Shown one piece after another: positions 1 to 64,000 of a stretch of DNA of 64,000 bases. The notes beneath the pieces were generated by a model. The model worked only from the letters and a program-made list of their open reading frames with translations. It ran no database searches and had not been told where the DNA came from. Origin of the DNA: Bacteroidota bacterium (GTDB taxonomy: Bacteria > Bacteroidota > Bacteroidia > Bacteroidales > Prolixibacteraceae). How positions within the stretch are numbered: position 1 is the first letter of the stretch; the number at the start of each line of letters is the position of its first letter. The translations under genes and the position numbers were made by a program. The DNA lies in contig JAHEYU010000003.1 of assembly GCA_023251435.1 (NCBI GenBank), positions 23,079 through 87,078 of the forward strand, written 5' to 3'.

Positions 1-320
1 CAGTTGATGTGCACATTGGTGGGCGACATGAAAATTGAAACCTGGATACATTTGCTTTTCAGATATTCGTTTTCGACAAACTCTTTGATGTCGCAAACTT
101 TTCCATCGGCAGGAGATAAAATCAGGTTTTCGTTCAGAGTAATAGAACGCTGTGGATATCTGAAGAACTGTATAATCATGAGATAAATAACAGCGCCACC
201 ACCCAAAACAGCCATTTTTATTAATGTGTCGGTGATGAAAAACCAGGATAATACGATGAGTACTGCTATTCCAGCAGTTGCATAATTAATGGTTGTGATA
301 CCGGCTTTGTGAACTTTCAT
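1..320 (-). CDS. psd: Phosphatidylserine decarboxylase, N-terminal part (runs off window start)
   Basis: Reverse-strand reading from the ATG at 318-320 gives MKVHKAGITTINYATAGIAV...RYPQRSITLNENLILSPADGKVCDIKEFVENEYLKSKCIQVSIFMSPTNVHIN; SPADGKV and MSPTNVHIN are Psd motifs. Open at the left edge. Confidence 0.9.
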   Translation of the reverse strand, partial: MKVHKAGITTINYATAGIAVLIVLSWFFITDTLIKMAVLGGGAVIYLMIIQFFRYPQRSITLNENLILSPADGKVCDIKEFVENEYLKSKCIQVSIFMSPTNVHIN

Positions 321-364
321 TATTGATTTTTAATATTCCGGCTCAAAAATAGCAAATTATTGAG

Positions 365-1189
365 CTATTCAATAATTATTTTCAGATATAAGACGATTAC
401 AGGAACCGCAAACAGGAGCGAATCGAACCGGTCGAGAACTCCTCCGTGGCCCGGTAAAATCTGGCCACTGTCTTTAATGCCAAAGTGTCGTTTAAACATC
501 GATTCGGTTAAATCGCCATAAGTAGAGCTTACAACCGTTAAAATACTGATAGCCATCCAGTGGATGATTTGTATTTCAGGAATATAGATGGAAATAATAT
601 ATGCAGCGAGCAACGCTGTTAAAGTTCCGCCAATGGCGCCTTCCCACGATTTTTTAGGCGAAATCCGTTCGAAAAGTCTGTGTTTTCCCATCGAAACACC
701 AAAGAGATATGCTCCTGAATCGTAAGTCCAGATAATGGCAAACAAGGCAATTAATAATTTGGGAGAAAAATCGTTTGATGGAATTATTTCTGTGAAAACC
801 AGAAAGTTAATAAGCGATATTGGTATTGCAAGATAAATAATGCTGAAAATAGTGACTGCAATATTCTCAATTGGTTTTTGTTTTTTACGGTAAAGTTCTG
901 CTGACATTGTTACCAGTAAAAGTGGAAAGAGGAGTAGAAAATACGTCACCTCCAATAATCCTTTGGCAACAAAAAATGAAATTCCGAACAACAAAAATGA
1001 AATCAGGTAACTCAACCAGATATTTGGTTTAATATCTGATTGTTTAAAAAGTTTCGAAAATTCAAAGAGTCCACCACCCAGTATTAGCAAAAATAATACA
1101 CCATAACTATACTGACCGGCGTAAATAGCGGCCAGTATAACCAAAACCAAAACGATTCCTGTGGCAGTTCGGGTAATTAACTTCTTCAA
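365..1189 (-). CDS. cdsA: Phosphatidate cytidylyltransferase
   Basis: Multi-TM protein with the C-terminal CdsA signature (KRHFGIKDSGQILPGHGGVLDRFDSL). Confidence 0.95.
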   Translation of the reverse strand: MKKLITRTATGIVLVLVILAAIYAGQYSYGVLFLLILGGGLFEFSKLFKQSDIKPNIWLSYLISFLLFGISFFVAKGLLEVTYFLLLFPLLLVTMSAELYRKKQKPIENIAVTIFSIIYLAIPISLINFLVFTEIIPSNDFSPKLLIALFAIIWTYDSGAYLFGVSMGKHRLFERISPKKSWEGAIGGTLTALLAAYIISIYIPEIQIIHWMAISILTVVSSTYGDLTESMFKRHFGIKDSGQILPGHGGVLDRFDSLLFAVPVIVLYLKIIIE

Positions 1190-1392
1190 TTGATTAAATC
1201 TTTTAAAAGTTCGGTTGCACTTTTCTCAAAATCTTTATGTACCCAAACTTCTATATCTCCAATCGATGGAATGGTGGATATGTTTTCGTTCATAATAACA
1301 CATTTAATCTCTTCATTTTCAAGCATCTCTTTTGCAATTTCAGCCTGAAAACCTTCGCCTGTGCGCAATACGCATACCCAATCTTTTTCCAT
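1186..1392 (-). CDS. DUF2007-like small protein
   Basis: 68 aa, VLRTGEGFQAEIAKEMLENEEIKCVIMNE pattern; overlaps the cdsA start by 4 nt. Confidence 0.7.
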   Translation of the reverse strand: MEKDWVCVLRTGEGFQAEIAKEMLENEEIKCVIMNENISTIPSIGDIEVWVHKDFEKSATELLKDLIN

Positions 1393-1412
1393 AGTAATTT
1401 AGTTTAAAAGGG

Positions 1413-2039
1413 TTAAACTGTAATAATTACAACCAACGTTTTGGGTCCGTGCATACCCATTACCAACGTTTTCTCGATGTCAGCAGTCCGGCTGGGACCG
1501 GTAATATTGCTTATTAACGAAGGTAATTTATTTTTATATTTTTCCTGCAATTTTTCAATCGCGTTGTCTAAATAATCGACTATTTGCGACTCGCTGGCTA
1601 CAACAATATGCGTTTCAGGAAAAACATTGAGACGACGTCCGGAGATTTGTGCAGAGCTAATGAGGACAGAACCCAAATGAGCAACCAGAAATTCACAACC
1701 GGTAATTCCGGTATTCAGGTTCAGAAATTCACTTTCTTCTGATTCTGTCTTCACTTTTCCTTCCAGAATTTCTAAAAGGGACGAATCGGTGCAGAACAGT
1801 TTATCCTGATTTTTTTCTTCACAAATGAGTTTTACCTGAGCGGCAATTTCTGATTGTGAATTGCACAAAATTACCCTGCCTCCAATAAGTTCAAGGTTTG
1901 TTTTGAATTCCTGAACGAGAGATGGGTTAAGCGGAAGGTAAACAGAAGAGGTGAAATCGGGGATATTAACCTCGATTTCACCTCTGTTTTGCTGTGCGGC
2001 CTTTAGTTTGGCCAAAATATTATTTTTTGCTGATTTCAT
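1413..2039 (-). CDS. LUD-domain (LutC/YkgG-like) protein
   Basis: 208 aa; C-terminal TGPSRTADIEKTLVMGMHGPKTLVVIIT is typical of the LUD domain. Confidence 0.85.
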   Translation of the reverse strand: MKSAKNNILAKLKAAQQNRGEIEVNIPDFTSSVYLPLNPSLVQEFKTNLELIGGRVILCNSQSEIAAQVKLICEEKNQDKLFCTDSSLLEILEGKVKTESEESEFLNLNTGITGCEFLVAHLGSVLISSAQISGRRLNVFPETHIVVASESQIVDYLDNAIEKLQEKYKNKLPSLISNITGPSRTADIEKTLVMGMHGPKTLVVIITV

Positions 2040-4066
2040 TAAAATGATACGTGTTCAGCTGGTTTTTCTGTATTGTCAGGTTCCCCCGGAGCCAATTCCT
2101 TTTTTGTTTCGCTTACCAGCATTGGCCTTGCCCATAGACGTTTACCGAATATATGCTCGAGATCTTCACTGAAAATAACCTCTTTTTCCAACAACATTTC
2201 TGCAAGTTTCTGATGGCCGTCTTTATTGTTTTTAAGTACGTCTATTGCTCTTACGTATTGTGTTTCAATCAGTTGTTTCGATTCTGCATCAATCAGTTCA
2301 GCGGTTTTTTCACTATATGGTTTGCTGAAGGCATATTCACTTTGGCCCGATGAATCGTAGTAGCTAACGTTTCCAACCTTTTCGCTCATACCAAAAATAC
2401 TGACCATTGCATAAGCCTGTTTGGTTACTTTTTCGAGGTCGTTTTGTGCGCCCGACGAGATGCTGTTAAACGAAATCTGTTCAGCAGCCCTTCCTCCAAG
2501 TGCAGAGCACATTTCGTCGAGTAGCTGATCTTTGGTTGTGATAGAGCGTTCTTCAGGAAGATACCATGCAGCACCCAAAGCTTTTCCGCGAGGTACAATG
2601 GTTACTTTTACCAGCGGATGAGCATGTTCGAGCAGCCAGCTAATGGTAGCATGACCAGCTTCGTGGTAGGCAATTCTCCGTTTTTCATCAATCGAGATGA
2701 TTTTATTTTTCTTTTCCAATCCGCCTACGATCCGATCAACTGCATCCAGAAAGTCTTGTTTGTCAACAATATCTTTGTTTTTGCGGGCAGCAATCAATGC
2801 CGATTCGTTACAAACGTTGGCTATATCGGCACCCGAAAATCCAGGGGTTTGTTTCGCAAGAAATGAAGATTGAACTTCAGACGAAAGTTTAATGGGTTTC
2901 AGATGTACATTAAAAATTTCTTCACGTTCATTCAGGTCGGGTAATTCAACATGAATCTGTCGGTCGAAACGTCCGGCGCGCATTAAAGCCCTGTCGAGAA
3001 TATCTGCGCGGTTGGTAGCTGCAAGTATTATTACTCCTGAATTGGTGTCAAAACCATCCATTTCGGTGAGCAACTGGTTGAGTGTGTTTTCTCGTTCATC
3101 ATTCGATCCCATATTAGGATTTTTCCCGCGGGCACGTCCAATGGCGTCTATTTCGTCGATAAAAACAATACAAGGCGATTTCTCCTTGGCTTGTTTAAAC
3201 AAATCGCGTACGCGTGAAGCACCCACTCCAACAAACATTTCAACAAAATCGGAACCCGACATGGAGAAAAACGGAACATTTGCTTCGCCTGCAACAGCTT
3301 TTGCAAGTAAAGTTTTTCCTGTTCCGGGAGGGCCAACCAAAAGCGCGCCTTTCGGAATTTTACCACCCAGTTTGGTGAATTTTTCAGGACTTTTCAGGAA
3401 ATCGACAATTTCTTCTACTTCCTGTTTAGCTTCGGCTAAACCGGCAACATCTTTGAAATTGGTTGAAACTCTGGAATCTTTATCGAATACTTTTGCCTGC
3501 GATTTGCCTACATTAAAAATATTTCCGGCACCGCCGCCGCCTGCACCTTTGCTCATTCGTTTAAAAATGAACCACCAAATAAGGATGATGATTGCAAACG
3601 GTAAAATCCAGTTGAGTAATTCACCAAGGTAGTTGTGAACTGTCTTATATTCAACGCTGATCTTGTTTTCTTCAGTTGCTTCGTTCTGAACTTCCTGTAA
3701 GTTTTTTTCAAAAGAATCGACCGATCCTATTGTAAAGAAAAAATGGGGACCAATCTCTGCAGGTGCAGTAAAACCATTGTTTAACTTGTCTTTATATTTG
3801 TCATAGCTTTCCTTTTTCAGGAAGATTTGCGCTTCTTTCTCATTTACGACAATGATTTTTTGTATGTCGTTATTTGGGATCATGGCGGTTTTTACTTCTT
3901 TCCAGTTGGTCTCTACCGGCCCTGCCCCCAAAGTGAACCATTGAATAGCTAAAAAGGAAATAATAATTACCCCATAAATCCAATATGGATTAATTCTCGG
4001 GGTTTTGTTTATTTGCCTCATATTACCCGGATTGGGTTTTGCATTGTTGTTTTTTTTCTCTGCCAT
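2039..4066 (-). CDS. ftsH: ATP-dependent zinc metalloprotease FtsH
   Basis: Walker A GPPGTGKT, Walker [16 protein letters not shown] zinc motif, two N-terminal TM segments. Confidence 0.97.
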
Positions 4067-4074
4067 TTTATTTA

Positions 4075-4452
4075 TTAGTTATCTTCTTTTATATTTTCGA
4101 TATGTGCATCGGCCCAAAGATTTTCGAGATCGTAGAAATTTCTGGTATCTTTCTGAAATATGTGAACCATTACATCAGCATAATCAAGTAAAATCCATAG
4201 TGAATTACGGTATCCGTCTTTGTGCCAGGCTTTTTCACTAATTATTTCTTCAACAGTGTCTTCAACCGAATGGGCAATCGCATCAACCTGTGTACTAGAG
4301 TTTCCATGACAAATAATAAAATATTTACATTCGGTATGGTTTATTTTTGTCAAATCAATCTTTATCAGTTCTAATCCTTTTTTTCTTTGAATTCCTTCAA
4401 CAATGGCATCAATCAATTGTTCAGTTTCTGCTTCTGCAATGCTTTTGTTCAT
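4075..4452 (-). CDS. rsfS: Ribosome silencing factor
   Basis: 125 aa; YFIICHGNSSTQVDAIAHSVED...WILLDYADVMVHIFQKDTRNFYDLENLWADA is the RsfS/DUF143 signature. Confidence 0.93.
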   Translation of the reverse strand: MNKSIAEAETEQLIDAIVEGIQRKKGLELIKIDLTKINHTECKYFIICHGNSSTQVDAIAHSVEDTVEEIISEKAWHKDGYRNSLWILLDYADVMVHIFQKDTRNFYDLENLWADAHIENIKEDN

Positions 4453-4564
4453 ACATTTTTATTAATGACACAAAGATAAATTTTTTACTTTATAATAAGT
4501 GTTAAACTTGTACGACTAATTGCCTTCATCAAAAGAAATGCAATAGGTCTAATAAACAAATCAA

Positions 4565-5305
4565 ATGATTGGAATACAAATAATCCGCTTACAAGCTGTC
4601 AATTCTACCAACAACTATGCCAATGGCCAATTGATGGAAAATGAGTTACCTGATGGTACTGTCTTTTTGGCATACGAGCAAATATCAGGTCGTGGCCAAA
4701 TGAACAACTTCTGGGAAAGTGAACCGGGAAAGAACCTTACCTTTTCGATTGTTGTTTATCCCGATTTTCTGGATATACGCCGCCAGTTTATGCTTTCGAA
4801 AGTGGTTACACTCGGAATTTATCATGCTCTGAATAAATATGTTGCCAATCTCCGGATAAAATGGCCCAACGATATTTATGCCGGCGACAAAAAATTGGGT
4901 GGAATTCTGATTGAAAATTCTATCATGAACAGCTCGATAAAAAGTTCTGTAATTGGGATAGGAATCAATGTAAATCAAACCGATTTCAGGAGCAATGCTC
5001 CCAATCCGGTTTCGTTGAAAACACTGACAAATCAGCAATTCGACAGTGACCAGATTTTAAATGAAATCTTATCAGGTATAGACTTATACTATTACTTGCT
5101 TCGTGGTGGCGAAGAAGAACGCATCGACCGGGAATTCATTTCTGTTTTATACCGGGTGGATGAAAAACATTGGTTTCGCGCGGAGGAAGAGGTGTTTGAA
5201 GGTGAAATATTTGGGGTGAACGAGATTGGGCAATTGCTGATTAGAAAGAACGATGGAGAAATTGTTGATTTTCATTTTAAAGAAGTTGAGTTTCTGCACA
5301 TGTAA
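4565..5305 (+). CDS. birA: Biotin--[acetyl-CoA-carboxylase] ligase
   Basis: EQISGRGQMNNFWESEPGKNLTFSIV and KWPNDIYAGDKKLGGILIEN motifs of biotin ligase. Confidence 0.93.
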   Translation: MIGIQIIRLQAVNSTNNYANGQLMENELPDGTVFLAYEQISGRGQMNNFWESEPGKNLTFSIVVYPDFLDIRRQFMLSKVVTLGIYHALNKYVANLRIKWPNDIYAGDKKLGGILIENSIMNSSIKSSVIGIGINVNQTDFRSNAPNPVSLKTLTNQQFDSDQILNEILSGIDLYYYLLRGGEEERIDREFISVLYRVDEKHWFRAEEEVFEGEIFGVNEIGQLLIRKNDGEIVDFHFKEVEFLHM

Positions 5306-5307
5306 TA

Positions 5308-5712
5308 CGAATCCGTACCAAACAATTGGGCTTAACTGAAGATGAACTGGCTTTCTACGATTTGTTATCATCGAATGAGAGACTTATAAATGAAAAGGGA
5401 CCTATACAGGATTTGGTGCATCAAGTGGTTGCTTCAGTAAAAAAGAACCTACAACTTGACTGGGCAAAGAAAGAAGATGCGCTTGCTACCATTCGTTTAG
5501 CAGTTAAAAAAGAATTGAGTGGTAAAGTGCCTTTCTCCCAATTAAATAATCTATTAAAAGAAGTGTTAGAACAAGCTGAAGGACAGGTTCTGCATTTTCA
5601 CATTAACGTGACTCAAAAGGTAAATACTGAAGAATGTACAGATATTATTAAGAAACCAAAGCAAAACCAACCATATACAGCCTGGGAAGTTAATAGTCCG
5701 GGGAGTTGCTAA
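5308..5712 (+). pseudogene. Remnant of type I restriction endonuclease HsdR C-terminal (DUF3387-like) region
   Basis: RIRTKQLGLTEDELAFYDLL...VKKNLQLDWAKKEDALATIRLAVKKELS resembles the HsdR C-terminal tail. Only about 130 aa are present and no upstream helicase is found; it begins directly at the birA stop. Confidence 0.6.
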
Positions 5713-5723
5713 ATTTTTAAGAT

Positions 5724-6155
5724 ATGGAACCAATTAACGTCAACTTTCAGATTAAGGGTATTGAATTGTAGGAGTTCAATTTGAAACACCCACAAATTCC
5801 ATTAGAACTGGAAAGAACTTATAATTTTAACATCAATATTGAGCAACGTATCAACAATGAAGAAAAATTGGTCATTGTTGTTACTTCGGTTGATTTAATT
5901 CATGAAGGAGACCAGCAATGTCATGCCTCAATCAAGACCAGTTGTATTTTCTTAATTGAGAATTTTCAGGACTTTGTTGTTGCCGATACATATCAGGTTA
6001 ATTTACCCGATCAATTTGTTGTTACATTAAATTCCATATCCCTTTCAACAACCAGGGAAATCATGTTCTCTGGTTTCAAAGGAACATTTATGCATAATTT
6101 ATATATGCCAATCGTTAATCCATCAACTCTTGTAATTAAAAAGCAAAATGAATAA
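5724..6155 (+). pseudogene. SecB-like protein, interrupted by an in-frame TAG
   Basis: ATG at 5724 reads MEPINVNFQIKGIEL-TAG(5769-5771)-EFNLKHPQIPLELERTYNFNINIEQRIN... in the same frame as ORF 5781-6155. C-terminal TTREIMFSGFKGTFMHNLYMPIVNPS resembles SecB-fold proteins. Confidence 0.55.
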
Positions 6156-6546
6156 TAGTTAATAAGAACACATTTTCTCTATATTAAAAAGAAAGAACTC
6201 CTGATAATCATCTCGTTTTAGGGGTTTTTCCATTTTAAAGCATTGCCTTTCAGATCATAGAAGGTACTACTCTCACTCAATTATTCACCAAAGTTATCTC
6301 CACATCCCGTAAAAGTCAGGGAGCTTTTTCCGCTTCCTGAATGGAAATGATAAGCTTGCTTCGCATTCGGTCACTTTTTTGCCCCATGCCCCGTACCTCA
6401 AGCAAAAAACTGACATTCGCCCTGTGACAAGAATCCGGTCTGCACAATGTGCAATTGGCTCAAAATTAATTGGAGCGCCAGCCATAAAAAAACCTCAGGG
6501 CAGAGGTGACTTAAAATGCAAAATAATTTTATTTACTCCGGTGCCA

Positions 6547-6989
6547 ATGTACAATTCAACTTTGGCAGAAATCGAAATCAGTTACAAACCCAAATACAAA
6601 GCATCAGAACTGCCCAAGGTGGTTCCTTCGGGTGACGCTTACGAATGCCAAAGTTTGTTTTTCCCCGCCTGAATTACCGTGAATACTTCAACATACTTTG
6701 CCTGAAGCGGAACAACAAAGTGCTGGGCTACTGCCAGATTTCAGCAGGAGGATTGAACGGAACTGTTGTAGATGTCCGGATTATTATGCAGACAGCCTTG
6801 AAATCAAATGCTTGCAGTGTAATTCTAAGTCACTGCCACTCCTCAGTGCACCTTTTACCCAGCGATGCAGATAAAGAGTTGACCAAAAAGATCAAAGAAG
6901 CAGGAAAGTTACTCGACATTGCGGTGCTGGATCATCTGATTCTGACTTCTGAAAAATATTTTTCATTTGCCGATGAAGGATTGATGTAG
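6547..6989 (+). pseudogene. RadC-like JAB/MPN-domain protein, frameshifted
   Basis: MYNSTLAEIEISYKPKYKASELPKVVPSGDAYEC (frame of 6379 ORF) continues in another frame as NYREYFNILCLKRNNKVLGYCQISAGGLNGTVVDVRIIMQTALKSNACSVILSHCHSSVHLLPSDAD. Break lies near the T/C homopolymer at about 6655-6672. Confidence 0.7.
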
Positions 6990-7094
6990 AAAAAGGCTTC
7001 GGCCTTTTTTTATTCGCTTCCAAGCTATGTGACACTAAACAAAAGAACCTTTTTTTGAAACATACGTTATTCAACTATTCATAAATCATTTGCT

Positions 7095-7850
7095 ATGTGT
7101 TACAACGTCAAAGCATTACTCGAATCGCAGTTGAAACGTGCCCGTAAACAAGGCCACTATCAGGATGCACAGGATATACAGCTCAAATTGTTTGATATGG
7201 GTGTGACAAATCTTTATCAGTCATCCGGGTTCACGCACCCTAAAATGCTGATATATATAGATCAGGACTCTGAACCACTTGTTGGAATATGGGGATTGAT
7301 TCCACACTGGGTAAAAGACAATGCACAAAAGGTAAAACTTTGGAATACTACATTAAACGCCCGTGGAGAATCCATTTTCGAAAAACCTTCGTTCCGTGAT
7401 GCTGCAAAATCAAAACGATGTTTGATCTATTTGGATGGTTTTTACGAACATCATCATTTAGGCGGAAAGACTTACCCGTTCTTCATCCGGAAGCAAGATT
7501 CAGAGCCTTTTGCAGTGGCAGGCTTGTGGTCGGAGTGGATGGATCGTGAAAATAAATCCAAGCTGATTACTTTCAGTATTGTGACCACAATCGGCAATCC
7601 GATGATGGCCAAAATACACAACAATCCCAAACTGGAAGGTCCAAGAATGCCGGTAATCCTTCCTGAAGAATTGGCAGATCATTGGATAGATCCGGGTAAA
7701 AGCCAGAAAGAGCTGAATGAATTATTGCTTCCTTTTCCGGAGGAGTTACTAACCGCCCATACCGTTTATCACATTGCCGGAAAAGATTCAAAAGGCAATG
7801 TTCCGGCAGCTGAAGAAGAATTTATTTATCCGGAGTTTAAACTTAATTAA
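7095..7850 (+). CDS. yedK: SOS response-associated peptidase (SRAP/YedK-HMCES family)
   Basis: Starts MCYN (catalytic Cys2), NARGESIFEKPSFRDAAKSKRCLIYLDGFYEHHH, TTIGNPMMAKIHN..RMPVIL. Confidence 0.93.
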   Translation: MCYNVKALLESQLKRARKQGHYQDAQDIQLKLFDMGVTNLYQSSGFTHPKMLIYIDQDSEPLVGIWGLIPHWVKDNAQKVKLWNTTLNARGESIFEKPSFRDAAKSKRCLIYLDGFYEHHHLGGKTYPFFIRKQDSEPFAVAGLWSEWMDRENKSKLITFSIVTTIGNPMMAKIHNNPKLEGPRMPVILPEELADHWIDPGKSQKELNELLLPFPEELLTAHTVYHIAGKDSKGNVPAAEEEFIYPEFKLN

Positions 7851-7941
7851 GTTTTCTATTGACTTTCAGGATTTATTATCGTAACTTGTGCTTGGGTTAA
7901 ATGTCAAAGTGAAAATTTTAGTGGTTTTTTGGTGGATTTTT

Positions 7942-7967
7942 AAAACCCTTGCATTTGCAGGGGTTTT
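7942..7967. terminator. Bidirectional hairpin between convergent genes
   Basis: AAAACCCTTGC-ATTT-GCAGGGGTTTT, 11-bp stem with one wobble. Confidence 0.7.
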
Positions 7968-7970
7968 ACT

Positions 7971-8708
7971 TTAAAACCACCCTGAAATTGAAATTCTCCC
8001 TTCCAGATTTTTCTCCAACGGATCGTCCAATCCTTTGAAAAAATCAATCCCGGTCTGCTGCTCAATAAAATCTACCGTTACCACAAATTCATCGAGGTTC
8101 TTTGACGATGACGCATGTGGCAAAATTAGTCCGATCATCTTGTCTTTTCCATCGAATACTATTTTGTAATAATAGCCGGGTATGGTAACTACGTTTGCAC
8201 CGATAGTACCAATGTTGTCTTTGAATATTGGGCCGGTTACCACATATAATTTTTCGTATTCCAACCCCCATTTCCTGACCTGACTTTCTGCAACACTCCA
8301 TATTCCACGGTTAAAACCAGCAGTTTGTGGTGACATGTTCGACAGAAAAAAAGATTCTGACATTGCTGTTTTATTCTGGGTCATATCGGCTGCAGGGCAT
8401 AGATGGCCACGGTCGTAACCAGATCCTTTGTAATCGTTTAAGGAGGCCGATCCTGTAGAAACAGCCGGATCGGCGCGAAAATCATCAGTCCTGCTTTGAG
8501 TACCATTGATATTCTCCAAATTCAACTGGTAAAATACCCAGCTGGGCTGTTCGTTTTCTTCGGAATAAGCCAATGAGTAATATGCCTGGCGAACAATCTG
8601 ACCGGTAGAAACTGGTTCGAAGTTTATTTCTAATGTTGGTTCAATCGGATTGTCCTTCCCGCACGACATTGTCACTATCACCAGGACAATCAATAAAATC
8701 TTCTTCAT
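7971..8708 (-). CDS. Secreted/lipoprotein DNA/RNA non-specific endonuclease (NucA/EndoG-like)
   Basis: Lipobox-like MSCGKDN; catalytic GYDRGHLCPAADM and FFLSNMSPQTAGFNRGIW. Confidence 0.92.
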   Translation of the reverse strand: MKKILLIVLVIVTMSCGKDNPIEPTLEINFEPVSTGQIVRQAYYSLAYSEENEQPSWVFYQLNLENINGTQSRTDDFRADPAVSTGSASLNDYKGSGYDRGHLCPAADMTQNKTAMSESFFLSNMSPQTAGFNRGIWSVAESQVRKWGLEYEKLYVVTGPIFKDNIGTIGANVVTIPGYYYKIVFDGKDKMIGLILPHASSSKNLDEFVVTVDFIEQQTGIDFFKGLDDPLEKNLEGRISISGWF

Positions 8709-9104
8709 GAAAAATCTTTAGGCCACAAAGATATTCACCCAAACCAAATTCTGAAGTACAAAAATTAAGTATTCAGCATATTTCTGATTGCTCAAATTCC
8801 AGAAACACCATATTCCATGGTGATTTTTACTTCGGTGCATACCAAAGGCGTTAACGGTTATATTGAAATGGCCCGACATCAGTATAGATTTCTTGAGGTT
8901 GAATCGGCCCGAAGCGAAATAGGGAATACAGTATTTTATTGGCGTTACCATGAATCCATCAGAAAATGGAAAAATAAATGGAGCATTCAATTGCCCGGGA
9001 CCGAGGCCAAAAAGTGTGGTACCATTCCTTCAAAGTACGCATCGTCAAAGTTGAGTGGGATTATGAATTTGAGCGGGAATAGAAAAATGAACAGGAATAA
9101 AAAA

Positions 9105-9809
9105 TTAGAAAGTATAATAATTAACTTTATTAATTGCAGTATTCATTTTAACATTCTTTAAATCAATGATGTAGGTTTCAGTATTCTTTAGTGAGATGGT
9201 CTTCATTATAGTTTTTCCACCTTTGGCATCTTCGGTTGTCATTTCCATTACAAACCCACCCACTGAAAGTGTATTGTGCAGCGCGGCCATTTTTGCAGCG
9301 CGAAAAATTCCATGATCATTCGTTGTAGTTATCTGGTCGGTTATCCAAACTTCACCAAAAATCTTTTTGTAGGTATAGGTATATTTTTTGCACGCATAAC
9401 CCAAAATATCTTTCGTTTCCGACGTTGGCAAAATTTCCAGTTTTTTCAAGTTCTCCTCTTCCGGAAATTTATAAGCACCGGCATTGTAATATGGAACGAC
9501 ACCACCGCCCGAACCAAAAATCTGGATGGCGACTTCATTTTTTTTGTCGAGAATGGTTTCCATACCGCTTCCTTTAGTTTCTGTAACCAATTTTATCACA
9601 AAGTTGTTGCCGTCTGATTGATAATGAGTTTTGAAATGAATGGTGCGCATTAACTCGTTATTCTTAGCATAAGCCTCTACCCGAAATACATTGCATTGAT
9701 CAAAACCATAGCTTTCGTCCCAATTAACTCCGGGGGCTTTCAACTGTAATTGTCCATGTGATGTAAGAACTGCCAAAAAGGCTACAAACAGGATCATCGA
9801 TTTTTTCAT
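9105..9809 (-). CDS. Conserved secreted hypothetical protein (DUF4412-like)
   Basis: 234 aa with signal peptide; ILGYACKKYTYTY...GEVWIT pattern. Confidence 0.55.
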   Translation of the reverse strand: MKKSMILFVAFLAVLTSHGQLQLKAPGVNWDESYGFDQCNVFRVEAYAKNNELMRTIHFKTHYQSDGNNFVIKLVTETKGSGMETILDKKNEVAIQIFGSGGGVVPYYNAGAYKFPEEENLKKLEILPTSETKDILGYACKKYTYTYKKIFGEVWITDQITTTNDHGIFRAAKMAALHNTLSVGGFVMEMTTEDAKGGKTIMKTISLKNTETYIIDLKNVKMNTAINKVNYYTF

Positions 9810-9909
9810 GTTTACTTAATAATTAGGTTTGTAGTTAAATATCGGACAATTAGTTGTTAAAAGTACAAAATTGTTTGGCTGGTTGATGAAAACTAATATG
9901 CAATAAACT

Positions 9910-10241
9910 TTAAGCTTGAATTTCATCAGGTATTCCAGCAATGTCAGCTCTGTGATTATATGGGAGACAAGCTCCGGCCAGCAGTTTATGCAGGTTCTCC
10001 GGATGGATTTGGCACCGGAAAGGAAACGGCTGCCAGAAAAGGTATTTCGATGGAATTCACCTACAAGACTGCAAACTTATACATCTATCCCGGAAGCATT
10101 CCTCTCACTGAATGCAAAGAACTTTTTGAGAAGGGTTTTCCATATCTTGAATTGACGGAGTTGGGGAAAAAGGAGTTTTATGGCATTATTACTGAAACTC
10201 CTTTGTCAAAGCAAGAAACATCAAAAAGGAAGAAGCGCTGA
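9910..10241 (+). pseudogene. N-terminally truncated protein fragment of unknown family
   Basis: Frame of ORF 9960-10241 extends upstream without stop (LEFHQVFQQCQLCDYMGDKLRPAVYAGSPDGFGTGKETAARKGISMEFTYKTANLYIYPGSIPLTECKELF); no convincing start. Confidence 0.35.
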
Positions 10242-10355
10242 GCAATCAGCGCTTTTCTCACTTAAAATTGGCTTAGCCTTAAAATTTTATTTGCTAGAAT
10301 GAGTAGTATAATACAAATAAAGTACGTAATATTGTACGATATAATGTATAAAACC

Positions 10356-10613
10356 ATGAAAGCAGTAAATTATTCTGAATTAAGACAAAATTTAAAAGCT
10401 AACCTTGACGCAGTTACCGACAACTCCGAATTATTGGTTGTTCACCGCTCAAAGGGAAAAAGCATTGTTGTGATGTCATTAGATGAGTATAACGCAACCA
10501 TAGAAACCCAATACCTCCTGCAAAGCAAAAACAACAGGGAAAGGCTGGAAAAAGCTGTTGAGAATATCAGGACTAAAAGTAATCTGATCAAAAGTAATCT
10601 CATAGAACAGTAG
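10356..10613 (+). CDS. Antitoxin, Phd/YefM family
   Basis: MKAVNYSELRQNLKANLDAVTDNSELLVVHRSKGKSIVVMSLDEYNATIETQYLL. The track ORF starts at 10299; the ATG at 10356 is the likely start. Confidence 0.93.
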   Translation: MKAVNYSELRQNLKANLDAVTDNSELLVVHRSKGKSIVVMSLDEYNATIETQYLLQSKNNRERLEKAVENIRTKSNLIKSNLIEQ

Positions 10614-10615
10614 CT

Positions 10616-10870
10616 ATGGATATTTACTGGGATAAAACTGCCTGGGATGATTATTTGTACTGGATTGAAGCAGATCGAAAAATCATGCATAAAATTAATT
10701 CACTGATCAAGGAATGCCAACGAACTCCTTATACTGGTTCTGGAAATCCGGAACAATTAAAGCAAAACTTAAATGGTTTTTGGTCAAGGCGGATTAATTC
10801 AGAGCACCGTATGGTTTACCGAATTGACGAAAATGTATTGTATATTGCTCAATGCAGGTATCACTACTAA
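10616..10870 (+). CDS. yoeB: Toxin, Txe/YoeB family
   Basis: 84 aa; GNPEQLKQNLNGFWSRRINSEHRMVYRID...QCRYHY. Confidence 0.95.
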   Translation: MDIYWDKTAWDDYLYWIEADRKIMHKINSLIKECQRTPYTGSGNPEQLKQNLNGFWSRRINSEHRMVYRIDENVLYIAQCRYHY

Positions 10871-10909
10871 ACTTATATAATCCAAGATCATAAATCGATA
10901 CATTTTATT

Positions 10910-10941
10910 AGCCCTGTTCATGCCCTGATCAGGGCTTTTTT
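10910..10941 (+). terminator. Rho-independent terminator after yoeB
   Basis: AGCCCTG...CAGGGCTTTTTT, containing the palindrome GCCCTGATCAGGGC. Confidence 0.75.
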
Positions 10942-11025
10942 GTATCAAAATCTTCAAAATAATGGATTATGTAATATGAGTAGTACAATTATTTTGTCCG
11001 AAAAGTTGTCCGAATAAAACGAAAA

Positions 11026-11056
11026 AACCTCTGTAAATGCTTTATTTACAGAGGTT
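11026..11056 (-). terminator. Terminator hairpin downstream of tRNA-Lys
   Basis: Perfect 13-bp stem AACCTCTGTAAAT/ATTTACAGAGGTT; minus-strand T-run corresponds to plus A-run 11022-11027. Confidence 0.8.
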
Positions 11057-11072
11057 TAATTTTTGCAGTGCG

Positions 11073-11145
11073 TGACCCAGCTGGGATTCGAACCCAGGAC
11101 CCCATCCTTAAAAGGGATGTGCTCTACCTGCTGAGCTACTGAGTC
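11073..11145 (-). tRNA. tRNA-Lys (anticodon TTT)
   Basis: Reverse strand GACTCAGTAGCTCAGCAGGTAGAGCACATCCCTTTTAAGGATGGGGTCCTGGGTTCGAATCCCAGCTGGGTCA; GACTCAG/CTGGGTC acceptor stem, GGTTCGAATC T-loop. Confidence 0.96.
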
Positions 11146-11313
11146 ATCCTTGAATGTGCTTTTGTTTTTCAAAAGCGGATGCAAAAATAGATATTTATTT
11201 CAAAAAGTCAAACGTTGATCGGATTATTTTCTGATTAAACATTTTTATATTTGAACCGGTATTAACAATACAATCAAACGGCGTATATTTCGTTTTCCGT
11301 AATAAATAAACAC

Positions 11314-12435
11314 ATGAACATACAAATGGTTGACCTGCTGGGTCAGTACGATAAAATAAAAGATGAAATTACTGCCAGGATTGATGAGGTGATTGGTTCT
11401 TCTGTTTTTGTAAAAGGTGGAAAAGTGATCGAATTTGAGGAAAATCTGAAGAATTATCTGGAGGTTGGCCATGTTGTTTCATGTGGAAATGGAACCGATG
11501 CACTTCAAATTGCACTTATGGCTTTGGATTTGAAAGAAGGTGATGAAGTAATTACCACTCCTTTTACCTTTGTTTCAACGCTGGAGGTGCTGGCGCTAAT
11601 GAAGCTGAAACCTGTATTGGTTGACGTTGATTCAAATAACTTCAATATCAGGCCTGAGTTGGTAAATCGTCACATCGACCATAATACAAAAGCCATTGTG
11701 CCGGTTCATCTTTACGGGCAATGCGCTGATATGGAATCGCTGAATGAAATTGCCCGCGAGAATAACCTTTTTGTTATCGAAGATGCTTGTCAGGCTTTGG
11801 GTACTGAATATCATTTCAGGAATGGAATGACCGCAAAAGCCGGAACTATTGGTGTTATTGCATCCAATTCATTTTTCCCAACTAAAAATCTCGGAGCATT
11901 TGGCGATGGGGGAGCGTTGTTTACAAACAACAACGATCTGGCGCAAATCATGCGATCAATAGCCAATCATGGAATGAGTAAACGCTATTATTATCAGCAA
12001 ATTGGCATGAATTCGAGGTTGGATGCTATTCAGGCTGCCATTCTTGATGTAAAACTAAAGTACCTCGATCAATATGTGGAAGCCAGACAGACTGCTGCCG
12101 CTTTTTATGACCACGAATTAGCGGGTATTCCTGAGATATCAATTCCAGCAAGGGTTTCCTATAGCACGCACAGTTTTCATCAGTACACCATAAAAGTTCC
12201 AGGGAAACGTGATGAGCTTCAGCAGTTTCTCGGTTCTAAGAATATCCCGAGCATGATTTATTACCCGCTACCGTTGCACCTTCAGGAAGCTTATCGTTAC
12301 CTAGGCTATAAAAAAGGTGATTTCCCGGTAGCCGAAGAACTTTCGGAACAAGTATTATCTTTGCCGATGCACACCGAATTAACCACCGAACAGCTGGTTT
12401 TTATCACATCGGCTATTCGCGAATTTTTTAGTTAA
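11314..12435 (+). CDS. DegT/DnrJ/EryC1/StrS aminotransferase (WbpE-like sugar aminotransferase)
   Basis: [50 protein letters not shown] motifs. Confidence 0.93.
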
Positions 12436-13040
12436 TGGAAACATCCTTTTTTGCACACGAAACAGCTGTAATCGATCCGGATTGCTCAATTGGCGAAGGA
12501 ACCAAAATCTGGCATTTTTCGCACATCATGTCCAATTGCTATATTGGTGAACAATGTTCAATTGGTCAGAATGTAGTTATTTCTCCTGAAGTCAGGATTG
12601 GGAATAATGTAAAAATACAGAACAATGTTTCTGTTTATACAGGCGTGATTTGCGAGGACGATGTGTTTCTGGGTCCATCTGCGGTGTTTACAAATGTGAT
12701 AAATCCGCGCAGCGCCATTGCCCGCAAAAATGAATACAAACCAACATTGGTTCAAAAAGGCGCAACAATAGGAGCGAATGCTACCATCGTTTGTGGTGTA
12801 ACCATCGGCAGATTTGCATTTATTGGAGCCGGAGCTGTTGTTACAAAAAATATTCCTGATTATGCTTTGGTCGTTGGAAATCCTGCCCGTCAAACCGGTT
12901 GGATGAGTGAATTCGGTCAAAAATTGAAATTCAATGCTGAAGGAATTGCTGTTTGTCCCGAAAGCCGGGAAAAGTATTGTTTGGAAAACGGGAAAGTTTT
13001 AAAACTCGATGACCAATTGTACGCCAAAACGAAACCATAA
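12435..13040 (+). CDS. Left-handed beta-helix N-acetyltransferase (WbpD-like)
   Basis: Hexapeptide repeats; [48 protein letters not shown] overlaps the preceding stop. Confidence 0.9.
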
Positions 13041-13156
13041 GAAATCGAGAAAATAAGAATGTGAGAACTGACCACAACCACAACAATATTCTATATAAAG
13101 AACAGTCTTCCATCGCAGAATACCCTTAAACGTTGAACATTAAACTTAAAACTTCT

Positions 13157-14191
13157 ATGTCATCATCAAAAAAAATACGCTTTGCAGTTGTCGGACAAGG
13201 ACATATTGGTAAGCGCCATGCAGAAATGATTCTTCAAAATTCACAGTCGGAATTGGCTGCAGTCTGCGACATACGTTCTGCAGAGGATTGTAAAACTTCA
13301 TATCAGGGAGTTCCATTCTATGCTTCGATCGATGAGTTGCTTGAGAAAGAAACGAATCTGGATGTTATTAATATATGCACGCCCAACGGATTGCATGCTG
13401 AAATGGCATTGAAATCGCTTGAAAAAGGCTTGCATGTGGTGGTCGAAAAACCGATGGCATTAACCAGAGCCGATGCCGAACGTGTAGTTTATAAATCGCT
13501 CGAAAGGCACCGAAATGTTTTTTGTGTGATGCAAAACCGATATTCGCCACCATCAGTTTGGCTGAAGGAAGTGATTGATCAAAAACTACTTGGGCGCTTG
13601 TTTCAGGTGCAAATTAACTGTTACTGGAACCGCGATGAACGCTATTATACACGCAAAAACTGGCATGGCGACGCACAACTCGATGGTGGAACTTTGTTTA
13701 CGCAGTTCTCACATTTTATCGATATTATGTATTGGTTGTTTGGCGATATAAAAAACATTAGTGGTCAGTTTCAGGATTTTAACCATAAGACTTTGACCGA
13801 TTTTGAGGATACAGGAGTTGTTAATTTTCAGTTTGTGAACGGAGGAATTGGTACAATGAATTATTCTACAGCTATTTATCATGAGAACCTGGAGAGTAGC
13901 CTAACAATTATTGGTGAAAAGGGAACCATTAAAGTGGCCGGGCAATATATGAATGAAGTGGTGTACTGCAATATAAAAGATTATGAGATGCCCGAATTGG
14001 AGGCCAGTGCTCCGCCCAACGATTATGGGCTTTATAAAGGATCTGCTCAAAATCATCATTTCGTGATACAAAATGTAGTCGATACACTGAACGGAAACTC
14101 ACCTATCAGTACGAATGCCCTTGAAGGGATGAAAGTGGTTGACATCATTGAGCGTATTTATGGTGTAAGAGATAAGGTATGGAAAAAATAA
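13157..14191 (+). CDS. Gfo/Idh/MocA-family oxidoreductase (WbpB-like)
   Basis: VVGQGHIGKRHAEMI Rossmann motif; VVEKPMALT; DGGTLFTQFSHFIDIMYWLFGD. Confidence 0.9.
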   Translation: MSSSKKIRFAVVGQGHIGKRHAEMILQNSQSELAAVCDIRSAEDCKTSYQGVPFYASIDELLEKETNLDVINICTPNGLHAEMALKSLEKGLHVVVEKPMALTRADAERVVYKSLERHRNVFCVMQNRYSPPSVWLKEVIDQKLLGRLFQVQINCYWNRDERYYTRKNWHGDAQLDGGTLFTQFSHFIDIMYWLFGDIKNISGQFQDFNHKTLTDFEDTGVVNFQFVNGGIGTMNYSTAIYHENLESSLTIIGEKGTIKVAGQYMNEVVYCNIKDYEMPELEASAPPNDYGLYKGSAQNHHFVIQNVVDTLNGNSPISTNALEGMKVVDIIERIYGVRDKVWKK

Positions 14192-14703
14192 TTCAGGTAC
14201 ACCCATATTTATGGCATGCTGTTTACGTAAAATCGCGGTCCGAAAAGAAAGCTCAATTCGAACTTCAGGCCAAAGAAATTGAGACATTTCTTCCACTTCA
14301 ACGCAAATTAAGACAATGGAGCGACCGCAAAAAATGGGTTGAAACGCCCTTGATTTCAGGTTATTTATTCGTGAAGGCCAGCCGTAAAGAATACGATTTG
14401 GTTCTGCAATCGAATTATGTGGTTAGTTATGTCAGGTTCGAAGGAAAAGCTGCTATTGTTCCTGATTATCAAATCGATTACCTTAAATTGATGTTGAAAC
14501 AGGACAATTCGGACATCGAAATTACAAGGGAAAAACTGAAGCCCGGTCAAATGATAGAAGTGGTCGCCGGACCTTTCATCGGACTTAAGGGGAAACTTCA
14601 GAAAATGAAAGGGAAAAGCAAAGTCGCCATTGAACTTATACAGTTGGGATGTTCGGCTTTGGTCGAAATTCAGTATGAAGATATAATAAGTATAAAAGCC
14701 TAA
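14179..14703 (+). CDS. UpxY-like NusG-family transcription antiterminator
   Basis: HAVYVKSRSEKKAQFEL N-terminal NGN; C-terminal KPGQMIEVVAGPFIGLKGKL KOW; overlaps the preceding gene by 13 nt. Confidence 0.88.
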   Translation: MEKIIQVHPYLWHAVYVKSRSEKKAQFELQAKEIETFLPLQRKLRQWSDRKKWVETPLISGYLFVKASRKEYDLVLQSNYVVSYVRFEGKAAIVPDYQIDYLKLMLKQDNSDIEITREKLKPGQMIEVVAGPFIGLKGKLQKMKGKSKVAIELIQLGCSALVEIQYEDIISIKA

Positions 14704-14774
14704 AACCGTCTAAGTATTCTTCCTTACTTTTGAAGTTGGCTGTTTTTAACTAAACATCCTGCTGAAAAAGAAAT

Positions 14775-15569
14775 ATGGGAACAAACCAACTTATTGATAA
14801 AGCTATAAATGCCGCCTTGCTGGCCGGAGGAAAAATCATGGAAGTTTACGCCTCCAATGATTTTGAAATCGTCGAAAAGGATGATTTCAGTCCATTAACC
14901 AAAGCCGACCGCGAAGCCCACCTGCAGATAGTTAATATTCTTGAACCCACTTTAATTCCTGTTTTAAGCGAAGAGGGTATTCACCTTGATTTTGCTGAAA
15001 GATCTTGCTGGGAAACATTCTGGTTGGTCGATCCGTTGGATGGAACCATAGAATTTGTCAGCAGAAATGGCGAATTTACAGTCAATATAGCTTTGATTTG
15101 CGGGAACCAACCAATTGCAGGAGTAATTTATATTCCGGTTTCAGGAGAGTTGTATGTTGGAATTGTTGGCGAAGGAGCATGGAGAATATTAAATCCTGAA
15201 TTGACTATCACTTTTAGGCAGATTACTGAAAACGGAACAAAACTCCCAATTGCAAATACATCTGCCGGATATATCGTTGCAGCAAGCCGCAGTCATCTCA
15301 ATGCTGAAACACTAGCATTTATTGAAAATCTGAAAAGAGATCATCCTGAACTTGAAATTATCAGGAAAGGAAGTTCAATGAAATTGTGCCAGCTTGCTGA
15401 AGGAGTGGTGGATATTTATCCCCGTTTCGGGCCATGTATGGAATGGGATACTGCCGCCGGACATGCCATTTTAAAAGCTGTTGGCAAGAATATTTTTCTT
15501 CCTGACTTAAAAACAGAATTGACCTACAATAAAGAAAACTTACAAAATCCACACTTTATAGCAATATGA
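14775..15569 (+). CDS. cysQ: 3'(2'),5'-bisphosphate nucleotidase CysQ
   Basis: Inositol monophosphatase-like WLVDPLDGTIEFVSRNGEFTVNIALI and WDTAAGHAIL. Confidence 0.92.
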   Translation: MGTNQLIDKAINAALLAGGKIMEVYASNDFEIVEKDDFSPLTKADREAHLQIVNILEPTLIPVLSEEGIHLDFAERSCWETFWLVDPLDGTIEFVSRNGEFTVNIALICGNQPIAGVIYIPVSGELYVGIVGEGAWRILNPELTITFRQITENGTKLPIANTSAGYIVAASRSHLNAETLAFIENLKRDHPELEIIRKGSSMKLCQLAEGVVDIYPRFGPCMEWDTAAGHAILKAVGKNIFLPDLKTELTYNKENLQNPHFIAI

Positions 15570-17371
15570 CAGCACAAGGTTTTTTTGTACTTGCCATTAT
15601 CGTTCTGATGATCGCCGCGTTGGCCAAAGAGGTAATGCGCCCCGGACTGATATTATTTTCAGCACTGATTATTTTGTTGATTTTCGGGAGCGTTAATGCC
15701 AATGAAGTTCTGGCAGGTTTTTCGAACAAGGGGATGATTACAGTTGGGATACTATTTGTGGTGAGCGAAGGCATTACCCAATCGGGCGCCCTATCGAAAC
15801 TTGCCAATGCTTTTCTACCAAGGCGCAGGGGAAATACCAGATCGTTGTTTTTTCGTATCATGTTCCCAATTTCGTTCCTTTCGGCCTTTTTAAATAATAC
15901 TCCCATTGTTATCATCTTCGCTCCAATTATAAAAAAGTGGGCCGAAAACCTTAATCTCTCGGCACAAAAATTTCTCATTCCTCTATCGTACGCTACAATT
16001 CTGGGAGGGGTTTGCACGTTGATCGGAACATCTACCAATCTGGTTGTACATGGGTTGATGCTCGATAATGGTATGGCGGGTTTTTCGATGTTCGAACTTG
16101 GAATGGTGGGTGTTCCACTGGCATTTGCCGGCTATTTATACATGAGTTATATTGGCGTACACTTGCTTCCCGGTAATAAAAATTTTATCCGCAGGCCGCT
16201 TTCCGACCAAAAAGACTATTACTACGAACTTATTGTACCGTCTGACAGCGTGCTCGTTGGCCAGGTTTTAAAGAACGGTCGTACCAAAGACTTGAAAGGT
16301 TTCGATATCATTCAGGTTGAAAGGAACAATACCAAACTCGAAGGGAAAACTCCCGGATTGACTATCGAAGCCAATGACAATTTGCTTGTTGCAGGAAGAT
16401 CAAACGGACTGGAAATTATCAAGGATTTAACATGTGTAGGAATTAAAGGCATGGATTTATTGAAAGGCCAGGTAAACATGAGCGAACTGAAACAATACGA
16501 AGCTGTACTTGCTCCTCGTTTCCCCGGAATCGGAAAAACCATTCAGGAATTTAACTTTTTTGATCATTACCAGGCGCTAATTGTGGCGGTTCATCGTAAC
16601 GGCGAACGTATTACCTCGAACCTGCGCAGCCTGAAACTAAGCGAGGGCGATAATCTGGTATTGCTAACAACCGACAGGTTTATCAAAAACTGGGGAGATT
16701 CAAAAATATTTTATCTCACAACCTATATTCGCGATCACGAAGAGAACACAGCCAAATCAAAAAAATGGCTGGCACTTTCTATATTGCTGATGATGATTGC
16801 AGGGGCAACAGCTACCGATTATCTTCCAAAATTCGAACATGTTCAGGCCGACATGTTTCTTTTCTCGGCCATTGCTGCCATGCTTATGATTTGGTTGAAA
16901 ATAGTGCCACACCAGAAATACACCAAAGCCATTAGTTGGGATATCCTGATTACAATTGCTTGTTCGTTTGGTATCAGCAAAGCAATGCAAAATTCCGGAC
17001 TGGCTGACGGAATCGCGCAAACAGCCATAAATTTTGCCAGAAACTGGGGGCCGGTTGGTGTCTTGGCCTGCATATATTTAATTACTACCATTTTTACTGA
17101 AGTAATTACCAACAATGCAGCTGCTGCAATTTCATTTCCTATTGCACTGGCTGCAGCTAACCAAATGGGTGTTGACCCGAAACCATTTTTTGTAGCAATT
17201 TGTATTGCAGCATCTGCAAGTTTTGCCACGCCAATTGGTTATCAAACCAACCTCATTGTTCAGGGTATTGGAAATTACAAATTTATGGATTTCGTGAAAG
17301 TGGGGGTACCAATGAATATTGTGATGTTTATTATTTCCCTTTTATTGATCCCCTTATTCTGGAGTTTCTAA
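15566..17371 (+). CDS. SLC13-family permease with TrkA-C domains (putative sulfate/anion transporter)
   Basis: 601 aa, multi-TM; FLNNTPIVIIFAPI, LIGTSTNLVVHGL, TrkA-C-type central region, TEVITNNAAAAISFPIAL. Confidence 0.9.
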   Translation: MTAQGFFVLAIIVLMIAALAKEVMRPGLILFSALIILLIFGSVNANEVLAGFSNKGMITVGILFVVSEGITQSGALSKLANAFLPRRRGNTRSLFFRIMFPISFLSAFLNNTPIVIIFAPIIKKWAENLNLSAQKFLIPLSYATILGGVCTLIGTSTNLVVHGLMLDNGMAGFSMFELGMVGVPLAFAGYLYMSYIGVHLLPGNKNFIRRPLSDQKDYYYELIVPSDSVLVGQVLKNGRTKDLKGFDIIQVERNNTKLEGKTPGLTIEANDNLLVAGRSNGLEIIKDLTCVGIKGMDLLKGQVNMSELKQYEAVLAPRFPGIGKTIQEFNFFDHYQALIVAVHRNGERITSNLRSLKLSEGDNLVLLTTDRFIKNWGDSKIFYLTTYIRDHEENTAKSKKWLALSILLMMIAGATATDYLPKFEHVQADMFLFSAIAAMLMIWLKIVPHQKYTKAISWDILITIACSFGISKAMQNSGLADGIAQTAINFARNWGPVGVLACIYLITTIFTEVITNNAAAAISFPIALAAANQMGVDPKPFFVAICIAASASFATPIGYQTNLIVQGIGNYKFMDFVKVGVPMNIVMFIISLLLIPLFWSF

Positions 17372-17467
17372 TTCATTTATTAGTTAAGAATAACCTCATT
17401 CAGTATAAATACTAATAAATAAAGAGTATAAAGTATTAATTTAGCCCACGAAAAATTTGAAAAAAAT

Positions 17468-18376
17468 ATGACAGAATACAGTCTTTCGCACCTCAAAGAA
17501 CTGGAAGCAGAAGCGATCCACATCATTCGCGAAGTGGCAGCCGAATTCGAAAATCCGGTAATGCTTTATTCCATCGGAAAAGATTCATCAGTAATGGTTC
17601 GTTTGGCCGAAAAAGCCTTTTATCCCGGCAAAGTACCATTTCCCCTGATGCACATCGATTCGAAATGGAAATTCAAGGAAATGGTTGAGTTCCGCGATAA
17701 TTATGCCCGCGAAAATGGATGGAATTTGATAGTTCATTCAAACATGGCAGCCTTCGAAGCTGGTGTTGGCCCGTTTACCCACGGAAGCAAAGTGCATACC
17801 GATGTGATGAAAACACAGGCTTTGCTCGAAGGACTCAACAAATACAAGTTTGACGCCGCTTTTGGAGGCGCCCGACGCGACGAAGAGAAATCACGCGCTA
17901 AGGAACGTATCTTTTCGTTCCGCGATAAGTTTCATCAGTGGGATCCCAAGAATCAGCGACCTGAACTTTGGGATATTTACAATGCCCGTGTTCACAAAGG
18001 CGAATCGATTCGTGTATTCCCGATTTCGAACTGGACAGAACTCGACATCTGGCAATACATCCGTCTGGAAAAAATACCGATTGTTCCGCTTTATTTTGCC
18101 AAAGAACGTCCATGCGTAAATGTTGATGGCAACCTGATTATGGTTGACGACGAGCGTATGCCGAAAGATATAGCCGAAAAAGCTGAAATGAAAATGGTTC
18201 GTTTCCGCACACTGGGTTGTTATCCGCTGACCGGGGCTGTGGAATCGGAAGCCGATACGATCGAGAAGATTGTAGAGGAAATGATGACTGTTACGGTTTC
18301 GGAACGCACCACCCGTGTCATCGATTTCGATCAGGACGGCTCGATGGAACAGAAAAAGAGGGAAGGGTACTTTTAA
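17468..18376 (+). CDS. cysD: Sulfate adenylyltransferase subunit 2
   Basis: [19 protein letters not shown]-loop; [33 protein letters not shown]. Confidence 0.96.
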
Positions 18377-18465
18377 ATGTTGTCAGGGTTAGAAATGTTG
18401 TAATTGTTGTCTTTGTTATCATTAGTTTTCATTGTTAAAACACAATCCTTTTAAAACTGTGCGAA

Positions 18466-18828
18466 ATGAAAAGTTATAAAGACCTTGAAATATATATGCA
18501 GGCATTTGATTTAGCCGTTCGAATATATTTCATGACGATTAAACTTCCCAATCCCGACAAATTTGAAACAGGTAGTCAAATTAGAAGATCCAGCCAATCG
18601 ATAAAGGATAACATTGTTGAAGGCTATGGTAGAAGAAGATACAAAGCTGATTTTATTAAGTTTTTGGTTTATAGTCACGCTTCACTGTTGGAATCAACAT
18701 CACAAGCTGAATTTATAAATGCGATTCACCCTGAAACCGGTTGGAAAGAAATTGTAGAGGAATTAAACAAACTTGGAGTTAAACTTTCGAATTTCATAAT
18801 ATACGTCGAAACCAACTGGAAAACCTGA
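18466..18828 (+). CDS. Four-helix-bundle protein (S23/23S rRNA IVP-like)
   Basis: KDLEIYMQAFDLAVRIY...FETGSQIRRSSQSIKDNIVEGYGRRRYKADFIKFLVYSHASLLES. Confidence 0.92.
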   Translation: MKSYKDLEIYMQAFDLAVRIYFMTIKLPNPDKFETGSQIRRSSQSIKDNIVEGYGRRRYKADFIKFLVYSHASLLESTSQAEFINAIHPETGWKEIVEELNKLGVKLSNFIIYVETNWKT

Positions 18829-18885
18829 CAACAATTACAACAACGACAACGATTACAACCAATACAACAACGACAACACGATATC

Positions 18886-20868
18886 ATGACAGAAAAAAAT
18901 CAAAATACCTCAACTGATAATTCTCCGTTCGGAGAGGCTCGGGGAACGCTCGACATCAATACTTACCTCGATCAGGATGAAAAGAAAGACTTGCTTCGCC
19001 TATTGACAGCCGGTTCGGTGGACGATGGAAAATCGACCCTGATTGGCCGTTTGCTGTTCGACAGTAAGAAGATCTACGAAGATCAGCTTTCTGCATTGGA
19101 ACGCGACAGCAAACGTGTGGGCCATGCCGGTGAGGAAATCGATTACGCGCTACTGCTCGACGGTTTGAAAGCCGAACGTGAGCAAGGAATCACCATCGAC
19201 GTAGCTTACCGCTATTTCTCAACCAACAAGCGAAAGTTCATTATTGCCGACACGCCGGGACACACGCAATACACCCGGAACATGGTTACTGGTGCATCAA
19301 CCGCCAATCTGGCCATTATCCTGATTGACGCCACCAAAGGGGTAATCACACAAACGCGTCGCCATACCTTCCTGGTTTCATTATTGGGAATAAAGCATGT
19401 GGTTTTAGCCGTCAACAAAATGGATTTGGTGAATTACGACCAGAAAGTGTTCGATGAAATTGTGGCCGAATACAAATCGTTCATCACCCAATTGGATGTT
19501 CCGGATGTGAACTTCATTCCGATTGCAGCATTGAAAGGTGAAAATGTGGTAGAACCAACCACCCTGATGCCCTGGTACCACGGCCCGAGTATGCTGGAAT
19601 TCCTCGAATCAGTGCACATCAGCAGCGACCGCAATTTCGGAGACATGCGTTTTCCGGTTCAGTACGTGCTTCGTCCCGACCTCGATTTCCGCGGGTTCTC
19701 GGCTCGTGTAGCTTCAGGAATTATCCGGAAAGGCGAAGAAATTATGGTATTGCCATCGCGTAAAACTTCGAAGATAAAAGAGATTATTACTTATGACGGA
19801 AACCTTGACGAGGCTTTTCCGCCGCAATCGGTAACCATTACGCTGGAAGACGAAATTGATATTTCTCGCGGCGATATGATTGTTTATCCGGATAATCTGC
19901 CGCGTGTTGAGCGCCACTTCGAATCGATGTTGGTTTGGATGGACGAAAAGCCGATGGATCCGAATGTGCAGCTTTTCATCAAACATGCCAACAATACCAC
20001 CCGTGTCAAATTCGATCAGATTAAATATAAAGTAGATGTCAACACGCTGCAAAAATCTTCGATCGATCATTTCGAGCTGAACGAAATTGGGCGTGTGGTG
20101 ATGACCACCAACAAAGCCATTTTCTTCGATCCGTATAAGAAAAACCGCAGCACCGGTTCGTTTATCCTGATCGACCCGATATCGCACAATACGGTGGCTG
20201 TGGGGATGATCATCGATAAGCTGAATGCCGAAGACCTTCCGTCGAAAATTGTGGACGAAAAAACACTGGAAGCCAACAAAAGCCGCATCCACCGGGGCGA
20301 ATGCCTGGTTTCGGATGCACAGCGCGAAAAACGGTACAACCAGAAAGGCACGACGCTTTGGATTACCGGACTGCACGGTTCAGGCAAAAATGAACTGGCC
20401 TTTACGCTCGAAAAAGAGATGTTCGATGCCGGTGCAACCGTAGTTTTACTCGACGGAAGTTCGATCCGTTCAGGATTATCGAACGAGCTGGACTTTTCGC
20501 CTGCCGACCGCGCCGAACATTTGCGCCGCGTGGCCCACATTAGCAAACTGTTGAACGACCAGGGAATCATTACCATTTGCTCGTTTATTTCTCCTGATGA
20601 AAACATCCGCAAACAGGTAGTTCAGATTATCGGCGAGGATCGGTTTAAGATGATTCACATGGACGCAACGATGGAATTCTGCAAAAAGAATAAACCTGAA
20701 TTGTACGAAAAGTTCGAAGAGGGATTAATCGCCAACCTTCCCGGAGCCGACCTGCAATTTACTACTCCGGAAAATCCGACTTTGGTTTTGAAACCCGAAA
20801 ACCGGGCCACAAATACCAAGACCATTCTGGAATATCTGGCCGACCATAAGATTTTCCCGATAATTTAG
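18886..20868 (+). CDS. cysN: Bifunctional sulfate adenylyltransferase subunit 1 / adenylylsulfate-kinase-like protein
   Basis: [35 protein letters not shown] GTPase motifs, plus C-terminal APS-kinase-like domain [21 protein letters not shown]...[10 protein letters not shown]. Confidence 0.94.
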
Positions 20869-20896
20869 TGAAGAATTTTAGATATTAGATGATAAG

Positions 20897-20921
20897 CAAA
20901 AGACTCAGCGATGGGTCTTTT
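20897..20921 (+). terminator. Terminator after cysNC
   Basis: CAAAAGACTC-AGCGAT-GGGTCTTTTG hairpin. Confidence 0.6.
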
Positions 20922-21038
20922 GTTGTTTTATACCAAATGTAATTCTGGTATAATGCCGATGAATAGAAATGTTAAGGCCAATCGAGTGAGCGAAGATTTA
21001 ACTGTTATATTTCTTCAATCGGTATTAGCGATACCGGA

Positions 21039-21500
21039 TTAACCTTTGCCAATAATCTTCAAGGCTTCCTTCACATGCTTTTCAGGAGATAGCTGTGATT
21101 TATATTCCTTTATCAACTGGCCTTCAGGATCGAAAACGTAGGTAACACGGCCTGGAAGCAGACCAAATAAATCGGATGGTACTCCAAGTAATTTACGTAA
21201 CTCGCCAGAGGTGTCAGATAACAATGAAAAGGGAAGGTGATATTTGGCTTTGAATTTTGCATGGGTATTGGGCCGGTCGCTGCTTACACCATAAACTACT
21301 GCTCCGGCATCGACCATATCCTTAAACGAATCGCGAAAACTGCACGCTTCTTTTATGCAGCCGGGCGTATCGTCTTTGGGATAAAAATAGATGATCAGGT
21401 ACTTTCCTTTTAATGATGAGATATCAATCGGTTGGTGGTTTTCGTCATTCAGGATAAAATGAGGCAAACGATCCCCAATTTGAAGTTTATGTTCTGCCAT
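21039..21500 (-). CDS. bcp: Peroxiredoxin (BCP-type thiol peroxidase)
   Basis: YFYPKDDTPGCIKEACSFRD; VYGVSSDRPNTHAKFKAKYHLPFSLLSD. Confidence 0.93.
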   Translation of the reverse strand: MAEHKLQIGDRLPHFILNDENHQPIDISSLKGKYLIIYFYPKDDTPGCIKEACSFRDSFKDMVDAGAVVYGVSSDRPNTHAKFKAKYHLPFSLLSDTSGELRKLLGVPSDLFGLLPGRVTYVFDPEGQLIKEYKSQLSPEKHVKEALKIIGKG

Positions 21501-21528
21501 TTTTTGATAAGTTCAGATAGATGAGTGA

Positions 21529-21828
21529 TTACAAAATCTCTTTCAGCGCAATCGAAATATCATTTACATGCTGTACGCCAATTCCGCTCCATTGTATTTT
21601 GCCATCCTGAAACAACACAATGGCCGGAATGTTTTGAATTTTGCAAACAGAGGCTATATCGGGGTGATGGTCAACATTTACCTTTAAAATACGCACATGA
21701 TCTTTAAACTGCTCCTTTACTTCGTCTAAAATCGGAGGCATCAAACGGCAAGGCACGCACCAGTCGGCATAAAAATCGACCAATACCGGTCTTGCAGATT
21801 TTACGATATGGTAGAATCGGCTACTCAT
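21529..21828 (-). CDS. Thioredoxin-family protein
   Basis: VLVDFYADWCVPCRLMPPIL with CxxC. Confidence 0.92.
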   Translation of the reverse strand: MSSRFYHIVKSARPVLVDFYADWCVPCRLMPPILDEVKEQFKDHVRILKVNVDHHPDIASVCKIQNIPAIVLFQDGKIQWSGIGVQHVNDISIALKEIL

Positions 21829-22060
21829 TTTTCGGTGCTTGTTTCCAGATAATACTTCCGGCCAGATCGCCTACCAGATAGCCCATTGCCATTCCCCACA
21901 TCGTCGAAAAATACCAGACTGATTGTATGGGGCAAGTACCACTTGTACACCCAATTAGTTTCCAGTAAAGAAAGCCGCCAATTGCGCCTGTGATAGTGAA
22001 AATGGTTTTAAACCATAGAATTTTGTTCTTAGCCATGTTTTTAATTTGGAGTATAAACAA
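21821..22060 (-). CDS. Small membrane protein (DUF6132-like)
   Basis: GAIGGFLYWKLIGCTSGTCPI two-TM protein; probable start at internal MAKNK. Confidence 0.65.
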   Translation of the reverse strand: MFILQIKNMAKNKILWFKTIFTITGAIGGFLYWKLIGCTSGTCPIQSVWYFSTMWGMAMGYLVGDLAGSIIWKQAPKNE

Positions 22061-22206
22061 TGGCTTGCCCGATTAGTTCTGGAAATTGAGATAGAAAAAA
22101 GAGATTCGCAATAGAAAATGTTTATTGCCTGATAAATAAGTTTCATTTTCTCATGCCCGTTTCATCTGATAAAACATTATTTTTGTTTCAGAAGCTAATA
22201 AATATC

Positions 22207-22366
22207 AGTATTAATTCAACTTTAACACTTGAAAGATCAACCTTTTTTACCCTGAATCCCTTAAAGGGAAAAGGATGATTTTTCAGCTTTCTCCCTATAG
22301 GGTCGGGGTGAAAAAGCTGAAAAATCATCCTCCGAATAGAATCTGTTAAAGTAGAATTACTGTTAC
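22207..22366. repeat. MITE/REP-like element with long inverted repeats
   Basis: Perfect 19-bp arms 22272-22290/22313-22331 (AGGATGATTTTTCAGCTTT), nested in imperfect outer arms AATTCAACTTTAACA (22213-22227)/TGTTAAAGTAGAATT (22344-22358). Confidence 0.65.
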
Positions 22367-22541
22367 TGAAAATTGAAACAAATTAGGGCACATCCATGAT
22401 GAATTGCATGAAAAACATGGAATGACTTTCTTTAATTGTGAATTTTTAAAAATGACTGAAGCGATGATCGCCGAAAGTCAGATATTTAGATTTTTACCCA
22501 CAACGTATAGCCATTATAATAAACAATAAACATCAGAATAG

Positions 22542-23789
22542 ATGAGACTGATTCTCGAAAATATAAAAGAACTTGTTCAGGTTGATCCCAAAAACAGACT
22601 TTGGGTGGCCGGAAAATCGATGGCTGAAGTACAAACTGTCAGGGACGCATTCGTACTTATTAAAGGTGAACAGATTGTAGATTTTGGGCCGATGGATATA
22701 CTTAGACTGTCTGATTTCGAAGCAGATGACCTGATTATGGAAATTGATTGTTCAGGGAAAATGGTATTTCCTAGTTACTGCGATTCGCATACTCACCTGG
22801 TTTTTGCTGCTACACGCGAACAGGAGTTTGTTGGTCGTATAAAAGGACTGACTTACGAGGAAATTGCCCAGCAAGGTGGTGGGATCCTGAATTCGGCCAA
22901 ACGGTTACAGGAAATGTCGGAAGATGATTTGTTTCATCAGGCGATGGAACGGCTCGAAGAAATTATGCTGACGGGAACCGGTGCTGTTGAAATTAAAAGC
23001 GGTTATGGGTTGACAACAGAATCGGAACTTAAAATGCTAAGGGTGATTCGACGGATGAAGCAACATTCGCCTCTGATGATAAAATCAACCTTTCTGGCTC
23101 ATGCTTTCCCGATGGAATATAGAAGCAAACGCAAAGAATACATGAATTTGCTGATTAACGAGATGCTCCCGGTGATCGCCTCTGACGAGCTGGCCGATTA
23201 TGTGGATGTTTTTTGCGACCGCGGCTTTTTTACAATGGAAGAAACTGACCGGATACTGATGGCGGGTATGAAGCATGGTTTGAAAGGGAAAGTTCATGCC
23301 AACGAATTGGCCAATTCGGGCGGAGTTCAGGTAGGCGTAAAATACAATGCTTTGTCGGTCGATCATCTTGAATTTGTTGATGATGACGAAATTGCCGCTT
23401 TAATGGACAGCGAGACAATGCCAACAGTTTTGCCCGGAGCTGCATTTTTTCTGAATCTGAAACAAGCGCCCGTCCGGAAAATGATTGATGCCGGATTGCC
23501 GGTAGCGATGGCTTCAGATTACAATCCCGGAACATCGCCTTCAGGAAATATGAATTTTATACAGTCGCTGGGCTGCCTGAAATACGGAATGACGCCGGAA
23601 GAAACTATTCACGCAACTACCATCAATTCGGCTTATGCCATGGGTGTCAGTGAAAGTTACGGCAGCATTGCCAAAGGGAAAGTCGCCAATTTGTTTATCA
23701 CCAAAGAGATTTCGAGTTATGCGGTAATTCCGTATTCGTTTGGCTCCCATCACATCGAAACGGTGATCCTGAACGGGGAAATACAATAG
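22542..23789 (+). CDS. hutI: Imidazolonepropionase
   Basis: CDSHTHLVFAATREQEFVGRIKGLTYEEIAQQGGGIL; ASDYNPGTSPSGNM. Confidence 0.95.
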   Translation: MRLILENIKELVQVDPKNRLWVAGKSMAEVQTVRDAFVLIKGEQIVDFGPMDILRLSDFEADDLIMEIDCSGKMVFPSYCDSHTHLVFAATREQEFVGRIKGLTYEEIAQQGGGILNSAKRLQEMSEDDLFHQAMERLEEIMLTGTGAVEIKSGYGLTTESELKMLRVIRRMKQHSPLMIKSTFLAHAFPMEYRSKRKEYMNLLINEMLPVIASDELADYVDVFCDRGFFTMEETDRILMAGMKHGLKGKVHANELANSGGVQVGVKYNALSVDHLEFVDDDEIAALMDSETMPTVLPGAAFFLNLKQAPVRKMIDAGLPVAMASDYNPGTSPSGNMNFIQSLGCLKYGMTPEETIHATTINSAYAMGVSESYGSIAKGKVANLFITKEISSYAVIPYSFGSHHIETVILNGEIQ

Positions 23790-23790
23790 T

Positions 23791-23850
23791 GTTTCAAGTT
23801 TCAGGTTCAAAGTTTCACGTTTGTGCCACTTGGAACCTGGAATCTGGAAC
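23791..23850. repeat. Imperfect inverted repeat in hutI-ftcD spacer
   Basis: GTTTCAAGTTTCAGGTTCAAAGT (23791-23813) against ACTTGGAACCTGGAATCTGGAAC (23828-23850), 18/23 complementary by eye. Confidence 0.55.
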
Positions 23851-23889
23851 TAATCTTTGTCTAAAATCTAACATCTATATTCTACTTGA

Positions 23890-25572
23890 ATGAAACAACT
23901 AATCGAATGTGTTCCGAATTTTTCGGAAGGAAGAGATGAAAAAATAATCCGTCAGATTACCAATGCAATTCAGTCGGTTGACGGAATCAAATTACTGAAT
24001 GTTGATCCGGGTAAAGATACCAACCGCACAGTTGTAACTTTTGTGGGTGAACCGGAACAGGTGATTGAAGCCGCGTTTCGAGGTGCGAAAATGGCTGCCC
24101 AGCTCATCGACATGAGTAAACACAAAGGTGAGCATCCGCGTTTCGGGGCAATGGATGTTTGTCCGCTGGTTCCGATTGCCAATATCACCATGGAAGAAAC
24201 TGTGGTTTATGCGCGTAGATTGGCCAAAAGAGTGGGAGAGGAGCTCGGAATTTCAGTTTATTGCTACGAATTTGCAGCCTTTAGTAATGATCGCCAAAGT
24301 CTGGCCAACTGCCGTGCTGGCGAATATGAAGGACTGAAGGAAAAACTTCAGAAACCTGAGTGGAAACCCGATTTTGGGCCGGTTGTTTTGAATGAACGTT
24401 CTGGCGCAACGGCCGTTGGAGCGCGTAATTTTCTGATTGCCTACAATGTCAACCTGAATACGACTTCGGTGCGTCGGGCCAATTCAATCGCGTTCGATGT
24501 GCGCGAAGCCGGTCGTGTGGTTCGCGAAGGCGATCCGGTGACCGGAAAAATTGTGAACGACGAAAACGGTGAGCCGATGCGTATTCAGGGAACGTTGAAA
24601 AAAGTTCGCGCCATTGGCTGGTTTATCAAAGAATACGGTGTGGCACAAATCTCCATGAACCTGACAGACATTTCTGTAACCTCGATGCACCAGGCATTTG
24701 ACGAGGTGGTTGAACGCGCCCGTGAACGTGGAATCCGGGTGACCGGCTCGGAACTGATTGGTGTTATTCCTTTACATGCAATGCTCGATGCCGGTAAATA
24801 TTTTCTCCGGAAACAGCAACGTTCTGTCGGAATTCCGGAGGCGGAAATCATCAAAATTGCTGTTAAATCACTTGGATTGGATGAACTGTCGCCATTCGAT
24901 CCGAAGAAGCGAATCATAGAATACCTGATTGAAGATCAGCAAAACAAGCTGGTTGACATGACTTTATCCGGATTTTCAAATGAAACTTTGTCGGAATCGC
25001 CTGCTCCGGGTGGGGGATCTGTAGCAGCTTATGTTGGTTCTTTGGGAGCTGCATTGGGTTCGATGGTGGCCAACCTTTCGGCTCATAAACGCGGCTGGGA
25101 CGACCGGTGGGAAGAGTTCTCCAACTGGGCCGAAAAAGGGAAACAACATCACGACCGCTTGCTGAAACTGGTGGATGAAGATACGGCAGCTTTCAACGCA
25201 ATTATGGATGCATTCGGCTTGCCAAAGAACAACGATCAGGAGAAAAAACACCGTTCGGCTGCTATTCAGACTGCAACCAAACATGCCATTGAAGTGCCTT
25301 TTGAAGTGATGCAAACCGCCTTTCAATCGCTGGAAGTTATTCAGGCGATGGCTGAAATTGGCAATCCTAATTCGCTGTCTGATGCCGGAGTTGGAGCATT
25401 GTGTGCCCGTGCTGCAGTTTACGGAGCTTATCTTAATGTCAGGATCAATTCAGGAGAACTGGCTGATAAAACTTATGTAGATGAAATACTTAACAAAGCT
25501 GTGAATCTTCTTCAGGAAACATTGGCAAAAGAAACCGAAATTCTGAATTTGGTTGAATCAAGAATCCAATAA
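23890..25572 (+). CDS. ftcD: Glutamate formimidoyltransferase / formimidoyltetrahydrofolate cyclodeaminase fusion
   Basis: ECVPNFSEGRDEKIIRQI; ARNFLIAYNVNL; C-terminal ESPAPGGGSVAAYVGSLGAALGSMVANL. Confidence 0.95.
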   Translation: MKQLIECVPNFSEGRDEKIIRQITNAIQSVDGIKLLNVDPGKDTNRTVVTFVGEPEQVIEAAFRGAKMAAQLIDMSKHKGEHPRFGAMDVCPLVPIANITMEETVVYARRLAKRVGEELGISVYCYEFAAFSNDRQSLANCRAGEYEGLKEKLQKPEWKPDFGPVVLNERSGATAVGARNFLIAYNVNLNTTSVRRANSIAFDVREAGRVVREGDPVTGKIVNDENGEPMRIQGTLKKVRAIGWFIKEYGVAQISMNLTDISVTSMHQAFDEVVERARERGIRVTGSELIGVIPLHAMLDAGKYFLRKQQRSVGIPEAEIIKIAVKSLGLDELSPFDPKKRIIEYLIEDQQNKLVDMTLSGFSNETLSESPAPGGGSVAAYVGSLGAALGSMVANLSAHKRGWDDRWEEFSNWAEKGKQHHDRLLKLVDEDTAAFNAIMDAFGLPKNNDQEKKHRSAAIQTATKHAIEVPFEVMQTAFQSLEVIQAMAEIGNPNSLSDAGVGALCARAAVYGAYLNVRINSGELADKTYVDEILNKAVNLLQETLAKETEILNLVESRIQ

Positions 25573-25588
25573 AATTAACCCGGAGTTT

Positions 25589-26677
25589 ATGGATCTGAAA
25601 TCTAAACTTAATCCCAAACGATTTATCAACAGGAATAAGATTCCTGTTGAAGAACTTGAACCGGTGAAATGTCAAAATTGCGATTATGAGTTTAAAGGAC
25701 ATTTTTGCCCCAATTGTGGTCAGGAAGTAGCCGAATTCAACCGCCCGTTTGGTTTTGTTTTGTACGATTTTGCCGGAAATTTTTTTGCTTTTGATACCCG
25801 CTTTTTTCGCACTTTCAAGTACTTGCTGTTTCGTCCGGGATTTCTGACTGCCGAGTTTTTTCAGGGCCGAAGGATGCGCTATTCTCCACCATTCAGGATA
25901 TTTGTATTTTTGAGTTTTATACTTTTTCTGTTGCTTCAAAGCCTGACAGAACGAACACTTGATGCTGTTCCGGAGTTAAAAGTATCCGATTCGTCGAAAC
26001 AGAAAAAGTTGAAGAATGGGTTGGTTTTAAACGCAGATATTGTTTTGGAGAACGATTCGGTTGCAAGTATGAATCCCGATTCGCTGGCAATGTTTCCGAT
26101 TGGAGCAAAGGATACTATTCAGCCCGATCCTGACGAATTGAACATCGACTTGTCTATTTTTGGAGATGAAAATACTCGTGAAAGTCTTCTGAAACTGGCT
26201 GATCAATTTCAAGGAAAGCTCGATAATACAGCCGACCCGGAGAAACGTAAACAATACAGTTCTTACATTGCCATGTTCCGGGCGCCCGAAATGGTAATTT
26301 CAAATGTGATGAAATACATGTCGTGGGCATTTTTTATTTTGCTACCGTTGTTTGCACTTGTGCTGAAACTGTTCTATATCCGGCGAGATCAGCTTTATAT
26401 CAGGCATTTGCTGTTCTCCATTCATTTGCATTCCTACTTGTTTTTTATCCTGATTTTGGTTGTCATCCTGAAACTTTTCTTTGAAAGCGGTACCACAGTG
26501 ATTAATCTTGCCCTTTTGTTATCGTTCCCTTTGTATTTTGTTTTGGCCATGCGTAAATTCTATGGACAAAGCTGGGGGAAAGTAGTTATGAAATTTATAG
26601 GGATTTCGTTCATTTATAACGTAATGTTGTGGGCAACAGTGATTTTTGTTTTTGCCAAATCTATCGGCTTAAGCTAA
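25589..26677 (+). CDS. DUF3667-like zinc-ribbon membrane protein
   Basis: CQNCDYEFKGHFCPNCGQ ribbon then RTFKYLLFRPGFLTAEFFQGRRMRYSPPFRIFVFLSF. The track ORF starts at a TTG (25553); ATG at 25589 preferred. Confidence 0.8.
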   Translation: MDLKSKLNPKRFINRNKIPVEELEPVKCQNCDYEFKGHFCPNCGQEVAEFNRPFGFVLYDFAGNFFAFDTRFFRTFKYLLFRPGFLTAEFFQGRRMRYSPPFRIFVFLSFILFLLLQSLTERTLDAVPELKVSDSSKQKKLKNGLVLNADIVLENDSVASMNPDSLAMFPIGAKDTIQPDPDELNIDLSIFGDENTRESLLKLADQFQGKLDNTADPEKRKQYSSYIAMFRAPEMVISNVMKYMSWAFFILLPLFALVLKLFYIRRDQLYIRHLLFSIHLHSYLFFILILVVILKLFFESGTTVINLALLLSFPLYFVLAMRKFYGQSWGKVVMKFIGISFIYNVMLWATVIFVFAKSIGLS

Positions 26678-26738
26678 TAATGTGCTGAATTATCAATGAT
26701 TTTGTATTGCTAATGCAGATAAAAATTCTCAATTTTGC

Positions 26739-26766
26739 ATGCCTACCAGTTCCTACCGGTAGGCAT
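26739..26766 (+). terminator. Hairpin terminator
   Basis: ATGCCTACC-AGTTCCTACC-GGTAGGCAT followed by TATTTTT. Confidence 0.6.
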
Positions 26767-26786
26767 TATTTTTGCCAATATGCTAA

Positions 26787-30005
<3,219 letters not shown>

Positions 30006-30052
30006 AAAGACGGTTGTCCGAAGACGTAAGTCTGAAAATATATAATTATAAG

Positions 30053-30078
30053 CGGGAGGCTTCGAAAGAAGCTTCCCG
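30053..30078 (+). terminator. Hairpin terminator after GH2 gene
   Basis: CGGGAGGCTTC-GAAA-GAAGCTTCCCG then TTTAATTTT. Confidence 0.75.
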
Positions 30079-30123
30079 TTTAATTTTAGAAGTCACCTTG
30101 ATATTATTGTTGAAATAATAGTC

Positions 30124-30984
30124 TCAAATTTTGTGAATGTATTCAGCGCTTTCCTTAAATGTTTCGGGATTCATCTCCACAAAGTAGTTTTTTACCCCAC
30201 ATTTTTCGGCAGCAGTAAAAAGTTCTTTCCAATCAACAATTCCCTGTCCGATTGGCACTTGTTTTTCGGTGGTTGCCGACCAATCGGCTAAGTGCGCAGA
30301 AATGAAACGTCCGGGATATTTATTAAAATAGGTAGCCGCTTTATATCCTATACTGATTACAGCTACCTGAAACTGCATTTTCACAAGTTCGGGATCGAAT
30401 TGTTTGAGCAGTTCATCATAAATCAGGACGCCGTCAATTTTTTCGAATTCCATGTGGTGGTTATGAAACCCGGTTTGAATACCGGCTTTTTTTGTTTTCG
30501 TACCAATCTCGTTCAATTCATCAGCAGCTTTTTTCCAGTCGCTCATGGTGGCATTTTTTGGAAGCCAAAAACTGGAAGCAATCATTTGTTTTTGTCCCGA
30601 TTCCAGTGCAAAATCAATCCGTTCGTTAAGGTTTTCCCGCAATTCGCCCATACCATAATGAGTGCTTTCCAGAACAAGTCCGGCATCCTCTGCAATCTTC
30701 TTCATTTCTATTCCTTTCATGCTCACTAAGGGCCCAAATCCTGAACTGACATATCCGGGTGGAGAACACATTTCAACACTTTGGTAGCCCTGTGCAGCCA
30801 TCATTTTTAGCGTTCCGGCAAAATCTTTTATCAGTTGGTCTTTTATAGTCCAAATCTGGAAGCCAAGAGGCTTTTTAAGTAATTTTGCTGTTGTTGCTGC
30901 TTCAAGATTTAAAGGCAAATTGGAGGCAAGTATGGCGGCTCCAATACCCATTGCGCTTTTACCGAAAAATTGACGTCTGTTCAT
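30124..30984 (-). CDS. Sugar phosphate isomerase/epimerase (TIM barrel) with Tat-like signal
   Basis: MNRRQFFGKSAMGIGAAILASN; QTGFHNHHMEFEK; FISAHLADW. Confidence 0.88.
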   Translation of the reverse strand: MNRRQFFGKSAMGIGAAILASNLPLNLEAATTAKLLKKPLGFQIWTIKDQLIKDFAGTLKMMAAQGYQSVEMCSPPGYVSSGFGPLVSMKGIEMKKIAEDAGLVLESTHYGMGELRENLNERIDFALESGQKQMIASSFWLPKNATMSDWKKAADELNEIGTKTKKAGIQTGFHNHHMEFEKIDGVLIYDELLKQFDPELVKMQFQVAVISIGYKAATYFNKYPGRFISAHLADWSATTEKQVPIGQGIVDWKELFTAAEKCGVKNYFVEMNPETFKESAEYIHKI

Positions 30985-31121
30985 AATTCAGGAGATTTTA
31001 GTTCTATTGCGAATGTAACTAAAAGGATTTAATAACAAATTTTACTCTTGCTTTAAATTTTCCAATTTGCAACATCCTAAAAGTTTGAGTTTTTGTTTTA
31101 CAAACCGTCTAAAAAGTAGAA

Positions 31122-31139
31122 GGGAGCCGGGCGGCTCCC
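31122..31139 (-). terminator. Hairpin terminator of the 76-aa gene
   Basis: GGGAGCC-GGGC-GGCTCCC. Confidence 0.65.
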
Positions 31140-31151
31140 AATCAATCTACA

Positions 31152-31382
31152 TTATTGCGATTCGTGAAAAAGGGTCTTGTTTTCTCTGACCTTGATACAT
31201 TTCTGATGATTATTAATCAGGGTCATTTTTTCTGTTTCAGTAAGTACGTCGAAATATGCTAATCGTTCTTTTAAAGTCAATTGTCTGATGTGTATAAAAA
31301 CACAATCTTTTTTCGCGTTAACCATTGGGCAATGGAATATAAGCCCGTAGTAATCTGAAATACAATTCCTCATAATCAACAT
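31152..31382 (-). CDS. Small Cys-containing hypothetical protein
   Basis: 76 aa; RNCISDYYGLIFHCPMVNAKKDCVFIHIRQLTLKERLAYFDVLTETEK looks protein-like and has its own terminator. Confidence 0.6.
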   Translation of the reverse strand: MLIMRNCISDYYGLIFHCPMVNAKKDCVFIHIRQLTLKERLAYFDVLTETEKMTLINNHQKCIKVRENKTLFHESQ

Positions 31383-31543
31383 ATCATTCTCGGTTCGAAC
31401 TGCCTACACTTTTAATTCCGAAAAACAGAAAAAGGTAACCCCCGAAATTGGAATATTTTTAAAATTTTTTGTTTGAAGAGCACTTTGCCATATTTTTATA
31501 ATTTTGCAACAGTTTTATCAAAATGAAAACCGACTGAAACGAT

Positions 31544-32875
31544 ATGTTTGAAAATCTTAATGAAAAGCTGGAAAGATCCTTTAAACTCCTTAAAGGTCAG
31601 GGAAAAATTACCGAAATAAATATAGCGGAAACGCTTAAAGAAGTACGCAGGGCATTGCTCGACGCCGATGTTAACTTCAAGATAGCCAAGACATTTACTG
31701 AAAATGTCAGGAAAAAGGCGTTGGGAATGGACGTTCTCAATTCATTGAAACCTGGTCAGTTAATGGTGAAAATTGTTCACGATGAACTGGCTGAGTTGAT
31801 GGGTGGAAAATTCGTTGACATCAATCTGAAAGGAAATCCTTCAGTTATTTTAATTGCCGGGCTTCAAGGGTCGGGTAAAACAACTTTCGCCGGAAAGTTG
31901 GCTAAAATGCTGAAGAGCAAAAAGGGAAAGCATCCACTGTTGGTTGCCTGCGATATTTACAGGCCAGCTGCCATCGAACAGCTAAAAGTTCTCGGAGCAC
32001 AAATTAATGTTCCGGTTTATACTGAAGACGGCAATAGAAATCCTGTGAAGATCGCTTTGGATGCTATTCGTCAGGCAAAATTGCAGGGTAACGACGTTGT
32101 CATCATTGATACCGCTGGTCGTTTGGCCATCGATCAGGAAATGATGAACGAAATAAGTGCTGTTAAAGATGCTGTAAAGCCACACGAAATTTTGTTTGTG
32201 GTTGATGCAATGACCGGTCAGGATGCAGTAAACACAGCCAAAGAATTTAACGATCGCCTGGATTTCGACGGTGTTGTTTTAACAAAACTGGATGGTGATA
32301 CCCGTGGTGGTGCGGCCATTTCAATTCGTTCGGTGGTTGATAAGCCTATTAAATTTGTAGGTACCGGCGAAAAATTGGAAGCGCTTGATAATTTTCACCC
32401 TGAACGTATGGCCGACCGTATTCTCGGGATGGGCGATATTGTTTCGCTGGTTGAAAAAGCACAGGAACAATTTGATGAAGTTGAAGCAAAAAAACTTCAG
32501 CAAAAACTGGCAAAAAATCAGTTCAGTTTTAGCGATTTTCTGAAACAGATTCAGCAAATAAAAAAGATGGGTAACCTTAAAGACCTGGCAGCAATGATTC
32601 CGGGAATGGGTAAGGCATTGAAAGATGTGCAAATTGAAGATGATGCGTTTAAGCATATTGAAGCAATTATTTATTCGATGACACCAGCGGAGAGGGAAGA
32701 CCCGAGTCTGTTAAACGGATCGCGCCGCAAGCGTATTGCCGATGGTTCCGGAACCGACATTCAGGAAGTTAACCGGCTTATTAAACAATTTGCCGAAACA
32801 CGCAAAATGATGAAGGTGGTGTCGCAAGGCAAAAATATGACAAAAATGATGGGCAAAACCGGTCAGAAACGATAA
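31544..32875 (+). CDS. ffh: Signal recognition particle protein Ffh
   Basis: GLQGSGKTTFAGKLA, DTAGRL, TKLDGDTRGGAA, Met-rich M domain. Confidence 0.97.
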   Translation: MFENLNEKLERSFKLLKGQGKITEINIAETLKEVRRALLDADVNFKIAKTFTENVRKKALGMDVLNSLKPGQLMVKIVHDELAELMGGKFVDINLKGNPSVILIAGLQGSGKTTFAGKLAKMLKSKKGKHPLLVACDIYRPAAIEQLKVLGAQINVPVYTEDGNRNPVKIALDAIRQAKLQGNDVVIIDTAGRLAIDQEMMNEISAVKDAVKPHEILFVVDAMTGQDAVNTAKEFNDRLDFDGVVLTKLDGDTRGGAAISIRSVVDKPIKFVGTGEKLEALDNFHPERMADRILGMGDIVSLVEKAQEQFDEVEAKKLQQKLAKNQFSFSDFLKQIQQIKKMGNLKDLAAMIPGMGKALKDVQIEDDAFKHIEAIIYSMTPAEREDPSLLNGSRRKRIADGSGTDIQEVNRLIKQFAETRKMMKVVSQGKNMTKMMGKTGQKR

Positions 32876-32894
32876 TCCAATTAAATAGGTTAAT

Positions 32895-33764
32895 ATGATT
32901 TTAATTGACGGAAAAAAGACGGCTGACGATATTAAAAAGGAAATTGCCGAAGAAGTAAAGATGATTGTTGCCCAGGGTAAACGTGCTCCGCATTTGGCGG
33001 CCGTTCTGGTTGGACACGACGGAGGAAGTGAGACTTACGTGGCCTTTAAAATTAAAGATTGCGAGGAAGTCGGATTTCGGTCGTCGCTAATCCGGTTTGA
33101 GGACAATGTGACCGAAGCCGAATTGATAGCTAAAGTTCATGAATTAAATCAGGATACTGAATTAGATGGATTTATTGTGCAGTTACCTCTGCCAAAGCAT
33201 ATTTCAGAACAAAAAATAATTGAAGCAATTGATCCGCGAAAAGATGTGGATGGTTTCCATCCCGAAAATGTTGGAAGACTGGTTCTTGGAATGCCGGCAT
33301 TTTTATCAGCAACTCCATTTGGCATCGTTGAATTGCTTAAAAGATACCAAATTCCAACATCAGGAAAGAATTGCGTAATTGTTGGCCGAAGCAATATTGT
33401 AGGGCGCCCGCTAAGCATTTTAATGTCGCAAAAAGGAGTAAATGCTACCGTTACCGTTGCTCATAGTCGAACCAAAGATCTCGAGAAAGTTTGCGCTGAA
33501 GCTGATATTCTTATAGCCGCATTGGGATCGCCTGAGTTTATTAAGGCAAACATGGTAAAAGAAGGTGCCGTTGTAATAGATGTTGGAACAACACGTGTTG
33601 CAGCTCCGGAAACTAAATCAGGATGGCGTTTGAAGGGAGATGTCAGGTTTGATGAAGTTGCACCGAAATGTAGCTATATTACACCTGTACCGGGCGGAGT
33701 TGGTCCAATGACAAGAGTGTCACTTCTGCTTAATACCATTATGGCAGCCAAAAAACGAGTTTAA
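32895..33764 (+). CDS. folD: Bifunctional methylenetetrahydrofolate dehydrogenase/cyclohydrolase
   Basis: [58 protein letters not shown]. Confidence 0.97.
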
Positions 33765-33809
33765 CGCAGTTACCAATTAAAAGACAATATACTTGTATAT
33801 CAATTATCC

Positions 33810-33859
33810 TCCAAAAGAAAGCTCCCGGCAATTTAGTTTGTCGGGAGCTTTCTTTTGGA
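33810..33859. terminator. Bidirectional terminator between folD and the convergent gene
   Basis: 18-bp stem TCCAAAAGAAAGCTCCCG/CGGGAGCTTTCTTTTGGA. Confidence 0.88.
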
Positions 33860-33913
33860 TAGAATTTTTAATCTGAACACAATAAGGAAATTTTGTTTTT
33901 AGTGTTTCTTTTC

Positions 33914-34363
33914 CTACCTGTATGGCAATGCAGCCAGTGTGTCAGCCAATTTGTTAATACCTTCTTCCAGTTTCTTGTTTACCATCATTTTTATCATCAT
34001 GCTCATGTCGGCATCAAGGGTGAGCCTCATTTTGGTCTGGTAAGCATCGACAGGAAGCAGTTGTATCCAAAACACAATACTTAATGGCAGACTTCCGGTG
34101 CTACTGATTTTGATGGTTTTTACAGGTTCACGATCGATGATCCTGATTTCGGCCAATCCCATTCCCCCAATTTGAAAGCGGCAAGAATCAGCATCGGATT
34201 CAAAATTAGAAATTTTGATTTGCGGAACCTGTTCTGTTATCTTCTCCAAAAGTCCGTCGTTAATGTATTTCGACAGGTTTTCGAAGTTTGACAGGTAATT
34301 GTATATTATTTCCTGATTGTTGTTGATGATTTTTATATCGCTGATATACTTACTGATACCCAT
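33914..34363 (-). CDS. Conserved hypothetical, SRPBCC/START-like fold likely
   Basis: 149 aa; pattern typical of polyketide-cyclase-like proteins adjacent to pyrE in Bacteroidetes. Confidence 0.55.
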   Translation of the reverse strand: MGISKYISDIKIINNNQEIIYNYLSNFENLSKYINDGLLEKITEQVPQIKISNFESDADSCRFQIGGMGLAEIRIIDREPVKTIKISSTGSLPLSIVFWIQLLPVDAYQTKMRLTLDADMSMMIKMMVNKKLEEGINKLADTLAALPYR

Positions 34364-34378
34364 AGTTTCCGATATTAT

Positions 34379-35014
34379 CTATTTGCCCCAGCTTTCAGGT
34401 TGTTCGCGCCATTTATTGAGCTTTTCAACTTCCTCCGGTTTTACGTCGCCCGATTCTAGTGCAAGATCAATTAAAACCTGGTAACGGCTAAGAGCAGTCA
34501 GTTCAAGACCTGCTTCAGCAAAGTTTTTGCGGGCCAGCGGAAAATTATAAGTAAAAATAGCTAACATTCCCAACACATCGCCACCGAAATTGGTGATGGC
34601 ATCAGCTGCTTTCAGGCTGCTTAACCCGGTCGAAATCAGGTCTTCAATAATTACAACTTTCTGTCCGGCTTTCATGTCGCCTTCAATCAGGTTTTCCAAA
34701 CCATGATCTTTCGGTTTTGCCCTGACATAAATAAACGGTAATCCAAGTTCCTGAGCAACCAGCATTCCGTGCGCAATTGCGCCGGTAGCAACACCGGCAA
34801 TCACTTCAGCCTGCGGATATTTGTCGCGGATAATTTTACAGAATTGCTCGCAGATAAAAGTTCTTTCAGCCGGATAAGACATTATCTTGCGATTGTCGCA
34901 ATATATCGGGGCTTTCCAGCCCGATGCCCATGTAAAGGGATTGTTTGGCTGTACTTTTATCGTGTTTATTTGAAGGAGTTTCTTTGTAACTTCGAGTTGA
35001 ATTTGTTCAATCAT
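34379..35014 (-). CDS. pyrE: Orotate phosphoribosyltransferase
   Basis: PFTWASGWKAPIYCDNRKIMSYP; VIIEDLISTGLSSLKAADAI PRPP motif. Confidence 0.96.
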   Translation of the reverse strand: MIEQIQLEVTKKLLQINTIKVQPNNPFTWASGWKAPIYCDNRKIMSYPAERTFICEQFCKIIRDKYPQAEVIAGVATGAIAHGMLVAQELGLPFIYVRAKPKDHGLENLIEGDMKAGQKVVIIEDLISTGLSSLKAADAITNFGGDVLGMLAIFTYNFPLARKNFAEAGLELTALSRYQVLIDLALESGDVKPEEVEKLNKWREQPESWGK

Positions 35015-35049
35015 GATTGATTTGTTTTTTACTTAAATAATAATGGCAA

Positions 35050-35682
35050 ATGTACAAAGTTTTTTTCAATGACTCTACTATACAGCTAAGTGCAGGGAGT
35101 AAAAAATCATCTAAAAATAACATAGATCAAGCGATTGATTGTGAGGATTCTGGCTTTGTCGCGAAGCTTATTTCTGAAATAGAATCCGGCACAAAAGCCA
35201 TCGATTTTGTAATTCAGAATAAAGAAATTGACAAGCTTTGGGATTGTTTCAGAAGTCAGTTTGTTGAATTACCCGCCGCCGGTGGTTTGGTTCAAAATGG
35301 TGATGGTTCATTGTTGTTTATCAGGCGATTGGGTGTTTGGGATTTGCCAAAGGGTAAAATCGAAAAGGGTGAAACTCCTGAAAACGCAGCCATTCGTGAA
35401 GTGGAGGAGGAGTGTGGTGTATCCGGACTGAAAATTATCAGGCAACTTGATTCAACATTTCATATTTACCGCTCACCCTATCTTAAATCTCTGAATAATC
35501 TGGTACTTAAAGAAACGAAATGGTTTTTGATGAGTTGCAGCGAAGGGCAAACGCTTGTTCCGCAAATGGAGGAAAATATTGAAGAAGTTAAGTGGTTTGC
35601 TTTGAATGAAATTGAGGGAGCAATAGCAAATACATATTCGAGTTTACGCGAATTTCTGGCAAAAACCATCCCTGCTATCTGA
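35050..35682 (+). CDS. NUDIX hydrolase
   Basis: GKIEKGETPENAAIREVEEECG Nudix box. Confidence 0.93.
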   Translation: MYKVFFNDSTIQLSAGSKKSSKNNIDQAIDCEDSGFVAKLISEIESGTKAIDFVIQNKEIDKLWDCFRSQFVELPAAGGLVQNGDGSLLFIRRLGVWDLPKGKIEKGETPENAAIREVEEECGVSGLKIIRQLDSTFHIYRSPYLKSLNNLVLKETKWFLMSCSEGQTLVPQMEENIEEVKWFALNEIEGAIANTYSSLREFLAKTIPAI

Positions 35683-37099
35683 CATTCTGGCCGCCTTGCT
35701 TTTGTAATTCCTTGAAATGGTCGCTTTTTAGAATCTGCCCCAACTTGCGGTCAAGGCCATCAATTGGGTTGGGTGCAGGCGATAGTAACAGTTTTCCGTC
35801 TTTTCCGATAAGGAATGAATTTGGAACCGTTTTTACTTTGTAGGTTTCTTTAATATTGCTGCTGGTGGTTGTAAATATACCTGCCCATTCGGCTGTGTTC
35901 TTAAAGTTTGCCTGTTCAGGAATTACATTAATAACAATAATTTTCCCTTTGTAGCGGCCCGTAATGGTTTTTAACGCATCGAGGTGCTGACGGCAAACAG
36001 AATTTTTCGGATCGGTAAAATGCAGATAGATATATGTATTTTGAAAATCTGAAAAGCGCACAGTTTTCCCTGTCAAATCTTTAAGGCTGATCGATGGCGG
36101 AAGTGTTCCGCTGGTCAGATAAGTGAGTTTCTTCCTGATCAGCAGCGCTGTTTTTTGCTCGTAGCTGCTCCATCCGGCTTCTTTCGTCAGATCGAGCATT
36201 TTCAGAAGAGATGCCTTGTTGAAATTTCCGCTGTAATAAGCGTCTTTGATCGATTTTAGCAATACCCAATGCGCCAGTTCCTTGTTGAAGTTTAATTCCT
36301 TTTGAAAATATTCATCCAACAATTGCAGCTTTGCAGTGTTGATCATGTTTTTAATTGCGGTATGGTGAGTGGTGTTCTCCAGAAGACTGAAATAATTCAG
36401 GAAAACCTGATTAAACAAATTTGAATAAGCGCCCAGGTTGTAAACAGGCTTTGTTTTTCTGAAATATGATTCGGAAAAAGTGGTCGATTTCCCTTGATGG
36501 AGGGCAAATTCAAGGTTTGCTTTCCTGAATGATTTATGCGATTCGAGAAAAGAATTGTCGGTTTTAGGAAATTCACGGCCGAGTTTCTGCTTCACTGTAT
36601 CGACCAGCGAACCCGATTGATTGACAAATATTTGGTCGAAATAATCGTTTTCGTATTTTGAATAAGCCATTTCAAATTGCTGAATCAAAACATTTAAGTC
36701 GTGGCTTGCAGGTTTCGATATTCCGAACCAAACAGGTTCAGGTTTTGTGAATGGATTTCTCTTCTGTGATTCGGTTAAATTTCTTTTTGGAGGAAACAAT
36801 AACTGATACGACTTGCCTGGCTCAAGATAAATCATTCCATGATAACCGTCGAAGTCCGCAAAACAAAGGCTGGTTTCAGTCAGGTCAAATTCGAGTTCGA
36901 AAAATCCGTCAGTATTGAAAAGAATCTCGCCCAATCTGATGGTTTCCTCTGAAATAAAGTCGTGATAAATATTTAGCTCGATGGAGTTATTTGCATATTC
37001 AATGACTTTTCCTGAAATTTTTACAGGAGCGGTAAACGCTTTTCCGGCTACCGATAGGCAGATAATGAAAAATACAGTTTTCAGGTTATTAATGTTCAC
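35675..37099 (-). CDS. Secreted TlpA/thioredoxin-like protein
   Basis: Signal peptide; C-terminal SISLKDLTGKTVRFSDFQNTYIYLHFTDPKNSVCRQHLDALKTI...VPNSFLIGKDGKLL. Confidence 0.75.
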   Translation of the reverse strand: MNINNLKTVFFIICLSVAGKAFTAPVKISGKVIEYANNSIELNIYHDFISEETIRLGEILFNTDGFFELEFDLTETSLCFADFDGYHGMIYLEPGKSYQLLFPPKRNLTESQKRNPFTKPEPVWFGISKPASHDLNVLIQQFEMAYSKYENDYFDQIFVNQSGSLVDTVKQKLGREFPKTDNSFLESHKSFRKANLEFALHQGKSTTFSESYFRKTKPVYNLGAYSNLFNQVFLNYFSLLENTTHHTAIKNMINTAKLQLLDEYFQKELNFNKELAHWVLLKSIKDAYYSGNFNKASLLKMLDLTKEAGWSSYEQKTALLIRKKLTYLTSGTLPPSISLKDLTGKTVRFSDFQNTYIYLHFTDPKNSVCRQHLDALKTITGRYKGKIIVINVIPEQANFKNTAEWAGIFTTTSSNIKETYKVKTVPNSFLIGKDGKLLLSPAPNPIDGLDRKLGQILKSDHFKELQKQGGQNVR

Positions 37100-37578
37100 T
37101 CTTCTTCCTGTTTGAATTCCGACATATTTAGAGCCGCTGGTAAAAACATACTGGCATCGCCGCCGTGTAATATAATATCGCGAACAATGGTCGAATTGAT
37201 GGGTGTATGTTCTGGAGTAGTCAGTAAGAAAACCGATTCGATTTTTGGGTGCATTTTCTTGTTCACCTGGGCAATTGCCCGTTCGAATTCAAAGTCGGCA
37301 GAAGTACGCAATCCACGAAGAATATAACCGGCATTTACTTTCCTGCAAAAATCAACAGTAAGTCCTTCATAACATTCAACGGTTACACTCGGGTCATTTT
37401 TGAAAACTTCATTAATCCACTTTTCTCTTTTCTCAACCGGGAAGAACGATCTCTTATTCGAATTGTATCCAATCATGACAATAATTTTGTCGAACAATGG
37501 AATCGCACGTTTTACAATACTTTCGTGACCAACTGTAAAAGGATCAAATGACCCAGGGAAAATGGCAATTCGCTCCAT
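37096..37578 (-). CDS. coaD: Pantetheine-phosphate adenylyltransferase
   Basis: IAIFPGSFDPFTVGHESIVKRA; ILRGLRTSADFEFERAIAQVN. Confidence 0.96.
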   Translation of the reverse strand: MERIAIFPGSFDPFTVGHESIVKRAIPLFDKIIVMIGYNSNKRSFFPVEKREKWINEVFKNDPSVTVECYEGLTVDFCRKVNAGYILRGLRTSADFEFERAIAQVNKKMHPKIESVFLLTTPEHTPINSTIVRDIILHGGDASMFLPAALNMSEFKQEEE

Positions 37579-37650
37579 AGTGGTAATTTTTCTGAAATTT
37601 TAAAGTTGTAAATATAGTTGTAATTCAAAAGCAGCAAGTAAAACGCAGGT

Positions 37651-38466
37651 TTAATTCCCTTTGACTTTTCTCTGCTGGCTTAAAAGGAAAATGAGTGTTA
37701 ATGAAATAATAGTAATCAAAGCGCTTATTAATAGTTGGTTGGATCTGCTGCTCTGAAAAAAAACAGTTTCTTTTAACTGATCCCAGTATTCAATACTAAT
37801 AAGTACCAATCCATTGTTGATTGCGTGACCAATTATGCACAAATATATGCTGCGCGTGCGGAGCATGAGTATTCCGAGTACAAGTCCAAGAATAAAAGTT
37901 GCAGGAAATTGCCAGGGATTGAGGTGCCACAATGCAAACATCAGCGCCGAAATAAAAACGGCGGTAAATTTCGAATAGTTTCGCATCAACCCGTGCATAA
38001 TTACTCCCCTGAAAATGAGCTCTTCAATAACCGGGGCCATAATCACTACCTTCAGGAAAGCTCCATACATTCCATAATCACTTTCAAAAATTTTATTGAA
38101 TAGTTCCCAGAACCAGGCTGGAGGAGGTAGAACTTTGTTAAGCGCAATGTTTACTTCACCGATCAGATTTTGAGCGGCCCAAAGGAAAAACAGCACTGGA
38201 ACCAGAATCAGGAAATTGAATGATTTCGCCGGGAAAAGTTCTTTTAGCGGTACTTTCGCCTTGCGAAATGCAAAGTAAAAGATGAAAACTGTTGATCCGA
38301 CCCCAAGTATGATTTTTTTAACAGGATGGTACAAATAATCGGTTCCGTTGTAATAATCGAGCAGGGCAAGCGGAAAATCTATAATGGTCTGTATGAATAT
38401 ATAAAGCACAACCAGATGGATGGCTCCTAATATTGTTGGGTAATATTTGATTTGCTGTTTGCTCAC
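37651..38466 (-). CDS. CPBP family intramembrane metalloprotease
   Basis: APVIEELIFRGVIMHGL; FVSALMFALWHLNPWQFPATFILGLVLG-type motifs. Confidence 0.9.
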   Translation of the reverse strand: MSKQQIKYYPTILGAIHLVVLYIFIQTIIDFPLALLDYYNGTDYLYHPVKKIILGVGSTVFIFYFAFRKAKVPLKELFPAKSFNFLILVPVLFFLWAAQNLIGEVNIALNKVLPPPAWFWELFNKIFESDYGMYGAFLKVVIMAPVIEELIFRGVIMHGLMRNYSKFTAVFISALMFALWHLNPWQFPATFILGLVLGILMLRTRSIYLCIIGHAINNGLVLISIEYWDQLKETVFFQSSRSNQLLISALITIISLTLIFLLSQQRKVKGN

Positions 38467-38534
38467 TCTTATCCATATTTAGAAATAGCAAAAATAGCGT
38501 TGTTTTTGTAAATACAAACGTATATATATTACCC

Positions 38535-40187
38535 TCAATTTGATTTTATTAACGACTTGAAATTATTTTTCTTAACAGGTTCCGGTTCAGTGATAAATGG
38601 AATAGTGAAATAGAATGTGGAACCTTTACCTACCTCGCTCTCTACCCATATTTTACCGCCCAGTAGTTCTACATAAGCTTTGGCAATCGCTAAGCCCAAT
38701 CCTGCTCCCTGACGCGCCATTTTGTCGGTAATATCGGCCTGAATAAATCGTTCAAATATGGCTTCCTGCCTGTCTTTTGGAATCCCAATTCCGGTATCTT
38801 TCACATAAAATTGCAGTAGAGACAAGGCATGCCTTCTCTCTACGATATACCCAATTTCAATTGAACCATTATTGGTATATTTAATGGCATTTTTAATGAG
38901 ATTGGTAAGAATAGCATAGATTTTCTCCTGGTCTGTTTTAACAAAAGCTTTGTCTGTTGGTAAAGCGTTGAAATAGGAAAAGTGAATTTTCTTTCTTTCG
39001 GCTTCGGGTTTGAAGAAGGTATAAATGTATTGGACTTTCTCGTTTATATTGGTTTCCTTAATTTCAGCCTTCATCAGCCCGGCTTCTATTTTCGAAATAT
39101 CAACAATATCGTTGATGATATTGAGCATACGGGCGCCGCTTTTCTCAATTACTTTAATATATTCTTGTTGCTCCTCACCTGAAAGATCAGGTTCTTTAAG
39201 CAGTTCGGCAAAGCCTAAAATGCCGTTCATTGGAGTCCTTATTTCATGGCTCATATTGGCAAGAAAAGCTGATTTTAGTTTGTCGCTTTGTTCAGCATGT
39301 TCTTTTGCAATAGTTAATTCTACAGCCCGTTTTTCTTTCTCATTGTTTTGATAGATAAGTTCTTTGTTGGCTAGTAATAATTCTTGTTCAGCCAGCTTAC
39401 GCTGCGTTATGTCTTGAATAATTGGCAGAAAGTATAAAGGATTATTGTTCGAATCACTTACTAAACTAAAACTATTCATTCCCCAAACAATCGTGCCATC
39501 TTTCCGAACGTAGCGATTCTCAATTGTTAAAGATTCAATCTCCCTTTCCAGGATATGTTTCATCTCTATCAGACCAAGTTCAACATCTTCAGGATGTGTA
39601 ATATCTGAAATTGTCTTTCCGATCAGTTCGTTCTCTGAGTAACCTATGAAATTACAGAAAGCTGAATTGCATCTGTTTAAACGTTTATCTAAACCGACAA
39701 GAACAGATCCTACCGGAGATTGGTCAAAAATACTACGGAATTTTTCTTCGCTTTCCCTTAGCTCGTCTTGTGCCTGCTTATGCGTAATCTTAAGTTTATG
39801 TTCGCGAATGGCTCTGTTAATTGCGGGGACCAACCGTTCAAGTTTGTTTTTTAGCACATAATCGGTTGCCCCGTTTAACATGGCATCAATAGCCCGGTCT
39901 TCGCCCATTGCTCCTGAAACGAACAGAAATGGTATATCTGAATATCTTTCTCTTGCAACCTTTAATGCATCGTTGCCATTGTAATCAGGCAGACTGTAAT
40001 CAGACAATATGATGTCAATAGTTTCAGTTTCCAGAATATTTAAGAAATCCTTTTCATTGTCGGCTAAAAAATAATCATGTTCGATTTCTCCACTTTCAAT
40101 CAATGAGTGAATTAGTTCAGAATCTCTGATCGAATCTTCAAGATGCAATATTTTTATATTTTTATCCATTAAAATAAGAGATTTCAA
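38535..40187 (-). CDS. Hybrid REC-PAS-histidine kinase
   Basis: N-terminal receiver (IDIILSDYSLPDYNG), PAS, HisKA (FLANMSHEIRTPMNGILGFAELL), HATPase (GAGLGLAIAKAYVELLGGKIWVES). Confidence 0.93.
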   Translation of the reverse strand: MKSLILMDKNIKILHLEDSIRDSELIHSLIESGEIEHDYFLADNEKDFLNILETETIDIILSDYSLPDYNGNDALKVARERYSDIPFLFVSGAMGEDRAIDAMLNGATDYVLKNKLERLVPAINRAIREHKLKITHKQAQDELRESEEKFRSIFDQSPVGSVLVGLDKRLNRCNSAFCNFIGYSENELIGKTISDITHPEDVELGLIEMKHILEREIESLTIENRYVRKDGTIVWGMNSFSLVSDSNNNPLYFLPIIQDITQRKLAEQELLLANKELIYQNNEKEKRAVELTIAKEHAEQSDKLKSAFLANMSHEIRTPMNGILGFAELLKEPDLSGEEQQEYIKVIEKSGARMLNIINDIVDISKIEAGLMKAEIKETNINEKVQYIYTFFKPEAERKKIHFSYFNALPTDKAFVKTDQEKIYAILTNLIKNAIKYTNNGSIEIGYIVERRHALSLLQFYVKDTGIGIPKDRQEAIFERFIQADITDKMARQGAGLGLAIAKAYVELLGGKIWVESEVGKGSTFYFTIPFITEPEPVKKNNFKSLIKSN

Positions 40188-40217
40188 TATCAGTTATTTT
40201 TTTTTGAAAAATTCATT

Positions 40218-40667
40218 TCACTTTAAAACCACAGTTGGTTGTTGATTGATTACAGCCCAATATTGTCCCAAAATTTTAATGGCATCAATAAACTGAACGA
40301 TATCAACCGGTTTAACCACATACGAATTAGCCCCAAGTTTGTAACTCTCAACCAGATCTCTTTCTTCGCGCGATGAGGTTACCATGATTACCGGAATTAA
40401 CATGAATTTAGGATCGGAACGAATGTGTTTGAGCACTTCTATTCCATTCATTCTGGGCATTTTAATATCTAATAAAATTACTGCAGGATTGCCTTTATCA
40501 CGTTCGGCAAAATCACCACGTCTATACAGATAGTCTAATGCCTCAACTCCGTCCTCGGCAACATCGACTTTGTTTGCTAGATTTTTTTCACCAAGGGCGG
40601 CGATAACAAGTTCAACATCTTTAGGACTATCGTCCACAATAAGGATTCTTTTTACTTCTGCATTCAT
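40218..40667 (-). CDS. Stand-alone response regulator receiver protein
   Basis: RILIVDDSPKDVELVIAAL; VILLDIKMPRMNGIEVLKHIR; Rcp1-like. Confidence 0.93.
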   Translation of the reverse strand: MNAEVKRILIVDDSPKDVELVIAALGEKNLANKVDVAEDGVEALDYLYRRGDFAERDKGNPAVILLDIKMPRMNGIEVLKHIRSDPKFMLIPVIMVTSSREERDLVESYKLGANSYVVKPVDIVQFIDAIKILGQYWAVINQQPTVVLK

Positions 40668-40682
40668 GATTTGTTAGTTTTA

Positions 40683-42722
40683 TTAATCATTCGGTTTACT
40701 AAAGAAAAAAGTGGCTCCTTTGCCGACTTCACTTTCCGCCCAACATTTTCCACCATGCCGTGCTATTATTCTATTCACATTGGCAAGCCCAATTCCAATC
40801 CCTTCAAAATCCTTTGCTTTATGCAACCGTTGGAAAACGCCGAATAGTTTATCTGCATACTTCATATCAAATCCGGCACCGTTATCCCTGACATGAAATA
40901 TTATCTGGTCATCTTCTATTTTACCACCAATATGAATGACTGATTTTTCCTTTTTTCGGGAATATTTCAACGCGTTTGAAATCAAATTGGCCCAAACCTG
41001 AGTGATCAAGGTTTCGTCGCCAATTGCATCCGGAAGATCAGATACATTAATTTCAACATTTCTGCCGTCTATTTCATCACTAAACGTTTTAATTACCCTG
41101 TTTACCAAGCTTTTTGAATTGATTTTTGTTACCTGCAATTCGGCCCTGCTAAATCTCGAAAAGGTCAATAATGCATCTATCAGGTTCCCCATCTCGCAAT
41201 ATGACTCTGAAATGATGTTCAAATATCGTAATCCTGATTCGTCGAGTTGTGATGAATTATTTTTAATCAGTAAATCAACAAAACCTCCAATATGTCGCAG
41301 TGGCGCCCGCAAATCGTGCGAGACGGAATAGCTGAATGCTTCGAGTTCTTTATTCGCCGCTTCCTGTTTTTCTTTCTCCTCATTTTGAAAGACAAGTTCT
41401 TTGTTGGCAATGACCAGTTCATCTGCCCGTTTTTCTTTTTCTTCGTTTTGAAAAACAAGTTCTTTATCAGCAATGATTAGTTCTTCCGCACGTTTTTCTT
41501 TCTCTTCGTTTTGAAAGACAAGCTCTTTGTTAGCAATGACAAGCTCATCGGCCCGTTTTTCTTTCTCCAGGTTTTGAAAGATAAGCTCTTTGTTGGCAAT
41601 GATCAGCTCATCAGCCCGCTTTTCTTTTTCCCTGTTTTGAAAGGCAAGTTCCTTGTTGGCAATGATTAATTCCGCTGCACGTTTTTCTTTCTCCTCATTT
41701 TGGACAGCAAGATTTTTGTTGGCAATGATTAATTCGGCGGCTCGTTTTTCTTTCTCTTCATTTTGATAGGCTAATTCTTTATTGGAAATGTTTAACTCAT
41801 CTGCCCGCTTTTCTTTTTCCCTGTTTTGAAAGGCAAGTTCTTTGTTGGCAATGATTAATTCGGCGGCCCGTTTTTCTTTCTCCTCGTTTTGAAAGGCAAG
41901 CTCTTTGTTGGCAATGATTAATTCTGCAGCCCGCTTTTCTTTTTCCCTGTTTTGAAAGGCAAGTTCATGATTAGAAATGCTTAATTCATCTGCCCGCTTT
42001 TCTTTCTCCTCGTTTTGAAAGGCAAGTTCCTTGTTGGCAATGCTTAACTCATCCGCCAGTTTTTCTTTCTCCCTGTTCTGAAAGGCAAGTTCTTTGTTGG
42101 CAATACTTAACTCATCTGCCCGTTTCCCTTTCTCTTTGTTTTGAAAGGCAAGTTTCTTATTCGCATTGATGAGCTCATCTGCCCGTTTTTCTTTCTCCTC
42201 GTTTTGAAAAGCAAGTTCTTTGTTAGCAATGATTAATTCATCTGCCCGTTTTTCTTTCTCTCTGTTTTGAAAAACAAGCTCTTTGTTGGCAACGATTAAT
42301 TCGGCGGCCCGTTTTTCTTTCTCCTCGTTTTGAAAGGCAAGCTCTTTGTCAGCAATGATTAATTCCGCCGCCCGTTTTTCTTTCTCTTCGCTTTGAAATG
42401 CAAGTTCTTTGTCAGCAATAATCAATTCTGCGGCCCGTTTCTTCTTCTCTTCTTTTTGAAAAGCAAGCTCTTTGTCAGCAATAATCAATTCTGCGGCTCG
42501 TTTCTTCTTCTCTTCTTTTTGAAAAGCAAGCTCCTTGTCAGCGATGATCAACTCGGCAGCCCGTTTCTTTTTTTCTTCTTTTTGAAAAGCAAGCTCCTTG
42601 TCAGCGATAATAAGTTCTGCTGCAAGTTTCTCTTTCTCTTCGCTTTGAATGAGAAGTTCTTTGTTCGCAATGATTAACTCATCCGTTTTTTTACTTTTAT
42701 CCATACACTTATATGACAACAT
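40683..42722 (-). CDS. Histidine kinase with N-terminal array of 21 tandem 21-aa repeats
   Basis: Repeats of consensus A(A/D)ELIIANKELAFQNEEKEKR, followed by HisKA SYSVSHDLRAPLRHIGGFVDLL and HATPase. Likely start MDKSKKTDEL at 42704. Confidence 0.95.
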   Translation of the reverse strand: MLSYKCMDKSKKTDELIIANKELLIQSEEKEKLAAELIIADKELAFQKEEKKKRAAELIIADKELAFQKEEKKKRAAELIIADKELAFQKEEKKKRAAELIIADKELAFQSEEKEKRAAELIIADKELAFQNEEKEKRAAELIVANKELVFQNREKEKRADELIIANKELAFQNEEKEKRADELINANKKLAFQNKEKGKRADELSIANKELAFQNREKEKLADELSIANKELAFQNEEKEKRADELSISNHELAFQNREKEKRAAELIIANKELAFQNEEKEKRAAELIIANKELAFQNREKEKRADELNISNKELAYQNEEKEKRAAELIIANKNLAVQNEEKEKRAAELIIANKELAFQNREKEKRADELIIANKELIFQNLEKEKRADELVIANKELVFQNEEKEKRAEELIIADKELVFQNEEKEKRADELVIANKELVFQNEEKEKQEAANKELEAFSYSVSHDLRAPLRHIGGFVDLLIKNNSSQLDESGLRYLNIISESYCEMGNLIDALLTFSRFSRAELQVTKINSKSLVNRVIKTFSDEIDGRNVEINVSDLPDAIGDETLITQVWANLISNALKYSRKKEKSVIHIGGKIEDDQIIFHVRDNGAGFDMKYADKLFGVFQRLHKAKDFEGIGIGLANVNRIIARHGGKCWAESEVGKGATFFFSKPND
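41364..42686 (-). repeat. 63-bp in-frame tandem repeat array, 21 copies
   Basis: Counted from the ORF translation, aa 13-453 of the kinase; each unit 21 aa. Confidence 0.93.
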
Positions 42723-42935
42723 TAAATGCTTATGTTTTCACCTTCGGTATTAGCTTACTTTCCCGATCAGAATTTCCTGATAATGATTTAAGATTGATTT
42801 TAAAACACCCTTCACAAAGAGGCTATTATGGGAATATCAGATTACGAAGTAAAGATGCGATCCTTGATGGGTTAAATCATTATATAATTTTGACAATAAA
42901 TTGCATGATTCACACATTACATTTACTGTGCTGCT

Positions 42936-43260
42936 TTAATCTATATTTCCCCGATCATCGCATAGTTCATTCCTTAACTGCTCGGCCAACCATACAGAGA
43001 GTAATTCAGCACCTTTGTCGTTTAAGTGGCTGGCATCCATCCAGTTTGAGCGATCGTTAAAAATGAATGGTATGTGATGAGCCGATGAATGCCACATCGA
43101 TGGGTGCTGCATTTTGGTTTATCCGGTCGTAAATCCATGATCCGTGGTTGTAGCAGTCGTTTTCAATGTAGTGGTAAGCAAATTTTTTTCTTCCAAGGAA
43201 TAATGAAAAGTAACCGGATATTTTTGAACAATAACGAGTTGAAATTAAATTAAAAAACTT
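42936..43260 (-). pseudogene. Internally deleted SGNH-hydrolase-like protein remnant
   Basis: Reverse strand LISTRYCSKISGYFSLFLGRKKFAYHYIENDCYNHGSWIYDRINQNAAPIDVAFIGSSHT, then a frame change, FNDRSNWMDASHLNDKGAELLSVWLAEQLRNELCDDRGNID*. Confidence 0.6.
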
Positions 43261-43345
43261 CTCAAACTATTTGTTTGTCTAAAGAAAATGTACTTATTTT
43301 GCGGACTGTTTGAAAAATGTGAGATTCAGATAAAAAAATAAGGCA

Positions 43346-43588
43346 ATGTCAAGAGTTTGTCAAGTAACCGGAAAAAGTGTAATGGTGGGAAACAACGTTT
43401 CTCACTCTAAGCGTAGAACAAAACGGAAGTTTCTTCCTAATCTGTTCAAAAAGAAGTTCTATTTTCCCGAAGAAGATCGTTGGATCACATTGACTGTTTC
43501 GGCCAATGGTATCCGTACTATCAACAAAAACGGATTGAACGCTGCATTGAAAAGTGCAAAAGCAAAAGGGTTTATAACAACGATTTAA
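43346..43588 (+). CDS. rpmB: 50S ribosomal protein L28
   Basis: [33 protein letters not shown]. Confidence 0.97.
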
Positions 43589-43599
43589 TGCTTTAAGAA

Positions 43600-43782
43600 A
43601 TGGCTAAGAAAGGTAATAGAATTCAGGTAATCATGGAATGTACCGAACAAAAAACCAGTGGAGTTCCCGGAACTTCAAGGTACATTACTACCAAAAACAG
43701 GAAAAATACTCCTGAACGTTTGGAAAAAAAGAAATACAACTCAAACTTAAAGCGAGTTACTGTACATCGCGAAATTAAATAA
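43600..43782 (+). CDS. rpmG: 50S ribosomal protein L33
   Basis: [40 protein letters not shown]. Confidence 0.97.
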
Positions 43783-43790
43783 CAAACAGT

Positions 43791-43943
43791 ATGGCAAAGA
43801 AAGTAGTAGCATCATTGCAAAAAGGTGCCGGTAAAGGTTACAGCAAAGTAGTAAGAATGGTTAAATCTGAAAAAACTGGAGCTTATGTTTTTCAGGAAGA
43901 GATCGTTCCGAACGAAAATGTGAAAGATCATTTTAAGAAATAG
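43791..43943 (+). CDS. DUF4295 small basic protein
   Basis: MAKKVVASLQKGAGKGYSKVVRMVKSEKTGAYVFQEEIVPNENVKDHFKK (50 aa, absent from the ORF track); known rpmB-rpmG-DUF4295-ftsY order. Confidence 0.9.
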   Translation: MAKKVVASLQKGAGKGYSKVVRMVKSEKTGAYVFQEEIVPNENVKDHFKK

Positions 43944-43961
43944 ACCAATTTTTCTCTATAG

Positions 43962-43994
43962 AAAAAAGCTTTCATCTCAAGTGAAGGCTTTTTT
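43962..43994 (+). terminator. Terminator after the DUF4295 gene
   Basis: AAAAAAGCTTTCA...TGAAGGCTTTTTTT. Confidence 0.7.
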
Positions 43995-44043
43995 TATTGA
44001 ATTACAGATATTACCAAATTGTTGATCGACAAACAGAGCGAAT

Positions 44044-44994
44044 ATGGGTCTTTTCGATATTTTTAGCAGCAAGAAAAAAGAAAGCCTCGAGCAGGGGCTG
44101 GCAAAAACCAAAGAAAGTGTTTTCTCGAAGATTAGCCGCGCCATTATTGGAAAAGCGAAGGTTGACGAGGAAGTATTGGATAATCTGGAAGAAATTCTGA
44201 TTTCTTCGGACGTTGGTGTCGATACTACTCTGAAAATCATTGAGCGTATCGAAAAACGTGTTTCAGCTGATAAATATATCGGAACATCTGAATTAAATTC
44301 CCTGCTGAAGGAAGAAATTGCGGGTTTGCTCGAAGAAAACAATAGCACCGATTTCTCTGATTTTGATCTGCCCGAAAGCAATGAACCTTATGTAATTATG
44401 GTTGTTGGCGTAAATGGTGTCGGAAAAACAACTACAATCGGAAAACTTGCCTATCAGTTCAAAGGGGCAGGAAAGAAAGTCGTTTTGGGCGCTGCTGACA
44501 CTTTTCGTGCAGCTGCCATCGATCAGCTTCAGATATGGGCCGATCGTGTTCAGGTACCTTTGGTAAAACAAGTAATGGGTTCAGATCCGGCGTCGGTGGC
44601 TTTTGATACGCTTTCATCAGCAAAAGCGCAAGGTGCTGATGTGGTGATTATTGATACTGCGGGTCGTTTGCATAACAAGATCAACCTGATGAACGAGTTA
44701 AGCAAGATTAAAACCGTTATGAAAAAGGTGGTTGCAGATGCTCCTCACGAAGTTTTGCTGGTATTGGATGGTTCGACCGGACAAAATGCATTTGAACAGG
44801 CCAAGCAATTTACCAAAGCAACCGAAGTAACCGCTTTGGCGCTGACAAAACTCGATGGAACCGCTAAAGGTGGTGTTGTAATTGGTATTTCCGATCAGTT
44901 TAAGATTCCTGTAAAGTATATTGGTATCGGCGAAAAAATGGAAGATTTACAGATTTTTAACCGCCGCGCTTTTGTCGATTCACTCTTCTCGTAG
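44044..44994 (+). CDS. ftsY: Signal recognition particle receptor FtsY
   Basis: VVGVNGVGKTTTIGKLAYQ; DTAGRLHNKINLMNEL; TKLDGTAKGGVVIGI. Confidence 0.97.
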   Translation: MGLFDIFSSKKKESLEQGLAKTKESVFSKISRAIIGKAKVDEEVLDNLEEILISSDVGVDTTLKIIERIEKRVSADKYIGTSELNSLLKEEIAGLLEENNSTDFSDFDLPESNEPYVIMVVGVNGVGKTTTIGKLAYQFKGAGKKVVLGAADTFRAAAIDQLQIWADRVQVPLVKQVMGSDPASVAFDTLSSAKAQGADVVIIDTAGRLHNKINLMNELSKIKTVMKKVVADAPHEVLLVLDGSTGQNAFEQAKQFTKATEVTALALTKLDGTAKGGVVIGISDQFKIPVKYIGIGEKMEDLQIFNRRAFVDSLFS

Positions 44995-45021
44995 TTCCAG
45001 GTTTCAAGTTCCAGGTTTCAA
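44994..45021. repeat. Perfect 2x14-bp tandem repeat GTTCCAGGTTTCAA
   Basis: Read directly downstream of ftsY. Confidence 0.85.
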
Positions 45022-45104
45022 ATTTTCGATTGCGAAAGTTCTGGATATTGAATATTCGATATTGGTTATTGGAAATTTATTCCAAATTTTATCTAACGAT
45101 AAAT

Positions 45105-45165
45105 AACCACATAGGCACAAAGTTCACATAGAAAAAAACTATGTGGCCTATGTGCCTATGTGGTT
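45105..45165. repeat. REP-like intergenic hairpin
   Basis: AACCACATAGGCACA (45105-45119)/TGTGCCTATGTGGTT (45151-45165), with inner CACATAG/CTATGTG. Confidence 0.85.
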
Positions 45166-45180
45166 TAAAAAAAACAAAAA

Positions 45181-46476
45181 ATGAAGAAGCAAAAAATAAA
45201 TGTGGTGACCCTGGGGTGTTCAAAAAATCTGGTCGATTCTGAAGTTTTACTGAATCAACTTTCGATGGACGGCTTTGAAGTAGTGCACGATTCGAACGAT
45301 ACCGACTCCGATATTGTTGTCATCAATACTTGCGGATTTATTCACGATGCCAAAGAAGAATCGGTTAATACCATTATGCAGTTTGTTGCTGCCAAAGGAC
45401 GTGGCGACATCGAAAAACTATATGTAATGGGTTGTTTGTCTGAACGATATAAACTCGATCTGGAAAAAGAAGTTCCTGAAGTGGATCGCTTTTTTGGAAA
45501 GTTCGATATGAAAGCAGTGGTAAGCGAGCTAAAAGCAACTTATAGACCCGAATATATTTACGAGCGGAAAATCACTACTCCGTCGCATTTTGCATACCTC
45601 AAAATTTCTGAAGGTTGCAACCGCGTTTGCGCGTTTTGTGCTATTCCCGGTATGACCGGCAAGCACAACTCAAAATCGATGGAAGACTTGGTAAAAGAAG
45701 CCAAATACCTTGCTAAGAATGGTGTTCGCGAGATATTACTGATCGCGCAGGATTTGTCGTACTACGGAATTGATTTATATGGAAAAGGCATGTTGGCCGA
45801 ACTAATTCAAAAGATTGCCGAAGTTGATGGCATCGAATGGATCCGTCTGCATTATCTGTATCCGACAAAATTTCCGATGGATATTTTACCGCTGTTTAAA
45901 TCGGTTCCAAAACTTTGCCATTATATCGACATTCCGTTGCAGCATAGTTCGAACAATGTACTGAAACACATGCTTCGCCATGTTACCACCGAAGAAACGG
46001 AAGCGTTGCTGCAAAAAATTGAGGAAGAAGTTCCGGGAATTGCCATTCGCACTACCATGCTGATTGGTCATCCTGGCGAAACCGAAGCGGATTTTGAGCA
46101 GTTAAAAAGCTTTATTCAGAAACATAAATTCGATCGTTTGGGTGCATTTACCTACTCGCACGAAGAGGGAACCTACGGATACAAAAAGTATGAAGACAGT
46201 ATTCCGGAGGACGTAAAGCAGTCCCGTCAGGAAGAATTGATGGGAATTCAGCAAATCATTTCATCGCAGCTAAATGCTGAAAAAGTGGGAAGAACCTTGA
46301 AGGTGATTATCGATCGCGAAGATGAAGAATTCTTCGTTGGACGCACCGAGTTTGATTCTCCTGAAGTTGATGGCGAAGTGCTTGTCAGTAAAGAAATTCA
46401 TTTAAAAAAGGGACAGTTTTATCAGATCGAAATTACAGGTTCCGACGAGTTTGATTTGTACGGGAAAGTTGTTTAG
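45181..46476 (+). CDS. rimO: Ribosomal protein S12 methylthiotransferase
   Basis: VVTLGCSKNLVDSE; ISEGCNRVCAFCAIPGMTGKHNSKSMEDLVKEA radical-SAM motif. Confidence 0.97.
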   Translation: MKKQKINVVTLGCSKNLVDSEVLLNQLSMDGFEVVHDSNDTDSDIVVINTCGFIHDAKEESVNTIMQFVAAKGRGDIEKLYVMGCLSERYKLDLEKEVPEVDRFFGKFDMKAVVSELKATYRPEYIYERKITTPSHFAYLKISEGCNRVCAFCAIPGMTGKHNSKSMEDLVKEAKYLAKNGVREILLIAQDLSYYGIDLYGKGMLAELIQKIAEVDGIEWIRLHYLYPTKFPMDILPLFKSVPKLCHYIDIPLQHSSNNVLKHMLRHVTTEETEALLQKIEEEVPGIAIRTTMLIGHPGETEADFEQLKSFIQKHKFDRLGAFTYSHEEGTYGYKKYEDSIPEDVKQSRQEELMGIQQIISSQLNAEKVGRTLKVIIDREDEEFFVGRTEFDSPEVDGEVLVSKEIHLKKGQFYQIEITGSDEFDLYGKVV

Positions 46477-46478
46477 CT

Positions 46479-49400
46479 TTGTTTTATTCTCAAACAAATT
46501 ATAGAGTATATGAAAAAATGACAGAAATTACAGGCCGTATTGTTGCTTTGGAAAGGCTTTTCCGGAGAAAAATCTTTCTGTTGTTTTGTTTGGTGTTTCT
46601 TCTTACCGGATTGAAATCCAGCGGAATTGAGGTAGTAAACAATCTTAATTTTGACTTCTATTCGCAAGAACACGGACTTTCAAATAACCAGATTCATTGC
46701 ATCCTTCAGGATAAAAAAGGTTGGATGTGGATTGGTACTTCGCAAGGTGTTTGCCGCTTTGATGGTTATAAATTTACAGTTTTTAAGAACGATCCCGAAG
46801 ACCCGGCCAGCCTGAAAGGAAATTTGGTCAGGGCTATTTTTGAGGATAGCAAAGGTCAGCTATGGGTTGGTACCGAGAATGGTGGGCTGAACAAATTCAA
46901 CCGCGAGAAAGAAAATTTTCATCATTTATTCTATAATGGCGATGCAGCTGTTTTGAAAGATGCATCGGTTACTTCAATTCACGAAGATGCTACCGGAATT
47001 CTTTGGGTGGGTACCGAGACAAAGTTGTACCGAATCGAAAATGAAAAAAGCATCACCGAAATAAAACCTGCAAATCTTTCCGCATTTTCCGAATATTTTC
47101 GGGTTCTGCGTTCCGATAAGTCGGGGCGTATCTGGATTGGAACAAACAATGGACTTTTTATTTACGATCCGAATACCAATTCTGCCACAAAGCTTGATTT
47201 GAATCCCAGTTTTTCGGCCAATCATGAAATATGGGAAATTGTGATCGAAGACGATCGTACCATCTGGGTTGGAACTTATGCCAACGGAATGTACACTATC
47301 GATCCGGTTTCGATGGTTACACGTCACCTTGTGATTGATAAGGAAAACGACCGAAGCAACACCGTAAGGGCAATTTCGAAAGACCGAAGTGGTAAATACT
47401 GGATTGGAACCAGGGGCGGATTATATACTTATGAGAAACAAAAAGGAGTTGTCGCATTTTATTACCACGATGTAAGGCAACCCAAAAGCCTGGTGAATAA
47501 TTCTGTACAGTGCATTTTTCACGATGTGAAAGGCGATGTATGGATTGGCACCCGCGGAGGCATAAATTTTTTGATTGAAGAGAGGCAAAATATTCAGAGC
47601 TATAAAGCAATGCCCGACGATCCGCACTACCTTAACAGCAGCGAGATCTTTGCTTTTTGGGTCGATCCGAAAGGTGATATCTGGGTTGGAACCGAAAGCG
47701 GAGGCATTAATATTCTGGACCGAAAAACCGGTCGTTTCAGTTACCTCATGCCGCAAAAGGGAAATCCAAATTCCTTGTCGCGCAATTGTATAAAAGCATT
47801 GCTCGACGATGGAAAAAACAACCTCTGGATCGGCACTTTCCTTGGTGGAATTGATGTTTTAAATCTAAAAACCGGAACTTACACGCATTATAAAAACGAT
47901 CCGGCTGATCCGGGAAGTCTTTCGGATAACCGTGTTTGGGCTTTGCTGCTCGATAGTAATAAGGATATTTGGGTGGGCACCGGTACCGGACTCGATAAGT
48001 TCGATCCGGCAACCGGAACTTTTATTCATTACCGGAATTTAGTTGATGGTCAGCAAGTAAGTTGGCTGGCTGAAGACAGCGACCGGTGTTTATGGATAGG
48101 CGCCGATGATGTTGTTATTTATAATCCTGAAAATAAAAATGTTACCAGAATTGACGAATCGACGCGTTACATGCTGGAGGATTCGAAAAAACGGCTTTGG
48201 CTGGCCACTTTTAATCGTGGAATTGCACTTTATTCCAAAGAAAAGGGTATTGTAAAAAATTATACCGAAAAGAATGGATTAGCTAATAACCAAACACTTG
48301 CTATTCTTCAGGACAACGATCAGTATTTATGGATCAGCACCACCAACGGACTGTCGAAATTTGATCCTGAAACCGAGCGTTTTCATAATTATTCGTTGAA
48401 AAACGGATTTCAGAACAACCAGTTTTCTTATGGGGCGGCCTATAAAACTAAAGAAGGAGAACTGATTTTCGGTGGAATTTCGGGTTTCAATTTTTTTAAT
48501 CCGGCAAAAATTAAGTCGGGCGATTATTTTGCCCCCATCATTCTCACCGACCTGAAAATATTCAACAAATCGGTAAAAATTGGCGACCACAAAAAAGATG
48601 TTTTAACGAAATCTATTTCAGAAACTGAAGAAATAAAGCTTAAATACGACCAAAATTCAATTACCCTCGATTTTACATCGTTTGATTACGCGAATAGTCT
48701 CGGCATTCAATTCGCTTATTTTCTTGATGGCTTTGATAAGGATTGGAACGAACCATCTGTAAATCGTTCGGCCACTTACACCAATCTTGATCCGGGCGAA
48801 TATTATTTCAGGGTAAAGACCGTTTCGATTGACCGAAAAGAAAGCAATGAAGGACCCGTACTTCGAATAATTGTTTTGCCACCCTATTGGAAAACATGGT
48901 GGTTCAGGAGTATCGCTTTTCTGTCAATTCTGGGTTTGCTTTACCTGCTGGTTACTTTTCTGCTGAACAGGGAAAAACTCAAAAACGACCTTGTTTTCGA
49001 AAAAATAAGGGCAAAAAAGCTGCACGAACTCGATATGATGAAATTGCGTTTTTATACCAATATTTCGCACGAGATTCGCACTCCGTTGACCCTCATTCTC
49101 GGTCCGCTCGAAAAAATGAAGACCAATTCGATTCCTGAATCGGAGATAAAAGGACATGTTGATGTGATGCACCGTAATGCCACACAGTTACATCAGCTAA
49201 TCAATCAGTTACTCGATTTTAGGAAAATGGAAACCGGGAACCTGAAATTGGTTTTGTCGCGCGGTGATTTGGTTTCGTACATTTTAGGAATCGTTGAATC
49301 GTTCGGTAAATTCTCTGAAGAGAAAGGGATTGAGCTTAAATTCATCTCGCTAAAGAAGGAGATTATAACCAGTTTCGACTCCGACAAGGTGGCCAAAATA

Positions 49401-50618
49401 ATGAACAACCTGCTTTCGAATGCCATTAAATTTACAGGAAATGGTGGTAAAATATCTGTAAACCTTTCGCTTGTTTTCGATTCTGACGAGAATGAAATGG
49501 CAGGTAGTTCTTCTGATAAACGAATAATTGAAATAACGGTGAAAGATACCGGAATAGGTATTTCAGAATCTAACCTTGAGAAGATATTTGCCCGGTTTTT
49601 TCAGGTTGGAGAAGATGCTACTCATACCGGAACCGGAATTGGACTGGCACTCACCAAAGAATTGGTGAAGCTGCACAACGGAAAAATATTTGTGGTGAGC
49701 AAACCCGGAAAAGGCTCTAAATTTACTGTTCAGCTTCCTTATGAGGAACTTGCCCACTCCGAATCGCCTGTAAATGTTGCTTCAGCAGAAAAGAATGAAA
49801 GCGAGCAAGTTATTTTGGTTAGCGAAGAGCAGCCGGGTGAACAATTGCTTTCGGGACAAAAAATCATGCTTTTGGTTGACGACAATGCTGATGTCCGCTA
49901 TTTTATCAAGTCGCATTTTTTGTCTGGTTATCAGGTGCTTGAGGCAGGAAATGGACAGGAAGGCTGGAATCTGGCTTTGAAAACTATTCCTGATATAATA
50001 ATCAGTGATGTGATGATGCCCGATATGGATGGTTTCGAGTTTTGCCGGAAAATACGAAAAGACGAACGTACTTCGCATATACCGGTTTTATTGCTCACCG
50101 CGCTCGGTTCGCGCGAGCACGAAATTGAAGGATTGAGCTACGGAGCCGACGACTACATTACCAAGCCGTTCGATCTGGTAATTCTTCAAACTAAAGTCGA
50201 AAATATACTGTCGGTGCGACAGTCGCTAAAACAAAAATATGCCGGCGAAATGCTGCTTCAGCCCAGGAATATACTACTTAGTTCGCCCGACGAACGATTC
50301 CTGCAAAAAGCCATCGATGTGGTAGAGAACAGCATTGCCGATCCGGATCTTGATATCGAAAGGTTTGCCTCCGAAATTGGGGTCAGCCGTATGCAGCTGT
50401 ATCGCAAATTGAACGCACTTACCGAAATGACAGTCAAGGAATTCGTTCGGAATATCCGAATGAAACGTGCTGCCCAAATGCTGGTTCAGAAAAAACTGAA
50501 CATTTCTGAAGTAGCTTATGCTGTCGGTTTCCGCGACTTGTCGCATTTCCGCAAATGTTTCAGGCAGGAATTTGGAATGAGCGCCTCTGAATATGTGGAC
50601 AAACACGGGACGGAATAA
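46479..50618 (+). CDS. Hybrid two-component system regulator (Reg_prop/Y_Y_Y sensor, HisKA-HATPase, REC, AraC-type HTH)
   Basis: Repeated W-IGT-GGL beta-propeller blades, NISHEIRTPLTLILGPLEKM, receiver PDIIISDVMMPDMDG, C-terminal AraC HTH. The real start is probably an internal ATG. Confidence 0.96.
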   Translation: MFYSQTNYRVYEKMTEITGRIVALERLFRRKIFLLFCLVFLLTGLKSSGIEVVNNLNFDFYSQEHGLSNNQIHCILQDKKGWMWIGTSQGVCRFDGYKFTVFKNDPEDPASLKGNLVRAIFEDSKGQLWVGTENGGLNKFNREKENFHHLFYNGDAAVLKDASVTSIHEDATGILWVGTETKLYRIENEKSITEIKPANLSAFSEYFRVLRSDKSGRIWIGTNNGLFIYDPNTNSATKLDLNPSFSANHEIWEIVIEDDRTIWVGTYANGMYTIDPVSMVTRHLVIDKENDRSNTVRAISKDRSGKYWIGTRGGLYTYEKQKGVVAFYYHDVRQPKSLVNNSVQCIFHDVKGDVWIGTRGGINFLIEERQNIQSYKAMPDDPHYLNSSEIFAFWVDPKGDIWVGTESGGINILDRKTGRFSYLMPQKGNPNSLSRNCIKALLDDGKNNLWIGTFLGGIDVLNLKTGTYTHYKNDPADPGSLSDNRVWALLLDSNKDIWVGTGTGLDKFDPATGTFIHYRNLVDGQQVSWLAEDSDRCLWIGADDVVIYNPENKNVTRIDESTRYMLEDSKKRLWLATFNRGIALYSKEKGIVKNYTEKNGLANNQTLAILQDNDQYLWISTTNGLSKFDPETERFHNYSLKNGFQNNQFSYGAAYKTKEGELIFGGISGFNFFNPAKIKSGDYFAPIILTDLKIFNKSVKIGDHKKDVLTKSISETEEIKLKYDQNSITLDFTSFDYANSLGIQFAYFLDGFDKDWNEPSVNRSATYTNLDPGEYYFRVKTVSIDRKESNEGPVLRIIVLPPYWKTWWFRSIAFLSILGLLYLLVTFLLNREKLKNDLVFEKIRAKKLHELDMMKLRFYTNISHEIRTPLTLILGPLEKMKTNSIPESEIKGHVDVMHRNATQLHQLINQLLDFRKMETGNLKLVLSRGDLVSYILGIVESFGKFSEEKGIELKFISLKKEIITSFDSDKVAKIMNNLLSNAIKFTGNGGKISVNLSLVFDSDENEMAGSSSDKRIIEITVKDTGIGISESNLEKIFARFFQVGEDATHTGTGIGLALTKELVKLHNGKIFVVSKPGKGSKFTVQLPYEELAHSESPVNVASAEKNESEQVILVSEEQPGEQLLSGQKIMLLVDDNADVRYFIKSHFLSGYQVLEAGNGQEGWNLALKTIPDIIISDVMMPDMDGFEFCRKIRKDERTSHIPVLLLTALGSREHEIEGLSYGADDYITKPFDLVILQTKVENILSVRQSLKQKYAGEMLLQPRNILLSSPDERFLQKAIDVVENSIADPDLDIERFASEIGVSRMQLYRKLNALTEMTVKEFVRNIRMKRAAQMLVQKKLNISEVAYAVGFRDLSHFRKCFRQEFGMSASEYVDKHGTE

Positions 50619-50944
50619 CACGTCTTATAGATAATACTGCAAAATTTTGTTTTAATAACCACAGGTTCTTTAAATCACAAAGCAATTTTGGGTTTTCCCC
50701 TTCTTCAGTTATTCTTTTAATTTTTAACATTCAGGTAACAATAGCAGATGTTGTTATTGGTATATAATGTGCACATAAATAGTATGTTGTGATTTTATGT
50801 CTATAATTTAACCTGAAAAATGCCCGCTTATTGGGAAATATAACCCGCTGTTGGTACGCCTGTCCACCTTTCCTGATATGATTTAGATCCCCGTTTAATT
50901 TTCCAATCCGTAATTTTGCGATGTCACTAAATCAAACTTTACTA

Positions 50945-51049
50945 ATGGAAGAAATAATCAGAAAACTAAGAAAGGTTTCATGGGGTATAGTTATAACCAC
51001 TATCATTCTGGCAGCCCTTTTTTCTTTCCTGATTATTACCTTTTTATAA
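50945..51049 (+). CDS. Possible 34-aa single-TM small protein
   Basis: ATG-to-TAA: MEEIIRKLRKVSWGIVITTIILAALFSFLIITFL; just upstream of the PUL structural genes. Confidence 0.4.
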   Translation: MEEIIRKLRKVSWGIVITTIILAALFSFLIITFL

Positions 51050-51106
51050 TGTTTGCCTGAAGTGGAGAATTTAAACGCGATTAGATAACAACCTTAATTT
51101 GACGAA

Positions 51107-52297
51107 ATGAAATTCAATTGGATTCTATTACTTGGGCTTCTGGTCATAATACAGTCATGTGCTTCGAAGACTAAACGGGTAACAACAGACGGCCTTGAAA
51201 TGGCTGTAAAAATGGCCGACTCCGAAATCAAACAGTTTCCCGATCCGTGGACAGTTGACTTCAATCCCAAACCTGTTTGGAATTACACTCAGGGCTTAAT
51301 AGCCCATTCCATGATTAAATTGTGGCAACAAAACGGCAACGAAGCTTATTATATATATGCAAAAAAATATGCCGACAAGTTTATCGATTCTACTGGCTTC
51401 CTCACAGCCTATAAAATTGAAGATTATAATATTGATGCTGTCAACTCCGGAAAATTTTTATTCGATGTTTATGCAAATACCAAAGACGAACGCTATTTAA
51501 GCGCTATTAAGCAATTACGCGAGCAGTTGAAAACACATCCGCGTACTTCGGAAGGTGGCTTTTGGCATAAAAAACGATATCCGCACCAAATGTGGCTCGA
51601 CGGTTTGTATATGGGTGCTCCCTTTTATGCCCAGTATGCGCTTTATTTTAACGAACCGGAGCTTTTTGACGATGTTGTCAAACAATTTCAACTGGTTCAT
51701 AAATACACTTTTAATCCTGAAACTAGCTTGAATTATCATGGCTGGGACGAAAGCAATGAACAGGCGTGGGCTGATTCGATAACCGGTTGTTCGCCTCATT
51801 ATTGGGGTCGTGCAATGGGATGGTATGCAATGGCTTTGGTCGATGTGCTCGACTTTATTCCGCAAGATCATTCAGGAAAGGCAGACATTCTGAAAATATT
51901 AAATCAAGTTGCAGAAGGAATCAAAAAATACCAGGACACAGATACTGGCTTGTGGTATCAGGTGATGGATCAGGGTAGCCGTGAAGGAAACTACCTCGAA
52001 GCAACCGCTACTTCAATGTTTGCTTATTCTCTGCTTAAAGCAGTGCGGAAAGGATATATCAGCAGCGATTACAAGATCGTTGCGACAAAAGCATACAACG
52101 GTATTCTTGAGAACCTTATTAAAGACAACGGTGATGGAACCATTAGTCTGACCAAATGCTGCTCGGTGGCCGGTTTGGGCGGAAATCCTTATCGTGATGG
52201 CTCTTTCGAATACTATATCAGCGAACCGGTACGCGACAACGACCCTAAAGGCGTTGGGCCATTCATCATGGCTTCTCTTGAAATGAACATGCAATAA
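51107..52297 (+). CDS. GH105/GH88-like unsaturated (rhamno)galacturonyl hydrolase, lipoprotein
   Basis: Lipobox QSCAS; HKKRYPHQMWLDGLYMGAPFYAQYA; WGRAMGWYAMALVDVLDFIP. Confidence 0.92.
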   Translation: MKFNWILLLGLLVIIQSCASKTKRVTTDGLEMAVKMADSEIKQFPDPWTVDFNPKPVWNYTQGLIAHSMIKLWQQNGNEAYYIYAKKYADKFIDSTGFLTAYKIEDYNIDAVNSGKFLFDVYANTKDERYLSAIKQLREQLKTHPRTSEGGFWHKKRYPHQMWLDGLYMGAPFYAQYALYFNEPELFDDVVKQFQLVHKYTFNPETSLNYHGWDESNEQAWADSITGCSPHYWGRAMGWYAMALVDVLDFIPQDHSGKADILKILNQVAEGIKKYQDTDTGLWYQVMDQGSREGNYLEATATSMFAYSLLKAVRKGYISSDYKIVATKAYNGILENLIKDNGDGTISLTKCCSVAGLGGNPYRDGSFEYYISEPVRDNDPKGVGPFIMASLEMNMQ

Positions 52298-52332
52298 TTA
52301 TTTTATTTTTCTAATAAACTTAACAATTATCT

Positions 52333-55300
52333 ATGATGAAAATGAAGCAAAGTTTTCTTAAAAAGGTTTGTCTGCTGTCAATGATGGTAATTCTTGCGGG
52401 TGCACAGCTTTTTGCCCAAAAAGTTACCGGATTGGTGGTTGACGAGTCTAATTCGCCAATTCCAGGCGTAAACGTTGTTGTGAAAGGGACAACAAATGGG
52501 GTGATCACAAATAGTGATGGCAGTTATTCTATTGTTCCTGGCAATCCGGCGAATGATGTACTATCGTTCTCTTTTATCGGTCTCGAAACCAAAGAAGTTA
52601 AAATTAACGGACAAACGGTTATCAATGTACAATTAACAAGCAGCACTCTGGAATTGGAAGAGGTCGTTGCAGTTGGATACGGTGTCGTGAAGAAAAACGA
52701 CCTGACCGGATCGGTTGGAACTGTTTCTGCCGAATTATTGGCTTCCAAAGGAACGACTTCGGTGATGAGTGCCTTACAGGGAACCATTCCGGGTGTAAAT
52801 ATCACTTCCAACTCGGTACGCCCGGGAGCAACTTCTACCATCCGTATTCGTGGTCAAAATTCCATCGAAGCAGGAAATCCGCTTTACGTGGTTGACGGTG
52901 TGGTTACCGGTGATATTGATTTTCTTAATCCTGCTGATATCGAGCGGATTGACATTCTGAAGGATGCCTCTTCAACAGCTATTTATGGATCCCGTGGTTC
53001 CAACGGTGTTATTCTGGTAAAAACAAAAAGTGCCAGCGAAACCAAGACTGTAAAAACTACGGTCAGCTACGATGGTTACACCGGCGTCCGCGAACTGACC
53101 AACATTCCTGAATTTATGGATGGCCGCCAGTGGGTCGATTTCCGTACTTCTGCTTTCTATACTTACGATACAACTACGAAAGCTTATGTGATCTCTCAGG
53201 CCAGCAAAGATGCTATTTTGCAGAAGAGTCCGCTTTTAGACAAACGCCTGTACAACGAAGATTACGAAGACTGGTTAGGTCTGGCTACCCAAACCGGGAA
53301 ACAGCAAAACCATTACCTGAATATATCAGGTAGCTCGAAAGAAATGTCATATAACCTGGGAATGGGTTATCAGAACGAAGAAGGTAACTTCATTATGGAG
53401 GACCTCAACCGTTACAGTATGAAGGGAAGTTTGTACCACAAAGTATCCGATTTCTTTACTACCGGAGGTTCATTCAACCTTTCGCAATCAACCAATAACT
53501 CCGGAAGCCAGTTCGGTTACCGCGATGTATTGCGTATGCCTTCTATTCTCAGAGCTTATGACGATAACGGCGTTATGATTGAGCAACCGGGTATTGCCGC
53601 TTCCATTCAGGGAGCCGGTAACTTTACCAGTTCGCCAAATCCGCTGAAAGAAATTAACAGCGGTAACCAGGAAATCAGACGATATGATATTCTCGGAAAC
53701 ATCTTTGTTCAGCTTAACCCGCTTCCGGGATTGGAATTGAAATCAACACTGTCACCACGTTTAAACCGCACACGAACTGGTAGATATTACGGAATTGTAG
53801 CAGGTAACCGTACCAAAGACAACTCTTCACAGGTTAACACCGAAGCTTTTGAATATACTTGGGACAACCAGATTAGCTACGATAAAACCATTAACGACGC
53901 GCATCACATCAATGCATCGTTCATCAACAGCTTCTACAAAAGCCGTTACGAACTGTTCCAGGCAGCAACCGAAGGACTTCCCTACAATTCTGAATGGTAC
54001 AATCTGTTTAGCGGAACGCTGGTTCCCGGCGACTCAAGATCAAATTATTCTGAAACTTCACTCTTGTCGTATGCCACGCGTATTAACTACGATTACATGG
54101 GCAAATATTTGTTTACCGGAACTTTGCGTTACGACGGAAGTTCGAAACTGGCCGACAAATGGGCTGCTTTTCCATCTTTGGCATTGGCATGGAGAATGTC
54201 GGAAGAAGGTTTTATGCAGGCCGATTTTCTCTCGAACCTGAAAACACGTTTCAGCTTTGGATATTCCGGAAACAACAACGGCATCAGTCCTTACGGTACA
54301 CAATTGACTCCGCAGACCGGAGCAAACGTATATTACGACTACAACGGAACTGCTTTTTCAGGATTTGCTCCCGGGTTGCCAGTTAACCAATCAATCACCT
54401 GGGAAAAAACCCGTGAGTTTAACTTCGGTATCGACTATGGTTTCTTTGATAACCGCATTACGGGAACAATTGATTTGTACGATAAACTGTCGGATGGATT
54501 GTTGATGAGCCGCACCCTGTCAATTGAGTCAGGAGTTACCAGCATGAAAGACAACATTGGATCGGTGAGCAACAAAGGTATTGAGCTTGCACTGACTACT
54601 GTTAATGTGAAAACAAAAAACCTTGAATGGTCAACCACATTTACCTTTGCACACAACGTAAATGCCATTCAGACTTTGTACGGTAAAAAACAGGATGTGA
54701 TGGGTGAAGCCCGTTTTATAGGCGAGCCAATCAACGTGATTTACGATTACCGGATCATTGGTGTTTGGAAATCTACTGAAGCTGACGAAGCTGCCAAATG
54801 GGGTCAGCAAGTTGGTCATGCCATTGCTGAAGATATTTCATTGGACGGAAAAATTACCGCCGACAAAGACCGCGTTATCCTCGGAAGCCCGGATCCAAGC
54901 TGGACTGGAAGTATGACTTCAGAACTTACTTTTAAAAACTGGGATTTTTCATTTAATATTTATACCCGTCAGGGATCGTTTGTAAACGATGAGTTTTTGG
55001 CTGAATTTGGTTCTACCAACAACCAGCGCGGACGTCCGAAAGTTGTTTCAGATTATTTTATCCCAACCGGAATTGCCCGGTACGACTGGAACGCTTTTGA
55101 TACTTCAGTTGCAGATTCGCCCAAAGCTGTTTGGGGAGTTGCCCAAGGTAACGAGACTGCAAAATATCCGGCTCCGAACAATGCAGGTCCGTATTACGGT
55201 TCGAATGGCCGTTACACCGATGCCGATTTTATTCGTGTGAAAAACATCAGTCTCGGTTATACCGTTCCGAAAAGTATTCTGGCTAAAGTAAAAATGAGCC

Positions 55301-55446
55301 ACCTGCGCGTTTATGCAAACGTTTTGAATCCCTTCATCTTTACCAAATACCAGGGTTGGGATCCGGAATACGCAACAACCTCATTGCAAAATGGAAATGG
55401 CCCGAGCAACGTGACTTATCAGTTTGGGGTAAATGTGAAATTTTAA
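52333..55446 (+). CDS. SusC/RagA-family TonB-dependent outer-membrane transporter
   Basis: Carboxypeptidase-like N-terminal domain, VAVGYGVVKKNDLTGSVG, YGSRGSNGVILVKTK, beta-barrel C-terminus. Confidence 0.97.
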   Translation: MMKMKQSFLKKVCLLSMMVILAGAQLFAQKVTGLVVDESNSPIPGVNVVVKGTTNGVITNSDGSYSIVPGNPANDVLSFSFIGLETKEVKINGQTVINVQLTSSTLELEEVVAVGYGVVKKNDLTGSVGTVSAELLASKGTTSVMSALQGTIPGVNITSNSVRPGATSTIRIRGQNSIEAGNPLYVVDGVVTGDIDFLNPADIERIDILKDASSTAIYGSRGSNGVILVKTKSASETKTVKTTVSYDGYTGVRELTNIPEFMDGRQWVDFRTSAFYTYDTTTKAYVISQASKDAILQKSPLLDKRLYNEDYEDWLGLATQTGKQQNHYLNISGSSKEMSYNLGMGYQNEEGNFIMEDLNRYSMKGSLYHKVSDFFTTGGSFNLSQSTNNSGSQFGYRDVLRMPSILRAYDDNGVMIEQPGIAASIQGAGNFTSSPNPLKEINSGNQEIRRYDILGNIFVQLNPLPGLELKSTLSPRLNRTRTGRYYGIVAGNRTKDNSSQVNTEAFEYTWDNQISYDKTINDAHHINASFINSFYKSRYELFQAATEGLPYNSEWYNLFSGTLVPGDSRSNYSETSLLSYATRINYDYMGKYLFTGTLRYDGSSKLADKWAAFPSLALAWRMSEEGFMQADFLSNLKTRFSFGYSGNNNGISPYGTQLTPQTGANVYYDYNGTAFSGFAPGLPVNQSITWEKTREFNFGIDYGFFDNRITGTIDLYDKLSDGLLMSRTLSIESGVTSMKDNIGSVSNKGIELALTTVNVKTKNLEWSTTFTFAHNVNAIQTLYGKKQDVMGEARFIGEPINVIYDYRIIGVWKSTEADEAAKWGQQVGHAIAEDISLDGKITADKDRVILGSPDPSWTGSMTSELTFKNWDFSFNIYTRQGSFVNDEFLAEFGSTNNQRGRPKVVSDYFIPTGIARYDWNAFDTSVADSPKAVWGVAQGNETAKYPAPNNAGPYYGSNGRYTDADFIRVKNISLGYTVPKSILAKVKMSHLRVYANVLNPFIFTKYQGWDPEYATTSLQNGNGPSNVTYQFGVNVKF

Positions 55447-55464
55447 TCAAAAAAACAGATCAAT

Positions 55465-57147
55465 ATGAGAAAAATAATAAGTTCACTATTAGCAATTCTG
55501 TTTCTGGCAAGCTGTAGCGATTTCCTGACAGAAGACAATAAAAGTGGCATCACCAACGAAGAATTCTATACCACCGAAGTGGGTTTCACCACTTTGATGA
55601 CTGCATCATACAATTCGCTGCGCACTGTATACGGCAGTACTCCATGGCTGCAGTGTGCCGGTACTGATATGTACCAGCGCGAACGCGGAACGGGGAATAA
55701 AGCAATCATGGAATACGAACAATTGTATGCAACCGATAGCTATGTAAAAACCTTTTACCAGAATGTGTACAGCGCTATTCAGGTAACCAATATGGCCCTT
55801 TATTACATCGACCTTCCTGCTGTAACCGACGTAAAACGTGCAACATGGAAAGCAGAACTGACTTTTTTACGCGCATACTATCATTTTATACTTGTCGAAC
55901 AATTCGGCGGAATTGCAATCAGCAAGGAACCGACACTGGCGCCAAGAATGAACATGCCAAGAAGTACCTTGGCCGAATCTTATGCTTTCATCATCAGCGA
56001 AATGGAAGCTGCTTTGCCTAATCTCGCCACTGAAGTAGCCAAAGTAAATAAAACTGTTGCCAATCACTACCTGGCAAAAGTTTATCTGACCCGTGGATGG
56101 GACCTGAAACAGTCTGCCGACTTCGACAAGGCCAAAACCTATGCAACAGCTGCAATTGCAGGCAAAGGAATTACAATTCCTTTCGAAACGCTTTGGAGCC
56201 CGACCAACGAAAATAACGACGAAGTGATTTTTTCGGTTCAGTACGATGCAAAATCGGTTGCCAGCACTACCAGTGGAAACAACCAGCAATCGCTGTTTGG
56301 TCCGTATTTGGGTGGTTCGGAGTTGAAACATAAATACATGAGCACGCTGCTTTACCCTTCGTGGAACCTGCACAATTTCTATACTGAAAATGATGCACGC
56401 TACGATGCGACTTTCATGCTGACGATTTATGACCAATATTTCTATTATTACGACAGTACGAAAGACAAAAATAAAATGATCATTCGGGCTTACTATCCTC
56501 GTTTTTGGGGCAAAGAATTCACCAAAGCAGATGAAGATGCCTGGAAAGCTGCTCGTCCTGCACAGATTGCAACGAATACCAAAATCTATCCGTTTAAATA
56601 CGATGAAGTTGCTTACCGTGCTGCTTACGAACTTGATTTCTGCACACCGGTAATCAAAAAGTTCGACAGTCCGGCTACTTCAGCCATTTTTGACCAGAAT
56701 TGCAGCACCCGCGACATCGTTTTAGCCCGTCGTGCCGAAACTTACTTCCTGTTTGCTGAGGCTTGTATTGGATTGAATGACCTGGCAAATGCTGAATTGA
56801 ATGTGCAAAAAGTACTTGATCGTCCGGGAAATGCCAAAGACGGAAAGAAGCTTACTCCAAATACGTCGATAGCTGCTGCCGGAAATCAGAGTGCCGCATT
56901 GAATGCCTACCTGATTGAAAGTGCCAAGGAATTTGCCGGTGAATATCTGAGATGGCCGGAATTACGCCGTACCGGAAAATTGAAGGAATTCTGCGGAAAA
57001 TACAATTACGACATCAAAAAAATCGGTGTCGATGTGGCTTTCAAAGGCTTGGATGGTCAGGATAAAATTTATCGTCCGATTCCACAAGATGCCATTGATT
57101 TGAATGAAGCCAAAATAGAACAAAATCCTGGCTACGTAGCCAAATAA
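55465..57147 (+). CDS. SusD/RagB-family nutrient-binding lipoprotein
   Basis: Lipobox LASCSDFL; RAYYHFILVEQFGGIAI; EFAGEYLRWPELRRTGKL. Confidence 0.95.
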   Translation: MRKIISSLLAILFLASCSDFLTEDNKSGITNEEFYTTEVGFTTLMTASYNSLRTVYGSTPWLQCAGTDMYQRERGTGNKAIMEYEQLYATDSYVKTFYQNVYSAIQVTNMALYYIDLPAVTDVKRATWKAELTFLRAYYHFILVEQFGGIAISKEPTLAPRMNMPRSTLAESYAFIISEMEAALPNLATEVAKVNKTVANHYLAKVYLTRGWDLKQSADFDKAKTYATAAIAGKGITIPFETLWSPTNENNDEVIFSVQYDAKSVASTTSGNNQQSLFGPYLGGSELKHKYMSTLLYPSWNLHNFYTENDARYDATFMLTIYDQYFYYYDSTKDKNKMIIRAYYPRFWGKEFTKADEDAWKAARPAQIATNTKIYPFKYDEVAYRAAYELDFCTPVIKKFDSPATSAIFDQNCSTRDIVLARRAETYFLFAEACIGLNDLANAELNVQKVLDRPGNAKDGKKLTPNTSIAAAGNQSAALNAYLIESAKEFAGEYLRWPELRRTGKLKEFCGKYNYDIKKIGVDVAFKGLDGQDKIYRPIPQDAIDLNEAKIEQNPGYVAK

Positions 57148-57163
57148 GTTTAGTTAGTTTATT

Positions 57164-57201
57164 ATCCGGGAGGTGGTTTTCCGCTTCCCGGATTTTTTTT
57201 T
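57164..57201 (+). terminator. Terminator after susD-like gene
   Basis: ATCCGGGAG...CTTCCCGGATTTTTTTT. Confidence 0.88.
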
Positions 57202-57299
57202 GCCAGCCGCAACGTGACGAAATAAAAAGAATAAACCAATAATCATAAAGTCCTTTTGCTAATTTTAAGCCTGAACTATTTTTTGAAAGACCTAACCGA

Positions 57300-58316
57300 A
57301 TGAAAATCGTATTCCTTTTTATCGCATTTCTGATTATCCAATTTTCTTTTGCCCAAACTGCCGAAGAAACCCACCGGAAACCTTTGAAAGTCATTCAAAA
57401 CGCGTTCCCGCGCGATACCTCGTTCACTCCCTATCAGGCATGGATAAAAATCAAAAAGGAATTTCCACAGGCTCAAATAGTCAGGCCAATTTTGCCTGAA
57501 GGTGTATTAGCCGAAAACAATATTGTTTACGTCACTTTGCCAGAAACTGCTTATGGGAAACGCGATTTACAACTCGATTTGTTTAGTCCGGCAAAACCTG
57601 GAAAATACCCGGCATTACTACTGATTCATGGAGGTGGATGGCGTTCGGGAAACAAATCGATGCAGGTTCCGATGGCACAACAAATTGCAGCCAAAGGATA
57701 TGTTACAGCATCGGTTGAATACCGTCTTTCGCCCGAAGCGCTTTATCCGGCAGCAGTTTACGACATTAAAGCCGCGATTCGTTTTTTGAGGGCAAATGCA
57801 AAAAAATACAATATTGATCCGGATAAAATTGCCATTACCGGAAGTTCGGCAGGCGGTCAGTTAGCTGCTTTAATCGGAGCAACCGCAGGTGTTGAAAAGT
57901 TCGAAGGGAATGAAGGGAATCCCGGTGTATCATCGGCAGTTCAAGCCATAATCGATATGGATGGAATTCTGGATTTTGACACACCTGACGAAAAAGGCAA
58001 AGATGAAGAGTCGGCCAAACGTTCGGCGGGCGCTTTGTGGTTCGGTACTACTTTCAACCAGAACTCTGAAAAATGGATTGAAGCTTCACCTATTCATTAC
58101 GTGGGAGAAAATACGCCGCCTATGTTATTTATCAACAGCGCTTTGCCCCGGTTTCATTTTGGGCGCGACAGTGTGATTACGATTTTGGATAAGTACAAAA
58201 TCTACTCCGAGGTTCATACCATTGAAAATACGCCGCACCCGTTTTGGTTATTCCATCCCTGGTTTGAACCAACGGTTGGTTATATGGTCAACTTTCTGGA
58301 TAAAGTATTAAAATAG
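57300..58316 (+). CDS. Secreted alpha/beta hydrolase (esterase/lipase-like)
   Basis: LLIHGGGWRSGNKS oxyanion motif; ITGSSAGGQLAALIGA nucleophile elbow. Confidence 0.9.
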   Translation: MKIVFLFIAFLIIQFSFAQTAEETHRKPLKVIQNAFPRDTSFTPYQAWIKIKKEFPQAQIVRPILPEGVLAENNIVYVTLPETAYGKRDLQLDLFSPAKPGKYPALLLIHGGGWRSGNKSMQVPMAQQIAAKGYVTASVEYRLSPEALYPAAVYDIKAAIRFLRANAKKYNIDPDKIAITGSSAGGQLAALIGATAGVEKFEGNEGNPGVSSAVQAIIDMDGILDFDTPDEKGKDEESAKRSAGALWFGTTFNQNSEKWIEASPIHYVGENTPPMLFINSALPRFHFGRDSVITILDKYKIYSEVHTIENTPHPFWLFHPWFEPTVGYMVNFLDKVLK

Positions 58317-58322
58317 AATGAC

Positions 58323-59708
58323 ATGAAGAAACTAATTTATCTGATAATCTGCTTCACCCTTGTATTTGCAGGATGTAAGCAGTCTGTAAAAAAGGAAAAC
58401 TTTCCGAAGCTTGAAGTTTCGGTTAATCATCGATTTCTGACTGCAGGTGGAGAACCATTCTTCTGGTTGGGCGATACCGGTTGGCTTTTGTTGAGCAAAT
58501 TGAACAGTCCGGATGTTGAGAACTACCTTCAGGATAGAAAAGAAAAAGGTTTCAACGTGATTCAGGTGATGGTTTTGCACACTCTTTCCGCTGTTAACAT
58601 TCAGGGAGATTCTGCGTTGATCGGGCAAAATGTGGCAACTCCAAATGTCGGATTATCAAAAAATGGCACTGGCTATTGGGAAAACCTGGATCATGTGATT
58701 GATTTGGCTGCCGAAAAGGGAATCTATATGGCATTGGTTCCAGTCTGGGGGTCGAATGTAAAAGCCGGTACGGTTACTTCGAAACAGGCTGAAATCTATG
58801 CGGAATTCCTTGCCAAACGATACAAAGACAAATCAAATGTAATCTGGTTAAATGGTGGCGATGTGCGGGGTAGTGATTCAATTCATGTTTGGCAAACAAT
58901 TGGCTCGACCATTAAGAAGTTTTCTCCCAGTCAATTGGTTACCTTTCACCCTTTTGGAAGAACACAGTCTTCGAGGTGGTTTCATCAGGAACCGTGGCTC
59001 GATTTCAATATGTTTCAGTCGGGGCACCGGCGCTACGATCAGGATACCGCCCGAAATGAAACCCGCTATGGCGAGGATAACTGGCGCTACCTTGCCGACG
59101 ATTATCAAAAGTCGCCAGTAAAACCTACGCTTGACGGAGAACCTTCTTATGAAGGAATTCCGCAGGGACTGCACGATACTTTACAACCTCGCTGGAAAGA
59201 CAGCGATGTCCGCAGATATGCTTACTGGTCGGTTTTTTCAGGAGCCTGCGGTTTTACGTACGGACACAATTCGGTGATGCAGTTTTATACCTCATCACCG
59301 GCAGCCGGCGCTTATGGAGCCCGCGAACCATGGACTGTGGCGATCAACAGCCCCGGTGCTATTCAGATGAAGCACCTGAAAAACCTGATGCTGAAGTATC
59401 ATTTTCAGGAAATGGTACCCGCGCAGGCGATAATCTCCAATCAGGGAGAGCGGTACAATTATCTGACAGCAATTCAGGGGAAAAACTGCATACTTGTTTA
59501 TACCTGTAACGGACGACCAATAAATTTGGAAACCGAATATACAATTGGAAATGAATTAATAGCCAGGTGGTTTTCGCCACGTGACGGGAAAATTGTTGAG
59601 GCCGGCGAGGTTGACAAAAACGGTATTTCTGAATTTGATCCCCCCGGCGAAGAGGCTGATGGAAATGACTGGGTTTTGATAATTGAAAATATTTCACTGA
59701 AAAATTAA
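58323..59708 (+). CDS. DUF4038-type glycoside hydrolase (GH140-like), lipoprotein
   Basis: Lipobox FAGCKQ; LTAGGEPFFWLGDTGWLLLSKL; LDGEPSYEGIPQ; YWSVFSGACGFTYGHNSVMQF. Confidence 0.85.
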   Translation: MKKLIYLIICFTLVFAGCKQSVKKENFPKLEVSVNHRFLTAGGEPFFWLGDTGWLLLSKLNSPDVENYLQDRKEKGFNVIQVMVLHTLSAVNIQGDSALIGQNVATPNVGLSKNGTGYWENLDHVIDLAAEKGIYMALVPVWGSNVKAGTVTSKQAEIYAEFLAKRYKDKSNVIWLNGGDVRGSDSIHVWQTIGSTIKKFSPSQLVTFHPFGRTQSSRWFHQEPWLDFNMFQSGHRRYDQDTARNETRYGEDNWRYLADDYQKSPVKPTLDGEPSYEGIPQGLHDTLQPRWKDSDVRRYAYWSVFSGACGFTYGHNSVMQFYTSSPAAGAYGAREPWTVAINSPGAIQMKHLKNLMLKYHFQEMVPAQAIISNQGERYNYLTAIQGKNCILVYTCNGRPINLETEYTIGNELIARWFSPRDGKIVEAGEVDKNGISEFDPPGEEADGNDWVLIIENISLKN

Positions 59709-60751
59709 TGTACATGATTCTCAATTTTGCAAAATTTAAAGGTTGGAATGGCGTCGGGAATAGAAGATTATTGCTCATTATTTGCATGGCTTTTTTCCTG
59801 ATTTCTTCCAATCAATTTTTAATGGCCGCAAACTATGATTTTATAGTGGCTCCCGATGGCTCCGGGAATTTTACTTCCATACAAAAAGCCATCGATGCCT
59901 GCAAAGCATTTCCCGATTCCAGGGTCAGAATTTTCGTAAAAAACGGAATCTACAAGGAAAAGCTGGTGGTTCCATCATGCAATAGCCATTTGTCGATTGT
60001 TGGCGAAAGTGCCGATAAAACAATCATTTCGTATGACGATTATTTCGATAAAATCAACCGCGGACGAAACAGTACATTTTATACCGCTACCTTAAAAGTG
60101 GAAGCAAACGATTTCCACCTTGAAAATATTACTGTTGAAAATACAGCAGGCCCGGTCGGACAAGCAGTTGCGCTGCATGTTGAGGGTGATCGCTGTGTTT
60201 TCATCAATTGCAGGTTTTTGGGCAATCAGGATACGGTTTATGCCGCCGGAAGGTTTAGCCGTCAGTATTTTCACAATTGCCATGTTGAAGGTACTACCGA
60301 TTTTATTTTTGGTGAGGCAACGGCTTTGTTCGAAAACTGTGTTATTCATGCCAAAGCCAATTCATTCCTCACCGCAGCCAGCACTCCTGAAGGAAAATCG
60401 TATGGTTTTGTTTTCCTGAATTGCAAATTGACAGCCGCTTCCGGAGTAAATAAAGTTTATCTCGGGCGTCCTTGGCGAAGTTTTGCCAGAGTGGCTTTCC
60501 TGAATTGTGAAATGGGTTCGTTCATTGTTCCTGAAGGCTGGGACAACTGGTCGAAAGCAGAGAACGAGAAAACAGCAGTTTTTGCTGAATACAGTAATTA
60601 CGGGGTAGGGGCAAACCGCTCCAAACGGGTTTCATGGTCGTATGGGTTAAGCGCGGCTGAAGCGTCGATCTTCAGCAAAGAAAATATATTTGCTCCCCTG
60701 GGATGGGAAATTCCGCAGGAACAAAAATGGTATGATGTTGCTGGTAAATAG
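59708..60751 (+). CDS. Pectinesterase (CE8)
   Basis: FLGNQDTVYAAGRFSRQYFHNCHVEGTTDFIFGEATALFENC; YLGRPWRSFA. Confidence 0.93.
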   Translation: MYMILNFAKFKGWNGVGNRRLLLIICMAFFLISSNQFLMAANYDFIVAPDGSGNFTSIQKAIDACKAFPDSRVRIFVKNGIYKEKLVVPSCNSHLSIVGESADKTIISYDDYFDKINRGRNSTFYTATLKVEANDFHLENITVENTAGPVGQAVALHVEGDRCVFINCRFLGNQDTVYAAGRFSRQYFHNCHVEGTTDFIFGEATALFENCVIHAKANSFLTAASTPEGKSYGFVFLNCKLTAASGVNKVYLGRPWRSFARVAFLNCEMGSFIVPEGWDNWSKAENEKTAVFAEYSNYGVGANRSKRVSWSYGLSAAEASIFSKENIFAPLGWEIPQEQKWYDVAGK

Positions 60752-60789
60752 TTAGTGGCAACCTTATACAACAAAAAAGCAAAGAGAAG

Positions 60790-61323
60790 ATGACAAGCAT
60801 TGACATTAAAAAATTAACGCTATCCGACATTGTCCAATTACAAGAAATTGGCAGACAGACTTTTTCTGAAACATTTTCGGCGAGTAACACCGAAGAAAAT
60901 ATGAGAAAATATTTGGAAGAGGGATTTTCTGTTGAAAAATTGGCTGCCGAATTAAACGACAATAACGCTGAATTTTACTTTGCTGAACTAGGAAACAGAG
61001 CAATTGGTTACCTAAAAATAAACTTTGGACAATCGCAAACAGAGCTTCAAGACGACAAAGCGCTCGAAATTGAACGCATTTACGTTTTAAAAGAGTTTCA
61101 CGGTAAAAAGGTTGGACAACTACTATACGACCATGCAATTAAAATAGCCAAACAGAAAAATACCGAATATGTTTGGTTGGGTGTTTGGGAAGAAAACCAC
61201 AGAGCGCAAAAATTTTATAAGAAAAACGGTTTCGTGGAGTTTGACAAACACCTATTCAAATTGGGAAATGAGGAACAGACAGACATCATGATGAAACTAA
61301 AACTTAATACCAATATAGAATGA
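60790..61323 (+). CDS. GNAT-family N-acetyltransferase
   Basis: LEIERIYVLKEFHGKKVGQLLYDHAIKIAKQKNTEYVWLGVWEENHRAQKFYKKNGF. Confidence 0.93.
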   Translation: MTSIDIKKLTLSDIVQLQEIGRQTFSETFSASNTEENMRKYLEEGFSVEKLAAELNDNNAEFYFAELGNRAIGYLKINFGQSQTELQDDKALEIERIYVLKEFHGKKVGQLLYDHAIKIAKQKNTEYVWLGVWEENHRAQKFYKKNGFVEFDKHLFKLGNEEQTDIMMKLKLNTNIE

Positions 61324-62948
61324 AACGATTATTTTTCATATTCCTAATTGCCTTTTGGCTGGTTTGTCCGAAATCCATTTCAGCGCAAACCCCGGATGCT
61401 GTTTCTAAAGTATGGGTGGCCGACAATGGCGACGGAACCTACACCAATCCGGTATTGTATGCCGATTATTCCGATCCGGATGCTGTTCGCGTTGGCGACG
61501 ATTATTACTTGACCGCTTCGTCTTTCAACTGTATTCCCGGTTTGCCTATTCTGCACTCGCGCGATTTGGTCAACTGGAAACTGATCGGTCATGCTTTGCC
61601 AAAACAGCCTCCATTTGATGTGTTCAACAAAGTTCAGCATGGCGGCGGAGTTTGGGCTCCCTGCATTCGCTACAATAAAAACGAATATTACATTTATTAT
61701 CCCGATCCCGATTTCGGTATTTACATGGTAAAAGCTACCAATCCGGCTGGTCCGTGGTCGGAGCCTTTGCTGGTTCAGGCCGGGAAAGGTTTAATCGATC
61801 CCTCGCCACTTTGGGACGATGACGGAAAAGCTTACCTGGTATATGCTTTTGCCGGAAGCCGCGCCGGTGTAAAAAGCGTTATACTGATCAACCGCATGGC
61901 TCCGGATGGAACTAAGTTGATCGGAAACAGCGTGATGCTCATCGACGGACATAAAAATCATCCGACGATTGAAGGTCCCAAAATATATAAGCGAAACGGT
62001 TACTACTACATATTTGCTCCGGCTGGCGGCGTACCTACAGGTTGGCAAATGGTAATGCGCAGCAAAAATGTTTTCGGTCCTTATGAAGATAAAATTGTGA
62101 TGGCGCAAGGCAAAACCGACATCAACGGCCCGCATCAGGGCGCTTGGGTCGATACCAAAACCGGCGAACACTGGTTCCTGAATTTTCAGGATTTGGGAGC
62201 TTACGGAAGGGTGGTGCACCTGAATCCGATGAAGTGGGTAAACGACTGGCCGGTGATTGGCGTGGATGCTGATGGCGATGGTTGTGGCGATCCGGTTCGT
62301 ACTTATAAAAAACCAACTATTGGTAAAACATACCCGAAAATGACTCCTCCTGAAAGCGATGAATTCAACGAAAGCGAACTGGGTTTTCAGTGGCAGTGGC
62401 ATGCCAATTATCAGACTACGTGGGGATTTCCTTCCGGGAATTTGGGCTTTTTTAGGCTGAATTGTATTCCGCGTCCAGCCGAAGCGGTTAATCTTTGGAA
62501 TGTTTCGAACATGCTTTTGCAGAAGTTTCCTGCTCCTGAATTTACAGCAATTGCCAAACTCACTTTCGATGCCCGCTTCGACGGCGAAGAAGTTGGTTTG
62601 ATTGTGATGGGACTGGATTATGGCAGAATTTCATTCAAGCGCGAAAACGGGAAATTGACAGTTGAGTCGGCCACCTGCAAACAAGCTGATAAAGGCGGAA
62701 AAGAGGAATTGTCAACTGCTCAACCAATAGAAACAAATACGATTTATTTTCGGGTTCAGGTTCAGAAAGGCGCTGAATGCACCTTCAGTTACAGCACCGA
62801 TGGACAAACATTTTCAACTATTGGCAACAGTTTCAAAGCCCGCGAAGGGAAATGGATTGGCGCCAAAGTTGGTTTTTATGCCTTGAGAAACGGAATTATC
62901 AACGATGCCGGTTCGGCAGATATTGATTGGTTTAGGATAGAAAAATAA
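61320..62948 (+). CDS. GH43-family glycoside hydrolase with C-terminal beta-sandwich
   Basis: YTNPVLYADYSDPDAVRVGDDYYLTASSFNCIPGLPILHSRDLVNWKLIGHAL; ATG overlaps the GNAT stop (ATGA). Confidence 0.93.
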   Translation: MKRLFFIFLIAFWLVCPKSISAQTPDAVSKVWVADNGDGTYTNPVLYADYSDPDAVRVGDDYYLTASSFNCIPGLPILHSRDLVNWKLIGHALPKQPPFDVFNKVQHGGGVWAPCIRYNKNEYYIYYPDPDFGIYMVKATNPAGPWSEPLLVQAGKGLIDPSPLWDDDGKAYLVYAFAGSRAGVKSVILINRMAPDGTKLIGNSVMLIDGHKNHPTIEGPKIYKRNGYYYIFAPAGGVPTGWQMVMRSKNVFGPYEDKIVMAQGKTDINGPHQGAWVDTKTGEHWFLNFQDLGAYGRVVHLNPMKWVNDWPVIGVDADGDGCGDPVRTYKKPTIGKTYPKMTPPESDEFNESELGFQWQWHANYQTTWGFPSGNLGFFRLNCIPRPAEAVNLWNVSNMLLQKFPAPEFTAIAKLTFDARFDGEEVGLIVMGLDYGRISFKRENGKLTVESATCKQADKGGKEELSTAQPIETNTIYFRVQVQKGAECTFSYSTDGQTFSTIGNSFKAREGKWIGAKVGFYALRNGIINDAGSADIDWFRIEK

Positions 62949-63081
62949 ATTCTCCATTTTGCCGATAAATAGAAGAAAAATAAATTTTTAAATGTAATTC
63001 TGATGAATTCAAACACCTTATTTTTTATCTGGCAATCTTAGTAGAAAGATATTGCCCCACATAATTTTAACCTTATTTCTT

Positions 63082-63149
63082 AATAAGGTAATAAGGTTAC
63101 CTTAGCGTGATTGGAAGTTGTACTAAGGTTGCTTTGAGAAAAATAAGGT
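63082..63149. promoter_or_regulatory. Cluster of AATAAGGT motifs upstream of the second pectinesterase
   Basis: AATAAGGT at 63082-63089, 63090-63097 and 63142-63149, plus inverted ACCTTATT at 63070-63077. Confidence 0.4.
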
Positions 63150-63193
63150 TAAAAAATTGATAATCAACATAGAAATGGCAATCTGAAAAACTT

Positions 63194-64000
63194 ATGAAAA
63201 AACGACTTTTGAAATATCTTTTATTTGCTTTTTTTCTCACTTGTCTAGTGTCGGCATCGGCTGCCTTTGCCTCCGACTACCATTTCGTGGTTTCGACCGA
63301 TGGAACCGGAGACTTTCGCACTGTTCAGGAAGCCATCAATGCCGTTCCCGATTTCAGGAAGAATGAAACGCGGATTTTTATTAAAAAAGGAACCTACAAG
63401 GAGAAACTGGTGCTGGCCGGAAGCAAAACCAATGTGGTTTTTGTGGGTGAAGTCCGCGACAAAACCATTCTGACTTACGACGATTTCGCCCAAAAGAAAA
63501 ACCGCTTTGGCGAAGAAGTCGGCACAACCGGTTCAACTTCCTTTTTCGTGTTTGGCGACGGCTTTCGTGCCGAAAATATCACTTTCGAAAATTCATCAGG
63601 TTCGGTTGGTCAGGCCGTGGCGGTGCGCATTGATGGCGACATGGTGGCTTTTATCAACTGCCGTTTCTCCGGATTTCAGGATACGCTTTACCCGCATGGC
63701 GAAAAGAGTCACCAGTATTACCGCGATTGCGTGATTGAAGGAACCGTCGATTTTATTTTCGGCTGGTCAACCGCGGTGTTCGATCGCTGCACCATTGTTT
63801 GTAAAGATCATGGCTATATTACAGCGCCATCTACCAATGAGGAAACTGCTTTTGGCTTCGTTTTCCTCGATTGCAAGATTTCCGGAACTGCACCTGAAGC
63901 ATCGTTTTATTTGGGTCGTCCGTGGAGACCATTCGGCAAATCAGCCTTTTTACGCTGTGAATTGGGAAGCATGATCAAGCCGGAAGGCTGGCACAACTGG
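63194..64000 (+). CDS. Pectinesterase (CE8), runs off window end
   Basis: MKKRLLKYLLFAFFLTCLVSASAAFASDYHFVVSTDGTGDFRTVQEAINAVPDF...GFQDTLYPHG...VDFIFGWSTAVFDRC...YLGRPWRPFG; open at the right edge and split in the ORF track. Confidence 0.93.
   Translation, partial: MKKRLLKYLLFAFFLTCLVSASAAFASDYHFVVSTDGTGDFRTVQEAINAVPDFRKNETRIFIKKGTYKEKLVLAGSKTNVVFVGEVRDKTILTYDDFAQKKNRFGEEVGTTGSTSFFVFGDGFRAENITFENSSGSVGQAVAVRIDGDMVAFINCRFSGFQDTLYPHGEKSHQYYRDCVIEGTVDFIFGWSTAVFDRCTIVCKDHGYITAPSTNEETAFGFVFLDCKISGTAPEASFYLGRPWRPFGKSAFLRCELGSMIKPEGWHNW

Follow-up and report, generated by a model that had tools for sequence, protein, structure and literature searches.

The window, a 64,000-nucleotide stretch of a Bacteroidota genome, carries on its minus strand an operon headed by a histidine kinase in which a long tandem array stands immediately ahead of the catalytic core. 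The features of this locus are:

40683..42722, minus strand: histidine kinase ORF, 679 aa counted from the first ATG
41364..42686, minus strand: tandem array of 21 x 21-aa (63-bp, three-heptad) units, 441 aa
41316..41363, minus strand: junction between the array and the DHp, EAANKELEAFSYSVSH, with the phospho-His at 469
40683..41342, minus strand: HisKA + HATPase_c core, with SHDLRAP and the NLISNALKYS, DNGAGFD and GIGIGLA boxes
40218..40667, minus strand: second operon gene after a 15 bp gap, a stand-alone REC (CheY-like) protein of 149 aa
38535..40187, minus strand: third operon gene, a REC-PAS-HisKA-HATPase kinase

The translation of 40683-42722 (minus strand) places the array at residues 13-453 of the 679-aa kinase, where 21 units with the consensus A-[AD]-E-L-I-I-A-N-K-E-L-A-F-Q-N-E-E-K-E-K-R follow one another with zero insertions. 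TRF detected the same structure at 41359-42681 (period 63, 21.0 copies, 0% indels, score 1310). Scored against their own profile the units reached 56-75 bits, while the best score in the other long ORFs of the window was -5.9, with the exception of the operon neighbour at 38535-40187, which contains one genuine single unit (40.6). Fifteen residues separate the last unit from the phosphoacceptor motif SHDLRAP. Pfam assigned HisKA to residues 461-524 (5e-10) and HATPase_c to residues 568-677 (4e-23); together with the phospho-His and the N, G1 and G2 boxes, these domains mark the protein as a HisKA-type histidine kinase. Pfam found only these two domains and no PAS, GAF, HAMP or CHASE, and the kinase has neither a TM segment nor a sensor. 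Because an in-frame stop lies five codons 5′ of the first ATG, there is no space for a hidden N-terminal sensor. The N-terminus of the window kinase (MDKSKKTDELIIANKELL) is nearly the same as that of its nearest orthologue, L062, and since L062 begins MEKSKKTNELIIANKELL, Met7 (MDKSKK...) is more likely to be the start than the first ATG, with nothing missing in front. TRF, translation and Pfam thus confirm the original prediction of 21 in-register 21-aa units (441 aa) ahead of HisKA/HATPase, and Pfam and the upstream stop confirm that no sensor domain is recognisable. Elsewhere in the window lie a short 9/18-bp tandem repeat (18827-18878, GACAACAATTACAACAAA) and a 1379-aa ORF (46479-50618) that reads by eye as a hybrid two-component regulator with repeats, kinase, receiver and AraC-like parts.

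The longest exact repeat inside the array is 56 bp and each 63-mer is unique, so short-read assembly could resolve it; for these reasons, and because orthologues in other assemblies carry 22-23 units, collapse of the array during assembly is unlikely. The exact count of 21 rests on a draft assembly of 148 contigs. Two further arrays of the same genome (G000) stop at contig ends (C103 and C107, both at the start), and copy numbers in draft assemblies therefore need long reads. That the array is an assembly artefact or its copy number wrong nevertheless seems to us extremely improbable: the draft state and the truncated arrays speak for it, but the unique 63-mers, the 22-23-unit orthologues and the occurrence of arrays in isolate genomes and single-contig assemblies all speak against it. 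The C103 array follows a TM segment, the position typical of this genus's CHASE3 kinase, and the kinase part of its gene seems to be unassembled.

Copies 2-4 had been described as nearly identical in DNA and read as a sign of recent expansion. They are identical only in protein, their DNA being 86-89% identical, and the closest unit pair in DNA is 14/17 (95%). Differences between units per site are 0.40 at the third codon position, 0.14 at the first and 0.12 at the second; the Nei-Gojobori comparison gave a pS of 0.66, where saturation for this codon usage is 0.84, a pN of 0.11 and a dN/dS of about 0.08. Recent expansion is accordingly rejected: the window array is old, and purifying selection acts on its protein. 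Unit protein identity is 74% even across unrelated arrays. DNA identity of units is 76% within an array versus 71% between arrays, so that concerted evolution inside arrays is weak.

Arrays occur in 19 of the 23 species sampled from the window genus and, at a stricter cut-off, in 19 of 396 genomes of a phylum sample (about 5%, a lower bound as few candidates were scored per genome). In a scan of a species-level collection, at least 536 stretches encoding arrays were recovered; the top 80, a sample skewed towards long arrays, all belong to Bacteroidota. The 152 non-identical arrays of at least three units that were compared, again all from Bacteroidota, range from 3 to 28 units, the longest being that of L060. 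The view that an array this long is unusual goes too far: the window array lies towards the upper end of the length distribution, yet lengths of up to 28 units occur and sensorless arrays are numerous. Homologues of equal length and known function, named by the original prediction as evidence against it, were found in respect of length (the 22-23-unit orthologues) but none has a known function. N-terminal arrays were significantly longer than internal ones in the phylum sample (P = 0.005) but not in the genus sample (P = 0.2). In a plasmid search the sole match was an unrelated coiled coil of 23% identity in Rhodococcus, and a phage search for the array returned none.

The arrays obey spacing rules. 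Successive units abut exactly at 1672 of 1707 spacings. Of 25 short interruptions, 24 span whole heptads (7, 14 or 21 residues); several of these share ancestry, so the 24 are not independent events. Each kinase class keeps a fixed distance between the last unit and the H motif, whereas the number of copies varies up to seven-fold:

distance 15: 3-23 copies
distance 19: 3-22 copies
distance 26: 5-19 copies
distance 51: 13-25 copies
distance 181: 5-19 copies, with a further domain between the array and the H motif

The junction of the window class was 15 in all eight members measured. This is four residues below the commonest junction between array and DHp (19), and the heptad register is therefore offset at DHp entry. 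A phase of 5 mod 7 was found at 56 of 83 direct junctions, spanning several kinase classes, and in the SHDLQEP class four junction lengths all share this phase. Such rules bear on near-neutral drift in length, in which unequal recombination would alter the number of copies, selection would keep the heptad register only, and copy number would have no function. Drift of this kind would account for a fixed heptad phase beside an unfixed length, for the identical 63-bp pair present in 9 of 98 long arrays, and for orthologues that differ by whole units (3, 4, 8 and 9 within one genus), a variability in length that had been correctly anticipated. We consider it distinctly unlikely, however, given the protein identity of units from unrelated arrays, the low dN/dS in the window and the clustering of the nearest sensorless orthologues at 21-23 units.

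The window kinase is the first gene of an HK-REC-REC/HK operon, a gene order that recurs in more than 10 loci. The single unit of the third gene sits at its PAS-HisKA linker; third genes of related operons carry 0-19 units, and in several operons it is the third gene, not the head kinase, that has the long array (16-19 units). CHASE3 kinases of this operon family share the operon neighbours of the window kinase and have a core 67-81% identical to its own, but they combine TM-CHASE3 with 0-9 units, whereas the window kinase has 21 units and no sensor. The TM-CHASE3-TM N-terminus, absent from the window kinase according to Pfam, is present in the paralogues L060, L065 and L073, the three TM forms in which CHASE3 was assigned by Pfam; the remainder were assigned by TM segment and homology. 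On these assignments, TM-CHASE3 head kinases (HK1) carry 0, 1, 1, 1, 1, 1, 1, 3, 4, 8 and 9 units and sensorless ones 21, 22, 23, 23 and 28 (exact rank test, P = 0.0005, on related rows); the HK1 tree is poorly resolved, and the sensor/copy-number contrast comprises few independent events.

Among 1118 distinct units, conservation varies with position modulo 7, which accounts for 90% of its variance (1 in 100,000 permutations was as high), and the strongest conservation period tested was 3.5 residues. The most variable unit positions are 2/9/16, and the most conserved are 4/11/18 (L, L, K) and 7/14/21 (A, Q, R), a face flanked by a nearly invariant Glu at 3/10/17. The core of each unit is probably L-A, L-Q and K-R, so that no more than two of its six layers would hold Leu and two would hold Lys/Arg, the latter making up a heptad that is charged throughout. 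Heptad-periodic conservation fits a parallel in-register dimer; the structure model is an AF2 monomer, which at low confidence (mean pLDDT 57) forms a nearly unbroken helix over residues 5-390 and then 401-489 into the DHp. Both support the proposal that three-heptad units build a continuous coiled coil. Its 63 heptads would form a rod with a predicted length of about 65 nm (0.1485 nm per residue), for which a putative role as ruler or scaffold is possible. Single alpha helices of the ER/K type combine a very high charge density with the absence of a hydrophobic seam; this candidate was rejected, as the array is 46% charged and positions 4 and 11 are large hydrophobic in 99-100% of units.

The polar core also bears on the idea that the array is a physical sensor, which would melt cooperatively in response to temperature, ionic strength or crowding and thereby switch the kinase. 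Lys, Arg or Gln at half of the core positions agrees with this idea, as do long arrays in several named isolates, such as Arcticibacter eurypsychrophilus and Pedobacter cryophilus, whose names suggest cold habitats, a point that comes with no background rate; we think this candidate sensor role very unlikely.

Two families of signalling coiled coil resemble the array. The S-helix, about 40 residues or about five heptads long with a conserved ERT signature in its central heptad, is a parallel coiled coil that precedes dimeric outputs, kinases and cyclases among them (PMC1592074). The array is a heptad-conserved coil before a dimeric output domain, but that of the window has 63 heptads rather than about five, and ERT occurs in just 1 of 1272 distinct units, which excludes membership of that family. 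In LvrB of Leptospira (PDB 8vc9, 9qqw, 9qr2), alphaS is one 21-residue, three-heptad parallel coil with basic core residues and a register break on entering the DHp, and formation of the coil accompanies activation and bends the DHp bundle (PMC13269768). The alphaS lengths of Rec-controlled kinases favour multiples of seven, and in simulations the bent state is favoured once a coil exceeds three heptads (PMC13269768). The array unit is like alphaS in its 21 residues, its three heptads, its basic core residues and the register break at the DHp; moreover, the third operon gene of the window has LvrB-like REC and kinase parts, and its L065 homologue matches LvrB by sequence. LvrB, however, has one unit and an N-terminal REC, whereas the window kinase has 21 units and, by Pfam, no REC, which is found instead in the third operon gene and removes the kinase from the Rec-controlled type. 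The junction phases also differ, those of LvrB and of the window class failing to match when derived from residue numbers, and LvrB is therefore an analogy, the likeness to alphaS falling short of demonstrated helix homology. Pfam matches of the array to PH_SLA1, CMV_1a_C and Gp10-like were mostly below cut-off, included no independently significant stretch and were dismissed as repeat artefacts. Literature searches among open-licence PMC papers (for the motif, 63-bp repeats and long kinase coiled coils) found no description. We place the array among signalling-helix coiled coils, though neither with the S-helix, by its ERT signature, nor, as REC is absent, with the Rec-controlled kinases.

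On balance we lean towards the view that the array is a tandemly amplified signalling helix, similar to alphaS, which brings about dimerisation of the kinase and determines its state; that it could do so without a sensor is argued by analogy with LvrB, to which homology is not proven. According to this model, the 21 in-register units would pair in parallel as one long, uninterrupted dimeric coiled coil, continuing directly into the DHp helices of the cytoplasmic kinase. The window kinase belongs to one family with paralogues of the form TM-CHASE3-helix-HK; its own line has no sensor, and the rod, its only N-terminal part, would most likely hold the protein as a dimer. How well the coil forms beside the heptad-offset DHp junction would then determine how kinase activity is balanced against phosphatase activity, and the neighbouring REC protein and REC-PAS-HK, as putative phosphotransfer partners, would read out this balance. 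One unit should be weak, because so few core layers hold Leu and as many hold Lys/Arg; in a protein that no sensor domain dimerises, a large number of units may therefore be required. This reading draws on the heptad-periodic conservation and the whole-heptad interruptions, on purifying selection, on the distance to the kinase that each class keeps, on the AF2 helix, and on the conserved operon with its sensor/copy-number contrast. Against the signalling-helix reading, 63 heptads far exceed what dimerisation should require, a second hydrophobic stripe (positions 6 and 13, below) does not follow from a simple dimer, the AF2 monomer has low confidence, and the sensor/copy-number contrast comprises few independent events.

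The chief rival to the alphaS-like reading casts the array itself as a module for input or assembly, whose rods would associate laterally or bind a putative partner through a stripe formed by positions 6 and 13, the clustering or binding itself being the signal. These positions (I/V/L and F/Y, respectively) are large hydrophobic in 96-98% of units yet face away from the presumed core, a pattern that a simple dimeric stalk leaves unexplained, and a linker with nothing at its far end is hard to reconcile with a passive role. The third heptad, by contrast, is charged on nearly all faces, which disfavours a continuous lateral interface; we regard this rival as unlikely, though it also draws on the variety of unrelated outputs that the array precedes, often as the sole N-terminal part. 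These outputs are at least four HisKA classes, a class III cyclase with an inserted GAF (L089), a phosphodiesterase-type HD_5 domain (L151), the signalling domain of a chemoreceptor (L137) and DHp-like proteins that lack a catalytic domain (L109, L133, L142). The DHp-like regions and two CheW genes were assigned by eye, the other output domains by Pfam. The chemoreceptor lies inside a complete CheW-CheR-CheW-MCP-CheA-CheB operon (L177, 950-7569, minus strand; CheW, CheR-TPR, CheW, MCP, CheA-REC, CheB), where the receptor is soluble and an 11-unit array is its sole N-terminal part.

Several of these loci deserve description in their own right. Recurrent short proteins, in L109 (4001-5245), L133 (3998-5131), L142, L148, L144, L141, L149 and L156, combine 6-15 units with a DHp-like H-box of the SHKVRQP type and lack a catalytic domain; those of L109 and L133 have no adjoining kinase gene. 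They are possible decoys or phosphotransfer partners. In L171 (4693-9681, minus strand) a single 1663-aa frame combines HMA and a copper-type P-type ATPase (CPC motif) with an ethylene-receptor N-terminal domain (ETR1_N, 2.5e-31, with ACGTTH), PAS domains and HisKA/HATPase, its kinase being 61% identical to the window kinase; L174 and L175 hold relatives with shorter frames. In plants the ethylene receptor is supplied by a separate copper ATPase, which makes a natural fusion of the two striking, and a literature search found no paper on such a fusion.

We tentatively entertain a broader possibility, that the array is a Bacteroidota-wide input/assembly module that has repeatedly replaced sensors before kinases, cyclases, chemoreceptors and bare DHp, and that would act through rod-rod association or through a coil whose stability is tuned by the number of units. 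In the usual view, helical linkers relay the signal of a sensor to a dimeric output, whereas here the only input left is such a helix in as many as 28 copies. Because the array also precedes cyclases and the chemoreceptor of a complete che operon, the module is portable and experimentally accessible. Related kinases carry from 3 to 28 units, almost without exception in heptad phase, and so constitute a natural length series that can probe whether coil length and stability set kinase output, a question raised directly by the LvrB structures.
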